This document shows, in pieces, positions 1-57,319 of a stretch of DNA of 57,319 nt. A model generated the notes under the pieces. That model saw nothing but the letters and a program-made list of their open reading frames with translations, was not told the DNA's origin and made no database searches. The position numbers were made by a program, and so were the translations under genes. Position 1 is the stretch's first letter, and every line of letters starts with the position of its first letter. The DNA comes from Anaeroplasma bactoclasticum (GTDB taxonomy: Bacteria > Bacillota_I > Bacilli_A > Acholeplasmatales > Anaeroplasmataceae): positions 1 through 57,319 of the forward strand of contig JAMPGQ010000005.1 in NCBI GenBank assembly GCA_023663825.1. Reading direction: 5' to 3'.

Positions 1-154
1 AACTATGCCTTTTTTATCCCCGTGTTTAGATTATAACTATTTTATTTTCAGACTATCTTCCTTTCTTCCTATTATTATAACGCAACAAATAAAATTTATC
101 ACTAGCAAATAAAATCAAATTATGGAAAAATTGCTCTAAATATGGTGAAATACC

Positions 155-183
155 TTGCTTGAAAATGGATTTTGAGGTATAAT
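155..183 (+). promoter_or_regulatory. Promoter of the cold-shock gene
   Basis: A TTGCTT -35 (155-160) is followed by a 17-nt spacer and a perfect TATAAT -10 (178-183). The predicted transcription start lies only about 25 nt before the ATG, so the leader is short and there is no room for the long structured leader of enterobacterial cspA. Nothing else is recognised in the 150 bases upstream. Confidence 0.7.
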
Positions 184-215
184 TCTAAATAGAAAAGTTT
201 GAAAGGAGTTATCTT

Positions 216-413
216 ATGAAGGGTAAGGTTAAATGGTTTAATGCTGAAAAAGGCTATGGCTTTATTATTTCTGAAGAGGGCAAGGAAGTATTTGTTCATT
301 TTAGTGCAATAGTAGCTGATGGTTATAGATCATTAAATGAAGGCGATGAAGTTACCTTTGATGTAGTTGAAAGCGAAAAAGGTCTACAAGCAAAGGATGT
401 TCATAAAGCTTAA
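216..413 (+). CDS. csp: Cold-shock domain protein (CspA/CspB family)
   Basis: A 65-residue single cold-shock (OB-fold) domain, the usual length for Csp proteins, which bind single-stranded RNA and DNA and keep transcripts unstructured. The RNP1 motif KGYGFI (residues 12-17) and the RNP2 motif VFVHFSAI (25-32) are intact, and the opening [13 protein letters not shown] is the family signature. The start is fixed by AAAGGAG at 202-208, seven bases before the ATG. The gene stands alone between its own promoter and a strong hairpin terminator. Identification is secure; which Csp paralogue it is cannot be told. Confidence 0.97.
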
Positions 414-418
414 ATCAT

Positions 419-451
419 AAAGGAGATTTCAGTATCTCCTTTTCTTTTTTT
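419..451 (+). terminator. Rho-independent terminator after csp
   Basis: Perfect 9-bp stem AAAGGAGAT (419-427) with ATCTCCTTT (434-442), a 6-nt loop, then a T-rich tail to 451. Confidence 0.85.
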
Positions 452-476
452 ATCATATTATAATACTGGTGATAAT

Positions 477-1352
477 ATGTTAAGGGGAAGTATTGTTGCG
501 TTAGTGACACCTTTTAATGCTGACAATGAAATAGATTATAATGAAGTGAAACGATTATTAGAGTTTCATTTAGAAAATCAAACAGATGGAATTTTATTGC
601 TAGGAACTACTGCTGAAGCTGAAAGCTTATCTGATTGTGAAAAACAAAAGCTTGTAGAATATGTTTTAGAATACTTAAATGGTAAAATAAAAGTGATGGT
701 TGGTATTATTTCTAATGTTCCGAATAAGGCAATAGAAATGGCTGAATTATTTAGTGATTTAGATATCGATTCTTATTTAGTGAGTGCACCTTATTATATT
801 AAAAGTAATACAGAAGGTCTTTTAAAGCATTTTACCTATATTGCAGATCATGTAAATCATCCAATTGTGCTCTATAATGTTCCAAAGAGAACAGGAGTTC
901 ACTTGAGTGAAGAAGTAGTACGGTTTTTATCTTATCATCCGAATATAGTTGGTATTAAGGAAGCCTCAGGAGATTTGGCATATCAAACAAAGATAGCTTT
1001 ATTATGTAATAAGAATTTTGTGTTATATGGTGCTGATGACCTTTCAATGATACCTTCTTTAGGCTTAGGAGCAGTTGGAATTATTTCCGTAATCAATAAT
1101 GCATTTCCCAAAGAGGTTAAGCTTATTATAGATTCATTTGATAAAGATAGAAATATTTCAATCCTAACCTACAAGAAAATAAGCAAGTTAACAGAAGATA
1201 TTTATAAAGAATCTTCTCCGATTCCTATTAAGTATTTACTGTTTGTTATGGGCTTTAAAACCAGAAAACTAAGACTGCCTTTAGCAGAAGCTTCTATCGG
1301 ATTAAGAAGAAGGATAGAAGAAGATTACTTAGCTTTTGTAGATGAAGATTAA
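477..1352 (+). CDS. dapA: 4-hydroxy-tetrahydrodipicolinate synthase
   Basis: A 291-residue class I aldolase of the DapA family that condenses pyruvate with aspartate semialdehyde, the first committed step to diaminopimelate and lysine. Catalytic positions match the E. coli numbering exactly: Thr44-Thr45, Tyr133 in YNVPKRT, Arg138, and the Schiff-base Lys161 in GIKEASGD. The usual GTTGE loop reads GTTAEAES here, a mild variation. The gene stands alone with no other lysine genes and no lysine riboswitch, since only about 25 nt separate it from the csp terminator. A TATAAT at 459-464 lies close to the ATG, so the leader must be very short. A related pyruvate-dependent aldolase is possible, but Arg138 supports DapA. 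Confidence 0.9.
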   Translation: MLRGSIVALVTPFNADNEIDYNEVKRLLEFHLENQTDGILLLGTTAEAESLSDCEKQKLVEYVLEYLNGKIKVMVGIISNVPNKAIEMAELFSDLDIDSYLVSAPYYIKSNTEGLLKHFTYIADHVNHPIVLYNVPKRTGVHLSEEVVRFLSYHPNIVGIKEASGDLAYQTKIALLCNKNFVLYGADDLSMIPSLGLGAVGIISVINNAFPKEVKLIIDSFDKDRNISILTYKKISKLTEDIYKESSPIPIKYLLFVMGFKTRKLRLPLAEASIGLRRRIEEDYLAFVDED

Positions 1353-1356
1353 GATG

Positions 1357-1384
1357 GGTGCTTAAAGTACCTCTTTTCTTTTCC
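1357..1384 (+). terminator. Probable terminator after dapA
   Basis: A short hairpin, GGTGC (1357-1361) with GTACC (1367-1371) including one G-U pair and extendable inward, followed by TCTTTTCTTTT. The stem is weak. Confidence 0.45.
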
Positions 1385-1491
1385 AAACAAATTATTTATT
1401 AAAAAAATGACACATTTTCTGAAACGCTTTCTTCATTTATAAAAAAATAACAAAAAAAGTAAAAAAAGGCAAATTGTTTAATCGTTCTTTG

Positions 1492-1520
1492 TTGAAAAAT
1501 TTTGTTAAAAAGTTTATAAT
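1492..1520 (+). promoter_or_regulatory. Promoter of nifJ
   Basis: TTGAAA (1492-1497), 17-nt spacer, TATAAT (1515-1520). An A-rich stretch at 1440-1475 just upstream could act as an UP element, in keeping with a highly expressed catabolic gene. Confidence 0.75.
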
Positions 1521-1561
1521 AGATACGAATAAAAATATTTTAACTCATTAGGAGGAATAAT

Positions 1562-4500
1562 ATGAGTGAGAAAAAGAAAAGAATGGCGATAGATGGTAAC
1601 TACGCTGCTGCATATTCATCATATGCTTTTACAGAAGTTGCTGGTATCTATCCTATTACTCCATCATCACCAATGGCGGAGTATACTGATGAATGGGCTT
1701 CTCAAGGTAAGAAGAACTTATTTGGAATGCCTGTTAAAGTAGTAGAAATGCAATCTGAAGGAGGAGCCGCAGGTACAGTTCATGGTTCTCTACAAGCAGG
1801 TGCACTTACTACAACCTATACTGCATCACAGGGATTATTACTAAAGATTCCTAACATGTATAAGATTGCTGGTGAATGTTTACCAGGTGTTATTCATGTT
1901 TCAGCACGTACACTTGCTGCCCAATCATTATCAATCTTTGGTGATCATCAAGATGTTATGGCATGCCGTCAAACAGGCTTTGCTATGTTATGCTCTGGTT
2001 CAGTTCAAGAGGTTATGGATTTAGCTGGTGTTGCACATTTATCTGCAATTGAAGCAAGTATTCCGTTCCTTCACTTCTTTGATGGTTTTAGAACATCACA
2101 TGAGGTAAATACAATTGAGCCAATCGATTATTCAGTATTTGATCAATTATTAGACCGTGAGGCTGTTGCTAGATTTAGAGAAAATGCTTTAAACCCTGCA
2201 CATCCTAAGACTCGTGGTACAGCTCAAAATGATGACGTTTACTTCCAAACTAGAGAGCTTCAAAACTTTAAGTATGAAGGCTTATATGATGTAGTTGAAA
2301 AGTATATGAAGGCTATATCTAAGGCAACTGGACGTAAGTATCAACCATATTCATACTATGGTGCTAAAGATGCTAAGTATGTTATTGTAGCTATGGGTTC
2401 AGTTACACAATGTGCTGAAGAAGTTGTTGACTTCTTAACAGCAAGAGGCGAAAAGGTAGGTATCTTAAAGGTACACCTATATCGTCCATTTGTTGTAGCT
2501 AAGTTCTTAAAGGCTATGCCTAAGACAGTTAAAAGAATTGCTGTATTAGACAGAACAATTGAACAAGGCGCTTTATATGAACCATTATGCTTAGATGTAA
2601 AGGCTGCATATTTTGGTGCTAAGGATGCTCCATTAATTGTTGGTGGACGTTATGGTCTATCTAGTAAGGATACAACTCCTGATTTAGTAAATGCAGTATT
2701 TACAAACTTAAAGAAGTCAAAACCAAAGGATCACTTTACTTTAGGTATCAATGATGATATTAAGTATACTTCATTAGAGGTTACTGAAAATATCGACGTT
2801 GCGGATCCTACTACAACAGAATTATTATTCTTCGGATTAGGTTCTGATGGTACAGTTGGTGCTTGTAAGAATATTTCTAAGATTGTTGGTGACTATACAT
2901 CTTTCTATTCTCAAAGCTATGCTGCATATGACTCTAAGAAGTCTGGTGGTTCTACAAGATTACACTTACGTTTCTCTAAGAACCCTATTCGTTCTACATA
3001 TTTAGTTAACCAACCACATTTTGTATCTTGTTCTTTGGATGCTTATCTTGATAAGTTTGATATGATTGCAGGATTACGTGATGGTGGTACATTCTTACTT
3101 AACACAGTTGTTGATGCTAAGAATATTGAAAAGAGATTACCTAACCGCTATAAGAGATTATTGGCTGAAAAACATGCTAAATTCTATATCATTGCCGCAA
3201 ATGCTGCTGCAAGAGAATGTGGATTCCGTCCAGGCTTAGGTGTTAATACAATTATGCAATCAGCATTCTTCAAGTTAAATGAGCAAATTATGGATTATGA
3301 AGAAGCTAAACAACATATGAAAGAATTTGCAACTAAGACTTATTTAAAGAAGGGGCAAGATGTTGTAGATCAAAACCATAAGGCTATTGATATGGGTGGA
3401 ACACGACTTGTTGAAGTTTTAGTTAAACCTGAATGGGCTAATTTAGTAGATGAAGAGAAGAAAGTAGATATGAAGAGACCAGCATTCGTAAGAGAGATTG
3501 CTGATGTAATCAACGCTATTGATGGTGATTCTCTACCTTTATCTGTATTTGCTAAGTTTGGTGATGACTGCCATATGCCTCAAGGTACTGCAGCTTATGA
3601 AAAGCGTGGAGTAGCTACTGATGTACCTCTATGGACATCTGAAAACTGTATCCAATGTAACCAGTGTGCGTTCGTATGTCCTCATGCATGTATCCGTCCA
3701 TTCCTATGTACTGAAGAGGAAGTCGCTAAGGCTCCTAAGGGTGCTCAATTCTTAGATGCTCAAGGATTTAAGGGATATAAGTATACTTTACAAGTATCTA
3801 CATTAGATTGTACAGGCTGTGGTGTATGTTTAACAGTATGTCCTGGTAAGCCTAAGAAGGATGAAAATGGTGTAGTGGTTAAGAATCCTGCATTAACTTC
3901 TCACACTATGGCTGAATCTAATAAGAATAAAGAAGCTAAGGTATGCGAATACTTCTATAATAAGGTAAGCTATAAGGGCGATATCGCCGGAACGAATAAT
4001 GCTAAGAATGTTCAGTTCTCTAAGCCATTATTTGAATTCTCAGGTGCTTGTGGTGGTTGTGGTGAAACTCCTTATGTTAAGGCTGTTTCTCAATTATTTG
4101 GTGATCGTATGATGGTTGCTAATGCTACAGGTTGTACATCAATCTATTCTGGATCATATCCATCAAGCCCATATACTACAAATGCAGAAGGTCGTGGACC
4201 AGCTTGGGCTAACTCATTATTTGAGGATAATGCTGAATTTGGATTTGGTATGCGTATGGCTGTTGAAACATTACGAGACAGAATCCAAAATGTGATGGCA
4301 TTAAATTTAGATGCTATGCCTGTTGAAGCACAAAAGTTATGTACTGAGTGGATGGAAAACAGAACATCTGGTGCTAAGACTAAGGAATTAGCTCCTAAGA
4401 TTGTTGCAGCCATGAAGGGCATCAAAGCTCCATATGCTGAAGAAATTCTATCCTTAAAGGATTACTTAGTCAAGGTTAGCCAGTGGATTATCGGTGGTGA

Positions 4501-5140
4501 TGGTTGGGCTTATGATATCGGTTATGGTGGATTAGACCATGTTATTGCAAATAATGAGGATGTTAATATCCTAGTTGTTGATACTGAGGTTTATTCTAAT
4601 ACGGGTGGACAGTCCTCCAAATCTTCAAGAACTGGTGCTATTGCGAAGTTTGCTGCAGCTGGTAAGCCAACCTTTAAGAAGGATTTAGCTTCAATCGCTA
4701 TGTCTTATGGCCATGTATATGTTGCAACTGTATCTCATGGTTACAATCAAAATCAAGTTATTAAGGCATTAAAAGAAGCAGAAGCTTACAATGGTCCATC
4801 TATCGTAATCTGCTATGCTCCATGTATTGCTCATAACATTAAGAAGGGCTTATTCATGAGTCAAATGGAAGCTAAAAAGGCTACAGAATGTGGATATTGG
4901 CCAACATTCAGATATAATCCAGATTTAGCTAAGGAAGGAAAGAACCCATTCCAAATGGATTCTAAAGAACCAGATTGGTCTAAGTATAATGACTTCCTAA
5001 TGAATGAAGGACGTTATGCACAGCTTGTTAAGATTAATCCTGAAAAGGCTCAAGATCTTCTTGAAACAAATTTAAAGGATGCTCAAAAGCGTTTTGCTAA
5101 CTACACTCGTTTAGCTAATATTGAATATCCTAATAAGTAA
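1562..5140 (+). CDS. nifJ: Pyruvate:ferredoxin (flavodoxin) oxidoreductase
   Basis: A single-chain PFOR of 1192 residues, full length for the family. It oxidatively decarboxylates pyruvate to acetyl-CoA and CO2 and reduces ferredoxin, using thiamine diphosphate and three [4Fe-4S] clusters. In order: N-terminal pyruvate-binding domain with YPITPSSPMAEYTDEW (residues 30-45), the gamma domain, two ferredoxin clusters with cysteines at 696/699/702/706 and 750/753/756/760, the proximal cluster CGGC (830-833), and the ThDP/Mg site starting GDGWAYDIGYGG near 980 with SNTGGQSSKS further on. The AGGAGG site at 1550-1555 sets the start. It stands alone under a strong promoter. It marks an anaerobic lifestyle and would consume the pyruvate produced from uronates by the uxa genes in this window. 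Confidence 0.98.
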   Translation: MSEKKKRMAIDGNYAAAYSSYAFTEVAGIYPITPSSPMAEYTDEWASQGKKNLFGMPVKVVEMQSEGGAAGTVHGSLQAGALTTTYTASQGLLLKIPNMYKIAGECLPGVIHVSARTLAAQSLSIFGDHQDVMACRQTGFAMLCSGSVQEVMDLAGVAHLSAIEASIPFLHFFDGFRTSHEVNTIEPIDYSVFDQLLDREAVARFRENALNPAHPKTRGTAQNDDVYFQTRELQNFKYEGLYDVVEKYMKAISKATGRKYQPYSYYGAKDAKYVIVAMGSVTQCAEEVVDFLTARGEKVGILKVHLYRPFVVAKFLKAMPKTVKRIAVLDRTIEQGALYEPLCLDVKAAYFGAKDAPLIVGGRYGLSSKDTTPDLVNAVFTNLKKSKPKDHFTLGINDDIKYTSLEVTENIDVADPTTTELLFFGLGSDGTVGACKNISKIVGDYTSFYSQSYAAYDSKKSGGSTRLHLRFSKNPIRSTYLVNQPHFVSCSLDAYLDKFDMIAGLRDGGTFLLNTVVDAKNIEKRLPNRYKRLLAEKHAKFYIIAANAAARECGFRPGLGVNTIMQSAFFKLNEQIMDYEEAKQHMKEFATKTYLKKGQDVVDQNHKAIDMGGTRLVEVLVKPEWANLVDEEKKVDMKRPAFVREIADVINAIDGDSLPLSVFAKFGDDCHMPQGTAAYEKRGVATDVPLWTSENCIQCNQCAFVCPHACIRPFLCTEEEVAKAPKGAQFLDAQGFKGYKYTLQVSTLDCTGCGVCLTVCPGKPKKDENGVVVKNPALTSHTMAESNKNKEAKVCEYFYNKVSYKGDIAGTNNAKNVQFSKPLFEFSGACGGCGETPYVKAVSQLFGDRMMVANATGCTSIYSGSYPSSPYTTNAEGRGPAWANSLFEDNAEFGFGMRMAVETLRDRIQNVMALNLDAMPVEAQKLCTEWMENRTSGAKTKELAPKIVAAMKGIKAPYAEEILSLKDYLVKVSQWIIGGDGWAYDIGYGGLDHVIANNEDVNILVVDTEVYSNTGGQSSKSSRTGAIAKFAAAGKPTFKKDLASIAMSYGHVYVATVSHGYNQNQVIKALKEAEAYNGPSIVICYAPCIAHNIKKGLFMSQMEAKKATECGYWPTFRYNPDLAKEGKNPFQMDSKEPDWSKYNDFLMNEGRYAQLVKINPEKAQDLLETNLKDAQKRFANYTRLANIEYPNK

Positions 5141-5159
5141 AAAATATTTTGACTATAAG

Positions 5160-5195
5160 AAAGAATGCTATTGGAGGAATCTGATAGCATTCTTT
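5160..5195 (+). terminator. Hairpin after nifJ
   Basis: Perfect 12-bp inverted repeat, arms 5160-5171 and 5184-5195 around a 12-nt loop. No good T-tract follows, so termination is likely but not certain. Confidence 0.65.
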
Positions 5196-5257
5196 GACTT
5201 TAAATAAAAATAATGTTTTAAAAGTGTTTCTAAAGTATATCATTTTAGTGAATTAAA

Positions 5258-5266
5258 TGTTAAAAT
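5258..5266 (+). promoter_or_regulatory. Extended -10 promoter of nfo
   Basis: TGT followed by TAAAAT (5258-5266) forms an extended -10; no good -35 is visible. It lies about 40 nt before the nfo start. Confidence 0.45.
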
Positions 5267-5306
5267 AGATTTACCAAAATAAATGAAATGAATGAAGAGG
5301 TAGAAT

Positions 5307-6140
5307 ATGTTTAAGATAGGATGTCATTTGTCTATAGCAAATGGATTTTTAAAAGCAGGAAAAAATATAACAGAATTAGGTGGAAACACCTTCCAATACT
5401 TTTCTAGAAATCCACAAGGGGGTAAGGCTAGACCTTGGGATCAAGGTGATTTCGATGGATTTATGGAGTATGCTTCTGTTGTAGGAATAGAAGGATTATT
5501 ATGCCATGCACCTTATACTTTAAATGCATGTTCAGCAAACCCTCAAACTAGAGAATTTGCAAGAATAGTATTTAAATCTGATATTGAAATGCTTGAGCAT
5601 TTTCCAAATGCCTTATATAACTTTCATCCGGGAAGTCATACAGGCCAAGGTGTAGAAGTGGGAATTGAACAGATTACAGAAATTTTAAATGAAGTAATTT
5701 ATCCTGAAATGAAGACAACGATTTTACTTGAAACTATGGCTGGAAAGGGAAGTGAAATTGGACGTAGCTTTGAAGAGCTTGCAGAAATTATTTCCCGTGT
5801 TAAGCATAAAGAAAAGATGGGTGTTTGTTTAGATACTTGTCACGTATATTCAGCAGGATATGATGTTGTAAATAATTTAGATGGTGTTTTAGATGAATTT
5901 GATGCTATCATTGGATTAGACAGATTAAAGGCAATTCATTTAAATGATTCTATGATGCCTTTTGCTTCAAATAAGGACAGACACGCTAAAATTGGAGAAG
6001 GTACTTTAGGAAAGGATGCAATAGTTCGTATCATCAATCATCCAAAATTAAGAGACTTACCATTCTATTTAGAAACTCCAAATGAGGACGAGGGATATAA
6101 AGCTGAAATTGAACTGTTAAAAAAATGTAGAACAGAATAA
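5307..6140 (+). CDS. nfo: Endonuclease IV (apurinic/apyrimidinic endonuclease)
   Basis: A 277-residue TIM-barrel AP endonuclease that nicks DNA 5' of abasic sites in base-excision repair. All trinuclear zinc ligands can be placed: His67 (CHAPY), His107 (FHPGSH), Glu142 (LETMAG), Asp176 and His179 (LDTCHV), His211 (HLNDS), Asp224 and His226 (KDRHAKIG) and Glu256 (LETPNEDEG). Length is typical. The AGAGG site about 10 nt before the ATG supports the start. It is a single gene between the nifJ hairpin and the ABC exporter operon. Confidence 0.96.
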   Translation: MFKIGCHLSIANGFLKAGKNITELGGNTFQYFSRNPQGGKARPWDQGDFDGFMEYASVVGIEGLLCHAPYTLNACSANPQTREFARIVFKSDIEMLEHFPNALYNFHPGSHTGQGVEVGIEQITEILNEVIYPEMKTTILLETMAGKGSEIGRSFEELAEIISRVKHKEKMGVCLDTCHVYSAGYDVVNNLDGVLDEFDAIIGLDRLKAIHLNDSMMPFASNKDRHAKIGEGTLGKDAIVRIINHPKLRDLPFYLETPNEDEGYKAEIELLKKCRTE

Positions 6141-6207
6141 TTTTGTGATAATTTTTCCTTTTATTCTTGTCGTTTTTTAACTATAATAGTAGTATGTTTG
6201 AAAAGCG

Positions 6208-7980
6208 GTGAGAGATGTGTTTAAGTTTATTAAAAGTTTATGGTGGTTTATTTCAAAAAACTGGTATCGGTATGTAAGTATAGTTTTAGTAGGGTTGCTA
6301 TTAACTGTACTCAATTTAGTACCTGCTTGGATTATCAAGCAGCTTACCGCCGCTATCGAAGATGGAAAACTAACTATAAACTTTTTATTTTTGAATATTT
6401 TATTGCCATTTTTAATAACAGTTATTTTAATATATATTGTTACAACCACGAAAAAGGTTTTTCAAAATAGATTAAAGGTACACCTATACTATGCCTTACA
6501 GGTACGCTACATGGAAAATATCTTAGTACAGGATGCTACCTTCTTTGAACACTTTCAGTCAGGTGACTTACTAACAAGAGCCTTAGGAGATGTAAAATCT
6601 GTTAACTTTAGTGGTGGAAATCGTCTATTAAATATATTCTTAGAGGCGATGACAGTAGTTGTTACATTAGTAGCTATGATTTTAATTCGCTGGGATTTAG
6701 CTTTATTATGTTTCATTCCATTGAGCTTAATTTTTGTTGCTAATCTTCTATTAAAGGCAAAGGTAAAGCGAAACTGGAAAATGGTTCGTGAAAAATCCTC
6801 TTTAATGGGAAATGTTATATTAGAAAGTATAACAAATGTTAGAACGATTAGAGCATTTTCTAAAGAAGAGGAGAATTATCAAAAGAATTTAAAATACTCA
6901 AAAGACACTTACGATGTTGAAAAAGCCAATCTTAAAATTAATGTAATTTTTCAACCAATGTTTCAATCTATTGTTGCGGTAGCTACGATTATTGCCTATG
7001 GTTTAGGTGGATATTATTGCATCAAATATGGAAACGACCCAATTCATCCCTTTAAGGTTTCTGATTTGGTTCAGTTTACTTTATATCTAAATCTTTTCCA
7101 GGCGCCTCTAACAAACATCGGAAATATGATTAATAACTTTTACCAGTCTTTAATTTCTGCAGACAGACTAAATGAAATTTATGATGCAAAAAGTAAAGTT
7201 ATCGATAAAGATGATGAGGATTTAAGTGAAATCAAATCTATTGAATTTAGAGATTTTTCCTTCCGCTATGAAGGAGATCATATGGATGTTTTGAAACACA
7301 TAGATTTAACGATAACCGAAGGACAAACTTTAGGTATTGTTGGAAAAACAGGAAGTGGAAAGTCTACCTTAGTAAGACAACTAGTAAGACAGCTTCCGAT
7401 AGATAATGAAAAAATTTTTATTAATGGGGAAGAAATAGAAGTATACAATCAACAAGAGGTTAGACGTCATGTGGGATATGTCCCACAGGAGCATATGCTG
7501 TTTTCTAGATCTGTGTTAAAGAATGTCTTAATTGGAGATTCTAATGCATCCTTAGAAGAAGTCAATGAGGCTGTAATGCTTGCAGATTTTGAAAAGGACA
7601 TAGAGATGCTTGCTGAAGGCTTTGATACAATCGTTGGAGAGTATGGAGTAACTTTATCTGGTGGACAGAAACAAAGACTTGCTATTGCAAGAGCGTTCTT
7701 GAAAGATGCTGATGTTTTAATTATGGATGACTCCTTATCTGCAGTAGACGGAAAAACAGAGTCAAATATCATTCATTCCTTAAAGAAGTATCGTTCTAAT
7801 AAAACAAATATCATTGTGGCTCATAGATTATCTGCTGTTATGCATGCAAACCAAATTATCGTTTTAGATGAAGGCCGTATTGTAGAACAAGGAACGCATG
7901 ACGAGTTGATGGCTTTAAAAGGTTGGTATTATGAACAGTTTATGGCTCAACAAATGGAAGAAGGTGAGTCTAATGCCTAA
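6208..7980 (+). CDS. ABC exporter half-transporter with degenerate ATPase site (BmrC/TM287-type)
   Basis: A 590-residue type IV exporter: six membrane segments in the first 310 residues, then a nucleotide-binding domain with Walker A GKTGSGKST, signature LSGGQKQ and Walker B LIMDDSLSAVD. The residue after the Walker B Asp is Asp, not the catalytic Glu, as in the degenerate subunit of heterodimeric exporters such as TM287/288 or BmrCD. The next gene overlaps this one and carries the normal Glu, so the two should form a heterodimer. The first possible start is GTG 6208, but GTG 6217 (MFKFIKSLWW) has a better-placed GGTGAGA and may be the true start. Substrate unknown; drug or lipid export is usual for the family. 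Confidence 0.9.
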   Translation: MRDVFKFIKSLWWFISKNWYRYVSIVLVGLLLTVLNLVPAWIIKQLTAAIEDGKLTINFLFLNILLPFLITVILIYIVTTTKKVFQNRLKVHLYYALQVRYMENILVQDATFFEHFQSGDLLTRALGDVKSVNFSGGNRLLNIFLEAMTVVVTLVAMILIRWDLALLCFIPLSLIFVANLLLKAKVKRNWKMVREKSSLMGNVILESITNVRTIRAFSKEEENYQKNLKYSKDTYDVEKANLKINVIFQPMFQSIVAVATIIAYGLGGYYCIKYGNDPIHPFKVSDLVQFTLYLNLFQAPLTNIGNMINNFYQSLISADRLNEIYDAKSKVIDKDDEDLSEIKSIEFRDFSFRYEGDHMDVLKHIDLTITEGQTLGIVGKTGSGKSTLVRQLVRQLPIDNEKIFINGEEIEVYNQQEVRRHVGYVPQEHMLFSRSVLKNVLIGDSNASLEEVNEAVMLADFEKDIEMLAEGFDTIVGEYGVTLSGGQKQRLAIARAFLKDADVLIMDDSLSAVDGKTESNIIHSLKKYRSNKTNIIVAHRLSAVMHANQIIVLDEGRIVEQGTHDELMALKGWYYEQFMAQQMEEGESNA

Positions 7981-9742
7981 GAAAAAAGAGGGGTATTCAA
8001 AATCCACCTTATTTAAGAAAACACTTCCTTATATCAAAAAAGAATGGAAGCTAGTATTAATTACTTTGTTTCTAAATATAGGCATTGCCTTACTTACAAC
8101 AATTACTCCTTTGTTTACAAAAGAAATTCTAGACACCTATATTCCTGCAAATAATATAGAAATGATTTTGTGGTTAATTGGTGCATATTTGCTTTGTACG
8201 ATTATAGTTGTAGTGATGCGATATTTTGGGCAATATTTACAGACACTTGCAGGTATGCATATTGAAAGAAATTTAAGAGAGGATGCTATTCGTAAAATAG
8301 ACTATCTTCCTGTAGATTATTTTTCATTAGAACCAGATGGTAAAATTGTTGCTAAAATCACTTCAGATAGTAATGGGGTAAGAACCTTTTATATGACGAT
8401 GTTTTCCATTATCAATGCGATAATCAATATAGTTATTGTTTATGTTGGTTTAATTTATTTAAAGCCTATTTTAGGTTTGATTATTTTAGCAATTGTACCA
8501 CTGATATTGATTTGGATAACTGTATATCGTAGAAAGGTTCATAAGTATTATTTGGATTTAAGAGAAACAGGTTCAAGAATTACAGGAAAATTAAATGAGT
8601 TAATCAGTGGAGCTTTAATTATTCAGGATTTCAATCAAGAAGATAATATGATGAACGAATATAAAGAGCTTGTGAACCGGTATAACTATAATGATGTAAA
8701 AGCCAATACTATCAATATCTATTTTGGTTGGGAACTTCTCACCATATTAAAACGTTTAGCAGAAATAGGAATTCTATTCTTTATTGGCTATGAAGCACTA
8801 GGAAGTGCAGGAATTACTGCTGGCTTAATTACAACCTTTATTGGTTATTTAGATCGTATGATTAATCCAATCAATGCAATATTTAATAACTTAAATGAAT
8901 TAGAGGACTCATTGGTTGCTGCTAACCGTGTTTATCAATTTATGGATGAAGCAAACGATACAAGAATTTTAGATGGGAAAGAAGCGCCAGATGAAATTAA
9001 AGGTGATGTTGAATTTAAGCATATCCGTTTTGCCTATATTGAAGATAATTATGTTTTAAAGGATTTATCCTTATCTGTTCCAGCTGGTAAAAAGATTGGA
9101 ATTGTGGGACATACAGGAAGTGGAAAGTCTTCCTTAATGAATTTATTACTTGGTTATAATGATTATCAAGAAGGAGAACTTCTAGTAGATGGTGTAGATA
9201 TTAAGATCTATAATAAAGCTTCTTATAGAAAAAATTTGGGTATTGTTTTGCAAACGCCAGCTCTTTTTGCAGGTACCATTCGTTCTAATGTTACGATGGA
9301 AAGAGATTATCCAGATGAAGAAGTAATAAAAGTTATTGAAGAGGTTGGGGCAGGCTATATGCTTGCTAAGAGTGAACTTGGATTAGATACACCAATTTCC
9401 TTTAAGGGTGAAAATTTATCCTTAGGAGAAAAACAGCTTTTATCCTTTGCAAGAATCCTTCTTCGTAAGCCTAAAATATTAGTGCTTGATGAAGCTACTG
9501 CTAACATTGATAGTGAAACAGAAATCAGAATTAAGCATGCAATGGATGTGGTTGCCAAGGGAAGAACGACATTTATTATTGCTCATAGATTATCTACCAT
9601 TAAGGATGCTGATGAGATTGTAGTATTAGACCACGGTATTATTGTTGGAAAAGGAAGCCATACGCATTTATATGATACTTGTCCAATTTATAAGGATATG
9701 TATGATTCTCAATTTGAAAAAAATAAAGTGAAGGGGCAGTGA
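7973..9742 (+). CDS. ABC exporter half-transporter, catalytic partner (BmrD/TM288-type)
   Basis: 589 residues: an N-terminal membrane domain, then an ATPase domain with Walker A GHTGSGKSS, a variant signature LSLGEKQ and Walker B LVLDEATANID with the catalytic Glu. A variant signature together with an intact Walker B is what the catalytic subunit of a heterodimeric exporter shows, complementing the upstream gene. I chose ATG 7973 (MPKKKEGYS) because AAGGTGAG lies just before it; the frame is open further upstream inside the preceding gene. The 8-nt overlap points to translational coupling. The stop codon lies inside the downstream terminator. Confidence 0.92.
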   Translation: MPKKKEGYSKSTLFKKTLPYIKKEWKLVLITLFLNIGIALLTTITPLFTKEILDTYIPANNIEMILWLIGAYLLCTIIVVVMRYFGQYLQTLAGMHIERNLREDAIRKIDYLPVDYFSLEPDGKIVAKITSDSNGVRTFYMTMFSIINAIINIVIVYVGLIYLKPILGLIILAIVPLILIWITVYRRKVHKYYLDLRETGSRITGKLNELISGALIIQDFNQEDNMMNEYKELVNRYNYNDVKANTINIYFGWELLTILKRLAEIGILFFIGYEALGSAGITAGLITTFIGYLDRMINPINAIFNNLNELEDSLVAANRVYQFMDEANDTRILDGKEAPDEIKGDVEFKHIRFAYIEDNYVLKDLSLSVPAGKKIGIVGHTGSGKSSLMNLLLGYNDYQEGELLVDGVDIKIYNKASYRKNLGIVLQTPALFAGTIRSNVTMERDYPDEEVIKVIEEVGAGYMLAKSELGLDTPISFKGENLSLGEKQLLSFARILLRKPKILVLDEATANIDSETEIRIKHAMDVVAKGRTTFIIAHRLSTIKDADEIVVLDHGIIVGKGSHTHLYDTCPIYKDMYDSQFEKNKVKGQ

Positions 9743-9764
9743 CATAAATGCCCCTTTGTCCTTT
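9731..9764 (+). terminator. Terminator overlapping the end of the ABC gene
   Basis: Perfect 8-bp stem AAGGGGCA (9731-9738) with TGCCCCTT (9749-9756). The 5' arm lies within the last codons of the exporter gene and the TGA stop is in the loop. The T-tract is short. Confidence 0.7.
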
Positions 9765-9816
9765 GCATTTTCTTGTGTAAAGAATAAGAAAGAAGTCTTA
9801 GATTGGAGGAATTTGT

Positions 9817-11553
9817 ATGTTTAAGAGATTTATTCAATATTATAAGCCATATAAAAAAATATTTATTTTGGATATGCTTGCTGCTTTATTTATTTCATTA
9901 ATAGGATTACTTTACCCTATATTAACTAATAGAATTTTAAAGGTTTATATTCCACAAAATAATATAAAGCTGATTGTTATTTTAGGTGCCATCTTGCTTA
10001 TAAGTTATTTTGTTCGTATGCTATTAAGATATTTTGTTCAATATTATGGGCATGTTATGGGAGTTAAAATGCAAGCAGATATGCGTAGTCAAATGTTTCG
10101 CCATCTTCAAAAGCTTTCGTTTTCCTATTATGATGAACACGAAACAGGAAAAATTATGAGTAGAATGACAAACGATTTAATGAATGTATCTGAGCTTGCT
10201 CATCATGGACCTGAAAATATTTTTATTTGTGGTACTACGGTTATTTTGTCGTTCATTTATTTAATGACTATCAATTGGCTATTGACACTTATTATTTTTA
10301 CCTGTGTTCCTTTGCTGATTTTTATTAGTTTATTTATGAGAAAAAGAATGAACCGGGCTTTTATGGAAACACGGAAATCAGTTGCAGAAATCAATGGCGC
10401 ATTAGAATCCTCCATTACAGGTGTTCGAGTTACAAAGGCTTTCAATAACAGTGATGAAGAAGTTCGTAAATTTGAAATAGGGAATAAGAGTTTTGTCGAT
10501 GCGAGAAGTAAAGCTTATAAAGCAATGGGGCAATTTGGATCATCAACTGCTTTTGTCACAGATTTGTTTAATTTGGTTATCTTAATTATAGGCGCAATTT
10601 TTATTTATTATAGTTTTGGTGTAGATTATGTTGTATTAACCACCTTTATGGTATCTATTAGCATTTTCATTAATCCTTTAACAACATTAATTAATTTTGT
10701 TGAGCAATATCAGGAGGGGGTTACAGGCTTTAAACGTTTTGTAGAAATTATTGACACCGAAGAAGAAACTGAAGCTTTAGATACGCTAGATGTTGATTTT
10801 TTGAAAGGAGCAATCAGCTTTACACATGTTTATTTTGACTATGAAACAACTAAAGGTGTTCTAAAGGATGTCAGCTTTGAAATAGGTAAGGGGAAGAAAA
10901 TTGCCTTCGTTGGACCTTCTGGAGGGGGTAAAACGACAATTTGTCATCTTATTCCTCATTTTTATCCTGTTACAAGTGGTGAGATTTCTATTGATGGATA
11001 TAATATTAATTTACTAAAACTAGAAGTATTAAGAAAAAATATTGGTATCGTTCAACAGGATGTATTCTTATTTACGGGTACAATATTAGATAATATACGT
11101 TATGGTAGACTTGATGCTAGTGATGAAGAGGTGTATGAAGCTGCAAAAAAAGCAAATATTCATGATTATATTTTGACCTTAGAAGATGGGTATAATACAC
11201 AAATAGGAGAAAGAGGTATTAAGCTATCTGGAGGACAGAAACAGAGATTATCTATTGCTAGAGTATTTTTAAAGAATCCACCTATCTTAATTTTAGATGA
11301 AGCTACAAGTGCGCTAGATAACGTTACAGAAAGCTACATTCAAGCATCTTTAGAAGAACTTACAAAAGGAAGAACCACGATTATTGTAGCTCATAGATTA
11401 TCTACTGTTAAAAATGCAGATTATATTTACGTTATTGCAAATGGAGTTATAGAAGAATCAGGAAGTCATGAAGAATTATTAAAAGCAAAAGGAAGATATG
11501 CCAATTTATATTACCAGCAATTTAAGGAAACAGAGCTTTTGGTAAATCAATGA
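9817..11553 (+). CDS. ABC exporter, canonical half-transporter (BmrA/MsbA-like)
   Basis: A 578-residue half-transporter with a six-segment membrane domain and an ATPase domain with Walker A GPSGGGKTT, signature LSGGQKQRLSIAR and Walker B LILDEATSALD. Both ATP-site halves are canonical, so it should work as a homodimer, unlike the preceding pair. TTGGAGGAA lies about 8 nt before the ATG. It is separated from the heterodimer genes by a terminator and ends in a bidirectional terminator facing the convergent tetR. The substrate cannot be read from sequence. The nearby TetR could regulate it only in trans, since the genes converge. Confidence 0.92.
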   Translation: MFKRFIQYYKPYKKIFILDMLAALFISLIGLLYPILTNRILKVYIPQNNIKLIVILGAILLISYFVRMLLRYFVQYYGHVMGVKMQADMRSQMFRHLQKLSFSYYDEHETGKIMSRMTNDLMNVSELAHHGPENIFICGTTVILSFIYLMTINWLLTLIIFTCVPLLIFISLFMRKRMNRAFMETRKSVAEINGALESSITGVRVTKAFNNSDEEVRKFEIGNKSFVDARSKAYKAMGQFGSSTAFVTDLFNLVILIIGAIFIYYSFGVDYVVLTTFMVSISIFINPLTTLINFVEQYQEGVTGFKRFVEIIDTEEETEALDTLDVDFLKGAISFTHVYFDYETTKGVLKDVSFEIGKGKKIAFVGPSGGGKTTICHLIPHFYPVTSGEISIDGYNINLLKLEVLRKNIGIVQQDVFLFTGTILDNIRYGRLDASDEEVYEAAKKANIHDYILTLEDGYNTQIGERGIKLSGGQKQRLSIARVFLKNPPILILDEATSALDNVTESYIQASLEELTKGRTTIIVAHRLSTVKNADYIYVIANGVIEESGSHEELLKAKGRYANLYYQQFKETELLVNQ

Positions 11554-11588
11554 TAAAATTTGAATCAAAATAATATATTTAATATGTC

Positions 11589-11630
11589 AAAAAACAGGCT
11601 AGTTTGATGTCTAAGCCTGTTTTTTCTTTT
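11589..11630. terminator. Bidirectional terminator between ABC exporter and tetR
   Basis: Perfect stem AAAACAGGCT (11591-11600) with AGCCTGTTTT (11614-11623). It is flanked by T6+CTTTT on the + strand and by TTTTTT after the stem on the - strand, serving both convergent genes. Confidence 0.85.
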
Positions 11631-11681
11631 GTTAGTGATATTAAAATAATATTCCATTTTCAAAGTGTACATATAAGCTAA

Positions 11682-12194
11682 TCATATTTTTGTGATTTTA
11701 GTCAGCAATTCTACCATTTCTTGTGGAGATTGTTTGTAGCCATTTCTAATCCACTCATCAAGCGCACCAAAAAGTCCATAAGAATAAAATAGTTCACGAT
11801 ATTTTTCAAAGGTATTATCAGCATCTCTAGGAACCATAATCTTATAAAATGCATCAAGTAATGTAGATTGCAAGTTTGAAGCATAAATTAAATCCAACAC
11901 CTCTTGTTGCATTAAATTTATTTCAAAAAAATCTAAGGCATTACTTAAATCAAACTTACGGCGTTCTTTTAAATTTCTTTTTTCAGAGTTTATTTCCCAG
12001 TGACGCATGATTTTATAAGTTAGCATTTCTTGCTTACAGGAAAAGTGTCTAAAATAAGTTGCTCTCCCTACGCCTGCCGTTTCTGCAATTTCATCAATAG
12101 TTATTTTCTCAAAAGGTTTGTTTTTCATTTTCTTTATTAAAGCATCAGCTAGACAATCTTTTAAAAAAGTTGATATTTTTTCATTTCTTGACAT
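11682..12194 (-). CDS. TetR/AcrR-family transcriptional regulator
   Basis: A 170-residue repressor-type protein with the N-terminal helix-turn-helix of the TetR family: ITIDEIAETAGVGRATYFRHF, residues 31-51. The rest is the variable helical ligand-binding and dimerisation domain. AGGAG lies 9 nt before the ATG on the minus strand. It is transcribed away from a decayed hydrolase gene and the ABC-2 transporter at 12627-14278. A perfect 10-bp-arm palindrome and a consensus promoter lie in the shared upstream region, so it probably represses itself and that transporter. Ligand unknown. Confidence 0.88.
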   Translation of the reverse strand: MSRNEKISTFLKDCLADALIKKMKNKPFEKITIDEIAETAGVGRATYFRHFSCKQEMLTYKIMRHWEINSEKRNLKERRKFDLSNALDFFEINLMQQEVLDLIYASNLQSTLLDAFYKIMVPRDADNTFEKYRELFYSYGLFGALDEWIRNGYKQSPQEMVELLTKITKI

Positions 12195-12211
12195 TTTAAA
12201 TCTCCTATGTA

Positions 12212-12237
12212 TGATACTTTTTACTTCAAAAGTATCA
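12212..12237. promoter_or_regulatory. Candidate TetR operator palindrome
   Basis: TGATACTTTT (12212-12221) and AAAAGTATCA (12228-12237) are perfect inverted arms around TACTTC. The site lies 18 nt upstream of the tetR start codon and about 27 nt before the divergent promoter. Size, symmetry and position fit an autoregulatory operator; the link to this TetR is inferred. Confidence 0.6.
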
Positions 12238-12263
12238 GTTTACGTTTTGAATTTTTGTAATTC

Positions 12264-12292
12264 TTGACAGCACCGTTATGTAATACTATAAT
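12264..12292 (+). promoter_or_regulatory. Perfect consensus sigma-A promoter
   Basis: TTGACA (12264-12269), exactly 17 nt, TATAAT (12287-12292), the only fully consensus promoter noticed in the window. It reads toward the hydrolase remnant and the ABC transporter at 12627. Confidence 0.85.
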
Positions 12293-12350
12293 ATCATCAT
12301 AAAATGATTGTATCAATAATATCACTAAATATCAGCTGTGTCAAACGTAA

Positions 12351-12608
12351 ATTAAATTATACGAGGGGATTTGCCCAAAATGGTGGCTCGATGAGTGCTA
12401 TTTTTTAATACCGAATGCAAAAGCAAAAATCATTGCAAGAGAAAAAGACAGGGATCATGGAGATATGCTTCGTTATGCGGATGGATATATGACGGCTTGG
12501 TTTATGTATCATTTGAAAGGAGAAGAAAAGGCAAATTTTTTTAGTGGTAGTAATGCAGAGATTCTTTCAAATAAAAATTGGCAAGATGTTAAAGTGAATG
12601 ACAAATAA
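12351..12608 (+). pseudogene. C-terminal remnant of an alpha/beta hydrolase
   Basis: An open frame of about 85 codons between stops, without a plausible start, ends in a segment with DHGDML, ADGYMTAWFMYHL and AEILSNKNWQDV. From memory this resembles the C-terminus of alpha/beta hydrolases (dienelactone-hydrolase-like) of gut Firmicutes, where the catalytic His sits in a DHG motif. The N-terminal two thirds, including the nucleophile, are absent. It lies between a consensus promoter and the ABC ATPase, so the promoter and the 5' part of its gene appear to have been joined by deletion. The family call is tentative; the truncated state is clear. Confidence 0.5.
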
Positions 12609-12626
12609 CTTCACGATCAAAATTAT

Positions 12627-13535
12627 ATGAGGAGAGAAAATACGGAAACAATAGTTGAAACGAAAAATCTTACGAAACGTTTTGGGGATAAAGTTGCTGT
12701 AAACAATGTAAGTATGCATATTGAACGTGGGGACATTTACGGCTTTATTGGAAAAAATGGTGCGGGTAAAACTTCAACAATGAAGTTATTACTTGGTATG
12801 TCGTATCCTACAAGTGGTGACATACAGCTATTTGGAAGTAATCAACTTGATAAAATGCGCATTAAAATCGGTTCTTTAATTGAGGCGCCAGGTCTTTATA
12901 AAAATTGTACTGCTTACGAAAATCTAAAGCGTTATTCTTTGATTTTTGGAGGAAGTAATAAAGAGATAAAAGAAATATTAGAGATTGTTGGTTTAGGAAA
13001 TACTGGGAATAAAAAAGCAGGTGCGTTTTCACTAGGTATGCGACAACGCTTAGGCATCGCGATAGCGCTTCTTGGGAATCCAGAGCTTCTTATTCTTGAC
13101 GAACCAATTAATGGACTTGATCCTGCAGGAATAAAAGAAATTCGCGACCTAATTCTTCGATTAAATAAAGAACGCAAAATAACTGTGCTTGTATCTAGTC
13201 ACCTCTTGGATGAACTTTCCAAGATTGTGACAAAATATGGAATTATCAATAATGGGCACTTGGTCGAAGAAATATCTGCAGCTGAGCTTGCCCACCGGTG
13301 CCGAAAAAATTTGTCTATTGAATGTGATAATGTTCGCGAGGCTTTATTGCAAATAAAGAAGTTATATCCTTTTGCGGAATGTGATGTAAAAGGTAATACA
13401 ATTATGATTTATTCTGATATTGAAAACAAATCTTCACTTAATAAATTACTTGTGAATGCTGGTGTGGGTATAAGTAAATTTGCAGAAGAGCAAAGCGGAT
13501 TTGAAGATTACTTTATAGAAAGGATTGGTGTGTAA
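12627..13535 (+). CDS. ABC transporter ATP-binding protein (BcrA/lantibiotic-immunity type)
   Basis: A 302-residue ATPase with Walker A GKNGAGKTS, signature FSLGMRQRLGIA, Walker B LLILDEPINGLD and H-loop SSH, plus the C-terminal extension typical of BcrA/NatA-type ATPases that pair with ABC-2 permeases. The start is odd. ATG 12627 has no ribosome binding site, whereas AGGAG (12630-12634) is ideally spaced for an ACG at 12642, where family proteins would begin METIVETKNLTKRF. The original ATG may have mutated to ACG. The next gene overlaps by one base and encodes the permease. Likely role: efflux of or self-protection against a peptide or antibiotic. Codon use includes more CGC/CGA/GCG than neighbours, hinting at transfer. 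Confidence 0.88.
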   Translation: MRRENTETIVETKNLTKRFGDKVAVNNVSMHIERGDIYGFIGKNGAGKTSTMKLLLGMSYPTSGDIQLFGSNQLDKMRIKIGSLIEAPGLYKNCTAYENLKRYSLIFGGSNKEIKEILEIVGLGNTGNKKAGAFSLGMRQRLGIAIALLGNPELLILDEPINGLDPAGIKEIRDLILRLNKERKITVLVSSHLLDELSKIVTKYGIINNGHLVEEISAAELAHRCRKNLSIECDNVREALLQIKKLYPFAECDVKGNTIMIYSDIENKSSLNKLLVNAGVGISKFAEEQSGFEDYFIERIGV

Positions 13536-14278
13536 TGATGAGTAAGTTGATTTCTTTTGAGTTTCGTAAAATTTTACGGCAAAAAAGTCTTTATATCTGT
13601 TTGATAATCGTACTTGGACTTATTGGATTATCAGCAGCAGTAAATGCGAGTCTTGAAAAAAATCCAGAATTTGAATTTTTATTTACAGTATCAAGCTTTA
13701 CAAAACAAGCACTTTCTTCAGCCTCTTTTTTTATGATACTTGGCATTTTTGTAGCATTATATTGTTGTGATGATGTGGCAAACAATACACTAAAAAATCT
13801 GTATTCACGTGGTTTCTCACGTGGTCAAGTTTATTTTTCAAAGTATATCGTTTCTTTGATTGTAAGTGAAGCGTTAGCAGTGATTTGCTTTTTATTTGCC
13901 TTTCTCACCTCTAAAGCGGCTGCAAGTGAAGGAGAAAATGCAAAACTATTAGGATCCATATTTAGTCAGCTCATACTAGTAGTTGCTTATCATGCCGTAT
14001 ATTTTTCTGTTGCAACTATCATCGGAAAAGTGGGTGGGAGTGTTGTGGTTAATATTGCTGGACCTATGCTTGTTTTAACTGTGCTTACACTCATTACCTC
14101 ACTTTTGAAACTTAAAAGTGTCAATTTAGGGGATTATTGGCTTGAATCTGCAATGCAAGGTTTGACAGTTACTACGATAGAAACAAAGGCATTTATTAAA
14201 GCAATCGTCATGGGGATTATCTATACAGTGGCATTTGTTCCTGTCGGATACGTTATGAATAAGAAAAAAGAATTGTAA
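13535..14278 (+). CDS. ABC-2 type transporter permease
   Basis: A 247-residue membrane protein with about six hydrophobic segments, starting with a long one after the basic N-terminus (FRKILRQKSLYICLIIVLGL). This fits BcrB/lantibiotic-type ABC-2 permeases. Its start codon overlaps the stop of the ATPase gene (TAATG), so the two are translationally coupled and should form one transporter. A second ATG three bases on (13538) is an equally possible start. Substrate unknown; the TetR and operator upstream suggest ligand-induced expression. Confidence 0.82.
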   Translation: MMSKLISFEFRKILRQKSLYICLIIVLGLIGLSAAVNASLEKNPEFEFLFTVSSFTKQALSSASFFMILGIFVALYCCDDVANNTLKNLYSRGFSRGQVYFSKYIVSLIVSEALAVICFLFAFLTSKAAASEGENAKLLGSIFSQLILVVAYHAVYFSVATIIGKVGGSVVVNIAGPMLVLTVLTLITSLLKLKSVNLGDYWLESAMQGLTVTTIETKAFIKAIVMGIIYTVAFVPVGYVMNKKKEL

Positions 14279-14431
14279 TTAAGGTTTATATAGGTAACCA
14301 TAAATTGAAAAATGAATTTATAAGCATAATACTATCCTTTAAAGTTATTAATTAAAAAGTCAGTTTCTTAATAATTTAAATAATAATCATTTATTAATTA
14401 AGAATATGGCTAAATTCACATAAAAAATAAG

Positions 14432-14454
14432 TGATGTAATAAAGAATTACATCA
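14432..14454. repeat. Hairpin downstream of the ABC-2 permease
   Basis: TGATGTAAT (14432-14440) pairs perfectly with ATTACATCA (14446-14454) around a 5-nt loop. There is no T-tract; the true terminator follows at 14464. Confidence 0.5.
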
Positions 14455-14463
14455 TCACTATGG

Positions 14464-14493
14464 ACAGGCAATTTTAGCCTGTTTTCTATTTTT
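14464..14493 (+). terminator. Terminator of the ABC-2 transporter operon
   Basis: ACAGGC (14464-14469) with GCCTGT (14477-14482) and a TTTTCTATTTTT tail. It lies 185 nt after the permease stop. Confidence 0.65.
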
Positions 14494-14688
14494 ATTAACT
14501 AATTTGAAAATGGTAGTTATAGAGTAAGAACATTGAAATCACTTCAGGAAAATGTGATACTTTAAAAATAGAAATATACTTTTTCCTTTTAAAAAAACAG
14601 AATTCTAATTTGAATACGTATCAGATTTTAAATAGATACATTGATGAAAAAATTAACAGGAAAATCATTCAAAATCCTTATTTTTCAC
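14494..14688. other. Non-coding stretch, nothing recognised
   Basis: AT-rich sequence between the transporter terminator and the promoter at 14689; no open frame or repeat that I can support. Confidence 0.5.
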
Positions 14689-14742
14689 TTGAAAAACTAT
14701 GAAATAAGCATATAATAAAATTGAAAAATAATTTTCAATTTT
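14689..14742 (+). promoter_or_regulatory. Promoter with adjoining palindrome, upstream of a decayed antitoxin gene
   Basis: TTGAAA (14689-14694), 16-nt spacer, TATAAT (14711-14716). Immediately downstream is a perfect palindrome with arms AAAATTGAAAA (14717-14727) and TTTTCAATTTT (14732-14742). An operator at +1 is what an autoregulated toxin-antitoxin operon would have; AbiEi-type antitoxins are known to repress their own promoters through inverted repeats. Confidence 0.55.
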
Positions 14743-14755
14743 GTAAGGTGAAACT

Positions 14756-15059
14756 ATGATATACGAGTATATACAAAAAACTATGAGAAAGGTGAACCTA
14801 TTTTCTTAAGTTAAGGGTGTTTATTATTAATGCTATAAAACCATACTAGGAACTAGCTGCAATATATCCATAACAAAATACATTGATAAGAAGTATTTAA
14901 AAAAGAATGGTAAAGCAAATGGTTTTACATCACAAGTTCCCTCTCATATTGAAATTGTGTTCAATGAGAGTTCAACTAAACAAAGAAAAATGGAAGTGGA
15001 AAATACATTTATATATATCCTGATAGAGTATATAAAAATATTTATGAAGGAGGGATGAT
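14756..15059 (+). pseudogene. Frameshifted, internally deleted AbiEi/DUF6088-type antitoxin
   Basis: ATG 14756 follows GTAAGGTG and reads MIYEYIQK, then shifts frame in an A-run. In the shifted frame it continues NYEKGEPIFLS before a stop. In another frame come ILGTSCN, ITKYIDKKYLKK and then TSQVPSHIEIVFNESSTK. These pieces in this order resemble DUF6088/AbiEi-like antitoxins: an N-terminal winged helix with a GEPIF motif, then a TTQ-P-IEIVTNN segment. The middle has lost a segment and several frameshifts are present. No intact AbiEii nucleotidyltransferase toxin is nearby. The call is from remembered family motifs and is tentative; that the sequence is broken is clear. Confidence 0.55.
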
Positions 15060-15061
15060 GA

Positions 15062-15409
15062 ATGTTTGGATTATTTAAAAAGAAAGTATCTTTAGAAAAG
15101 GTTAACCAATTTTGTGAATGGTTTTATCAAAATAACGAACGAATTATACAAAGTGTTTCTCAAGCAGGAAAAGATAATTCTTTGATGATGTATGTGCTAG
15201 ATGAAGTAGAAAATGCATTATCTAAGGTATATCGCGATGGATATAAGGGCAGTATTGAATTTGAATATGGTTTCAATTCAAATACGCAAAAATGGGATTT
15301 GTTTTTATATCATATGAATAATAAGTATTTAATTGAAGCAACTCATATGATTGCAACCGCATTAGAGGCAAAAATGAAGGACATATGGTCTATTCATATA
15401 AGTGAATAA
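15062..15409 (+). CDS. Conserved-looking small protein of unknown function
   Basis: 115 residues, predicted soluble, with no signal peptide or membrane segment. It opens MFGLFKKK, has a central helical region (CEWFYQNNERIIQSVSQAG) and a C-terminal part rich in aromatic residues. I do not recognise the family. AAGGAGGG 7 nt before the ATG is a strong ribosome binding site and a hairpin terminator follows, so it looks like a real, separately transcribed gene. It sits inside a stretch of decayed accessory genes; its own frame is intact. Confidence 0.7.
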   Translation: MFGLFKKKVSLEKVNQFCEWFYQNNERIIQSVSQAGKDNSLMMYVLDEVENALSKVYRDGYKGSIEFEYGFNSNTQKWDLFLYHMNNKYLIEATHMIATALEAKMKDIWSIHISE

Positions 15410-15424
15410 AAAATGTGACATTTT

Positions 15425-15459
15425 AGGTATTTCCTTAAGGGATGCCTTTTTGTTTTTTT
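15425..15459 (+). terminator. Terminator after the 115-residue protein gene
   Basis: GGTATTTC pairs with GGATGCC, with several G-U pairs, and is followed by TTTTTGTTTTTTT. The T-tract is strong; the stem is imperfect. Confidence 0.6.
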
Positions 15460-15794
15460 GACTCTTCCAAAATGAAATAGGTGGTAGAAAAGAGTATAGG
15501 GAAAAAACTAAAGCCCAATTGATTCAAGCAATCAAGTATATCGCAATTCATAATTTTAAATTCAACAAAAACAGATAAAAACTTTTGAAATAATTATAAA
15601 AATAAAGGATGGAGATGACAAAATAGATAAATCTATTCGAAAGTAAATGCTAAAACTCGTTTTTATCAAGCAGATACAATAATGGATCATCAAGCTAACG
15701 ATGCATATGTTTATAATGTGGATTTATTTATAAGATTTCATTTTAAAACAAATCAATTTCTTATTAATATAAAATATCTCAATGTTGCGTTTTC
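15460..15794 (+). other. Gene-free stretch with possible coding debris
   Basis: No intact gene. Two stop-bounded frames have protein-like composition: one ending near 15576 (with REYREKTKAQ-like and LIQAIKYIA runs), the other 15631-15798 (with KTRFYQADTIMDHQAND and DAYVYNVDLFIRF). Neither has a ribosome binding site and I recognise neither. They may be remnants, consistent with the decayed state of the preceding 3 kb, or chance frames. Confidence 0.35.
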
Positions 15795-15823
15795 TTGAAT
15801 AGAGAAGTATTTTATGATAAAAT
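15795..15823 (+). promoter_or_regulatory. Promoter of the aromatic amino acid operon
   Basis: TTGAAT (15795-15800), 17-nt spacer, TAAAAT (15818-15823). The predicted start of transcription is about 28 nt before aroF, so there is no room for a T-box or attenuator leader. Confidence 0.65.
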
Positions 15824-15857
15824 AATACAAATACAAGTAAGAAGTGAGGTATTACTT

Positions 15858-16871
15858 ATGATTATAAAAATGAAGGATTCCATAACCAGCAAGGAATATC
15901 AAAATATTATAGATTATTTTAAAGCACGTGGTCTTGAAATTAAGGATGCAAGTAGTGGGGATGTCAAGGTTATTGGTATTATTGGTGATACAACTAAGAC
16001 AATGGATAGTGATGTTTATGCACTCCCAGGTGTAGACACTATTACAAGAATTCAAGTTCCTTATAAAAAGGCATCAAAGGCTTTTCATCCAGAACCAACA
16101 ATAATTGATGTATGTGGTGTGAAAATTGGTGGTGGAAGCTTTACCGTTATGGCTGGTCCATGCTCTGTTGAAAACCATGACCAAATTGTTAGCGTTGCAA
16201 AAAGTGTAAAGGAAAGTGGAGCACATATTCTAAGAGGTGGAGCATATAAGCCTAGAACAAGTCCTTATGCCTTCCAAGGCTTAGAATTAGAAGGCTTAGA
16301 TTTACTAATGGAAGCACGTGAGGCTACACATCTTCCTATTATAACAGAAATTCAATCTGAAGATATGATAGAGCGCTATGTTAAGGATGTGGATATCATT
16401 CAGGTGGGAGCTCGCAATATGCAAAATTTCCATTTATTAAAGGCGCTTGGAAAAATTGATAAGCCTATATTATTAAAGCGCGGGCTTTCTGCAACGATAG
16501 AAGAGTGGTTAATGGCTGCAGAATATATTTTAGCTGGCGGTAATGATAAGGTTATTCTTTGTGAAAGAGGAATTCGTACCTTTGAAAAATATACAAGAAA
16601 CACTCTTGATTTATCTGCAGTTTTAGCTGTCAAAGAGTTATCCCATTTACCAGTTATTGTTGACCCATCTCATGCTGCTGGAAAATGGTCAATGGTAGAG
16701 GATTTATCTAAGGCAGCTTTAGCAGTTGGTGCTGATGGTATTATTGTAGAAGTACACAATAATCCTGAATGTGCTTTATGTGACGGTGCTCAAAGCTTAA
16801 AGCCTGAACGCTTTTGTCATATGATGAAACAGTTAAAATTAATTGCTCCAATTGTTGGGAAAAAACTATAA
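15858..16871 (+). CDS. aroF: 3-deoxy-7-phosphoheptulonate (DAHP) synthase, type I-beta with N-terminal regulatory domain
   Basis: 337 residues; joins phosphoenolpyruvate and erythrose 4-phosphate, the first step of the shikimate pathway. The first ~80 residues form the ferredoxin-like (ACT-like) domain seen in the Thermotoga enzyme, which carries feedback inhibition by aromatic amino acids. The barrel follows with GPCSVEN (from residue 100), RGGAYKPRTSPYAFQG, VGARNMQN, LKRG and VDPSHAAG. The frame is open from 15795, but that lies inside the promoter; ATG 15858 with GTGAGGT before it is the start. It heads an operon with one- to eight-base overlaps throughout. Confidence 0.95.
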   Translation: MIIKMKDSITSKEYQNIIDYFKARGLEIKDASSGDVKVIGIIGDTTKTMDSDVYALPGVDTITRIQVPYKKASKAFHPEPTIIDVCGVKIGGGSFTVMAGPCSVENHDQIVSVAKSVKESGAHILRGGAYKPRTSPYAFQGLELEGLDLLMEAREATHLPIITEIQSEDMIERYVKDVDIIQVGARNMQNFHLLKALGKIDKPILLKRGLSATIEEWLMAAEYILAGGNDKVILCERGIRTFEKYTRNTLDLSAVLAVKELSHLPVIVDPSHAAGKWSMVEDLSKAALAVGADGIIVEVHNNPECALCDGAQSLKPERFCHMMKQLKLIAPIVGKKL

Positions 16872-17701
16872 TGAAGATTTGTATTGTAGGACTAGGACTG
16901 ATTGGTGGATCCTATGCTATGGGACTTTCATTAAAGGGGCATGAAGTTTATGGCATAGATCAAAATATAGAAACCATTCATTACGCAAAAGAACAAAACT
17001 ACATTAAAGATGGATATGTAGATAATTACTCAATTTTATCAGAATGCGATTGTGTTATTCTTGCCATCTATCCTCAAGGTATTTTGGATTTTTTAAGACA
17101 ACATACAAATCATTTTAAGGAAAACCAAGTGATAACAGATGTCTGTGGAGTGAAGAGTTCCTTTGTAAGGAAGGCAACGTTACTTGCAGGTAAGGCAACC
17201 TATTTATCTCATCATCCAATGGCAGGAAAAGAAAAAATAGGAATAGAGTACGCAGATTCAGCTATCTTTAAAGATGCCAACTTTTTAATCACGCCAATAG
17301 ACTCTATAAATGCTTATGCAGAAGAGGTATTAAGAAAAATTGCCAAAGATTTAGAGTTTGGAAGAATTACTACCATATCTATTGAACGTCATGATCAAAT
17401 GATTGGCTTTACGAGTCAATTGACTCATGCAATTGCCGTATCCTTAGTTAATAGTGATCATGATGAGGATACAGTGAAATTCATTGGAGATTCTTATCGT
17501 GATTTAACTCGTATTGCAATGATAAATGACACTTTATGGAGTGAGTTGTTTTTGGAAAATAAAGAGTACCTATTAGAGCATATCTCTAACTTTGAGACTG
17601 AACTTGATATTTTAAAAAGTGCATTAAATCATAATGATAAAGATACATTAAAAAAGTTATTTAATCAATCTACACAGATTAGAAGGAAGATGGAAAAATG
17701 A
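16871..17701 (+). CDS. tyrA: Prephenate dehydrogenase
   Basis: 276 residues; oxidatively decarboxylates prephenate to 4-hydroxyphenylpyruvate for tyrosine. It has an N-terminal Rossmann fold GLGLIGGS (residues 7-14), the SHHPMAG substrate motif and the C-terminal helical dimerisation domain with HDQMIGFTSQLTHAIA. No ACT domain is attached, so control may rest with the DAHP synthase. ATG 16871 overlaps the aroF stop by one base; there is no separate ribosome binding site, so translation is probably coupled. A dehydrogenase acting on arogenate cannot be excluded. Confidence 0.94.
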   Translation: MKICIVGLGLIGGSYAMGLSLKGHEVYGIDQNIETIHYAKEQNYIKDGYVDNYSILSECDCVILAIYPQGILDFLRQHTNHFKENQVITDVCGVKSSFVRKATLLAGKATYLSHHPMAGKEKIGIEYADSAIFKDANFLITPIDSINAYAEEVLRKIAKDLEFGRITTISIERHDQMIGFTSQLTHAIAVSLVNSDHDEDTVKFIGDSYRDLTRIAMINDTLWSELFLENKEYLLEHISNFETELDILKSALNHNDKDTLKKLFNQSTQIRRKMEK

Positions 17702-18720
17702 AACAGTTAAGAATTCAATTAAAGACGAATTCCTATAACATATTTATAGCAGATGACATTTTGTTTCATCTTTCTTTTTATATTAAGGAAGTCTATCAAA
17801 ATAAAAAGATTTATATTATTACAGATGATAATGTTGAAAAGTTATATTTAGAAATAGTAAAGGATAGTTTAAAGGACTATGAGGTTGAAAGTGTTATAGT
17901 TCCTCACGGAGAAGCTTCCAAAAGTATAGAAGTATATACAAAAGTAGTTCAAGAATTATTAGATAAAGATATCCACAGAAATGAATTACTCTTAGCTTTA
18001 GGGGGTGGAGTGATTGGGGATTTGACAGGTTTTGTAGCAGCAACACTTTACAGAGGTTTACCTTATGTGAGTGTGCCGACTTCATTACTTAGCCAAATGG
18101 ATTCTTCAATTGGTGGTAAAACAGGAATTGATTTTTATGAACGTAAAAATATTTTAGGATGCTTTAAACAGCCTATTCTGGTTTTAATTGATCCAAAAAC
18201 CTTGCATACCTTATCTAAAAGAGAGTGGAATAATGGAATGGGAGAACTCATCAAGCATGCGGCTATAGGAAATAAAAAGCTTTTTGAAATGTTAAAGCAT
18301 AAACCAAAAATTAATGAAGAAATCATCTATCAAAGTCTTTCTGTAAAAAAGAATTTTGTTGAAAAGGATGAGTTTGATACAAAGGAAAGAATGCTTCTGA
18401 ATTTTGGTCATACCTTTGGACATGCTATAGAATTAAAGCTGGGTTTGAAGCATGGAGAAGCAGTAGCCTTAGGAATGCTTATGGTTCTTCGCTTTGGTAT
18501 TACTTTAGGCTTGACTGAAGAATCGTGTTATATAGAACTCAAAGAAATTCTAAAGCTTTATGATCTTCCTTCTGATGAGCCTAATTATAAAGAATATCTT
18601 CTTCTAATTGCCAAGGATAAAAAGAATTTAGCTGGTAAAATCCAAATGGTTTTTCTATCTAAGATTGGACAAGCTTTTTTGCATTCTGTTGAAGAAGAGC
18701 ATTTAAAGGAGCTGATTTAA
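17698..18720 (+). CDS. aroB: 3-dehydroquinate synthase
   Basis: 340 residues; the NAD- and zinc-dependent cyclisation of DAHP to 3-dehydroquinate. Recognised by GGGVIGDLTGFVAATLYRG (NAD site), TSLLSQMDSSIGGKTGID (substrate site), GELIKHA and the zinc motif HTFGHAIE. Length is typical. The ATGA overlap with tyrA and the abutting aroA start place it inside the operon. The product needs 3-dehydroquinate dehydratase (AroD/AroQ) next, which is not in this window. Confidence 0.97.
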   Translation: MKQLRIQLKTNSYNIFIADDILFHLSFYIKEVYQNKKIYIITDDNVEKLYLEIVKDSLKDYEVESVIVPHGEASKSIEVYTKVVQELLDKDIHRNELLLALGGGVIGDLTGFVAATLYRGLPYVSVPTSLLSQMDSSIGGKTGIDFYERKNILGCFKQPILVLIDPKTLHTLSKREWNNGMGELIKHAAIGNKKLFEMLKHKPKINEEIIYQSLSVKKNFVEKDEFDTKERMLLNFGHTFGHAIELKLGLKHGEAVALGMLMVLRFGITLGLTEESCYIELKEILKLYDLPSDEPNYKEYLLLIAKDKKNLAGKIQMVFLSKIGQAFLHSVEEEHLKELI

Positions 18721-19986
18721 ATGAAGGTATGCATTCATCCAAAGAAATTAAAAGGCACTGTAGCTATTCCTCCTTCTAAAAGCTTATCTCATCGTGCAAT
18801 CATTGCAGCTTCCTTAAGTGAAGAAGAAAGTGTAATTTCTAATGTGATGTTTTCTAAAGATATCTTAGCTACCATAGAAGGAATGAAAGCTTTAGGTGCT
18901 AAAATAGAGGTAGAAGGAACTACATTAAGGATTACAGGTTCTAAAGTGAAAAGAAGAGTAGATGTGATTGATGCAAATGAGTCAGGCTCTACTTTAAGAT
19001 TTTTAATCCCTATTGCTTTAGTGAATTCAGAGTCAATTGAATTTATTGGCCATAATCATTTGATCAAAAGACCATTAGATTCTTACTTTGAAATATTTGA
19101 TAAATTGGGAGTGAATTATACACATCCTAAGGATGCTTATTTACCGCTTAAAACAAGTGGGTGTTTAAAATCAAGTGTTTATGAGGTAAAAGGAAATATT
19201 TCTTCACAATTTATTACAGGCTTACTTTTTGCCTTACCTTTATTAGAGGGAAATTCTATAATAAAAATTATTGGGCCACTAGAGTCTAAGGGCTATGTAG
19301 ATTTAACTCTAGATATCTTATCTAAATTTGGAATTTATATTATAAATCATGACTATGAAACCTTTGAAATTAAAGGAAATCAAAAGTATAAAGGATATAA
19401 TTATATAGTTGAAGGAGATTATTCCCAAACCGCATTCTTCCTTATTGCAGGAGCAATGGGAGCAGATGTCAAACTAAAGGGAATAAATAAAGTTTCCTAT
19501 CAAGGAGATAAAAAGATTGTTGATGATATTAAAGCTTTAGGTGGAAATGTTCAATTTGATGAAGAACTTCTTTATTGTTTACCAAGTCAAACAAAAGGAG
19601 CTGTCATTGATTTTTCTCAGTCTCCAGATTTAGGACCAGCACTTACAGTTTTAGCAAGTGTATCTGAAGGAGTATCCTATTTTACACATATAGCTAGGTT
19701 AAGAATTAAAGAATGTGACAGAGTGACTTGTATGAAAGAAGAGTTAGAGAAGCTTGGTGCTAGGGTTTATGAAGAACCAGATACAATGAAGATTTATGGA
19801 GTGTCTAAACTTTATGGAGGAGTAATAGATTCTCATAATGATCATAGAGTGGCTATGGCACTTGCTATGGCCAGCTTAAAAATGGAGGAAGATTTAACTA
19901 TTTTAAATGCAGAATGTGTTTCAAAATCATATCCAAATTTCTGGGAGGTATTTGAAGCCTTAGGAGGAGATATTACCTATGAGTAA
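18721..19986 (+). CDS. aroA: 5-enolpyruvylshikimate-3-phosphate synthase
   Basis: 421 residues; transfers enolpyruvyl from PEP to shikimate 3-phosphate. Motifs: PPSKSLSHRAIIAASL near residue 17, NESGSTLRFLIP, SSQFITGLLFALP, GDYSQTAFFLIAGAMGA, RLRIKECDR and DHRVAMALAMASL. The loop after the NESGS motif reads STLRFLIP and lacks the NAGTAMRP form of class I enzymes, so it is class II-like, a class often less glyphosate-sensitive (inference). The start immediately follows the aroB stop, with AAAGGAG inside the end of aroB. Confidence 0.97.
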   Translation: MKVCIHPKKLKGTVAIPPSKSLSHRAIIAASLSEEESVISNVMFSKDILATIEGMKALGAKIEVEGTTLRITGSKVKRRVDVIDANESGSTLRFLIPIALVNSESIEFIGHNHLIKRPLDSYFEIFDKLGVNYTHPKDAYLPLKTSGCLKSSVYEVKGNISSQFITGLLFALPLLEGNSIIKIIGPLESKGYVDLTLDILSKFGIYIINHDYETFEIKGNQKYKGYNYIVEGDYSQTAFFLIAGAMGADVKLKGINKVSYQGDKKIVDDIKALGGNVQFDEELLYCLPSQTKGAVIDFSQSPDLGPALTVLASVSEGVSYFTHIARLRIKECDRVTCMKEELEKLGARVYEEPDTMKIYGVSKLYGGVIDSHNDHRVAMALAMASLKMEEDLTILNAECVSKSYPNFWEVFEALGGDITYE

Positions 19987-20248
19987 ATTAGATGATGCAA
20001 GAATGAAAATAAATCAAATTGATGAGGCTATGCTTAAGCTTTTTGAAGAGAGAATGCAAGCAGTTTTAATGGTTGCAGAATATAAATTAGAAAATCATCT
20101 GCCCATATTAGATGCCTCTAGAGAACAAAGCATAATTGATAAAAATGTATCTATGCTAAATGATAAAGAACTTGAAAGCTATTATCGTGTCTTCTTTGAA
20201 GGGGTATTAACCTCTTCTAAAAAATACCAAAAGGATTTCATCAAATGA
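19979..20248 (+). CDS. Chorismate mutase (AroQ class), stand-alone
   Basis: An 89-residue all-helical chorismate mutase that converts chorismate to prephenate. The features are the opening KLDDARMKINQIDEAMLKLFEERM with the catalytic Arg, the KLENHLPILDASREQ loop with Lys and Arg, and helix 3 with YYRVFFEGVL. It is free-standing, not fused to prephenate dehydratase or to DAHP synthase as in many bacteria. It overlaps aroA by 8 nt and aroE by 4 nt. It feeds TyrA in the same operon; a prephenate dehydratase for phenylalanine is not present in the window. Confidence 0.9.
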   Translation: MSKLDDARMKINQIDEAMLKLFEERMQAVLMVAEYKLENHLPILDASREQSIIDKNVSMLNDKELESYYRVFFEGVLTSSKKYQKDFIK

Positions 20249-21048
20249 AACGATATGGATTATTAGGAGAACATCTTTCTCATAGCTATTCAAAAATTAT
20301 TCATACCTCTATTTTTAAATCTTTAAATTTAGATGCGAGCTACTTTCTTTTGGAATGTAAGGAAGAAGAACTGAAGAATTATATAGAACTATTAAAACAA
20401 GGATATTATTCTGGATTTAATATAACGATTCCTTATAAAAAGACAATTATGCAGTATTTAGATTGTATTGATGAGAAAGCTAAGGCTATTGGGAGTGTCA
20501 ATACAGTTTATATAAAGAATAATATGGTTTATGGAACAAACACAGATTATGATGGTTTTTTAGAAACCTTAAAGTACAATCATATTGATGTTTTAAATAA
20601 GGAGTGTTATATTTTAGGAACAGGTGGGGCTTCTTTAGCTGTGAATAAAGTACTTTTGGATTTAGGTGGAAAGTGTCATTTTGTATCTAGAACTCCTAAA
20701 AATGAGGAAATTAGTTATAAGGAACTTGAAACAAAATCAATTGATGTTTTAGTGAATACAACACCTGTAGGAATGTATCCGAATGTTGGGGTTAGTCCGG
20801 TTTCCAAAGAGATAGCTAAAAATGCTAGTTGTGTTATAGATATTATTTTTAATCCCTTAGAAACACAACTTTTGCATGATGCTAATTCACATGCAAATGG
20901 ACTTTATATGCTCGTTATGCAGGCAATAAAGGCAGAAGAAATTTGGCAAGAAAGAAGTATAGAGGATATCACTATAGTTTTTGAAGATTTAAAGTTTATT
21001 CTGAATTTACCTTCAGATATTTTAAAAACTAGGAGGGTTAATTTATGA
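20245..21048 (+). CDS. aroE: Shikimate dehydrogenase
   Basis: 267 residues; NADPH-dependent reduction of 3-dehydroshikimate. It has the N-terminal substrate domain with HLSHSYSKIIH and GFNITIPYKK (catalytic Lys), NTVY and TNTDYDGF, then a Rossmann domain with GTGGAS and NTTPVGMYPN. Length is normal for a single-function enzyme, so this is not an AroD-AroE fusion. It is coupled to both neighbours by ATGA overlaps. Confidence 0.96.
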   Translation: MKRYGLLGEHLSHSYSKIIHTSIFKSLNLDASYFLLECKEEELKNYIELLKQGYYSGFNITIPYKKTIMQYLDCIDEKAKAIGSVNTVYIKNNMVYGTNTDYDGFLETLKYNHIDVLNKECYILGTGGASLAVNKVLLDLGGKCHFVSRTPKNEEISYKELETKSIDVLVNTTPVGMYPNVGVSPVSKEIAKNASCVIDIIFNPLETQLLHDANSHANGLYMLVMQAIKAEEIWQERSIEDITIVFEDLKFILNLPSDILKTRRVNL

Positions 21049-22052
21049 ACCATATTGGTAAATTATTTCAAGTAAATATTTATGGAGAAAGTCATGGAAC
21101 ATCTGTAGGTGTTTTATTAGATGGTGTACCTGCAGGAATATCTTTAAAAGAAAGTGATTTTACTTTGGATTTAGCTAGAAGAAAATCAGGTGGTTTTGGA
21201 ACTACTCCTAGAGTAGAAGCCGATGAGATCATTTTAGAATCTGGAATATTTAAAGGATATACAACAGGTGGTGCCATTCTCATTCGCTTTTTAAATACAA
21301 ATACGAAAAGTAAGGATTACTCTAAGCTAGTAAATCATCCTAGACCTTCTCATGCTGATTTTGTTGCAGAGAAAAAATATCATGGATTTCAAGATTATAG
21401 AGGTGGGGGATTCTTTTCAGGGAGATTAACTCTTGGTATTGTTGCTGCTGGAGTAGTGGCTAAAAAGATTTTGCAAGATGTAAGGTTTCATACAGAGATT
21501 ACAAATCTTGGTGGTTCTACAAATAAGGAAGAGTTTAAATCACTTTTAGAACAGGTGGTAAATGAAAAGGATTCTATAGGAGGTATTGTTCGCATCAATG
21601 CTTTCAATATGCCAGTTGGATTAGGGGAACCTTATTTTGATTCATTAGAATCTACGATTTCTCATCTTTTATTTTCTGTTGGTGGGGTTAAAGGAGTTTC
21701 TTTTGGCATAGGCTTTGATGGAGCAGGATTAAAAGGCAGTCAGTTCAATGATTGTATCATAGATGAAAAAGGAACTACAAGAACTAATCATAATGGGGGA
21801 ATTAATGGTGGTATTTCCAATGGAAATGACCTTGTTGTAAATGTATTTGTTAAGCCAACACCTTCTATTGGTCTTCCTCAAGAGACTTTTAATCTAGAAA
21901 AAAACAAGGTAGAAAAACTAGAGATTGAAGGTCGTCATGATGCTGCCATTATTTTAAGAGCCCAGGTTGTATTAGAGGCCTGTGTAGCAATTTCACTTGC
22001 AGATGCAAGTCTCATTTCAAAAGCATATCAAAAGGAGAAGAAAGATGAATAA
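21045..22052 (+). CDS. aroC: Chorismate synthase
   Basis: 335 residues, slightly short for the family; an FMN-dependent 1,4-elimination that makes chorismate. Motifs: YGESHGTSVGVLLDGVPAG near residue 14, RRKSGGFGTTPRVEAD, HPRPSHADF, YRGGGFFSGRLT, GIGFDGAGLKGSQFND, TNHNGGINGGISNGND and GRHDAAIILRAQVVLEA. AGGAGG precedes the ATG, which overlaps aroE by 4 nt. The family's usual GRHDPC motif reads GRHDAA. The downstream GltD-like gene overlaps by 8 nt and should be co-transcribed. Confidence 0.96.
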   Translation: MNHIGKLFQVNIYGESHGTSVGVLLDGVPAGISLKESDFTLDLARRKSGGFGTTPRVEADEIILESGIFKGYTTGGAILIRFLNTNTKSKDYSKLVNHPRPSHADFVAEKKYHGFQDYRGGGFFSGRLTLGIVAAGVVAKKILQDVRFHTEITNLGGSTNKEEFKSLLEQVVNEKDSIGGIVRINAFNMPVGLGEPYFDSLESTISHLLFSVGGVKGVSFGIGFDGAGLKGSQFNDCIIDEKGTTRTNHNGGINGGISNGNDLVVNVFVKPTPSIGLPQETFNLEKNKVEKLEIEGRHDAAIILRAQVVLEACVAISLADASLISKAYQKEKKDE

Positions 22053-23313
22053 AGAATGGTCTATGCTAGAAGGATTTACAGAACAGGAAGCGAAGGTAGA
22101 AGCATTACGTTGCTTATCTTGCAAGAACCCACACTGTGAACAAGGCTGTCCTACACATATGCGTATAAGAGATTTTATTCAAGAAATTAAAAAGGATAAT
22201 TTAGAGGGAGCTTATGATATTATAAACTCCTGCTCAGATTTACCTTATATATGTTCTGTTGTTTGTCCTCATGAAAATCAATGCATTGGACATTGTGTAT
22301 TAGGAATTAAAGGAAAGCCGATACATTGCGGAAATCTAGAACGATATGTAGTAGAGAATGTAAATAAACCAATAGTTAAAGAAATCAAATCAAATAAAAA
22401 AGTTGCAATTATTGGGGCAGGACCGGCAGGTATTTCTTGTGCAAAGGAACTTTTAAAGGCTGGCTGCTCTGTAGAAATTTTTGAAGCAACCTCTTATTTT
22501 GGTGGAGTTTTGGCTTATGGAATCCCTAGCTATCGTTTGAATTACTCTAGAGTAAAGCGTATTGAAGAAGAACTCGTTTCTTTAGGAGCTGTTATACATT
22601 ATAATAAGCAGTTAAAGGAATCAGAAATCATAGAATTAAAAAAAGATTTTGATGCAGTGTTCATCTCTATTGGCTTAACAAAGTCTAAGAAACTTCATAT
22701 TCCAAAGGAAGAAATAAAAGGCGTATATGATGCCTTAGAGTATTTGAAAACTGTTAATTTAGATACCAAATTTGGGGTTGGTAGTAGACTAAAGCTTTCA
22801 GGGACAGTCATTGTTATAGGCGCTGGAAATGTAGCTATGGATGCTGCAAGATGTGCGGTCCGTGATGGAGCTAAGGTTTTAGTTGTATATCGTAGAAGCC
22901 GTTTAGAGGCTCCTGCAACTAAGCATGAAATTAAAGAGGCAGAAGCTGAGGGAGTTATCTTCCAATTCTTAAATGCGCCAGTTGAAGTAATGGGAAAGAG
23001 TAAAGTTATAGGTCTTAAGGTGGAAGAAATGGCACTTGGCGAGCCTGATGCTTCAGGAAGAAGAAAACCAGTAGGTACAGGGAGGTTTTGTGAGATTTCT
23101 TGTGATGCGATTATAAGTGCCATTGGGCAGGATCCTGAGGATATCTATGATGTAGGAAGATTAGAAACGGATTACAAGTATCTAGTATGTAATGATTTAG
23201 AAACAAATATTAAAGGCATTTATGCAGGTGGAGATATTGTCTTAGGAGCTAAAACTGTAGTTGAAGCTATGGTTTGTGGCAGAAAAGCTGCCCAAAAGAT
23301 ATTGCAAAAATAA
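22045..23313 (+). CDS. GltD-like NAD(P)H oxidoreductase with N-terminal Fe-S domain
   Basis: 422 residues. The N-terminal domain holds two four-cysteine clusters (CLSCKNPHCEQGCP and CSVVCPHENQCIGHC), followed by an FAD site GAGPAGISCAKELLKAG, an NAD(P) site GAGNVAMDAARCAVRDGA and AGGDIVLGAKTVVEAM. This is the architecture of the glutamate synthase small subunit, NfnB and PreT. No glutamate synthase large subunit, NfnA or PreA is in the window, so the electron acceptor is unknown. ATG 22045 with AAAGGAG is the start; the frame is open upstream within aroC. Being last in the aro operon, it may serve reductive or glutamate-supplying steps for aromatic biosynthesis (inference). Confidence 0.88.
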   Translation: MNKEWSMLEGFTEQEAKVEALRCLSCKNPHCEQGCPTHMRIRDFIQEIKKDNLEGAYDIINSCSDLPYICSVVCPHENQCIGHCVLGIKGKPIHCGNLERYVVENVNKPIVKEIKSNKKVAIIGAGPAGISCAKELLKAGCSVEIFEATSYFGGVLAYGIPSYRLNYSRVKRIEEELVSLGAVIHYNKQLKESEIIELKKDFDAVFISIGLTKSKKLHIPKEEIKGVYDALEYLKTVNLDTKFGVGSRLKLSGTVIVIGAGNVAMDAARCAVRDGAKVLVVYRRSRLEAPATKHEIKEAEAEGVIFQFLNAPVEVMGKSKVIGLKVEEMALGEPDASGRRKPVGTGRFCEISCDAIISAIGQDPEDIYDVGRLETDYKYLVCNDLETNIKGIYAGGDIVLGAKTVVEAMVCGRKAAQKILQK

Positions 23314-23340
23314 AAGAGCATTAAGTGCTCTTTTATTTTA
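23311..23340. terminator. Bidirectional terminator, aro operon / exonuclease
   Basis: Perfect AAAAGAGCA (23312-23320) with TGCTCTTTT (23326-23334), 5-nt loop, T-rich on both strands. It separates the convergent aro operon and exonuclease gene. Confidence 0.85.
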
Positions 23341-23344
23341 TTTA

Positions 23345-24178
23345 TTAGGAAATTGTAAGTTGATATAGAATTTCCATAGTTGTTACACTAACGGGTGCAT
23401 AGGCTAATGCTTCTATTGAAAACGGAAGTTCTTCGATTACTTGAAAAGAAATTAATTTTTCATTAATTTTAAGTTGTTCCTTACAATTTTCTAATCGTTT
23501 TTGATAAGGACAGTACTTCAATTGCTGATATAATTCTTCTATAGATGCATAACAGTTTACGAGTTTGGCTGCAGTAACAGGGCCGATTTTATATATTCCC
23601 TTGATATTATCTGCAGAATCTCCAACCAAAGATTTATAAAAGATGTATTTATCTGGTGTAATATGCAGTTTATCTTTGAGATATTGTTTATCACAAATAT
23701 AGCTTTTCTTTCCTCGATATCTGTAGATTTTCACTCTTTCATTAATTAAACTAAAATAATCACTATCCCAAGAAGCAATAACAATTTCCATTTGAGTTTG
23801 ATAGGTTTTTGTATAGCTTGCAATATAATCATCTACTTCAAAGTCTTGTATTTCTTTGAAAGGAATGTTTAAAAAATCTAATGCTTTATATATATCTGGC
23901 AATTGTTGAAATGGTGTATCCTCTACTGGCATAGTAGAATAATCAATACGATTGGCTTTATACTCTTTATAAAAAGTATTTCTTGGATTTTCATGTTCTC
24001 CATCAAATAAAACACAGATGTGTGTAGGTTGTGTTGCAGTAATAATTTTTCTTAAAGCTCCAACAAAGCCTAAGATTCCTTGTATAGGCTTACCCTCTTT
24101 ATTGATAATACGTGAAGGCATTCCATAAAACATTTGAAAAAGTAGATTACTGCCATCTACTAATAATAGTTTTTCCAT
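23345..24178 (-). CDS. 5'-3' exonuclease (polymerase I-type 5' nuclease / FEN domain, YpcP/Xni-like)
   Basis: 277 residues; a stand-alone structure-specific 5' nuclease that removes RNA primers or flaps. Motifs in order: LLVDGSNLLFQMFYG with the first metal-binding Asp, FDGE, the arch region, FEVDDYIASY, ASWDSDYFSL, and the helix-hairpin-helix GDSADNIKGIYKIGPVTAAKL. No polymerase domain is attached, and the length matches B. subtilis YpcP. I chose the ATG at 24178 (MEKLLLVDGS), which lies just after the stop of the upstream esterase gene. The frame is open nine codons further, but family proteins begin here. Confidence 0.9.
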   Translation of the reverse strand: MEKLLLVDGSNLLFQMFYGMPSRIINKEGKPIQGILGFVGALRKIITATQPTHICVLFDGEHENPRNTFYKEYKANRIDYSTMPVEDTPFQQLPDIYKALDFLNIPFKEIQDFEVDDYIASYTKTYQTQMEIVIASWDSDYFSLINERVKIYRYRGKKSYICDKQYLKDKLHITPDKYIFYKSLVGDSADNIKGIYKIGPVTAAKLVNCYASIEELYQQLKYCPYQKRLENCKEQLKINEKLISFQVIEELPFSIEALAYAPVSVTTMEILYQLTIS

Positions 24179-24179
24179 A

Positions 24180-24965
24180 TTAGCTTCTATAAATAATGTT
24201 ATCAAAGTACATAAAGCTAAAGAAATCTAAAAGCTGACCTTCCCAGGTAGCTTCATTATGAATTCCAGAATCACTAACAACTAAACGCACCTTTCCATTT
24301 CGTTCTTTTGCAAAATGATACAAATCTAGGCTAGTACTATAGTAAAGCTTTTGGTCATAAGAACCATCTGAGGATTCTTTTTTTCCGACATATAAAAATA
24401 GCTTTATATTTGGATTGAAATTTTCTTCTAAGAAAGCATCAACAGCTTCTTTACAAAGGAAGGTTGCAGTTGAGAAGGCTCCGATTCCTTGGAAGGCATT
24501 ATATTGGTAGCCTAAATAAATTGCAGTCATAGCTGCCAAAGAAGAACCATATATAAATCTTGTATGGGTTGTAGGATACCTTTTTTCTATGTATGGAATG
24601 ATGGTATTAATCAAATCCTTGCAAAAATTGTGACAGATAGTTGTGTTTTGTTTTTCCCATTCTTTAGAAGCGGCATTTGTGATTTTAAAAGGCGTGTATT
24701 CATTAATTCTTCCCATTTCTGATTCTGCATTATAGATTGCTATGCCTAAGATTTTACGATTGGTTATATAAGACATATAACCCATATATTTAGTAGCTCT
24801 AATTGCACGATTAAAGGCTGCATGTGAATCCTTAAATGCATTTTGACCATCTAGAAAATATATAGAATCAAATTGAATATTTTTATCGTAGTATCTTGGC
24901 AAAGAGATTTCTATTTTAACCTCTTTTTTACTTTTAGGTAAATATAGTTTTAAATGTTCAATCAT
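24180..24965 (-). CDS. Putative esterase, alpha/beta hydrolase (esterase D / enterochelin esterase-like)
   Basis: 261 residues of the putative-esterase family: an early DGQNAF motif, the nucleophile elbow GSSLAAM, and a C-terminal catalytic His in SGIHNEATWEGQL. No signal peptide, so cytoplasmic. The start at 24965 is set by AAGGTGG 8 nt upstream; the frame is open 17 codons further without a site. It is followed at once by the exonuclease gene, so the two are co-transcribed although functionally unrelated. The natural substrate is unknown. Confidence 0.8.
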   Translation of the reverse strand: MIEHLKLYLPKSKKEVKIEISLPRYYDKNIQFDSIYFLDGQNAFKDSHAAFNRAIRATKYMGYMSYITNRKILGIAIYNAESEMGRINEYTPFKITNAASKEWEKQNTTICHNFCKDLINTIIPYIEKRYPTTHTRFIYGSSLAAMTAIYLGYQYNAFQGIGAFSTATFLCKEAVDAFLEENFNPNIKLFLYVGKKESSDGSYDQKLYYSTSLDLYHFAKERNGKVRLVVSDSGIHNEATWEGQLLDFFSFMYFDNIIYRS

Positions 24966-24987
24966 TTCATACCACCTTCTTGAATTT

Positions 24988-25052
24988 ATTATAACTGATT
25001 TATAATAGAATTGCACGAATTTATTTTTCTTTTCTTTATTTTAATGTATAAT
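24988..25052. promoter_or_regulatory. Divergent promoter region, esterase / flavodoxin-like gene
   Basis: A minus-strand TATAAT (24993-24988) faces the esterase and a plus-strand extended -10, TG followed by TATAAT (25045-25052), faces the flavodoxin-like gene. The -35 elements are poor on both sides. Confidence 0.5.
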
Positions 25053-25077
25053 AGAAAAAGAAAGGTGTGAAGAATCT

Positions 25078-25590
25078 ATGGTAGAAGCAATCGTTTATAC
25101 TTCAAAGTGTGGGCATACCTATATTTATGCAAAAGCATTATCAGAAGAATTAAATCTTCCTTTTTATACATGTAAGGAAGCGAAGAAATATTTGCCTAAA
25201 GGAGCAAGCATTATTTATATGAGTTGGGTAAAGGAAAACAAAATTGTGAAGTATAATTCTATGCTTAAATATCATATCGACTCTGTATGTGCTATAGGAA
25301 TACTCCCTGTAACTGAAGAAAGACTTGGAATGGTCCGGGTTGAAAATCAGCTTTATGCGAGACTATTTTATTTGCCTGGAGGAATTCATAAGAAAAGATT
25401 AAGTTTATTTCAAAGAATCACTTTAAAATCGATTGAAAATGATTTATCCTTTAAACTACTTGATAGTGGGCTAAAAAAGGAAGATGCATTAGCTTTAGAT
25501 GCAATACTTCATAATTTAAATTATACGGACTTAACTATGTTAGAGCCTATTATCAGCTTATATAAAGAAAAAGATAAATTTATTTCGTAA
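25078..25590 (+). CDS. Flavodoxin-like domain protein
   Basis: 170 residues. The N-terminus reads MVEAIVYTSKCGHTYIYAKALSEEL, a strand-loop-helix like the FMN phosphate loop (T/S-x-x-G-x-T) of flavodoxins and of HemG/menaquinone-dependent protoporphyrinogen oxidase-like proteins. Then comes a beta-strand, ASIIYMSWVKENKI, where W may stack on the flavin. The C-terminal part is variable. The GAAAGGTG site and extended -10 promoter support the start. I could not place a partner or pathway; PFOR (NifJ) uses flavodoxins, but this protein is not a classical electron-carrier flavodoxin. Confidence 0.55.
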   Translation: MVEAIVYTSKCGHTYIYAKALSEELNLPFYTCKEAKKYLPKGASIIYMSWVKENKIVKYNSMLKYHIDSVCAIGILPVTEERLGMVRVENQLYARLFYLPGGIHKKRLSLFQRITLKSIENDLSFKLLDSGLKKEDALALDAILHNLNYTDLTMLEPIISLYKEKDKFIS

Positions 25591-25708
25591 TTTGTAGCTA
25601 GTAAAAGCTTTAAGTATATAACCTTATATGTGTGAAAGGACTAATAGAGTATAAGTCAAGCTAGAAAAATCTACAAATTTATAGTATTTAAAACTAAAAA
25701 TTATTTTT

Positions 25709-25752
25709 TTGTTCAAAGCATTCTTGTATTTGAACAAGCAATTTGTTAAAAT
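25709..25752 (+). promoter_or_regulatory. Promoter overlapped by a 9-bp-arm palindrome, DUF1538/P-II operon
   Basis: Arms TTGTTCAAA (25709-25717) and TTTGAACAA (25729-25737) are perfect inverted repeats with an 11-nt spacer. The likely -35, TTGTAT (25724-25729), lies inside the palindrome; after a 17-nt spacer comes TAAAAT (25747-25752). A repressor bound there would block RNA polymerase. The regulator is unknown. Confidence 0.6.
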
Positions 25753-25780
25753 AATAAGTTGTGATAAGGAGTTGTTAAAG

Positions 25781-27310
25781 TTGTTGAAGTTATTATGGAT
25801 TAAAATTAAAGAAGCATTAATGTCAGTACTACCTGTGACCATTATAGTTATGATTTTATATTTTACTCCTTTAGTTCGTTTGACAAATTATGAATTGATT
25901 GTTTTTATCGTATCAGCAATCTTATTAATATTAGGTATTGGATTATTTAACCTAGGAGCAGACATGGCTATGCAGCCTATGGGGGAACAGGTTGGAGCTT
26001 CTTTGATGAAGTCGAAAAAGATTAAAATTATTGTCTTAGTATGTTTTGTTATGGGAGTTTTAATCACGATTGCAGAACCTGATTTGTCTGTTCTTGCAAG
26101 TCAAGTTTCAGAGGTGATTAATTCAGTAGTTTTAATGGCGTCTGTTGGAGTTGGTGTAGGTTTGTTTTTAGTCCTTGCCATCTTGAAGATTATTTTTAAG
26201 AAAGACTTGTCCTTAATGTTGATGTTTTTCTACATGCTGATGTTTGCATTTGTAGGGTTAGTTATTTTAAGTGGCAATGGTAATTTCTTATCCTTGGCCT
26301 TTGATTCTGGAGGTGTTACAACAGGTCCAATCACAGTACCATTTATTATGGCACTTGGTGTTGGTATTGCTGCAACTATTGGGGGAAGAAATGCTAGTGA
26401 AAATAGTTTTGGTTTAATTGCGTTATGTTCTGTAGGGCCTATTTTAGCAATTCTTATTTTAGGAGCCACAATGAAAGGAGATATTCCTTATGCAGATCCT
26501 AATTATGTCGTAAATCCTGATTTTTGGGGTGAATTCTTTTCAATATTAGGAAATGTTTCTAAGGAAGTTATTATAGCGTTAAGCTTAATTGTAGTATTCT
26601 TTATGATTATAGAACTGATCTTTATTAAGCTACCAAAGAAAAAACTAATTCAGATTGCCATAGGTATTGCATATACCTTTGTTGGTTTGGTCATCTTTTT
26701 GACGGCAGTGAATATAGGATTTTTACCGATAGGATTTAAAATGGGAAAATGTATTGCTGAGTTTCATCCTGCATATTTAATTATATTTGGATTTGTTTTA
26801 GGCTTTGTAGTCGTTTTAGCAGAGCCTGCAGTTCATGTATTAAATAAACAGGTTGAAGAAATCACCAATGGTGGCGTTTCTAAAAGAGCTATGCTTATTG
26901 CTTTAGCTATTGGTGTAGGTATTTCCATTGGATTATCTATGATTCGATTGGTATTTGATTTCTCTATTTTATTTTATATTATTCCTGGATATTTTATATC
27001 CTTGGGATTATCGTTCTTTGTCCCTAAGATGTATACAGCAATTGCCTTTGACTCAGGTGGTGTTGCTTCTGGACCATTGACATCAAGCTTTATATTGCCA
27101 TTTGCCATAGGAGCATGTATTTCTTTATATGATGGTCCTACTAAGGTCTTAAATGATGCATTTGGTATCGTTGCAATGGTTGCGATGACACCACTTATAA
27201 CGATTCAATTGTTAGGCTTTAAGGCTGTATTTGTAAAGCAGATGAAGGAAAAGACAAGAATGAAGAAAATCATCAGTGCTGATGATGAGCAAATCATTCG
27301 CTTTATGTAG
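25781..27310 (+). CDS. DUF1538 membrane protein with internal duplication (putative ion transporter)
   Basis: 509 residues, about 12 hydrophobic segments. Two homologous halves are visible: AFDSGGVTTGPITVPFI near residue 173 repeats as AFDSGGVASGPLTSSFI near 423, and AEPDLSVLASQV near 98 repeats as AEPAVHVLNKQV near 347. Each half thus keeps a conserved membrane-embedded Asp and Glu, as expected of an ion-coupled carrier. DUF1538 proteins have, as I recall, been reported as Na+/H+ antiporters in a halophile (UmpA/UmpB); that is family knowledge, not shown here. I prefer TTG 25781, 9 nt after AAGGAG; there is no ATG nearby. Two P-II-like genes follow directly. Confidence 0.82.
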   Translation: MLKLLWIKIKEALMSVLPVTIIVMILYFTPLVRLTNYELIVFIVSAILLILGIGLFNLGADMAMQPMGEQVGASLMKSKKIKIIVLVCFVMGVLITIAEPDLSVLASQVSEVINSVVLMASVGVGVGLFLVLAILKIIFKKDLSLMLMFFYMLMFAFVGLVILSGNGNFLSLAFDSGGVTTGPITVPFIMALGVGIAATIGGRNASENSFGLIALCSVGPILAILILGATMKGDIPYADPNYVVNPDFWGEFFSILGNVSKEVIIALSLIVVFFMIIELIFIKLPKKKLIQIAIGIAYTFVGLVIFLTAVNIGFLPIGFKMGKCIAEFHPAYLIIFGFVLGFVVVLAEPAVHVLNKQVEEITNGGVSKRAMLIALAIGVGISIGLSMIRLVFDFSILFYIIPGYFISLGLSFFVPKMYTAIAFDSGGVASGPLTSSFILPFAIGACISLYDGPTKVLNDAFGIVAMVAMTPLITIQLLGFKAVFVKQMKEKTRMKKIISADDEQIIRFM

Positions 27311-27319
27311 GTGAGAAAT

Positions 27320-27742
27320 ATGTCAGAAACAAAAACAGTAAAAAGAAAAGAAAAAAAGAATTCTGTTGTTAAAAGGGTAGAAGGATTAACTGCTCCTAAG
27401 AAACTAAAGATTTTAGTGACAATAGTGGAGCGTTCTAAAGCGGATTTCTATTTAGACACTTTAGAAGGCTATGATGTTAATCTTCAAACTGTAATTTATG
27501 GTAAAGGGACTGCCCCAACAGAAATGCTTCAATATTTAGGGTTATCTCAGTTAGGCAAAGCAGTAATTTTCAGCATTGTTCAAGAGGATAACATAAAAAA
27601 AATTTTAGCAGATTATGAGGATAAATATTTTAAAACGAAAAATGGTAAAGGAATTGCCTTTACTATTCCAATCTCATCTGTGATTGGAGTTATGGTTTAT
27701 CAATTTTTAAGCAATACTATAGAAGGCGTAAGAGGTGAATAA
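27320..27742 (+). CDS. P-II-like regulatory protein, first of a pair
   Basis: 140 residues. After a basic, lysine-rich N-terminal tail of about 28 residues (KRKEKKNSVVKR) comes a P-II-like ferredoxin fold: KLKILVTIVERSKADFYLDTL, a strand-turn with YGKGTAP, and GKGIAFTIPISSVIGV. The GKGTAP turn stands where canonical P-II proteins have the T-loop. The uridylylated Tyr51 context of GlnB/GlnK is absent, so GlnD control is unlikely. ATG 27320 follows GGTGAG, 9 nt after the DUF1538 stop. Likely role: sensing a nucleotide or small molecule and gating the DUF1538 protein, as GlnK does for AmtB (inference). Confidence 0.75.
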   Translation: MSETKTVKRKEKKNSVVKRVEGLTAPKKLKILVTIVERSKADFYLDTLEGYDVNLQTVIYGKGTAPTEMLQYLGLSQLGKAVIFSIVQEDNIKKILADYEDKYFKTKNGKGIAFTIPISSVIGVMVYQFLSNTIEGVRGE

Positions 27743-27743
27743 T

Positions 27744-28091
27744 ATGGGACAATTTGAATTAATATTTTGCATTGTAGATGCTGGTTTTTCTGATAGTGTT
27801 ATGTCAGCAGCAAGAGAATGTGGTGCTAGAGGTGGTACAGTGTTAAATGCACGTGGTACTGCCAGAGAAGATGCAGAAAAGCTATTTAATATATCTATTC
27901 AGCCTGAAAAAGAAATTGTTCTTATCTTGGCAAGTAATGATATCAAGGATAATATCCTTCATGCAATTTATAAGAATGTTGGATTAAATACATCTGCACA
28001 GGGAATTGCTTTCAGTTTGCCAGTAGATGATGTTGTAGGACTTACAACACCAGCAATTAAGCCAGAAGAAGTAAAACCATTAGAAGAATAA
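27744..28091 (+). CDS. P-II-like regulatory protein, second of a pair
   Basis: 115 residues, close to canonical P-II length. MGQFELIFCIVDAGFSDSVMSAARECGARGGTVLNARGT resembles the P-II start (strand, helix, G-x-RG turn), and SAQGIAFSLPVDDVVGL resembles the C-terminal strand. The T-loop is shortened and has no Tyr51-type site. It differs clearly from the upstream P-II-like gene, so the two may form a heterotrimer or respond to different signals. AGAGGTGA precedes ATG 27744, one base after the previous stop. A terminator follows, which makes the operon exactly three genes. Confidence 0.8.
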   Translation: MGQFELIFCIVDAGFSDSVMSAARECGARGGTVLNARGTAREDAEKLFNISIQPEKEIVLILASNDIKDNILHAIYKNVGLNTSAQGIAFSLPVDDVVGLTTPAIKPEEVKPLEE

Positions 28092-28093
28092 TA

Positions 28094-28121
28094 AGTCAAC
28101 TTAAGGGTTGGCTTTTTATTT
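28094..28121 (+). terminator. Terminator of the DUF1538/P-II operon
   Basis: AGTCAAC (28094-28100) with GTTGGCT (28107-28113), one G-U pair, then TTTTTATTT. Confidence 0.7.
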
Positions 28122-28356
28122 CTAAAAAAATCTCTTTTTATGCTTCATAAAGTAACGAATTCATATCAAGTTTAGAAGTGGTTAGAAGAAGTCTAAAATA
28201 CTATAGGCTTTATGTGCAAGAGGATAACAAACTAGGGAAGAGTACAAGTTAAACTATAAAAATATATAGTCACTAAATTTGAAGTTTTAGGCTTTAGACA
28301 AATATTTAATTTTTTTAGTTTAACTGTATTTTACACTCTCAGGGTTTCATTTTATC
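28122..28356. other. Non-coding region upstream of the pectinesterase with an inverted repeat
   Basis: No gene seen. AGTTAAACTA (28247-28256) recurs inverted as TAGTTTAACT (28316-28325); with flanks the two copies match over about 20 nt imperfectly. The second copy ends about 31 nt before the -35. Spaced copies like this suggest binding sites for a regulator, or a long hairpin. Confidence 0.45.
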
Positions 28357-28385
28357 TTGATTTGTTTGTGTAAGTGTGCTACAAT
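28357..28385 (+). promoter_or_regulatory. Promoter of the pectinesterase gene
   Basis: TTGATT (28357-28362), 17-nt spacer, TACAAT (28380-28385). Confidence 0.65.
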
Positions 28386-28395
28386 TTAGATTGTA

Positions 28396-28410
28396 AAGAA
28401 AGCGTTTACG
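28396..28410 (+). promoter_or_regulatory. cre-like site (CcpA catabolite repression)
   Basis: AAGAAAGCGTTTACG matches the cre consensus WTGNAANCGNWNWCA with two mismatches and keeps the central CG and the AAAGCGTTTAC core. It lies just downstream of the -10, around +5 to +19, where CcpA would block transcription when preferred sugars are present. Confidence 0.6.
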
Positions 28411-28428
28411 AAAGGAAGGAAATAAAAA

Positions 28429-31400
28429 GTGAAAGTAAAAAAATTATTAACTGCATTTTTGTTATTATTTGCTACTGCTGGGTTGATTACTACAACTAGC
28501 TGTAAAGATAATACAGATACTCATCAAGAAGAAACTGAGAAGTATACAGTTACTTTTGATTCTGCTGGGGGTAGTGCTGTTACCTCTCAAAGCGTTTTAA
28601 AGAATAACAAAATTACAAAGCCAACAGATCCTACGAAAGATGGATATGTATTTGGTGGTTGGTATAAGGAGGCAGACTGTAAAAATTCTTGGAATTTTAA
28701 TACAGATACTGTAACAGGTGCTGTTACACTTTATGCAAAGTGGACAGAAGAGGTCAAGACTAAAAAATTTACAGTTACTTTTGACTCAGACGGAGGTAGT
28801 ACTGTTGCCTCTTTAAGCATTGAGAAGAATGGTAAGGTTACAAAGCCAACAGATCCTACAAAAGAGGGATATACCTTTGATGGTTGGTTTAATGGTTCTA
28901 CTGAATATAATTTTAATGATCCAGTTACTGAACCATTAACTTTAAAAGCTCATTGGACAAAAATTGAAGTTGCATTTACGGCAACCTTAAAGTATGATAA
29001 TGGCGCTGATGATGGAAAATTAACAGCAGCTAAGACAGAAGATAAGTGGTTCTTTACCAAGCCTACTGACCCTGTAAAGGATGATCATACCTTTGATGCT
29101 TGGTACACAGAAGCAGGAGATCTATTCGACTTTACAAAGCCAGTTACTGCTAATGTAGTATTAGTTGCACATTATACTCCAGTTGAACATGGACCAAAGG
29201 CAACTTTAGTTTATAATAATGGGGAAGCTGATGGGGAATTACTTGCTGTAAAGGTTGGAGAAGCTTGGTTTTTTGAAAAACCAACAGATCCACATAAGGA
29301 TTACTTTACCTTTGCTGGATGGTATACTGATGTAGAATTGAAAACACCATTTAACTTCGATAATGAGGTTGATAGTGATATGCCTTTATATGCAAAATGG
29401 AATACTGCATATGATACAATCACTACAACTTGGGATTTTGTTAAGGGTGCTACTGCAATTAAAGAAAATCCAAGTGGAAATGTTACTTTGACAGCTGATA
29501 CTCTATTCCAAGGTAAATTCTTATTAGGAGCAAATGCTCGTTTTGAAATTGGCTCAAAGAATGCTATCAATACACAAAAGAAAACCCTAGAGGTTACATT
29601 GAGTGGTACAGGCACAAGCAACGCAATGACCTTCAATGGCAAATGGAGTTCTTCTAATGATGGGTACTTCAAGTTTATTAACAAAAAGACTGGAGAAGTT
29701 GTATATGATAGTGGAACCCTAAAAAATAATGCTGAATTTTCTACTTCTATAACAAATTTACCAGCAGGTACTTATGCTATAGAATCTAATGGTTCTGTAC
29801 GTTTCTATGCATTCTCTATTACTGAGGAGCTTCCACAGAGTCCTGTTTCAGATATTACCTTAAATACATCTGCTCTTGCAACAAATGTATTATTAGGTAG
29901 ACCATTTGATAAAACAGGCTTAACCGTTTCTTTATCCTATGAAAATGGTCGTGAGGACTTATTAGATTTAGATAAGGTATCTATTATTGTTCCTACTGAT
30001 TTTACTACGACTGCTGGTGTTAAGACAATTACTGTTGAATATCAAGCAGATAGTACACATAAATATACTAAAACCTTCAATATCAATGTATGTGAAACTG
30101 AAGAAATCGTATTATATGATTATGTAATGGATAGTAAACGTCTAGCAAAGCCTTTACAGGTTATATACGAAAGAAATGCTGAAAAGCTTGATACATCTAA
30201 TTTAGTTGTAAAGGCTAGATGCTTAGCTCCTGGTTCTACTACAGAATATATTGAGTTTATCTTAGATGCTAAGGAATATACTATTAGCAATGTTGATTTC
30301 AATACCCTTGGTAGCAAGACAGTTACAGTTACCTATGCTGAAGAGTTTACAAAATCATATGATATTGAAGTTGTAAATTATTCAACAATACAGGATAGAC
30401 CAATGACAGTTTCTGTTGATCCTACTTTAGAGGTGGTTTCCTTTAGCTTTGAACAGGAATACAACTTCCACACTATTAATCAAGCTTTACAGTTCATCAG
30501 ACTTTTAGAGCCTTATGATACTTGCGTTAAGACAATCGTTTTAAAAGAGGGTGCTGTTTATAACGAAAAGGTAGTTATTGATATACCTAATGTTATTCTT
30601 ACTACAAATACAGAAAGAACCTATACTGGTGATTGGAGCTATGATAATGAGGAAGTTCAAAATGTTTGGGCTGGCTATGCTACAATTGAATACGATTCTT
30701 TCAATGGTTTACTTGACCCAAGTGAAACAATCACTCATAGTACAAATGGTTCTGCAACAGTAACAATTACTCCTGAAGCAGTAAATTTCAAGGCTTCTAA
30801 GGTTAACTTCAAGCATTCTTGTAATACAAGTGAATTATACCAAGAAATCTTAAAGAAAACGAATGGTACACAGGGTGTTGCTTTATTAGTACAAGGCGAT
30901 AGAGCATCCTTTACAGATTGTACCTTCACAGGCTATCAGGATACCCTATACGCACAGGTTGGTCGTCAATATTATAAGAACTGCTTAATTGAAGGTCATA
31001 CAGACTATATCTTCGGTTATAATGCAACTGCTTTATTTGATGAATGTATTATTCGTCAAATTGGTGCTGGTAAGACAGCAGCTGAAAATAGCAACTATAA
31101 CAATGGTGGATATATTGTTTCAACAAAGGGCTTCAGCAAAAATGATGAAACTGACGGCATTGAATATGGATATGTATTTACTAATTCCCAGTTTATCGCT
31201 GATGATAAGACAGCTGACGGCTCTGTATCTATTGCACGTAGCTGGGATAGTAATATGAGAATTATGGTTATGAACTCATACTTAGATAAGCATATCTCTA
31301 AGGAAGCATTTGGTGAAGTAACTGCTGGTGGTTCTAAGAATATGAATGATCGTTATGGTGAAATGAATTCTAATACTCTTAAACCAGCATTCTTATTAGA

Positions 31401-32352
31401 ATATAATAATACTGGTGCTGGGGCAATTAGTGAAAACCTAACAAATACTTGTACTTATGCTGATTCTAGTACAGCTAGCAAATATCTTGATGTAAATGTT
31501 ATCTTCACTCCATTTAATCGTAATTTAACCTATGACCTTCCTTGGAATCCTACTAAAGAAGCAGATGCTTATATTTTATTTAAAGACCAAAATGGTGACA
31601 ATGTAGGAATAATAGGTGGAGATAGAACTCCTAATAAGTCTATTGCTTGGGTTGGTGGCGTAGTCACTGAAAAGGCTCTTAATTCTGTAAAAGCATATTT
31701 AGAGGCTATAATGAATGGTCCAAAAACCATCTTAGGCTTCTATCAGGATCAAGCTTGTACGACTCCTGTTGATTACAAGAATATGATATTAACAGAGGGT
31801 GTGGGTGTAGAGCACTGCCAAAATATTATTTATGCTAAGATAGTAGATGGTATCGTTAAGCAGACAGAAACCTTTAATGCTAACACAACAAACTATACAG
31901 CTTCTACTGGTACTGACGGTAAGCCTGCTGGTACAAGTTTAAGAGATAATCAATATACAGGTACTTCATTTACTGTTGTTGCCGGTGGTAGTGGTGATAC
32001 TAAGGCTGCTACACTTGGAATGACTGCAACCGCAAATGATGATTCTGGCTTAACCTTTAACACTGCGTTCGTTCCAGGAGGAAGTGGACGTACCTATACA
32101 ATTACCGCTACTCAAAAGATTACAATTAAAATTTATTATACTGTTTCTAATGGCGATATTTGTACGGCAACTTCTGCCTTTACAAAAGTTGGTGAGTTAA
32201 CGTATGATGGTACCATTGTAACAAGTGTTGGCAATAAATCAAATAATGTAGCTTACTGCTGTGAATTAGAATTAAATGCAGGTCAATCTTTTGTACTTGG
32301 TACTGATTCTTCAGACCGTTTAATACTATTCGGTATTGTAGCTGAATATTAA
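28429..32352 (+). CDS. Multidomain lipoprotein pectinesterase (carbohydrate esterase family 8)
   Basis: 1307 residues, starting at GTG with GGAAGG upstream. N-terminal signal and Cys27 in a lipoprotein-like context (ITTTSC) suggest membrane anchoring. Four Listeria-Bacteroides/InlB-type repeats span about residues 36-325, each ending in a GW-Y...KW-type motif. Next come a carbohydrate-binding-like beta domain (about 330-480) and two bacterial Ig-like domains (to about 655). The CE8 catalytic beta-helix follows with GYQDTLYA (near 834, acid/base Asp), GHTDYIFG (near 856, nucleophile Asp) and IARSWDS (near 934; family LGRPW). A second beta domain ends the protein. It demethylates pectin at the cell surface; products could reach the uxaBAC route. 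No pectate lyase is in the window. Confidence 0.93.
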   Translation: MKVKKLLTAFLLLFATAGLITTTSCKDNTDTHQEETEKYTVTFDSAGGSAVTSQSVLKNNKITKPTDPTKDGYVFGGWYKEADCKNSWNFNTDTVTGAVTLYAKWTEEVKTKKFTVTFDSDGGSTVASLSIEKNGKVTKPTDPTKEGYTFDGWFNGSTEYNFNDPVTEPLTLKAHWTKIEVAFTATLKYDNGADDGKLTAAKTEDKWFFTKPTDPVKDDHTFDAWYTEAGDLFDFTKPVTANVVLVAHYTPVEHGPKATLVYNNGEADGELLAVKVGEAWFFEKPTDPHKDYFTFAGWYTDVELKTPFNFDNEVDSDMPLYAKWNTAYDTITTTWDFVKGATAIKENPSGNVTLTADTLFQGKFLLGANARFEIGSKNAINTQKKTLEVTLSGTGTSNAMTFNGKWSSSNDGYFKFINKKTGEVVYDSGTLKNNAEFSTSITNLPAGTYAIESNGSVRFYAFSITEELPQSPVSDITLNTSALATNVLLGRPFDKTGLTVSLSYENGREDLLDLDKVSIIVPTDFTTTAGVKTITVEYQADSTHKYTKTFNINVCETEEIVLYDYVMDSKRLAKPLQVIYERNAEKLDTSNLVVKARCLAPGSTTEYIEFILDAKEYTISNVDFNTLGSKTVTVTYAEEFTKSYDIEVVNYSTIQDRPMTVSVDPTLEVVSFSFEQEYNFHTINQALQFIRLLEPYDTCVKTIVLKEGAVYNEKVVIDIPNVILTTNTERTYTGDWSYDNEEVQNVWAGYATIEYDSFNGLLDPSETITHSTNGSATVTITPEAVNFKASKVNFKHSCNTSELYQEILKKTNGTQGVALLVQGDRASFTDCTFTGYQDTLYAQVGRQYYKNCLIEGHTDYIFGYNATALFDECIIRQIGAGKTAAENSNYNNGGYIVSTKGFSKNDETDGIEYGYVFTNSQFIADDKTADGSVSIARSWDSNMRIMVMNSYLDKHISKEAFGEVTAGGSKNMNDRYGEMNSNTLKPAFLLEYNNTGAGAISENLTNTCTYADSSTASKYLDVNVIFTPFNRNLTYDLPWNPTKEADAYILFKDQNGDNVGIIGGDRTPNKSIAWVGGVVTEKALNSVKAYLEAIMNGPKTILGFYQDQACTTPVDYKNMILTEGVGVEHCQNIIYAKIVDGIVKQTETFNANTTNYTASTGTDGKPAGTSLRDNQYTGTSFTVVAGGSGDTKAATLGMTATANDDSGLTFNTAFVPGGSGRTYTITATQKITIKIYYTVSNGDICTATSAFTKVGELTYDGTIVTSVGNKSNNVAYCCELELNAGQSFVLGTDSSDRLILFGIVAEY

Positions 32353-32359
32353 AATTAAG

Positions 32360-32390
32360 AATACTCAATCCTTTGGATTGGGTATTTTTT
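32360..32390. terminator. Terminator of the pectinesterase gene
   Basis: 12-bp stem, arms 32360-32371 and 32375-32386 with one G-U pair and a TTT loop, then TTTT. It overlaps the end of the convergent amidase gene by two bases. Confidence 0.85.
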
Positions 32391-33039
32391 AATATAATTT
32401 TAAATAATCTTCAACACCATAAAGCAGGGCATAGGCTAACTTATATTGATATTCCTCAGTTTGTAGTAACTGAAGCTCCTCCTTATTGGACATAAAGCCA
32501 CATTCAATAATACAACAAGGAATAGTCACTTTGTTTAATAAAAATATATTATCACGCTTTACTATTTTTCTTTCTGTATTCTTTAAATAATTGCATAAGC
32601 TAGCCTGCATTATTTCTGCAAGAAGCTGATTGTTTGAATTTGTTTTACTATAAAATACTTGAGCTCCACGATATTTTTCTATACTAAATTTATTTAGATG
32701 TATTGATAAAGCTAAAAAAGCAGAGGAAGTATTGATTTTATTGACACGTTTTAGCATATCCTCTCTTTTTACAAAATCGCCATCACTTAAATCGTCTGAT
32801 GTATCTCTAGTTAAAACCACCTGTATAGAATTGTTTTCAAATACTTCTTTAACCTTTTTTGATATTTCTAAAGTCAGTTCAGATTCTTTGATATTACCTA
32901 CAGTAGCTCCTCCATCTATACCACCATGACCAGGATCTATGTATACAACTAAAGGATTTTCCTCTGCTAATATTTTAGTAGTAAAAATAACAAAGGCTAT
33001 ACATATGAATAAAAATATGAATAAATATCGTTTTTTCAA
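32389..33039 (-). CDS. N-acetylmuramoyl-L-alanine amidase (amidase_3, CwlD-like)
   Basis: 216 residues with an N-terminal signal/anchor (residues 4-25) and one amidase_3 domain. Zinc ligands and catalytic residues: His in DPGHGG, Glu in KESELTLE, His in LSIHLNK and Glu in IIECGFMSN. Size and lack of cell-wall-binding repeats resemble CwlD, which helps make muramic lactam in spore cortex, but a general cell-wall hydrolase is possible and no sporulation gene is nearby. TTG 33039 is the start, preceded by AGGTGA. Transcribed convergently to the pectinesterase. Confidence 0.85.
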   Translation of the reverse strand: MKKRYLFIFLFICIAFVIFTTKILAEENPLVVYIDPGHGGIDGGATVGNIKESELTLEISKKVKEVFENNSIQVVLTRDTSDDLSDGDFVKREDMLKRVNKINTSSAFLALSIHLNKFSIEKYRGAQVFYSKTNSNNQLLAEIMQASLCNYLKNTERKIVKRDNIFLLNKVTIPCCIIECGFMSNKEELQLLQTEEYQYKLAYALLYGVEDYLKLY

Positions 33040-33181
33040 AAAAAATCACCTATATAAATCTATGTTTGGCAAGATAAAAAATTGACTAAAATTTAAGTAA
33101 TAAGTTCAACTATTAAAAGTAAAAATTTGCTTTTTTTAATTAATGAAAGAACATTTGTTTTATAGTTATAAGAATGATTTA

Positions 33182-33210
33182 TTGTAAGTCGCTTAAAATA
33201 ATGTTATAAT
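33182..33210 (+). promoter_or_regulatory. Promoter of the P-loop kinase gene
   Basis: TTGTAA (33182-33187), 17-nt spacer, TATAAT (33205-33210). Confidence 0.7.
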
Positions 33211-33245
33211 GAGTCATAAAATTCTAAGTTTAAAGGGGAAAAATA

Positions 33246-33899
33246 ATGACTTTTTCAAATGATTTAATTTTATTCTTATCTGGAGTTCCTTGTGTGGGTA
33301 AAACCTCAGCAGCCTATAATTTGATTAGGACAAATTCCTATTTTCAAAGCGTTACAGAATTAGATGTTTTTATTGAGGCTATGAAAGAAATAATTAAAGG
33401 AGAAAAGTATAGTGATGAGATTTCAAAGCATTATAATATAATTTTTGATTCTCCAGCATTGATGGATTATCCTTCTTTAAAACAGCATGCTAGGACATTA
33501 ATTGATTTTATTTTAGCTATTGTAAAAAGGCAAAAGGCTCGAAAAATTCCTACAATTATTGAAGGAACAGGAATTGTTCCAAGTGTTTATTTTGAAAAAA
33601 GTCAACCTTTAAAGGAACTTGCAGAAAATGTTGTTTTTATTAATTTATATATATCGGATGAAAAGGAACATATTCATAGAAGAGTAAACAGATGTAAAAC
33701 AAGGAATTACAAAGAAAGCTTGCAAGAGATTAAATCTCAAATAAAAAATACAAGAAATAAAAATCAAAAGCTCCACGAAGAAACAGTAGAGCTTTCAAAA
33801 AGATTTAGTAATGTATATAGTATTGATGTTGCTAAGTTAAATGAACAAGAGGTTGTTCATAAAATAAATGAAAAACTTATTCAATGCTTTAAAGATTAG
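33246..33899 (+). CDS. P-loop kinase of unknown substrate (2-phosphoglycerate kinase-like)
   Basis: 217 residues with an N-terminal Walker A, SGVPCVGKTS (residues 12-21), a helical lid region, IIEGTGIVPS as the substrate or Walker B-like strand, and an Arg-rich segment, HIHRRVNRCKTR. This layout resembles small kinases annotated as 2-phosphoglycerate kinase or AAA-type kinases. Zeta-toxin-like enzymes look similar, but no antitoxin adjoins. AAAGGGG precedes the ATG. Single gene with its own promoter. The substrate cannot be named. Confidence 0.6.
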   Translation: MTFSNDLILFLSGVPCVGKTSAAYNLIRTNSYFQSVTELDVFIEAMKEIIKGEKYSDEISKHYNIIFDSPALMDYPSLKQHARTLIDFILAIVKRQKARKIPTIIEGTGIVPSVYFEKSQPLKELAENVVFINLYISDEKEHIHRRVNRCKTRNYKESLQEIKSQIKNTRNKNQKLHEETVELSKRFSNVYSIDVAKLNEQEVVHKINEKLIQCFKD

Positions 33900-34216
33900 G
33901 CTTTAAGGTCAATGTAATTGTTATGTACCCTTGCTAGAATAATGTACGAAGTTCATTGGCTAAAAGGCCTTTTGTTTTACCTAATCGTGTGTAGTTTGGA
34001 AGAATTACTTCCATAGAATAATACAATTTAGTTACCTAAATAGTGTATGACATCTTTATACTCATTTATCATTTTTAAAATTATTAGTTGGAATCAAAAA
34101 AGCCTAGACTGCCATTTTTCGAATTCTTTATAATCATCAACTATAAAGGTGATGCCTCTTTCTTTTTATATTTCTATAATAATTTAAAAAAAGCAATTCT
34201 AAATTTAATTATTTTA
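33900..34216 (-). other. Gene-free stretch with possible coding remnants on the minus strand
   Basis: No intact gene. On the minus strand a stop-bounded frame at 33934-34035 encodes MEVILPNYTRLGKTKG and LLANELRTLF, and another near 34098-34165 encodes KERGITFIVDDYKEFEKWQ. Both look protein-like, lack starts with ribosome binding sites, and are not recognised. They could be fragments of one lost gene. AAAAGGCCTTTT near 33964 is a loopless palindrome. Confidence 0.35.
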
Positions 34217-34225
34217 TGTTAAAAT
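34217..34225 (+). promoter_or_regulatory. Extended -10 promoter of the ABC/TIR/GH3 operon
   Basis: TGT followed by TAAAAT (34217-34225), 35 nt before the ABC ATPase ATG. No clear -35. Confidence 0.5.
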
Positions 34226-34259
34226 GGATAAAACTACTATAAATTAGGAGGATACAAGA

Positions 34260-34961
34260 ATGGAATTTGTAACATTTCAAAACGTAACAAAAAAATATAT
34301 CGCTGGAAGTCAAGAAATCGTTGCTAATAATGAAGTTTCTTTTTCTATCAAAGCAAAAGAATTTTGTGTGATTGTTGGTCCTTCTGGAGCAGGTAAAACA
34401 ACAATTTTAAATTTATTAGGCGGTATGGAGGGCTGTGACTCTGGCGATATTTTTGTTGATGGAGCAGAGGTTAGTAAAATGAATGATAGAGAGCTTACAA
34501 ATTATAGAAGATATGATGTAGGCTTTGTTTTTCAATTTTATAATTTAATGCCAAACTTGACTGCATTAGAAAATATAGAAATTGCCGTAGAGATATGTAA
34601 AAATCCTTTAGATCCTGTCGAGGTTTTAAAATCTGTTGGATTAGAGGAGCGTTTAAGTAATTTTCCTGCTCAGCTTTCTGGTGGGGAACAGCAAAGGGTT
34701 AGTATTGCAAGAGCAATTGCTAAAAATCCTAAACTTTTATTATGCGATGAACCAACAGGTGCACTAGATTATCAAACAGGAAAAAGTATTTTAAAGCTTT
34801 TGCATGATACATGTAGACAAACTTCTAAAACGGTTATTGTCATCACCCATAATGCTGCAATAACGAAAATGGCTGACCATGTCATTCGAGTTAAAAATGG
34901 TAAAGTTGAAGAAGAGTACTATAATGAACATCCTGTGCCAATTGAAGAGATTGAGTGGTGA
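34260..34961 (+). CDS. ABC transporter ATPase (LolD/MacB family)
   Basis: 233 residues: Walker [11 protein letters not shown]-loop [16 protein letters not shown], signature [14 protein letters not shown], Walker [13 protein letters not shown] and H-loop ITHN. The LSGGEQQR and CDEPTGALD forms are typical of the LolCDE/MacB/FtsE group, which couples to FtsX-type permeases, as found in the next gene 5 nt downstream. AGGAGG precedes the ATG. In Firmicutes such pairs serve peptide-antibiotic resistance or cell-envelope mechanotransmission; no two-component system or membrane-fusion protein adjoins. Confidence 0.92.
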
Positions 34962-34966
34962 TGTGA

Positions 34967-37426
34967 ATGAAGAAAACATTTATAAAAACTATCTTAAGAG
35001 ACTTTAAAAAGAATTTGACTAGACTGATTGCGATTGTAGCGATTATGGCTTTAGGTGTTGGTTTTTTGATTGGCCTTCTTTCAGCCACACCTGATTTACA
35101 GGATTCTATGGAACGCTATTATGATGAGACTAATACATATGATATTCTTATAAAAAGTACAATTGGATTTTCTGATGAGGATGTATCCTTTTTAGAAGAG
35201 GATATGAAAGAAATTGAGGGTATAGAAGGATTTTCATCTATCGATTTTAAAACAAAGTATGATGGAGTTGATATAACAGCTAGACGAATTGTGCATTCTT
35301 TTAAATCTAATATAAATCAGCTTACTTTGATTGCAGGACGTCTTCCAAATAATGATAAGGAATGTGTAATCCAAAATATGGGCATATTCTTAGATAAAAG
35401 ACCATTAAATGAACAAATTGAAGTAGACGATGTTTCTTATACGATTGTTGGAGTGTGTAATTCACCCATATATTATTATCGTATGCAGGAAACTACACAG
35501 GTTGGGGATGGAAATTTAGATTCTATTATTTATGTAGATGAAGCCTATTTTAAAGTCCCAATAACAGATATAGTGCTAACCATTACAGATGCTAAAGAGC
35601 TTCATTCCTTTAAAAAAGCATATTTTGATTTCTTAGAACCAATAGAACAAAAGTTAGAGGATCTTTCCCATTTATATATGGATAAAAGATTAGAAAAATT
35701 ATATAGCGAAGCAAAAGAAGAAGCAAGGAAAAAGATTTATGATGCTAATCCTAATCTTTCAAGTGCTATTGTGGATTCAATTGTTGAAGCACAAGAAGAA
35801 ACCATTAGGAAAGCTGTTGACGAACAGTTTACTGAGGTGAAGTGGTATATATTAGATAGAAAAAGTAATCTAAGCTATGTTTCTTTTGATGCAAATGCTC
35901 GTAAGGTTAATAAGGTAGCTATCGCATTTCCTGTGTTTTTCTTTTTTATTGCTGCCTTAATTGCCTTAACCTCTGTAACTAGGTTGGTTCAAGAGGATAG
36001 GGGTTCTATCGGAACATTAAAATCATTAGGATATTCCAATATGAGAATTTTAAATAAGTATTTTATTTATGCTTTATTTGCTTGTTTTATTGGCACATTG
36101 CTTGGTTTATTGTTAGGTGTATATGGAATACCTGTAGTTATTTATACTTGTTATAGTTCATTATTTGTTATGCCAACAGGAAGGTTTAGTTGGCATGCTT
36201 GGTGTGTGCTTTTAGCATCTATTTCAATGAGTATAACTGTTTTTATTGTTATGATTGCTGTTTGTTTAAAGGCCTTAATGGAAAAGCCTAATGCATTACT
36301 TATGCCTAAGGCCCCGAAGGCTGGAAAAAGAATTCTTTTAGAACGAATAGGCTTCCTTTGGAAGAAACTAAAATTCAAATACAAATCTTCTATGCGAAAT
36401 ATTTTTCGATTTAAAAGGAATTTAATCATGATGATAGTAGGTATTGGTGGATGTTGTGGCTTAATGATTGTTGGCTTTGGCTTAAGAGATTCCTTATCAT
36501 CTGCTTCTACAATTCAATTTGAAGAAATCCTTACCTATGATTTTAGTTTGGGAGTTCAAAACGAGGTAAATTTTGATTTTTTACAGGATAGTCAAGCGAT
36601 ATATTTATATAAAGAAGAGGGAAAGGTGACTGCTAATCGTGATTATGCAGTTGAAATAATTTATGCCGATGAGGAAATAAAAGAGTATATAAATATTGGT
36701 CAAGATTGTTCTTTTACGGATGGGGTTATCATTTCTTCACAGCTTGCAAATCAATTTCATTTAAAAAAGGGAAGTACTATATCTATTGAAATTGCTGGGA
36801 CAAGTCAAACATTTAAAGTGAATAATATTTTTGAAAATTATATTAGCAATTATATCATTACTGCCAAAACAGATGATAAAATAAATACTTTATTTCTTAA
36901 GCTTGGAATTCAAGATAAAAAGGAGTACTCTTCTATCGTAAAAAAAATCTATGATTTAGAAGGGGTAAGTAGTATCTCGGATTTATCTCAAACAAAAAAA
37001 TTATACTCTTCCTTAACAAATGGTATTGATTTGATTATTATTTTAATTATATTTTGCTCAGGTCTTCTAGCAATTATCGTTATCTATAATCTAACCAATA
37101 TTAATATTCATGAACGCTTAAAGGAAATAGCAACCTTAAAGGTTTTAGGATATCAAAAAAAGGAGGTTTTAGGCTATATTTACCGAGAAATAATTATTAT
37201 GAGTTTTTTAGGAATTCTATTTGGTTTTGGTCTAGGACCTTTGTTAAATGTGTTTGTAATAAATCAAATATCTAGTCCTGGACAGTGTTTTAAAACCACA
37301 ATAGGAGGCTTTAATTTCTTATATGCTTTTTTAATAACAAGTGTATTTGTCATTTTAGTTTTATTATTGTTTATTCCAAAGGTGAAAAACATCAAAATGG
37401 TGGAATCCTTAAAATCAGTTGAATAA
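34967..37426 (+). CDS. FtsX-type ABC permease, two-domain
   Basis: 819 residues. An N-terminal membrane segment (about 18-40) is followed by a long extracytoplasmic domain (about 45-320) with a charged helical stretch. Three membrane segments (about 325-445) form the first FtsX domain (TSVTRLVQEDRGSIGTLKSLG). A second MacB-like half follows, with membrane segments near 485, 690, 745 and 790 and motif ATLKVLGYQKKEVLGYI. The duplicated design means one chain may supply both halves of the transporter. Coupled to the ATPase gene. Mechanotransmission rather than substrate transport is possible, as in MacB-fold proteins. Confidence 0.88.
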   Translation: MKKTFIKTILRDFKKNLTRLIAIVAIMALGVGFLIGLLSATPDLQDSMERYYDETNTYDILIKSTIGFSDEDVSFLEEDMKEIEGIEGFSSIDFKTKYDGVDITARRIVHSFKSNINQLTLIAGRLPNNDKECVIQNMGIFLDKRPLNEQIEVDDVSYTIVGVCNSPIYYYRMQETTQVGDGNLDSIIYVDEAYFKVPITDIVLTITDAKELHSFKKAYFDFLEPIEQKLEDLSHLYMDKRLEKLYSEAKEEARKKIYDANPNLSSAIVDSIVEAQEETIRKAVDEQFTEVKWYILDRKSNLSYVSFDANARKVNKVAIAFPVFFFFIAALIALTSVTRLVQEDRGSIGTLKSLGYSNMRILNKYFIYALFACFIGTLLGLLLGVYGIPVVIYTCYSSLFVMPTGRFSWHAWCVLLASISMSITVFIVMIAVCLKALMEKPNALLMPKAPKAGKRILLERIGFLWKKLKFKYKSSMRNIFRFKRNLIMMIVGIGGCCGLMIVGFGLRDSLSSASTIQFEEILTYDFSLGVQNEVNFDFLQDSQAIYLYKEEGKVTANRDYAVEIIYADEEIKEYINIGQDCSFTDGVIISSQLANQFHLKKGSTISIEIAGTSQTFKVNNIFENYISNYIITAKTDDKINTLFLKLGIQDKKEYSSIVKKIYDLEGVSSISDLSQTKKLYSSLTNGIDLIIILIIFCSGLLAIIVIYNLTNINIHERLKEIATLKVLGYQKKEVLGYIYREIIIMSFLGILFGFGLGPLLNVFVINQISSPGQCFKTTIGGFNFLYAFLITSVFVILVLLLFIPKVKNIKMVESLKSVE

Positions 37427-37449
37427 TCTAAGCAAAGGAGGGGGGGTAT

Positions 37450-38484
37450 ATGAATGATATATTTATTTCCTATAAAGTACATAATAGGAAACGAGCAATA
37501 GAATATTATAAAACCCTAAAAGAAAAGGGCCTCGTTGTTTGGTTTGATCAATTGGTACCTCAAGGCGCTGATTGGAAAAAAACGATTGATAGTCAAATTC
37601 AAAATTCAAAGCTTGTTTTTTGTTTGTTGAGCCAATATTGTTTATTAGATGATTGGGTTTTGTTTCAGCTAACTGCAGCCAGAAAATATCAAAAAGAAAT
37701 CATCTTTATTTGTTTAGACGATACAGCTTGGGAAGAGCATATAGAATATGCAGTTGGTGGTGCAGTATACCACCAGTTTGAAGAAATTCCTTTTGAACAA
37801 TATTTATTGTATTCAAAGGAAATAAATCAGGAACTTCATTTAAATGAGCCCCTTGAAAATGAAAGTGTAGAAGAAAGTGTTAAAGAGGAGATAGCTATAG
37901 ACCCACCTTTATTAAATCAAGATAGAGGTGCTTTACCAAAAGAAGAGGTTTTAAATGACCAAATAAAAGATACTCAACCTAAACCAAAGCATATCCTTCT
38001 TCCTGTATTTAACATAGGTTCTATGGTGATTTTTTCTTGTATTGGTCTTTTAGTAGGCTTAGATTTTTTCAATGTTTCTTTAGACCATCGGTATGGCTTT
38101 GTTTTAATTGCGATAACCATACTTCTCTTATTATCATACATTCATAAGAAAGTGATTTTTATTTTACAAGCCATCTTAGCAATTACTACATTATGCTTAA
38201 CAATATATATTGTTCCACCCTACTATATCTCGTCAATTTCGATTAATGCAATCTTTTTTATGATATTTTATTTCTTCGCTTTTACGATTCGTTATATAGG
38301 AAATAAAATATGGCTTGGTCTATTAAAAGCTATTGGCTATACAGTATTATTTAGTAGCTTGGTAGCAACAATCATTATTTTTGTAAATCATTTTTGGGAT
38401 TATGACTGCTCATGGATAAGCATTGTTTTTTTAAGTCTATTTTTGATTTATAAGTATTGGAGTTTAAGAAATGAATTCAAATGA
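37450..38484 (+). CDS. TIR-domain protein with C-terminal membrane domain
   Basis: 344 residues. Residues 1-120 form a TIR domain: DIFISYKVHNRKRAIEYYKTL, then VWFDQLVPQGADWKKTIDSQI and KLVFCLLSQYCLLDDWVLFQL. The position four after Trp69, where NAD-cleaving TIR domains have the catalytic Glu (W-C-x-x-E), is Gln73. An acidic, Pro-rich linker (about 135-180) leads to six hydrophobic segments (about 183-335). AAGGAGG and a 23-nt gap tie it to the FtsX permease gene; the downstream GH3 gene overlaps by 14 nt. TIR-membrane proteins can act in defence or as scaffolds. The Gln argues for an adaptor rather than an NADase (inference). Confidence 0.82.
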   Translation: MNDIFISYKVHNRKRAIEYYKTLKEKGLVVWFDQLVPQGADWKKTIDSQIQNSKLVFCLLSQYCLLDDWVLFQLTAARKYQKEIIFICLDDTAWEEHIEYAVGGAVYHQFEEIPFEQYLLYSKEINQELHLNEPLENESVEESVKEEIAIDPPLLNQDRGALPKEEVLNDQIKDTQPKPKHILLPVFNIGSMVIFSCIGLLVGLDFFNVSLDHRYGFVLIAITILLLLSYIHKKVIFILQAILAITTLCLTIYIVPPYYISSISINAIFFMIFYFFAFTIRYIGNKIWLGLLKAIGYTVLFSSLVATIIIFVNHFWDYDCSWISIVFLSLFLIYKYWSLRNEFK

Positions 38485-40774
38485 TTTGAAAAAATTAATG
38501 GATAGCCTATCTTTAGAACAAAAAGCAAAGCTTTTGGTAGGTATAGATTTTTGGCATACATCTTGCTTGCCAAATGAAAGAGAAGTATGCATGACAGATG
38601 GACCAAATGGTCTTAGAATGCAGGAGAATGGTGGAAAAGAAGTAGGACTTAAAAAGGCCATACCTGCAACCTGTTTTCCATCCTCATCTTGTTTAGCTTG
38701 TAGCTTTGATGAGAATCTTATGTATGTGGTTGGACAAGCTATTGCAGAAGAATGTATAAATGAGCAGGTGGATATACTTTTAGGGCCTGCAGCTAATATT
38801 AAGCGTAGTCCTCTTTGTGGAAGAAATTTTGAGTATTATTCTGAAGATCCTTATCTTTCTGGAATTCTATCTAGTGGTTTTATTCAGGGTGTGCAAAGTC
38901 TTAATGTAAAAGCCTGTCTTAAACACTTTGCTTGTAATAACCAAGAATATGGGCGTATGATAAATGATTCTATTGTTGATGAAAAAGCTTTGTTTGAAAT
39001 ATATTTAAAGCCTTTCGAGATTGCTATTAAGAGAGCTCAACCTAAAGCCATTATGTGTTCTTATAATAAGCTAAATGGCATTTTTGCTAGCCAAAATCAA
39101 TTTCTTCTTGATAGCGTATTGAGAAAAAAGTATGGCTTTACGGGAACTATCATATCAGATTGGGGTGCTGTTTCTAACCGTATTGAGGCATTGAAAGCAG
39201 GATTAGACTTAGAAATGCCTGCAAGTCTAAGCTATATAGATGTGATTGATGCAATCAAAAGTAATACGTTGTCTTTGGAAGTCTTAAATAAACGAGTAGA
39301 AAATGTGCTTAAGCTTTATCAAGACCGACCAGATTTCAAAAAAAAATTTATTTCTTCTCATCACGAGCTTGCAAGAAAAGCTGCATCGGAAAGCTTCGTT
39401 CTACTTAAAAATAATGATCAAATTTTACCTCTTCATAAGCATGAGAAAATTGGTATTTTTGGAAACTATGATATGCGAATTCAAGGGGCAGGAAGTTCTA
39501 AAGTATCTCCAATTGAGGTGGATTCTTTTATTCATACAATCACAAATTATACAAGCTCATACGTTTATTTTGAAAAAATGACAGAGGAAATATCAACGTG
39601 TGATAAGCTTCTTTGTTTTGTAGGACTTTCATCGAAAAGTGAAATAGAGGGAAAGGATAGATCCAATTTAAAATTAGAAAAAAACGACATTGAGCTTGTA
39701 TTAAGACTTACGAGGCTTCATAAAAACGTAATTGTTATTTTGACAACTGGTTCGGTTGTAGAACTTCCTTTTATAGATCAAATCTCTGGCCTTATTTTGA
39801 CCTATTTAGGTGGTGAAGCAGCCGCTAAAGCATTATGTGATATTTTATATAATAAAGTAAATCCATCTGGTCATTTAGCAGAAACATGGATAAAACAATT
39901 GAGTGATTTTGGAGTTTCTGATTATGGTAAATCAATAAATCAAAGCATTTACAAAGAATCTTTATTTGTTGGATATCGTTATTATGACAAGGTAAATATA
40001 GAGCCTTTATTTCCCTTTGGATATGGTCTTTCTTATACTACCTTTCTTTATTCAAACTTAAAAATTGAAGCAACCAAAGCTTATGTTACAATAAAAAATA
40101 CAGGTCCATATCGCGGCAAGGAAGTTGTTCAGCTTTATGTAAGAGATGCAAATCCAATGCTAATACGACCAGTAAGACAATTAAAAGCTTTTCAAAAGCT
40201 TGAGCTATCTCCTTTAGAGGAAAAAACAATTGAATTTGAAATTAGTGATGATTTTTTTGAATTCTATTCTCTAAAATCCAAAGAGTTTATGATTAGTGGG
40301 GGAACATATTATATTGAGATAGGAAATTCAAGCCGTAATATAGTATTAACAGAAAAATATATTTTAAGTCAAGAGAAAATCCAAGAAGAATATCCTTCAT
40401 ATTTACAATTTAAAGAATATAATCAAATCACTTTAGATGATTTTAGAGATTTATATGGCTCAAGCTATCCAACTGATCCACCTCAATACCCATTTACTTT
40501 AGATTCTCCTATGATTGATGTTCAAACAAAATGGATTGGTAAGCTATTTGTTTATTTTGGATTGAAAGTTTTAAAGAAAAGAAGTAAAACTGAAGAAGAA
40601 TATGAAATGAACAAGTATACCTTTCTTACAGGTCCAATTCGTATGATTGGAATGGGAGTTAAAAAGACGAATCATCAATTAGAAGGAATTGTAGATATTT
40701 TAAATGGTAAAATTCTTCGAGGGGCTATTCGTTTCTTGAAAAAAGATAAAAGAATGAAAAAATTAAAACAATAA
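38471..40774 (+). CDS. Glycoside hydrolase family 3 (beta-glucosidase-like)
   Basis: 767 residues. The N-terminal (beta/alpha)8 domain has CMTDGPNGLR, LLGPAANIKRSPLCGRNFEYYSEDP, CLKHFACNNQE and the nucleophile Asp230 in ISDWGAV. The second domain has a candidate acid/base in SEIEGKDRSNLKL (near 391-393), and an Fn3-like domain follows (about 540-630). A basic C-terminal tail of about 85 residues, with WIGKLFVYFGLKVLKKRSK, resembles a tail seen on many Firmicute GH3 proteins. No signal peptide, so it acts on imported glycosides. The GGAG at 38459-38462 lies inside the TIR gene, which overlaps by 14 nt, so the two are co-translated. Exact sugar specificity is unknown. Confidence 0.92.
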   Translation: MNSNDLKKLMDSLSLEQKAKLLVGIDFWHTSCLPNEREVCMTDGPNGLRMQENGGKEVGLKKAIPATCFPSSSCLACSFDENLMYVVGQAIAEECINEQVDILLGPAANIKRSPLCGRNFEYYSEDPYLSGILSSGFIQGVQSLNVKACLKHFACNNQEYGRMINDSIVDEKALFEIYLKPFEIAIKRAQPKAIMCSYNKLNGIFASQNQFLLDSVLRKKYGFTGTIISDWGAVSNRIEALKAGLDLEMPASLSYIDVIDAIKSNTLSLEVLNKRVENVLKLYQDRPDFKKKFISSHHELARKAASESFVLLKNNDQILPLHKHEKIGIFGNYDMRIQGAGSSKVSPIEVDSFIHTITNYTSSYVYFEKMTEEISTCDKLLCFVGLSSKSEIEGKDRSNLKLEKNDIELVLRLTRLHKNVIVILTTGSVVELPFIDQISGLILTYLGGEAAAKALCDILYNKVNPSGHLAETWIKQLSDFGVSDYGKSINQSIYKESLFVGYRYYDKVNIEPLFPFGYGLSYTTFLYSNLKIEATKAYVTIKNTGPYRGKEVVQLYVRDANPMLIRPVRQLKAFQKLELSPLEEKTIEFEISDDFFEFYSLKSKEFMISGGTYYIEIGNSSRNIVLTEKYILSQEKIQEEYPSYLQFKEYNQITLDDFRDLYGSSYPTDPPQYPFTLDSPMIDVQTKWIGKLFVYFGLKVLKKRSKTEEEYEMNKYTFLTGPIRMIGMGVKKTNHQLEGIVDILNGKILRGAIRFLKKDKRMKKLKQ

Positions 40775-40804
40775 GATATTATTTAAAAAAATGAAAAAAT
40801 GGTA

Positions 40805-40810
40805 TATAAT
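40805..40810 (+). promoter_or_regulatory. -10 element before the first CobW-family gene
   Basis: TATAAT 27 nt before the ATG. No convincing -35 or Zur box was found. Confidence 0.45.
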
Positions 40811-40836
40811 ATTAAAGACAAAGGAGTGATTTATTT

Positions 40837-41988
40837 ATGAAAATAGATATTATTTCAGGTTTTTTAGGAGCTGGTAAAACCACTTTTATTAAACGTCTTT
40901 TGAAAACAAAATTAAAAAACGAAAAGGTTGTATTAATTGAAAATGAATTTGGTGAGGTATCAGTAGATTCTTTATTTTTAGCGGATTCTAAGATTGATAT
41001 TAAAGAACTATCTCAAGGCTGTATCTGTTGTAGCCTATTTGGGGATTTTTCTAAATCTTTAAATGAAGTGGTTGATAGGTTTCATCCAGATCGTATTTTA
41101 ATTGAACCATCTGGAGTAGGTAAGCTTTCTGATATTATAGAGGCTGTTGCAGATGCGCATTTAGAACAGAATTTAAATGCACTTGTTTGTATGGTAGATG
41201 TTTCTAAAGCAAAAATGTATTCTAAGAATTTTGGTGAATTTTTCTTGGATCAAATTAAAGCTGCTCATACAGTAATCTTATCAAGAACCGATGTAGCGAA
41301 AGAAGAAAAGGTTACGGAAGCCTTAGAAATTATTAGAGAATATAATCATGATGCAGTGTTGGTTACTACGCCCATTGCTTCTTTAACAGATGAGGAATTA
41401 TGTAAGGCATATGAAGGTATTCACGATAACTTTTTACATGAATTAATGGAAAGTCTTGAGCATGAGCATCACCACCATGATGATGAAGAGTGTGAATGTG
41501 GGCATCATCACCACCACGATGAAGAAGAATGTGAATGTGGGCATCATCACCACCATGATGAAGAAGAATGTGAATGTGGGCATCATCACCACCACGATGA
41601 AGAAGAATGTGAATGTGGGCATCATCACCACCATGATGAAGAAGAATGTGAATGTGGACATCATCACCACCATGATGATGAAGAGTGTGAATGTGGACAT
41701 CATCACCACCATCATCACGCAGATGAAGTATTTAGTTCTGTTGGTTTTGAAACGGCTAAGAAGTATGACATTGATGTTTTAAAGGAAATTTTAAATGCAA
41801 TGGCAGAAGGAGAATATGGATTAATTGTTCGTGCTAAAGGAGTGGTTTCTGATTTGAATGGAGCTTGGCATGAATTTAACTTGACTCCTGGTGAAGTTGA
41901 AGTGATTGCTTGTAGTGTTCGTCCAATTGGTAAGATTTGTGTCATTGGTTCAAAGATTGATGAGCATCAAATTAAGGATTTATTTTAG
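40837..41988 (+). CDS. CobW/ZNG1-family GTPase with His/Cys-rich metal-binding repeats
   Basis: 383 residues. It has a G1 motif SGFLGAGKTT (residues 7-16), the family metal site CICC (62-65) in SQGCICCSLFGDF, Glu in ENEFGEVSVD, EPSGVGKL, and SRTD in place of the NKxD guanine motif. Residues ~209-295 are an insertion of tandem 13-residue units of five His, acidic residues and CEC. A CobW C-terminal domain follows. The family delivers Zn, Co or other metals to client enzymes in a GTP-dependent way. The repeat is a probable metal buffer; five His plus two Cys per unit suits zinc, nickel or cobalt. A second CobW-like gene follows 10 nt downstream. Confidence 0.92.
   Translation: MKIDIISGFLGAGKTTFIKRLLKTKLKNEKVVLIENEFGEVSVDSLFLADSKIDIKELSQGCICCSLFGDFSKSLNEVVDRFHPDRILIEPSGVGKLSDIIEAVADAHLEQNLNALVCMVDVSKAKMYSKNFGEFFLDQIKAAHTVILSRTDVAKEEKVTEALEIIREYNHDAVLVTTPIASLTDEELCKAYEGIHDNFLHELMESLEHEHHHHDDEECECGHHHHHDEEECECGHHHHHDEEECECGHHHHHDEEECECGHHHHHDEEECECGHHHHHDDEECECGHHHHHHHADEVFSSVGFETAKKYDIDVLKEILNAMAEGEYGLIVRAKGVVSDLNGAWHEFNLTPGEVEVIACSVRPIGKICVIGSKIDEHQIKDLF
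41467..41721 (+). repeat. 39-nt tandem repeat in the CobW gene
   Basis: Five full 39-nt units (41503-41541, 41542-41580, 41581-41619, 41620-41658, 41659-41697), flanked by a 36-nt unit (41467-41502) and a terminal His run. Full units differ by few bases. A CAC/CAT alternation makes units 2-3 and 4-5 near-identical 78-nt blocks, pointing to a recent duplication. Confidence 0.95.
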
Positions 41989-41998
41989 AGGTTAGATT

Positions 41999-42919
41999 AT
42001 GGTTGAGGTACCTATTTTTATAGTGAACGGATTGATTGAAAGTGGTAAGACAACTTTAATCAAAGAAATCATTGAGAACAACGTTTCTTATCAAGCAGGC
42101 TCAACAGTTTTAGTTGTTTGTGAAGAGGGAGAGGTAGAGTATGAGGATTCCTGGTTAAAGGAATATGAAGTCTCTATTGTACGTACTCAAAAGGAAGCAG
42201 ATTTAAATGCAAATCTTTTCTTTTCTATAGATGAAAAATATAAACCAGTTCAAATTGTTTTAGAATACAATAGTTTTTATAATGTAGATAATCTAGAGTT
42301 TCCAGAATATATGCCAGTATATCAGCAGGTTACTTTAATTGATGCTTCTACATTTGGTCTTTATTTTAACAATATGCGTCAGGTCTTCAATAACCTTGTA
42401 AAGCTTTCTTCATTAATTATATTTAATCGTTGTGATGGATTAAGTGATCTTGGAAATTATAGAAGACAAATCAGAGCGTTAAATCAAGAATGTCAAATTG
42501 GCTTTGAGGGTAAGAATGGGCAATTAACCTCTATGCTAGATGAGGATTTGCCTTATGATATTACAAAGGATACAATTCTTTTAGAGGATAGTGATTATCC
42601 AACATGGTATATTGATGTTTTTGATAATTATGAAAAATATATGGAAAAGACAATCAAATTTAAAACCTTTGTAAGAGACATTTTAGAAGATTCCATTGTT
42701 GTTGGAAGAAATGTTATGACCTGTTGTGAAAATGATATTCAATTTTTAGGCTATGAGGTAAAAGATGTTTCTGAGCTTGTTGCTATTGGAGATTGTATAT
42801 TCTTAGAATGTATTGTAACACATGAGTATTCTAATATTGCAGAAGAGGAAGTTGTAATGCTGCATGCAAAAAAGGTTTCTAAATTGCCTAAAGAGGAAGA
42901 CACAGTTTTATCCTTTTAA
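41999..42919 (+). CDS. CobW-like GTPase, second of a pair, lacking CxCC
   Basis: 306 residues. A P-loop, VNGLIESGKTT (residues 9-19), is followed by an acidic segment and FNRCDGLSD as the NKxD-type motif. The CxCC metal site of the first protein is absent, as are its His repeats. The C-terminal 90 residues resemble a small beta domain, perhaps the CobW C-terminal domain. AGAGGT lies just before the ATG, and the gene is 10 nt after the first CobW gene, so the two probably act together as a heteromeric metallochaperone or as chaperone and regulator. Family assignment is weaker than for the first. Confidence 0.75.
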   Translation: MVEVPIFIVNGLIESGKTTLIKEIIENNVSYQAGSTVLVVCEEGEVEYEDSWLKEYEVSIVRTQKEADLNANLFFSIDEKYKPVQIVLEYNSFYNVDNLEFPEYMPVYQQVTLIDASTFGLYFNNMRQVFNNLVKLSSLIIFNRCDGLSDLGNYRRQIRALNQECQIGFEGKNGQLTSMLDEDLPYDITKDTILLEDSDYPTWYIDVFDNYEKYMEKTIKFKTFVRDILEDSIVVGRNVMTCCENDIQFLGYEVKDVSELVAIGDCIFLECIVTHEYSNIAEEEVVMLHAKKVSKLPKEEDTVLSF

Positions 42920-42928
42920 AATGAAATT

Positions 42929-42949
42929 GCTCAAGTTTTGGGCTTTTTC
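42929..42949 (+). terminator. Terminator of the CobW pair
   Basis: GCTCAA (42929-42934) with TTGGGC (42938-42943), one G-U pair, then TTTTTCTTTT. Confidence 0.6.
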
Positions 42950-42964
42950 TTTTGCTTTATTTTG

Positions 42965-42973
42965 TGGTATACT
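42965..42973 (+). promoter_or_regulatory. Extended -10 promoter of the tsaE operon
   Basis: TGG followed by TATACT (42965-42973), about 19 nt before the tsaE ATG. Confidence 0.5.
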
Positions 42974-42991
42974 AATATAAGGTGATATTTT

Positions 42992-43438
42992 ATGTTGAAA
43001 AATTATAAAACAAACTCTGCAGAAGAAACAATTGAATTAGGTAAGAAAATTGGTAATTTATTGAACCCTAGCGATGTTATTTTATTAACAGGTGATTTAT
43101 CTGCAGGTAAAACAACATTAACTAAGGGAATTGGAATTAGCCTTGGAGTAACTAAGATTATCAATTCGCCAACCTTTACTATCGTTAAGGAATATCAAGG
43201 AAGATGTCCTTTATATCACCTAGACTTATATCGTCTAGAAGGATTAAATAATGATTTCGATTTAGAGGAATTCATTGAGGGCGATGGTGTATGTGTAATT
43301 GAATGGCCTTATCAGGTAGAAGAAATACTACCTAAAGAGTATTTAGAGATTAATTTTAAAAGATTAAGTGAATTTGAACGCAGTATAGAGCTTAAGACAA
43401 ATGGGAGTCGCTATGAAGAGGTGTTAAAAGAACTATGA
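42992..43438 (+). CDS. tsaE: tRNA threonylcarbamoyladenosine biosynthesis ATPase TsaE
   Basis: 148 residues. P-loop GDLSAGKTT (34-42), then NSPTFTIVKEY, LYHLDLYRLEG and CVIEWP, all TsaE signatures. It is the ATPase of the complex that adds threonylcarbamoyl to A37 of ANN-decoding tRNAs. It heads an operon with tsaB; tsaD, the catalytic subunit, and tsaC are not in the window. AAGGTGAT precedes the ATG. Confidence 0.95.
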   Translation: MLKNYKTNSAEETIELGKKIGNLLNPSDVILLTGDLSAGKTTLTKGIGISLGVTKIINSPTFTIVKEYQGRCPLYHLDLYRLEGLNNDFDLEEFIEGDGVCVIEWPYQVEEILPKEYLEINFKRLSEFERSIELKTNGSRYEEVLKEL

Positions 43439-44016
43439 AAACTTTAATTATAGATTCAGCAACAAATGTTTTATATACAGCTTTATGCTTTGAAGAAGAA
43501 GTCATTTATGAATCCTATATCCCTGGAAAGCATGATCATGCAAGTGTGATTTTAGTTGAAGTTGAAAAAGCTTGTTCAAAAGGGAATATTGATTTAATAG
43601 ATATAGATAGAGTAATTGTTGGTATTGGACCAGGTTCTTATACAGGAGTACGTATGGGTGTTGCCGTTGGTAAAATGATTGCCACTCTAGAATCCAAAAT
43701 CAAATTATATGAAATCTCTACTTTAAAGCTTATGGCAAGCGGAATAGATGGAATAGTATTAGCTAGTATTGATGCAAGAAGAGGAAATTGTTTTGGTTGT
43801 ATTTTAGATACAATTAAAAATACTTATAGTGTGCCTGAAGCTTTAGTAGAAAAAGCATCTTTAGAAGAAAACAAATACGATTTTCAAGTGAATGAAAATG
43901 AATATAAAGTTAATCCTTTAAAGGTAATCAAGTGGGCTAAAGAGGTAGTTGAGCCTAGAACTCTTGTTCCTAATTATTTAAGAGAAACAGAAGCGGAGCG
44001 CAATCTTCATGATTAG
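43435..44016 (+). CDS. tsaB: tRNA threonylcarbamoyladenosine biosynthesis protein TsaB
   Basis: 193 residues of the ASKHA fold: LIIDSATNVLYTAL at the N-terminus, HDHASVILVEVEKA, and the family motif VGIGPGSYTGVRMGVAVGKMIA near residue 62. TsaB is a non-catalytic partner of TsaD. It is on the short side of the family, with a reduced C-terminal half. ATGA overlap with tsaE and an 8-nt overlap with the acetyltransferase gene show tight coupling. Confidence 0.94.
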   Translation: MKTLIIDSATNVLYTALCFEEEVIYESYIPGKHDHASVILVEVEKACSKGNIDLIDIDRVIVGIGPGSYTGVRMGVAVGKMIATLESKIKLYEISTLKLMASGIDGIVLASIDARRGNCFGCILDTIKNTYSVPEALVEKASLEENKYDFQVNENEYKVNPLKVIKWAKEVVEPRTLVPNYLRETEAERNLHD

Positions 44017-45115
44017 AAAATATGTAAAAGAAGACATTAGCCGAATTGTCGAATTAGAAAAGAACCATTTAGAATCCTCTTTAGAAGAATCCTTTTATTT
44101 AAGTGATTTAAATAATCCTCTTGCTAGACATTATGTATTTGAGGTAGATTTGAAAATCTTAGGTTTTATTTCCTCTGTATTTGATGGCTTTTCTTTAGAA
44201 ATTTTGAATTTTGTAATTGACAAACCATATCAGTCTAAAGGCTATGGAACAAGGGCTTTGGCTACATTTTTAGATGAGCTAGTTCCCTTAGGATTAAATA
44301 ATGTATCTTTAGAGGTTCGCCAGTCAAATAAAAAAGCTATTCATGTATATGAAAAATTAGGCTTTAAAACCATTCGAGTTAAAAAAGAGTACTATAAGAA
44401 TAAAGAAGATGCTTATTTTATGCAAAAACTTTATGATGAAAAGAAAGATATAGCAAATTTAGAAGGCATTTTATTTTCTAAAAAAGAAGGTTTAAAATAT
44501 ACAAGTGATTTTAAGGAAAGATATTGTTTAAATTATTATGACCTTTATGATTATAAAATTGATTCTATAAAAGATTTTACATATGATACTTATATTTTAT
44601 TCCTTTCCAATTGGATAGATGAAAAGCTATTTGCTGGCTTTGATATTTCTAGTTGTGCTTTAATGCATGTAAATGCATATCATTATCATAGCTTAGCGAA
44701 AAAAACATATCCTGTAAGCTTTAATTATCTTAAAGATTTTATGGACTATACATATAAAATCAATAGAGAATATGGTTTTGACTATGCAAAAAAATATGCA
44801 AAGTTTAACTATGATAAAATCTTACAAGGCATAATTAAAACTTATTCGGTAGTTATAAATGAAAAGACTATTGGTACAGTTTTGATTATAGAATATCATC
44901 ATAGTATCTTTATTTATGGATTATATGTAGATGAAAAATATCGTCATCAAGGGTTTGCCTCTAATTTAATAGATGCATGTATAGAGTATGCGAAAAAGAT
45001 GAACAAATGTGAGGTTTATCTAGAAGCAGAATTTGATGATACACCTATTGAAATGTATAGAAAGATGAATTTTATAGAGATTGAGACACTCTATGAAAGT
45101 TTTTTGGAGAAATAA
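44009..45115 (+). CDS. Double GNAT acetyltransferase, RimI-like N-terminal domain
   Basis: 368 residues with two GNAT domains. The first (about 1-150) has the acetyl-CoA loop YQSKGYGTRAL and NKKAIHVYEKLGFKTIR, as in RimI, and its place after tsaB is the usual rimI position. The second (about 220-368) has YRHQGFASNLIDACIEYAKK and PIEMYRKMNF. RimI normally has only the first, about 150 residues. The second domain may acetylate another substrate or stabilise the dimer. The frame is continuous with no ribosome binding site between the domains, so this is a true fusion. Confidence 0.86.
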   Translation: MIRKYVKEDISRIVELEKNHLESSLEESFYLSDLNNPLARHYVFEVDLKILGFISSVFDGFSLEILNFVIDKPYQSKGYGTRALATFLDELVPLGLNNVSLEVRQSNKKAIHVYEKLGFKTIRVKKEYYKNKEDAYFMQKLYDEKKDIANLEGILFSKKEGLKYTSDFKERYCLNYYDLYDYKIDSIKDFTYDTYILFLSNWIDEKLFAGFDISSCALMHVNAYHYHSLAKKTYPVSFNYLKDFMDYTYKINREYGFDYAKKYAKFNYDKILQGIIKTYSVVINEKTIGTVLIIEYHHSIFIYGLYVDEKYRHQGFASNLIDACIEYAKKMNKCEVYLEAEFDDTPIEMYRKMNFIEIETLYESFLEK

Positions 45116-45621
45116 TGGAAAAAACAAATGTAATGCGCATCTTAGATCAAAAGAAAATTCCATATGAAGCTTTCGAATATCCACACGAGAAAGGTGTTTG
45201 TGTGGAGGGAGTAAAGGTTGCAAAAATACTTGGTCAAAATAAAGAAGAAGTCTTTAAAACCTTAGTAGCTATAGGACACAGTAAACACTATTATGTTTTT
45301 GTGATTCCAGTTGCCGAAGAATTAGATTTGAAAAAGGCAGCTAAAGCCGTAAAAGAAAAATCAGTTGAACTGATTCCTGTAAAGGATTTATTAGGAATAA
45401 CTGGCTATATTCGTGGTGGATGTAGTCCAATTGGAATGAAAAAACAATTCACTACAATCCTTCATAATTCTGTCCAAAGCTTAGAGAATATTATTTTTTC
45501 TGCAGGGAAAATAGGGTATCAAGTAAAGCTGAACCCTATGGATTTGGCTAAGATTATAAGAATAGAGTTTAGTGATATTATCCATGTTGCAAATGAATTA
45601 TCTTTTCGGGTGAATCTTTAA
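45115..45621 (+). CDS. ybaK: Cys-tRNA(Pro)/Cys-tRNA(Cys) deacylase YbaK
   Basis: 168 residues of the YbaK/ProX editing family: MRILDQKKIPYEAFEY at the start, EEVFKTLVAIG with the catalytic Lys, and TGYIRGGCSPIGMKKQFTT, the YbaK signature. It hydrolyses mischarged Cys-tRNA(Pro). It overlaps the preceding gene by one base (TAATG), so the operon unites tRNA modification and tRNA quality control. No terminator hairpin was found after it. Confidence 0.94.
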   Translation: MEKTNVMRILDQKKIPYEAFEYPHEKGVCVEGVKVAKILGQNKEEVFKTLVAIGHSKHYYVFVIPVAEELDLKKAAKAVKEKSVELIPVKDLLGITGYIRGGCSPIGMKKQFTTILHNSVQSLENIIFSAGKIGYQVKLNPMDLAKIIRIEFSDIIHVANELSFRVNL

Positions 45622-45813
45622 ATGGTGGTCTTGGTTATATTTATGTAATAAACAAAAAAAGCTATGCAAGGTTTACCAAAAGTATTGCCTATTATAAAAT
45701 TTTAATGAGATTTAAAAATTGTGAATATACTATAAAAGTAAGCAAAATTTAGACATTTTAAGAGTTTTGTTTTTTCTTTTAGTAAAGGGCTTTCATTTTT
45801 AGTTGCTTATTCG

Positions 45814-45842
45814 TTGACTATTTGGTTTTAGCGTGGTAAAAT
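45814..45842 (+). promoter_or_regulatory. Promoter of the uxaBAC operon
   Basis: TTGACT (45814-45819), 17-nt spacer, TAAAAT (45837-45842). Downstream, CACTTT (45859-45864) and AAAGTG (45877-45882) form an imperfect 24-nt palindrome in the leader that could be an operator. No uronate regulator gene is in the window. Confidence 0.7.
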
Positions 45843-45899
45843 TAAAATATATTATAGACACTTTTTTTAAAAAAATAAAGTGAAATGGAGGAAAAAATA

Positions 45900-47357
45900 G
45901 TGGAAAATATTAGTAGTAAAGTTGTAGAAAAAATGAAACATCCAGTAAAGATTATGCAATTTGGAGAGGGAAATTTCTTAAGAGCATTTATTGATTGGAT
46001 TGTAGATTCTATGAACAAGAAAGCAAATTTCAATGCGGGAGTTGTCGTTGTTCAGCCTATGCCATTTGGTCGTGTTAAGGAATTAAGTGAGGCAGATGGT
46101 TTATATACTTTATACCTTCAAGGTATAAACAATGGACAAACAACTAAAACTCATCAAGTAATTGATTGTTTAGAAGATTTTATTAATCCATTTACAGAAT
46201 ATCAAAAATATTTAGATTATGCTAAGAGCAAAGACTTAGAGTATATTATTTCAAATACGACTGAGGCTGGTATTACCTTTGATCCAAATGATACTGATTT
46301 TTCTAAGACTCCAAATAGCTTTCCAGGTAAGCTACTTGCTTTCTTAAAGGCACGTTATGACTACTTTAAAGGAGATACTTCTAAGGGTTTAGAAATCATT
46401 CCTTGTGAATTAATTGATCATAATGGAGATACCTTAAAGGAAACTTTAGTTAAACTAGCAAACCACAATCATATGGATGCAAAGTTTATTAGCTGGGTTG
46501 AGAATGCCAATCGTTACTACAACACATTAGTTGACCGTATTGTTCCAGGATATCCTAGAAATGAAGATAAGGAATTATGGAGCCAGCTAGGCTATATTGA
46601 TAACAATATGGTTGTAGGTGAGATTTTCCATTTATGGGTAATCGATGGTAAGACAGTTAAGGATTTAGAGAAGAAGCTTCCTACAAAGCAAGCAGATTTA
46701 AATGTATTGTTTGTTGAATCTATTAAGCCTTATAAGGAAAGAAAGGTTAAGATTTTAAATGGTTCTCATACCTGTTTAGTACCAGTTTCTTATCTATCTG
46801 GTATTGATACAGTGCGTGAAACCATTGAGGATAGAGAGTTAAATAAATTTGTTTTAGACTTCATCTTTAATGAGGTTGTTCCTACAATTAATATTCCAAG
46901 AGATCAAATGGATTCTTATGCAAATAGCGTATTAGAGCGTTATGGTAACCCATTTGTTCGTCATGAGCTAATGAGTATTGCCTTAAACTCTGTTACAAAA
47001 TATAAAACTAGAATATTACCTACAGTTTTACAAAATTTAGAGGATTTAAAGCATTTCCCTGACCATGCATTATTTAGCTTAGCAGCATTAATGGTATTCT
47101 ATAGAGGAAAACGTGGTGATGAGGATATTAAGCTTGCAGATGATGCTTGGGCATTAGATATGTTTAAGGAGTTATGGGCTTCATTTGATGGTTCAAAGGC
47201 TGCTTGTGAAAAAATAGCGAAGCATGTACTAAGTCTAGAATCTCATTGGGAAACTGATTTAACGAAGTATGATGGTGTATTAAACTTTGTTACAGATTCT
47301 TTATATGAAATCACATCAAGCTCTATGCGTGAAGCATTAGCTAAAATGGTAAAATAA
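45900..47357 (+). CDS. uxaB: Tagaturonate reductase (altronate oxidoreductase)
   Basis: 485 residues of the mannitol-dehydrogenase family; interconverts tagaturonate and altronate with NADH in galacturonate catabolism. The N-terminal MQFGEGNFLRAFIDWIVDSMNKK is the UxaB form of the Rossmann opening; KILNGSHTCLVPVSYLSG contains the catalytic Lys/Asn/His cluster. I chose GTG 45900 because GGAGG (45887-45891) is 8 nt before it; ATG 45885, in the same frame, overlaps that site and lacks its own. First gene of uxaB-uxaA-uxaC. Confidence 0.93.
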   Translation: MENISSKVVEKMKHPVKIMQFGEGNFLRAFIDWIVDSMNKKANFNAGVVVVQPMPFGRVKELSEADGLYTLYLQGINNGQTTKTHQVIDCLEDFINPFTEYQKYLDYAKSKDLEYIISNTTEAGITFDPNDTDFSKTPNSFPGKLLAFLKARYDYFKGDTSKGLEIIPCELIDHNGDTLKETLVKLANHNHMDAKFISWVENANRYYNTLVDRIVPGYPRNEDKELWSQLGYIDNNMVVGEIFHLWVIDGKTVKDLEKKLPTKQADLNVLFVESIKPYKERKVKILNGSHTCLVPVSYLSGIDTVRETIEDRELNKFVLDFIFNEVVPTINIPRDQMDSYANSVLERYGNPFVRHELMSIALNSVTKYKTRILPTVLQNLEDLKHFPDHALFSLAALMVFYRGKRGDEDIKLADDAWALDMFKELWASFDGSKAACEKIAKHVLSLESHWETDLTKYDGVLNFVTDSLYEITSSSMREALAKMVK

Positions 47358-47377
47358 TTAAAAAAGGAAGATAATTT

Positions 47378-48856
47378 ATGAAAGATTATATCATCATTAA
47401 TCCGATAGATAATGTGGCAGTCGTATTACGTCCATTTTCTAAGGGAGAAGCAGTAGAGGGTGTTTTATTATTAGAGGATATTCCTCAAGCCCATAAAGTA
47501 GCTTTAAAGCCAATCAAGAAGGGTGAAAATGTCATTAAATATGGTTCTCCAATTGGTCATACAACTGCTGATGTAAAGCCGGGTGAGCATGTTCATACAC
47601 ATAACGTTGCTACGAATTTAGACGATGTAATAACTTATTCCTATGAACCAAAATATCCTGAAGTTTTAGGCTATAAATCTGATCGTATGGTTGAGGTGTA
47701 TGAGCGTTCTACAGGAGAATATGGTATTCGTAATGAGCTTTGGGTAATTCAGACTGTTGGCTGTGTTTCTGGCATGGCTAATGATATGATTGAAAACTTT
47801 AAAGCAAAATACTCACCAGAAGGTATTGATGGAGTTTATACCTTCCAGCATCCTTTTGGCTGTAGCCAAATGGGGGCTGACTTAGAATTAACAAGAACAC
47901 TTTTACAGGATATGGTTAAACATCCAAATGCTGGCGGTGTTTTAGTGTTAGGCTTAGGCTGCGAGGAAAACTTGGTTTCAACTTTCAAAGAAACTCTAGG
48001 AGCATATGATGTTAATAGAACAAGATTCTTAATTGCTCAAGAAGTAGAAGATGAGGTCGAAGAAGGAACTAAACTTCTTAAAGAGTTATATGACCAAATG
48101 AAAAATGATAAGCGTGTTACAAAGCCTTTATCTGTACTTCGTATTGGTCTAAAATGTGGTGGTTCTGATGGTATGTCAGGTATAACTGCAAACCCACTTT
48201 TAGGACGTTTTTCTGATTTCTTATCTTTAAATGGTGCTACAACAGTTTTAGGTGAAGTACCTGAAATGTTTGGAGCTGAAAAGCTTTTAATGGCTCGTGC
48301 TAAGGATGCACCTACATTTGAAAAGATTGTTGAATTAATTAATGATTTTAAAATTTATTTTAAAAATCATAATCAGGTAATTTATGATAATCCATCTCCA
48401 GGTAATAAAAAGGGTGGTATTACAACTTTAGAGGATAAGTCTTTAGGCTGTACTCAAAAGGCTGGCGCTGCCGTAGTTCAGGATGTATTAAAGATGGGGG
48501 AAAGAATCAGAACCACAGGTCTTAACCTATTATGTACTCCCGGAAATGATTTAGTTGCAACAACCACTTTAGGCTGTAGTGGTTGTCAAATGGTATTATT
48601 CACTACAGGTAGAGGTACTCCATTTGGTGGATTTATTCCAACCATTAAGATTGCAACAAACACTGCTTTAGCTACTAAAAAATCAAACTGGATTGATTTT
48701 AATGCAGGAGATTTAGTAGATAAAAAGGATATGGATGAGCTTTTAGAGGATTTCATTGATTTATTATGTGATATTGCCTCTGGAAGAAAACAAACTAAGA
48801 ATGAACAAAACAACTTCCGTGAAATTTCAATTTTCAAAGACGGTGTTGTATTATAA
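47378..48856 (+). CDS. uxaA: Altronate dehydratase
   Basis: 492 residues; dehydrates altronate to 2-keto-3-deoxygluconate, iron-dependent. It has an N-terminal SAF domain (about 1-95) with HTHNVATNL, then GEYGIRNELWVIQTVGCVSG, HPFGCSQMGADLELTRT, GLGCEEN, KCGGSDGMSGITANPLLG, EVPEMFGAE and LGCSGCQMVLFTTGRGTPFG. Length is typical. It follows uxaB by 20 nt with AAAGGAAG. KdgK and KdgA, which complete the path to pyruvate, are outside the window. Confidence 0.96.
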   Translation: MKDYIIINPIDNVAVVLRPFSKGEAVEGVLLLEDIPQAHKVALKPIKKGENVIKYGSPIGHTTADVKPGEHVHTHNVATNLDDVITYSYEPKYPEVLGYKSDRMVEVYERSTGEYGIRNELWVIQTVGCVSGMANDMIENFKAKYSPEGIDGVYTFQHPFGCSQMGADLELTRTLLQDMVKHPNAGGVLVLGLGCEENLVSTFKETLGAYDVNRTRFLIAQEVEDEVEEGTKLLKELYDQMKNDKRVTKPLSVLRIGLKCGGSDGMSGITANPLLGRFSDFLSLNGATTVLGEVPEMFGAEKLLMARAKDAPTFEKIVELINDFKIYFKNHNQVIYDNPSPGNKKGGITTLEDKSLGCTQKAGAAVVQDVLKMGERIRTTGLNLLCTPGNDLVATTTLGCSGCQMVLFTTGRGTPFGGFIPTIKIATNTALATKKSNWIDFNAGDLVDKKDMDELLEDFIDLLCDIASGRKQTKNEQNNFREISIFKDGVVL

Positions 48857-48868
48857 GGAGGAAGAAAA

Positions 48869-50281
48869 ATGAAAGAATTTATGGATAAGGATTTCTTATT
48901 AACTACAGAAACTGCAAAAAAGCTTTATCATGAGCATGCAGAGCATATGCCAATTATTGACTATCACTGTCACCTTCAACCAAAGGAAATTTACGAGGAT
49001 AAAAAATTCCGTAATTTAGCAGAGGTTTGGCTTGGTGCTGGTGATCGTTATGGAGATCATTACAAGTGGAGAAGCCTACGTGCAAGAGGCTATGAAGAGG
49101 ATTCTATTTCAGGACCAGATGATGACTACAAAAAATACATGCAATTTGTTACCTCTATGCCTTATTTCGTAGGAAATCCATTATATCACTGGTCTCATTT
49201 AGAGATGAGAAGATACTTTGGTATTGAAGATATTATAAGTGAAAAGAATGCAAAAAAGATTTGGGATGCTGCAAACAAAAAACTTGAAACCTTAACAGCA
49301 AGAGAAATGATGTATAAGTTTAAAGTAGATACAGTTTGCACTACAGATGACCCTGTAGATAGTCTAGAGTGGCATAAGAAGATGAACGCAGACGACACAC
49401 TTAAAGTACATGTTCGTCCTGCTTTCCGTCCAGATAAGGCAATCAATGTGGAATTATCTTGGTTTGCTGACTGGGTAAATCAGCTTGCAGGTGTTGTGGG
49501 CTATAAGATTAAAGAGTTAAAGGATTTAGAGAAGGCCTTAGCTGAAAGAATTGATTTCTTCCATGAAATGGGGTCTCGTCTATCTGACCATGCGCTTGAT
49601 GTTGTTCACTATGCCCCTTGTACTTATGAAGAGGCTAATGCAGTATTTAAAAAAGGCATGGCTAAAAAAGAAATTAGTGAGCTTGAACAGGATTGGTATA
49701 AGGGCTATATATTAGTTTTCTTGGGCAAAGAATATCATAAGCATGGTTGGGTTCAACAATATCATATTGGTGCTTTAAGAAACAACTCAAAATCAATGCT
49801 TAAAAAGATTGGACCAGATACTGGCTTCGATGCAATTGAAGATCAAAACTATATGGCTAAGCTATCTGCTTTACTAGGTGCTTTAGATGAAACAGATGAG
49901 TTACCTAAGACAATTCTTTACTGCTTAAATCCAAGAGACAATTACGCTTTAACTGTTCTTTCTGGTTGCTTCCAAAAAGAAGGCGTTAAGGGCCGTGTTC
50001 AGGTAGGTACTGCTTGGTGGTTTTTAGATCAACAGGATGGTATGCGTCAAAATCTAGAAACCTTAATGCAAGTAGGCTTAGTTGCTCAGTCCGTTGGTAT
50101 GTTAACAGATTCAAGAAGCTTCTTAGCATATCCTCGTCATGAATACTATCGTCGTTTGTTATGTCAAATGCTTGGTAATTTAGTTGAATCTGGACAATAC
50201 CCAGTAGAAGAGTTAGATACACTTGGTAAGATTGTAGAAGATGTTTGCTATAATAACGCAAAGGAATTCTTTGGATTTTAA
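48869..50281 (+). CDS. uxaC: Uronate (glucuronate/galacturonate) isomerase
   Basis: 470 residues; a metal-dependent amidohydrolase-fold isomerase converting galacturonate to tagaturonate and glucuronate to fructuronate. The metal-binding PIIDYHCHLQPKEI sits near residue 27; WLGAGDRYGDHYKWRSLRARG and TLYCLNPRD-type features (TILYCLNPRDNY) match UxaC, as does LTDSRSFLAYPRHEYYRRLLC. AGGAGG precedes the ATG 12 nt after uxaA. With uxaB and uxaA it gives the galacturonate route; uxuA/uxuB for the glucuronate branch are absent. Confidence 0.96.
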   Translation: MKEFMDKDFLLTTETAKKLYHEHAEHMPIIDYHCHLQPKEIYEDKKFRNLAEVWLGAGDRYGDHYKWRSLRARGYEEDSISGPDDDYKKYMQFVTSMPYFVGNPLYHWSHLEMRRYFGIEDIISEKNAKKIWDAANKKLETLTAREMMYKFKVDTVCTTDDPVDSLEWHKKMNADDTLKVHVRPAFRPDKAINVELSWFADWVNQLAGVVGYKIKELKDLEKALAERIDFFHEMGSRLSDHALDVVHYAPCTYEEANAVFKKGMAKKEISELEQDWYKGYILVFLGKEYHKHGWVQQYHIGALRNNSKSMLKKIGPDTGFDAIEDQNYMAKLSALLGALDETDELPKTILYCLNPRDNYALTVLSGCFQKEGVKGRVQVGTAWWFLDQQDGMRQNLETLMQVGLVAQSVGMLTDSRSFLAYPRHEYYRRLLCQMLGNLVESGQYPVEELDTLGKIVEDVCYNNAKEFFGF

Positions 50282-50289
50282 ATAAATTT

Positions 50290-50316
50290 AGCCACCAACC
50301 TGGTGGCTATTTTTTA
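50290..50316 (+). terminator. Terminator of the uxa operon
   Basis: Perfect AGCCACCA (50290-50297) with TGGTGGCT (50301-50308), ACC loop, then TTTTTT. Confidence 0.9.
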
Positions 50317-50329
50317 AGGAGAAAACAAA

Positions 50330-50701
50330 ATGGATTATCAAGAATTTAAAGATGGATATTACAAAATGGTAAAGATCACAGAGCAAAAGGATAGTTTTAT
50401 TATTGCTCTTCCTACCTTTCACCCATTTACCTCAGACTGTCTTCAGATATGCTTCATAACTCTTTCTGATGGCAGAGTAAAGCTTACAGATTGTGGTACA
50501 ACTTTAGAGTATTTAGAGGAAGTATATATTACTTTATCCTCATACAAAGCAAAGGTTGATTGTATTTTGAAACGATTTGGCTGTAAATTTGAGGATGGCC
50601 TATTAGTTTGTGAGCTTTCAACTGGATCTGCAAGTCAAGTAAGAAGTCTGGTTGGAAACTTCATAGAGGCAATTGCTTTAATTGCGAATATAGATATATA
50701 A
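50330..50701 (+). CDS. DUF1828-like protein
   Basis: 123 residues. A central VKLTDCGTTLEYL matches the LTDDGxT...L motif of DUF1828, preceded by a beta-rich FIIALPTFHPFTSDCLQICFITLSDGR. No membrane segments. Function of the family is unknown. AAGGAG precedes the ATG, which begins only 14 nt after the uxa terminator T-tract, so it is expressed by read-through or from a promoter within uxaC. It is followed by a long hairpin terminator. Confidence 0.6.
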   Translation: MDYQEFKDGYYKMVKITEQKDSFIIALPTFHPFTSDCLQICFITLSDGRVKLTDCGTTLEYLEEVYITLSSYKAKVDCILKRFGCKFEDGLLVCELSTGSASQVRSLVGNFIEAIALIANIDI

Positions 50702-50714
50702 AATAAATAGCAAT

Positions 50715-50909
50715 TTTAAAAAAGTTAGTTAAAAAATAAAGCTAAATTCCACTCTATTTGCCCAAGTAAGGAATTTAGCTTTTTTAATATAGTCTTTAAA
50801 AGAAGAAAAAACTATGGTAAAATATTATTGGGTAAAAAAACACTTAATACTACCTATGATAAAGTGACTGAATTTACTTTTACAACTAACTTTTACTAAC
50901 TTTTTTAAA
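50715..50909. repeat. 15-bp inverted repeat bracketing the tRNA upstream region
   Basis: TTTAAAAAAGTTAGT (50715-50729) is matched exactly by ACTAACTTTTTTAAA (50895-50909). A second inner pair, TAATACTAC (50845-50853) and GTAGTATTA (50910-50918), also occurs. The ends enclose about 165 bp with a terminator and no gene. It could be the debris of a small mobile element or a folded RNA. Confidence 0.5.
50738..50787 (+). terminator. Terminator after the DUF1828-like gene
   Basis: Perfect 13-bp stem, arms 50738-50750 and 50770-50782, a 19-nt loop, then TTTT. Confidence 0.8.
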
Positions 50910-50927
50910 GTAGTATTAGAGTTATTG

Positions 50928-50956
50928 TTGCTTTATTATTGGTTTTGTTGTATAAT
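50928..50956 (+). promoter_or_regulatory. Promoter of tRNA-Thr
   Basis: TTGCTT (50928-50933), 17-nt spacer, TATAAT (50951-50956); transcription would begin a few bases before the tRNA. Confidence 0.75.
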
Positions 50957-50973
50957 TTTCAGTGCATTCAAAT

Positions 50974-51049
50974 GCCGAATTAGCTCAGTTGGTAGAGCAA
51001 CGCACTCGTAACGCGTAGGTCGTAGGTTCGATCCCTATTTTCGGCACCA
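50974..51049 (+). tRNA. tRNA-Thr (anticodon CGT)
   Basis: 76 nt with encoded CCA. Acceptor GCCGAAT with TTTCGGC (last pair T-T mismatched), D-arm GCTCAGTTGGTAGAGC, anticodon loop CTCGTAA giving anticodon CGT for ACG codons, T-arm GTAGG-TTCGATC-CCTAT, discriminator A. The top of the anticodon stem has an A-C mismatch (31-39). Its A37 follows a U36, so it is a natural substrate for the TsaB/TsaE pathway encoded upstream. No duplicated 3' end was seen, so there is no sign of an integrated element. Confidence 0.93.
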
Positions 51050-51061
51050 CTTAAATATAGT

Positions 51062-51107
51062 AAGTCTAAAATATGTTGATATTTCAAGGTATTTTGGACT
51101 TTTTTAT
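51062..51107 (+). terminator. Terminator after tRNA-Thr
   Basis: 12-bp stem, AAGTCTAAAATA (51062-51073) with TATTTTGGACTT (51090-51101), one G-U pair, then TTTTT. Confidence 0.85.
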
Positions 51108-51126
51108 TTTTGTCTTATATGGCAGT

Positions 51127-51148
51127 GATATACTTTTGATATACTTTT
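51127..51148 (+). repeat. Tandem direct repeat upstream of surE
   Basis: GATATACTTTT occurs twice in a row (51127-51137, 51138-51148). Its role is unknown. A TATAAT at 51196-51201 further on is the likely surE -10. Confidence 0.5.
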
Positions 51149-51276
51149 TAAATTGTATAAGTAAATATAGTCTAGCATATCATAATATTATGTTATATAA
51201 TAAAGAGAGTCTACTTGAGTAGATGGAAATGTTAAATAGTGAAGTTGAAGGCTTAATTGATATGAGAGGTACTAGT

Positions 51277-52014
51277 ATGAATATTTTAGTAGTTAATGAT
51301 GATGGAATTTTTGCGATTGGATTAAAGAAGCTTGCTATTGCGCTAAAAAAATATGGAAATGTAGTTGTGTGTGCACCTGATATGGGAAGAAGCGCTGCAG
51401 GGCATTCCATTATTCTTCATGGTTCTTTGACCTTTGATTTTGTAGGAGATTATGATGGAATAAAATGGTATAAAACGAGTGGAACCCCTGCAGATTGTGT
51501 TAGACTTGCTATGAATTTATTAGATTTATCTTTTGATGTTGTATTTTCAGGTATAAATAATGGATTGAATTTGGGTACAGATATTATTTATTCTGGGACT
51601 GTAGCTGCTGCTAGAGAAGCGAATATTGAAGAAGTTCCAGCTGTAGCTTTATCTACTGATTTCAATTCCTTTTCAATCGTAGATCAAGAATTAGCTGTGG
51701 TATTATCCTATATTTTTGAAGATCAGCTTTATTCTTCAGATTATGTTCTCAACATTAATTTCCCTATTGGAAGCTTTAAAGAATCTAAGGGCTATCGTTT
51801 TTGTAGGCAAGGAATCAAAAAATATAAGACTAATTTTTCTAAAACAGAAGCTGGAGATTATTTGAATGCTGATGGGAAACTTGTTTGTGATAAAAATCCA
51901 GACACGGATGTATATCTTGCAAGTAAGGGATATATCACTTTTGTGCCTTTACAAATTGAACAAACAAAGTACGATAGTTTGGAAAAGTTAAAAAAGATAT
52001 TCGAAAATCATTAA
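51277..52014 (+). CDS. surE: 5'/3'-nucleotidase SurE
   Basis: 245 residues; a metal-dependent nucleoside monophosphate phosphatase. NDDG metal site (residues 7-10), DMGRSAAGHSI, SGTPADCV and SGINNGLNLGTDIIYSGTVAAAREA are all intact. I start at ATG 51277 (MNILVVNDDG), as in the family, with GAGAGGT before it; the frame is open 18 codons further upstream without a site. Single gene with a strong terminator behind it. Confidence 0.95.
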   Translation: MNILVVNDDGIFAIGLKKLAIALKKYGNVVVCAPDMGRSAAGHSIILHGSLTFDFVGDYDGIKWYKTSGTPADCVRLAMNLLDLSFDVVFSGINNGLNLGTDIIYSGTVAAAREANIEEVPAVALSTDFNSFSIVDQELAVVLSYIFEDQLYSSDYVLNINFPIGSFKESKGYRFCRQGIKKYKTNFSKTEAGDYLNADGKLVCDKNPDTDVYLASKGYITFVPLQIEQTKYDSLEKLKKIFENH

Positions 52015-52051
52015 AAAGCTTAGGAGATATTTTTACCTACAATATCAACAC

Positions 52052-52089
52052 AAAACCCCAACATCATTTACTAACAATGTTGGGGTTTT
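52052..52089. terminator. Bidirectional terminator surE / aldo-keto reductase
   Basis: Perfect 13-bp stem, arms 52052-52064 and 52077-52089, 12-nt loop, A/T-rich flanks on both sides; it separates convergent genes. Confidence 0.9.
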
Positions 52090-52146
52090 AAACTCTTTTT
52101 TATTTTGTTTACTTTTTAGCCCACTTCATTTCTTATAGGATTTTCT

Positions 52147-52980
52147 TTAACTTCTTAACGGACGCACTGATCCTATTTCTTTTAATGAATCTAGATAATC
52201 CATATCCTCTTTTTCAATTTCAAAGTTAAAATCTAAATTTTCATAGATTCTTTCCTTATGAACAGATTTAGGCAGAGGAAGTGTATTTTTTTGATAACAG
52301 TAGCGTAAGCATATTTTAGCTATTGTTGTATGGTATTTTTTTGCAAGCATATTTAATTTCTCGTTGTTTAGTATTTCTCCAGTTGCAAAAGGGGAATAGG
52401 CTTCAATAAGAATTTGATTTTCTTGACAATAAGAGGTGACAGATTCCTGGGTATTTCCTATGAAATATCTGATTTGATTTACCATAGGCTTTACATTTGT
52501 GGCCTCTATTAAAGCTTCAATATCCTTAATTTGGAAGTTAGATACACCAATTGATCTTATCTTTTTTTGTTGGTATAAGCTAATGATAGCCTTCCATACC
52601 TCTATATTTCCCTTTGTATAATCCCCACCGACATCATTCCAAGGCCATGGAGCATGAATTAAATATAGGTCTATGTAGTCCGTATTTAAATTTTTTAAGG
52701 AAAGCGCGAAATGCTCTAATGCTTCATTGTAAGTTTTTATGCTTGCAGGACATTTTGTAGTAATGAAGATATCTTTTCTATCAATTTTAGAATCCTTTAT
52801 GGCTTTTGCAACACTTGTTTCATTTCCATAGACATAGGCAGTGTCAATGTGACGATAGCCTGCTTCTAATGCCCATCTTACTGAATCATAGGCTTCTTGT
52901 CCATCCTTTACCTGCCAGGTGCCAAAGCCTACTGCAGGAATTTTCACTCCATTTGCTAATGTAAAATACTTACTCTTCAT
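52147..52980 (-). CDS. Aldo/keto reductase
   Basis: 277 residues, NADPH-dependent carbonyl reductase fold. Catalytic tetrad: Asp in HIDTAYVYGNE, Tyr in the same motif, Lys in TTKCP and His in LIHAPWPW. SIGVSNFQIKDIE and LPLPKSVHKERI (NADP site) follow. AGGAGG lies inside the end of the upstream aminotransferase gene and the two overlap by 11 nt, so they form one operon. Similar to YvgN/2,5-diketogluconate reductase-type enzymes; the physiological substrate is unknown. Confidence 0.93.
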   Translation of the reverse strand: MKSKYFTLANGVKIPAVGFGTWQVKDGQEAYDSVRWALEAGYRHIDTAYVYGNETSVAKAIKDSKIDRKDIFITTKCPASIKTYNEALEHFALSLKNLNTDYIDLYLIHAPWPWNDVGGDYTKGNIEVWKAIISLYQQKKIRSIGVSNFQIKDIEALIEATNVKPMVNQIRYFIGNTQESVTSYCQENQILIEAYSPFATGEILNNEKLNMLAKKYHTTIAKICLRYCYQKNTLPLPKSVHKERIYENLDFNFEIEKEDMDYLDSLKEIGSVRPLRS

Positions 52981-54124
52981 TTTCTAATCCTCCTAATTTT
53001 TTTATAAATTGTTCTAGCCTATCACAGGCAATTTTTATCGTATTAAAATCTACACAATAACTAATTCTTATGTAACTATCTGCCTCAAAACAATCTCCAG
53101 GAATAATAGCCACCTTATATTCTAAAGCAAATCTTTTACAAAACTCAGTAGAAGAGATATGGAATTTTTTAATAGAAGGGAAGATATAAAATGCTCCTTC
53201 AGGCTTTTTAACCTCTAATCCCATATCAACTAGGCGTTTATAAATATAGTCACGTCTTTCTTTATAGCTTTTTACCATATCCTTTGAATCATAGTCTAAT
53301 GCTTTTATCATTGCAGGCTGAATAAATGTATTTAACGCAACAATCATATATTGATGAATCTTTGATGCATGTTTGATAAATTCTTTATTCGCAATCATAT
53401 AGCCACATCTCCAGCCTGGCATTGCATAAGATTTAGAATAGGACTGACAAACGATAATTTTATCCTTTATATCCTTATATCGTACAAAGCCTGGCTTACG
53501 ATTTTCAAATATGATCTGGTTGTAAACATCATCACAGATGATATAAATTGGTTTATCTTTAACTGCCTTATAAATTATCTCATAAGTTTCATCATTAAAA
53601 ACAGAACCAGTAGGATTATTTGGAGAGGTTAGAATAATCGCTTTAGTTTTAGGGGTTATAGTTTTATGGATTTGTTCCGTTGTAATCTGAAAATCGGTAT
53701 CTGTTGTATCAATAGTTACAAGCTTACCACCCATAAATTCAACCATCTGTCTGTACATTGGGTAAGCAGGATTAGGAACAATGACCTCATCTTCAGGATT
53801 TAGCATAGTAAAAAGAGCACTTGTTAGACCCTCTGTAGAACCATGAGTTATAAGGATTTCTTCAGGCATACATTCAAAATCATTCATTCTTTTTTCATAT
53901 TCACAAATCTTTTTTCTTAAATCTAAAAAACCAGGAGTCGGACCATATTTGGTTTTATGCTCCTTTAAAGCTTTTATGGCTTCGTTTGAGATTTCTTCAG
54001 GTGTATTAAAATCAGGCTCCCCTAATGTTAAAATCACATCGGCGCCTACAGATTTAGCATAATCATTAAATTGTCTTATCTTTGAGGTTTCTACCTTAAG
54101 TATTCTATTATTTAAGGATATCAT
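52970..54124 (-). CDS. PLP-dependent aminotransferase, class I (aromatic/aspartate type)
   Basis: 384 residues of fold type I. Motifs: LGEPDFNTPEEI, TKYGPTPGFLDLR, NPAYPMYRQ, SPNNPTGSV, ICDDVYNQI, the Schiff-base Lys in SYSKSYAMPGWRCGY, and the C-terminal Arg in YIRISYC. This is the AspC/PatA/AraT group, so it could be the last step of tyrosine and phenylalanine synthesis started by the aro operon, or an aspartate or alanine aminotransferase. AGAGGAAAG precedes the ATG. Operon with the aldo/keto reductase. Confidence 0.92.
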   Translation of the reverse strand: MISLNNRILKVETSKIRQFNDYAKSVGADVILTLGEPDFNTPEEISNEAIKALKEHKTKYGPTPGFLDLRKKICEYEKRMNDFECMPEEILITHGSTEGLTSALFTMLNPEDEVIVPNPAYPMYRQMVEFMGGKLVTIDTTDTDFQITTEQIHKTITPKTKAIILTSPNNPTGSVFNDETYEIIYKAVKDKPIYIICDDVYNQIIFENRKPGFVRYKDIKDKIIVCQSYSKSYAMPGWRCGYMIANKEFIKHASKIHQYMIVALNTFIQPAMIKALDYDSKDMVKSYKERRDYIYKRLVDMGLEVKKPEGAFYIFPSIKKFHISSTEFCKRFALEYKVAIIPGDCFEADSYIRISYCVDFNTIKIACDRLEQFIKKLGGLENEE

Positions 54125-54240
54125 AGCTATCTTTCCTCTCTATATAGTATCATTATACCATAATTGGAGAATTTTATTGCCAAAAAGTTGCAATTTTATG
54201 ATATACTTTTTAACAGATAGAACTTGTAAGGAGGGGTAAA

Positions 54241-54744
54241 ATGGATATTTCTTGCATATCAAAAAAATATCAAGTAAGAAGAATAACAGAAGAAAATATT
54301 TTAGAGGTTTTAGAGTTATGCATAGAAAACCCCCTTTATTACAAGCACTGTCCACCGATGGTAACATTAGAAAGTATTAAAAATGATTTGAAAAATCTAC
54401 CTCCAAGTAAAACTTTGGAAGATAAATTTTATGTTGGGTTTTATGAGAAAGAAGAATTACTTGCGGTTATAGATTTGATATTAGAGTATCCTAATAATCA
54501 AACGGTTTTTATTGGTTTTTTTATGATGAATAAAAACTATCAGAGGAAAGGAATTGGCACTAGTATTATTAATGAGGTTTTAGAATACTTTATGTCAAAT
54601 TATAAATATGTACGTTTAGGATATGTATCAGGAAATAAAGAAAGTGAAAGCTTTTGGTTGAAAAATCAATTTAAACCTACTCACTTAGTAATAAAAGGAG
54701 ATGCTTATTCTATAGTGGTAATGGAAAGAAAACTGGAGGAGTAG
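54241..54744 (+). CDS. GNAT-family N-acetyltransferase
   Basis: 167 residues. The GNAT core is visible: YVGFYEKEELLAVIDLIL, then FFMMNKNYQRKGIGTSII as the acetyl-CoA loop (Q/R-x-x-G-x-G/A), and ESESFWLKNQFKPT as the C-terminal motif. AGGAGG precedes the ATG. It lies 3 nt before the ABC-F gene, so the two are co-transcribed. The substrate is unknown. Confidence 0.85.
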   Translation: MDISCISKKYQVRRITEENILEVLELCIENPLYYKHCPPMVTLESIKNDLKNLPPSKTLEDKFYVGFYEKEELLAVIDLILEYPNNQTVFIGFFMMNKNYQRKGIGTSIINEVLEYFMSNYKYVRLGYVSGNKESESFWLKNQFKPTHLVIKGDAYSIVVMERKLEE

Positions 54745-54747
54745 AGG

Positions 54748-56487
54748 ATGGTTATAACTTTTGATAACGTTACATTTAAATACATAGATAAAATGCTATT
54801 AGATCATGCAAGCTTCTCTGTTACGGATCAGGATAAGGTCGGCATTATAGGTGTTAATGGTACTGGTAAGACAACTTTATTAAAACTGATATTAGGAATG
54901 GAAAAACCTATTTCGGGAACGATTATTAAATCTGGAGGAATGCTCGTAAATTATCTACCTCAGGATCCTATCTTCGAAGAGGGAGTTTCTCTAATAGATA
55001 TCGTTATGAAAGACAGCACGAAGGAGCATCCTATTGCTGATTATGAAGCTAAATCCATTTTATCTAAATTAGGCTTTACGGATTATAATATGACTGCTAC
55101 ACATTTTTCTGGTGGACAAAAGAAAAGATTAGCATTAGCTAAGGTATTAGTTACCTATTGTGATTTTTTAATTTTAGATGAGCCAACCAATCATCTAGAT
55201 AATGAGATGATTTTATGGCTTGAAAAATACTTAATGAAGTTTAAAAAAGGTCTATTAATGGTAACACATGACAGATATTTTTTACAAAGAGCTTGTAATA
55301 AGATGCTAGAGCTAGATTATGGGAAGGTATATTTATATGATGCCAATTATGATTTATTTTTAGACTTAAAGGCAGAGCGTTTAGAAAATGAGAAAAAGGA
55401 ACAACAAAAGCTTAAAAGTATTTTGAAAAAAGAAGCCGAATGGATGCATAGAGGTGTTGAAGCTAGAAGGACGAAAAGTAAGAGTCGTATTGAACGCTTT
55501 GAAAAGATGAGAGAGATTTCCTTTCATGAAACAAAGGAAATGGCGTTTTCTTCTAAGGAGTCCTATTTAGGAAAAACGATTATAGAAATGAAAAATGGTG
55601 CCAAAGCATATGGCAATCTTGAACTATTTTCTAATGTATCTTTTTCTTTAAAAAGAAATGATGTTATTGGTATTGTTGGCGACAATGGTGCTGGAAAAAC
55701 AACTCTATTTAAAATATTAATGCGGGAAGAAAAATTAGATGATGGAGAGCTTACTTTAGGAGAGACTTTAAAGATTGGTTATTTTTCTCAAAATGCAGAT
55801 TGGATAGATCTTAATATGCGTGTTATTGACTACATAAAAGAAGAACAATCTTTAATTGAAACGCTAGATGGAAATATTACTGCAAGTGAACTGTTAGAAC
55901 GTTTCTTATTTGATTCAACATTACAGTATTCTAAAGTGAAGATGTTATCTGGTGGAGAAAAAAGAAGACTACAGCTTGTAAGGGTGTTGATGAAGAATCC
56001 TAATGTTTTACTTTTAGATGAACCAACAAATGATTTAGATATTTATACAATAGAGATATTGGAAGATTACATTGAATCCTTTAAGGGACCAGTACTCGTT
56101 GTGAGTCATGACAGATATTTTCTAGATAAAATATGTAATCTACTTCTTGTGTATGAAAATAAAACAATCCATCCTTATTTGTTGTCTTTCAGTGAATTTT
56201 TAGAACAACTACAAAGCCAAAAGAATACAACATCTATTTCTAAAGGTGTTAAGCCAAAAGAAAATAAGTTTCCTGCCAAACTAAGAAATGAACAATTGAA
56301 GCTTGAAGAAGATATTAAACTATATGAAAATAAGTTAAAGGAAATCTCCTTAGCTATGGAAACACTCACTACAGATTATGTAAAGCTTATGGAAAAAGAA
56401 AATGCAAAGAAAGATATAGAAATAAAATTAGATACAGCTATTACAAGACTATTTGAAATAGAAGAAATCAAAGAACAGTATAAGTAA
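54748..56487 (+). CDS. ABC-F family ATPase (Uup/EttA-like ribosome factor)
   Basis: 579 residues with two ATPase domains and no membrane domain. Domain 1 has GVNGTGKTT (near 36), FSGGQKKRLALAK and LILDEPTNHLD. The charged, Arg-rich linker (about 210-250, EAEWMHRGVEARRTKSKSR) is the P-site tRNA interaction motif. Domain 2 has GDNGAGKTT (near 312), LSGGEKRRLQL and LLLDEPTNDLD. A C-terminal coiled coil (about 510-579) makes it Uup-like rather than EttA-like. Such factors resolve stalled ribosomes; some give antibiotic resistance, which cannot be judged here. Co-transcribed with the GNAT gene. Confidence 0.93.
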   Translation: MVITFDNVTFKYIDKMLLDHASFSVTDQDKVGIIGVNGTGKTTLLKLILGMEKPISGTIIKSGGMLVNYLPQDPIFEEGVSLIDIVMKDSTKEHPIADYEAKSILSKLGFTDYNMTATHFSGGQKKRLALAKVLVTYCDFLILDEPTNHLDNEMILWLEKYLMKFKKGLLMVTHDRYFLQRACNKMLELDYGKVYLYDANYDLFLDLKAERLENEKKEQQKLKSILKKEAEWMHRGVEARRTKSKSRIERFEKMREISFHETKEMAFSSKESYLGKTIIEMKNGAKAYGNLELFSNVSFSLKRNDVIGIVGDNGAGKTTLFKILMREEKLDDGELTLGETLKIGYFSQNADWIDLNMRVIDYIKEEQSLIETLDGNITASELLERFLFDSTLQYSKVKMLSGGEKRRLQLVRVLMKNPNVLLLDEPTNDLDIYTIEILEDYIESFKGPVLVVSHDRYFLDKICNLLLVYENKTIHPYLLSFSEFLEQLQSQKNTTSISKGVKPKENKFPAKLRNEQLKLEEDIKLYENKLKEISLAMETLTTDYVKLMEKENAKKDIEIKLDTAITRLFEIEEIKEQYK

Positions 56488-56568
56488 TGAATGCCAGATA
56501 TGATAAAAATAAATGAAAAAAATCAGAATATTTTAGTTTATCATAATCAGGAGCTATTGGTATTATTC

Positions 56569-56611
56569 ATGATTTTATAAATGTATTTCTATGATACATT
56601 TATAAAATCAT
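56569..56611. promoter_or_regulatory. 18-bp perfect palindrome upstream of the flavin reductase gene
   Basis: Arms ATGATTTTATAAATGTAT (56569-56586) and ATACATTTATAAAATCAT (56594-56611) are exact inverted repeats around TTCTATG. No T-tract follows, and the site ends 22 nt before the next start codon, so it is more likely an operator (or a leader hairpin) than a terminator. Confidence 0.7.
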
Positions 56612-56632
56612 ATAAGAAAAGAAGGTATAGTT

Positions 56633-57196
56633 ATGTCAAAACAAAATTGGAAAGCTGGGAATATGCTTTATCCCTTGCCAGCAGTTCTTGTGAGTTTGCA
56701 AGATAAAAATGGAAAAAATAATATTATAACAGTTGCTTGGACAGGCACCTGTTGTACGAATCCACCGATGGTCTATATCTCTGTAAGACCAGAACGATAT
56801 TCTTATTCTATTCTAAAAGAAACAAAAGAGTTTGTTATTAATTTGACAACAGAAGATTTAGTTTATGCGACAGATTATTGTGGGGTGACCTCGGGAAAAG
56901 ATGTCAATAAGTTTGAAGCAACCAATTTAACTCCTATGGAATCTAAATATGTAAAAGCTCCTAGTATTAAGGAATCCCCTGTAAACATAGAATGTAGAAT
57001 TAAAGAGATTATACCATTAGGCTCTCATGATATGTTTCTTGCAGAAGTATTAGGTGTCACAGTGGAAGATTCCTATTTAGATCAGAATAATCGATTTAAT
57101 TTAGAGTTATCAAATCCAATTACTTATTCACATGGCAAGTATTATACGTTAGGAAAGAATCTAGGAAAGTTTGGATATTCTATTAAAAAAACTTAA
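56633..57196 (+). CDS. Flavin reductase-like, FMN-binding split-barrel protein
   Basis: 187 residues of the flavoredoxin/flavin reductase domain family: YPLPAVLVSLQDKNGKNNIITVAWTGTCCTNPPMVYISV near the N-terminus (FMN-binding region), FVINLTTEDL, and DYCGVTSGKDVNKF. Members are NAD(P)H:flavin reductases or flavoredoxins in anaerobes. The Cys pair TGTCCTNPP is common in this clade. AGAAGG precedes the ATG. An 18-bp palindrome just upstream suggests redox or ligand control. The minus-strand gene at the window edge overlaps its stop by 4 nt. Confidence 0.88.
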   Translation: MSKQNWKAGNMLYPLPAVLVSLQDKNGKNNIITVAWTGTCCTNPPMVYISVRPERYSYSILKETKEFVINLTTEDLVYATDYCGVTSGKDVNKFEATNLTPMESKYVKAPSIKESPVNIECRIKEIIPLGSHDMFLAEVLGVTVEDSYLDQNNRFNLELSNPITYSHGKYYTLGKNLGKFGYSIKKT

Positions 57197-57319
57197 ATCT
57201 TATTTAATAGTTCATCCTTTCTAATTGTTTCTAGTTTAGTTAAAACAAATCTTTTCTTACCAATATCCTTAATAGAAGAACCACATAAATAGATGGTATC
57301 ATCTATAATGATAAATCTA
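57193..57319 (-). CDS. C-terminal end of an ORF6N-like protein (partial)
   Basis: 42 codons (41 residues plus stop) on the minus strand, cut by the window edge. RFIIIDDTIYLCGSSIKDIGKKRFVLTKLE matches the D-RFIIID-VYHIGASIKDLGKKWF-type ending of ORF6N/KilA-N-linked proteins found in phages and gut Firmicutes. The stop overlaps the flavin reductase stop region. The rest lies outside the window, so function cannot be judged. Confidence 0.55.
   Translation of the reverse strand, partial: RFIIIDDTIYLCGSSIKDIGKKRFVLTKLETIRKDELLNKI

Follow-up and report, generated by a model that had tools for sequence, protein, structure and literature searches.

Few bacterial sensors have been studied as much as the P-II proteins, but the transporters reviewed as being gated by them form a short list, comprising the Amt channels, the ABC importers for nitrate and urea, and SbtA, and this mode of control is said to be limited to transporters acting as trimers (PMC10710835). 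In methanogens, two different P-II proteins encoded side by side, NifI1 and NifI2, share one target, the nitrogenase (PMC8809328). Among DUF1538 membrane proteins, UmpAB of Halomonas zhaodongensis is the sole pair for which a bench study was found, from one laboratory and on one halophile. A study of 2017 found UmpAB to be an antiporter of Na+(Li+, K+) and H+ that acts as a heterodimer; it was obtained on a 4.2-kb clone, the last gene of which is umpB and which is active in E. coli, and P-II proteins are nowhere mentioned in that report (PMC5484666).

A full-text search of open-licence papers, in which five name DUF1538 and nine match UmpAB (in part through unrelated uses of these letters), returned no link between DUF1538 or UmpAB and P-II proteins, though subscription journals or preprints could hold one; papers on Thioalkalivibrio and Arthrobacter that name a “P-II family nitrogen regulator” were rejected, as they concern GlnK-Amt. 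The DUF1538 family, the P-II family and P-II gating are already known, and what is new is their pairing together with the doubling of the P-II protein. The original prediction of a little-described system is to be divided in the same way: it holds for the P-II partnership, which is unreported in the searched literature, but not for the carrier, given its characterised kin UmpAB (PMC5484666).

The unit described here lies in a stretch of 57,319 nucleotides (“the window”, meaning the whole stretch of DNA that was analysed) from a genome of 2.06 Mb in 98 contigs, which is 96% complete. The DUF1538 gene is followed by the genes of two P-II-like proteins, PA and PB, all three on the plus strand, and a terminator-like hairpin comes last. 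The features are as follows:

25781..27310, plus strand: DUF1538 membrane protein, 509 aa, with PF07556 twice (E 4.7e-125); fusion of a UmpA-like N-half and a UmpB-like C-half
26072..26107, plus strand: N-half motif 1, AEPDLSVLASQV, with invariant E99, placed by AlphaFold2 (AF2) at the break of a discontinuous helix
26300..26329, plus strand: N-half motif 2, FDSGGVTTGP, with invariant D175, placed by AF2 at a second discontinuous helix
26819..26854, plus strand: C-half motif 1, AEPAVHVLNKQV, with invariant E348
27047..27076, plus strand: C-half motif 2, FDSGGVASGP, with invariant D424
27320..27742, plus strand: PA, first P-II-like protein, 140 aa; PF00543 at 24.8-25.1 bits, AF2 model compared by Foldseek
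27497..27553, plus strand: T-loop region of PA, YGKGTAPTEMLQYLGLSQL, with a dip in pLDDT; GTA and LG positions conserved in 118 homologues
27744..28091, plus strand: PB, second P-II-like protein, 115 aa, from ATG 27744; PF00543 at 29.1 bits, aligned with PA by hhalign
27849..27908, plus strand: T-loop region of PB, ARGTAREDAEKLFNISIQPE, its pattern conserved in 118 homologues
28093..28121, plus strand: intrinsic-terminator-like hairpin with T-run, ending the operon

We regard it as somewhat better than an even prospect that this unit encodes an antiporter of the UmpAB type for monovalent cations and protons, which would be gated by a dedicated pair of P-II proteins; transport, gating and ligand are all inferred.

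Gene starts were refined by means of ribosome-binding sites and comparison with relatives. The original prediction had the unit opening at 25709, which is where the open reading frame begins but is an unlikely gene start, since AAGGAG at 25766-25771, read as the ribosome-binding site, and the ATG used in L008, a close relative, both indicate TTG 25781 as the probable start of the DUF1538 gene. For PA, the start is most likely ATG 27320, rather than GTG 27311 where its reading frame opens, and PB begins at ATG 27744. The proposed closure of the operon by a terminator was borne out by a hairpin and T-run, this being one of four terminator-like sites in the region (1.6 expected) and the one located just 3' of the PB stop. 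The promoter scan was uninformative, with 19 sites against 18 expected. An Rfam search was negative for the region preceding the operon as well as at the DUF1538 genes of 12 relatives; T-box and glycine riboswitch matches in the loci of these relatives were dismissed as candidates for riboswitch control, as they fall elsewhere, away from DUF1538.

The operon is neighboured by exonuclease, esterase, pectinesterase-like and amidase genes. The adjoining gene (28429-32352, plus strand) encodes a protein of 1307 aa in which four Listeria-Bacteroides repeats are combined with an Ig-like Big_3 and a pectinesterase domain, while on the minus strand a stand-alone 5'-3' exonuclease of the DNA polymerase I N-terminal type is encoded at 23345-24205 by a gene devoid of a polymerase domain. 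Also on the minus strand, at 32389-33039, lies an N-acetylmuramoyl-L-alanine amidase gene (Amidase_3), which would be odd in an organism without a cell wall; the nearest named relative, a metagenome-assembled genome (MAG) with a DUF1538 protein 85% identical to that of the window, belongs to the Anaeroplasmataceae (Mollicutes in the NCBI taxonomy).

The two PF07556 domains of the DUF1538 protein reach 415.3 bits against a cut-off of 22.6. Its predicted duplicate FDSGGV and AEP motifs were all four located, and the acidic residue foreseen in each of them (E99, D175, E348 and D424) proved invariant across 74 aligned relatives. The proposal that the protein consists of two fused homologous halves likewise stood: in a tree of half-proteins (n = 64), N-halves group with separate UmpA proteins and C-halves with separate UmpB proteins at 100/100 support, the UmpA and UmpB rows being separate genes from Methylocystis, Bacteroidota-like genomes and Bacillota, with Halomonas itself outside the tree. 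Judged by sequence, this clean split identifies the window protein as a UmpA-UmpB fusion. With UmpAB it, thus, shares PF07556, the two homologous halves and the grouping of these halves with UmpA-like and UmpB-like proteins; it differs in being one fused chain, in its scores under the NCBI equivalog cut-offs and in that its antiport is predicted only. The NCBIfam equivalog models for UmpA and UmpB yielded 153.6 and 122.2 bits, far below the cut-offs of 490 and 500, which the Methylocystis umpA-umpB pair likewise fails to reach; therefore, the ion transported by the fused protein may be a different one.

The AF2 model of the DUF1538 protein comprises 14 main helices (mean pLDDT 90.3, pTM 0.89), with two broken helices per half close to the AEP and FDSGG motifs. 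Compared with the PDB and a viral library, the full-length model gave no fold match at E <= 0.001; its best PDB matches are unrelated (TM about 0.1-0.2), and SbtA is absent among the matches listed. Going by this whole-protein model, the predicted fold appears to be unrepresented in the PDB. These results bear on a rather unlikely alternative, according to which the P-II pair does gate DUF1538 while the cargo is not Na+ or K+ exchanged for protons but ammonium, bicarbonate, another inorganic ion or a small metabolite, the activity in Halomonas being a special case or a side activity. Such a cargo would agree with the low equivalog scores, with a fold that has no solved counterpart to fix the substrate, with the ammonium, bicarbonate, nitrate and urea carried by known P-II-gated transporters, and with the many gut fermenters, rather than halophiles, among the bacteria carrying the operon; however, the invariant acidic residues and the status of the halves as true UmpA and UmpB orthologues favour a shared cation mechanism.

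The putative gates of the cation/proton antiporter, PA and PB, match PF00543 as the two distinct P-II-like proteins originally predicted, PA with E 2.9e-5 and 24.8 bits (25.1 bits when the genome was searched; the cut-off is 25), and PB with E 1.3e-6 and a score above the cut-off. They are homologous to each other (hhalign E 6.9e-17). PA, which starts with a basic tail of about 25 residues, is modelled by AF2 in the beta-alpha-beta-beta-alpha-beta fold, and Foldseek pairs this model with P-II, CPII, SbtB and GlnK structures at a probability of 1.00 and a TM of about 0.6-0.7, so that structure prediction confirmed the P-II fold for PA. The low pLDDT of its T-loop region is expected of a flexible T-loop. 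PB is assigned to the P-II superfamily by its Pfam match and its profile homology to PA. Searched against PDB sequences, the profile of PA returned one weak, unrelated match only; the profile of PB has a weak match to SbtB. Residues G14, G30 and K56 of PB are invariant in the 118 homologues, and the conservation patterns of the T-loops of PA and PB are distinct. Absent from both proteins are the canonical T-loop uridylylation motif Y-[KR]-G-[AS]-[AE]-Y and the GDGKIF B-loop, in place of which GKGIAF and AQGIAF are found.

According to the PF00543 genome search, PA and PB are the only P-II genes of the whole genome. The predicted lack of an ammonium transporter, too, extends to the whole genome, where Amt (PF00909) has zero matches at E up to 1, while it is present in 14/14 control genomes. 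A diadenylate cyclase (c-di-AMP synthase) is encoded.

Like GlnK-AmtB, the locus unites transporter and P-II genes in one operon, and the P-II T-loop would be the gate; in contrast, its carrier is DUF1538 in a genome without Amt, it has two P-II genes instead of one, and the canonical T-loop tyrosine motif is missing. SbtA-SbtB resembles it as a non-ammonium carrier with a P-II-like partner, given the match of PA to SbtB and CPII structures and the weak SbtB match of the PB profile, but DUF1538 has no fold match to any solved transporter, and PA and PB lack the C-terminal redox loop of the SbtB type. With NifI1-NifI2, it has in common two different adjacent P-II genes, which, however, adjoin a membrane carrier gene in an operon without nif genes.

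Conserved linkage in relatives, named beforehand, like the P-II fold, as a check on the original prediction, was found across phyla. In the first survey, a P-II gene adjoins DUF1538 at every locus; 116 loci show the order DUF1538-PA-PB, the rest mostly encode DUF1538 and one protein with two P-II domains, and a few are cut at contig ends. Gene order and strand are identical at all complete DUF1538-PA-PB loci (115/115), where the two gaps between genes have medians of 8 and -1 nt. Of the 392 genomes sampled in the phylum, 95 contain DUF1538 and 98 yield a strong match to PB: both are present in 94, DUF1538 only in 1, PB only in 4 and neither in 293. This association is far above chance (Fisher p about 1e-84, with kinship between genomes ignored), and PB lies on the DUF1538 contig, at most 1.4 kb away, in 85/85 genomes compared. 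In a second phylum, inferred from MAG titles and TonB-receptor-like neighbours to be the Bacteroidota, clear DUF1538 was detected in 9/247 genomes, with P-II domains next door in 9/9, one protein among them having three. Alphaproteobacterial plasmids of Methylocystis and Chelativorans carry umpA-umpB and one PB-type P-II gene, the Chelativorans umpA being incomplete as annotated; plasmid searches for further proteobacterial loci yielded nothing beyond the same nine records. DUF1538 with a two-domain P-II protein was found in Paraclostridium, Peptoclostridium, Vescimonas, Acetoanaerobium and Subdoligranulum, and such two-domain proteins stand beside DUF1538 in Clostridia and in Bacteroidota-like genomes. 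Since the scan of named genomes covers the best 80 loci by likeness to the query, the unbiased evidence is that of the 392- and 247-genome samples. The joint occurrence of carrier and P-II sensors in at least three phyla suggests that P-II proteins are used to switch the carrier.

The number of P-II proteins varies. The original prediction of dual P-II control is matched by the two genes found here, but it is not universal, with one gene in Alphaproteobacteria and three P-II genes or domains at some loci. At one locus (L175:370-3389), the DUF1538 protein has 626 aa and the protein encoded after it has 380 aa and three P-II domains; at another (L154:2037-4388), separate umpA and umpB genes are preceded by three individual P-II genes. 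In the P-II tree, the resolution of which is limited by few columns, the first domains of most two-domain proteins group with PA and the second domains mostly with PB, and the single alphaproteobacterial P-II, which scores as PB-type, falls with weak support among the second-domain (PB-like) sequences of the second phylum. MAGs titled Bacteroidales, Bacteroidia or Fibrobacter (L065, L080, L082, L086, L095, L101, L105) contain operons with DUF1538 about 60% identical to that of the window, suggesting horizontal transfer or misassigned contigs.

That mere chance or selfish-operon drift brought the three genes together, with products that do not interact, is very improbable and strongly disfavoured by the order kept at every complete locus, by the co-loss and co-gain in the 392 genomes and by the recurrence of this association, under different gene architectures, in distant phyla. 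What it can draw upon is the AF2 prediction for a joined DUF1538-PA chain (the TAG stop read as a residue), with a pTM of 0.79 that lies between rough expectations of ~0.73 for free and ~0.87 for firmly docked partners and, so, fits neither state clearly. A joined DUF1538-PA-PB chain of a relative (L041) was discarded because the alignment slid PA onto PB. The distance correlation among DUF1538, PA and PB (0.61-0.76) reflects mostly shared ancestry and is no evidence of contact.

The exceptions to the pairing are few. The sole genome with DUF1538 only (G211) has a fragment match only. Four genomes of one family are without any DUF1538 match but possess an intact PA-PB pair, which follows a gene for an RluA-type pseudouridine synthase (L145:3343-4054, L146:2871-3592, L147:2821-3541 and L148:3136-3856; in L146, the RluA-type gene is near rather than beside the pair). 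Sister genomes have RluA-DUF1538-P-II at the same site; it appears that the four genomes lost DUF1538 and kept the pair. The pair can, therefore, act without this carrier, and these orphans are the strongest observation against DUF1538 as its only target and a warning against a simple one-target model. In one further genome, a second P-II pair directly precedes genes for an ABC ATPase and a UPF0014 (FetB-like) permease (L155:2192-4291), possibly another P-II-controlled transporter; the same genome also carries DUF1538 with a two-domain P-II protein (L156).

The main role of DUF1538 might be that of a sensor or anchor in the membrane by which PA and PB are sequestered and released, their real target being elsewhere in the cell. 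We deem this improbable. The orphan pairs and the P-II pair before the UPF0014-kind transporter would fit it, as would the several targets that P-II proteins can have (PMC10710835), but both genes are present in 94 of the 99 genomes having either and are adjacent wherever compared, and the genome showed no further P-II target of a known kind, Amt being the kind tested.

In the preferred reading of a P-II-gated antiporter, UmpA and UmpB would be fused as one 14-helix cation/proton antiporter, while PA and PB, made together in fixed order, would probably act as a pair. They would bind a cytoplasmic small molecule, candidates being an adenine nucleotide, c-di-AMP and 2-oxoglutarate, and, depending on the bound ligand, dock by their T-loops on the cytoplasmic side of the antiporter, thereby turning it off or on, so that the exchange of cations and the pH could be matched to the cell's energy or signalling state. 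Transport by the fused protein is proposed by analogy with Halomonas UmpAB, and its direct gating by analogy with GlnK-AmtB and SbtB-SbtA. Given that a clone ending at umpB suffices for UmpAB activity in E. coli, a P-II partner is unnecessary for activity, and inhibition is, therefore, a more natural default than activation. Counting against this reading are the orphan P-II pairs, the low equivalog scores, the joined DUF1538-PA model without clear docking, the single bench study on the family, and the heterodimer reported for UmpAB, as opposed to the stated restriction of P-II gating to trimers (PMC10710835).

More broadly, the locus may represent a widespread class of P-II-controlled ion antiporters, in which an unequal P-II hetero-assembly on a carrier of unsolved, not obviously trimeric fold ties the adenylate, c-di-AMP or 2-oxoglutarate status to cation/proton exchange; this we put forward tentatively, at less than even expectation. 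With a P-II partner conserved next to a family of cation/proton antiporters in three or more phyla, ion and pH homeostasis would join the P-II-gated processes, and P-II gating would, if this is true, extend past trimeric nutrient transporters. It would also explain the “nitrogen regulator” annotated beside DUF1538 genes in organisms without ammonium transporters. The DUF1538 family, whose only functional study had no P-II gene, gains a directly testable regulation, for which the forms with one P-II protein (Alphaproteobacteria) and with three P-II domains (L175) are natural variants for dissecting the gate.
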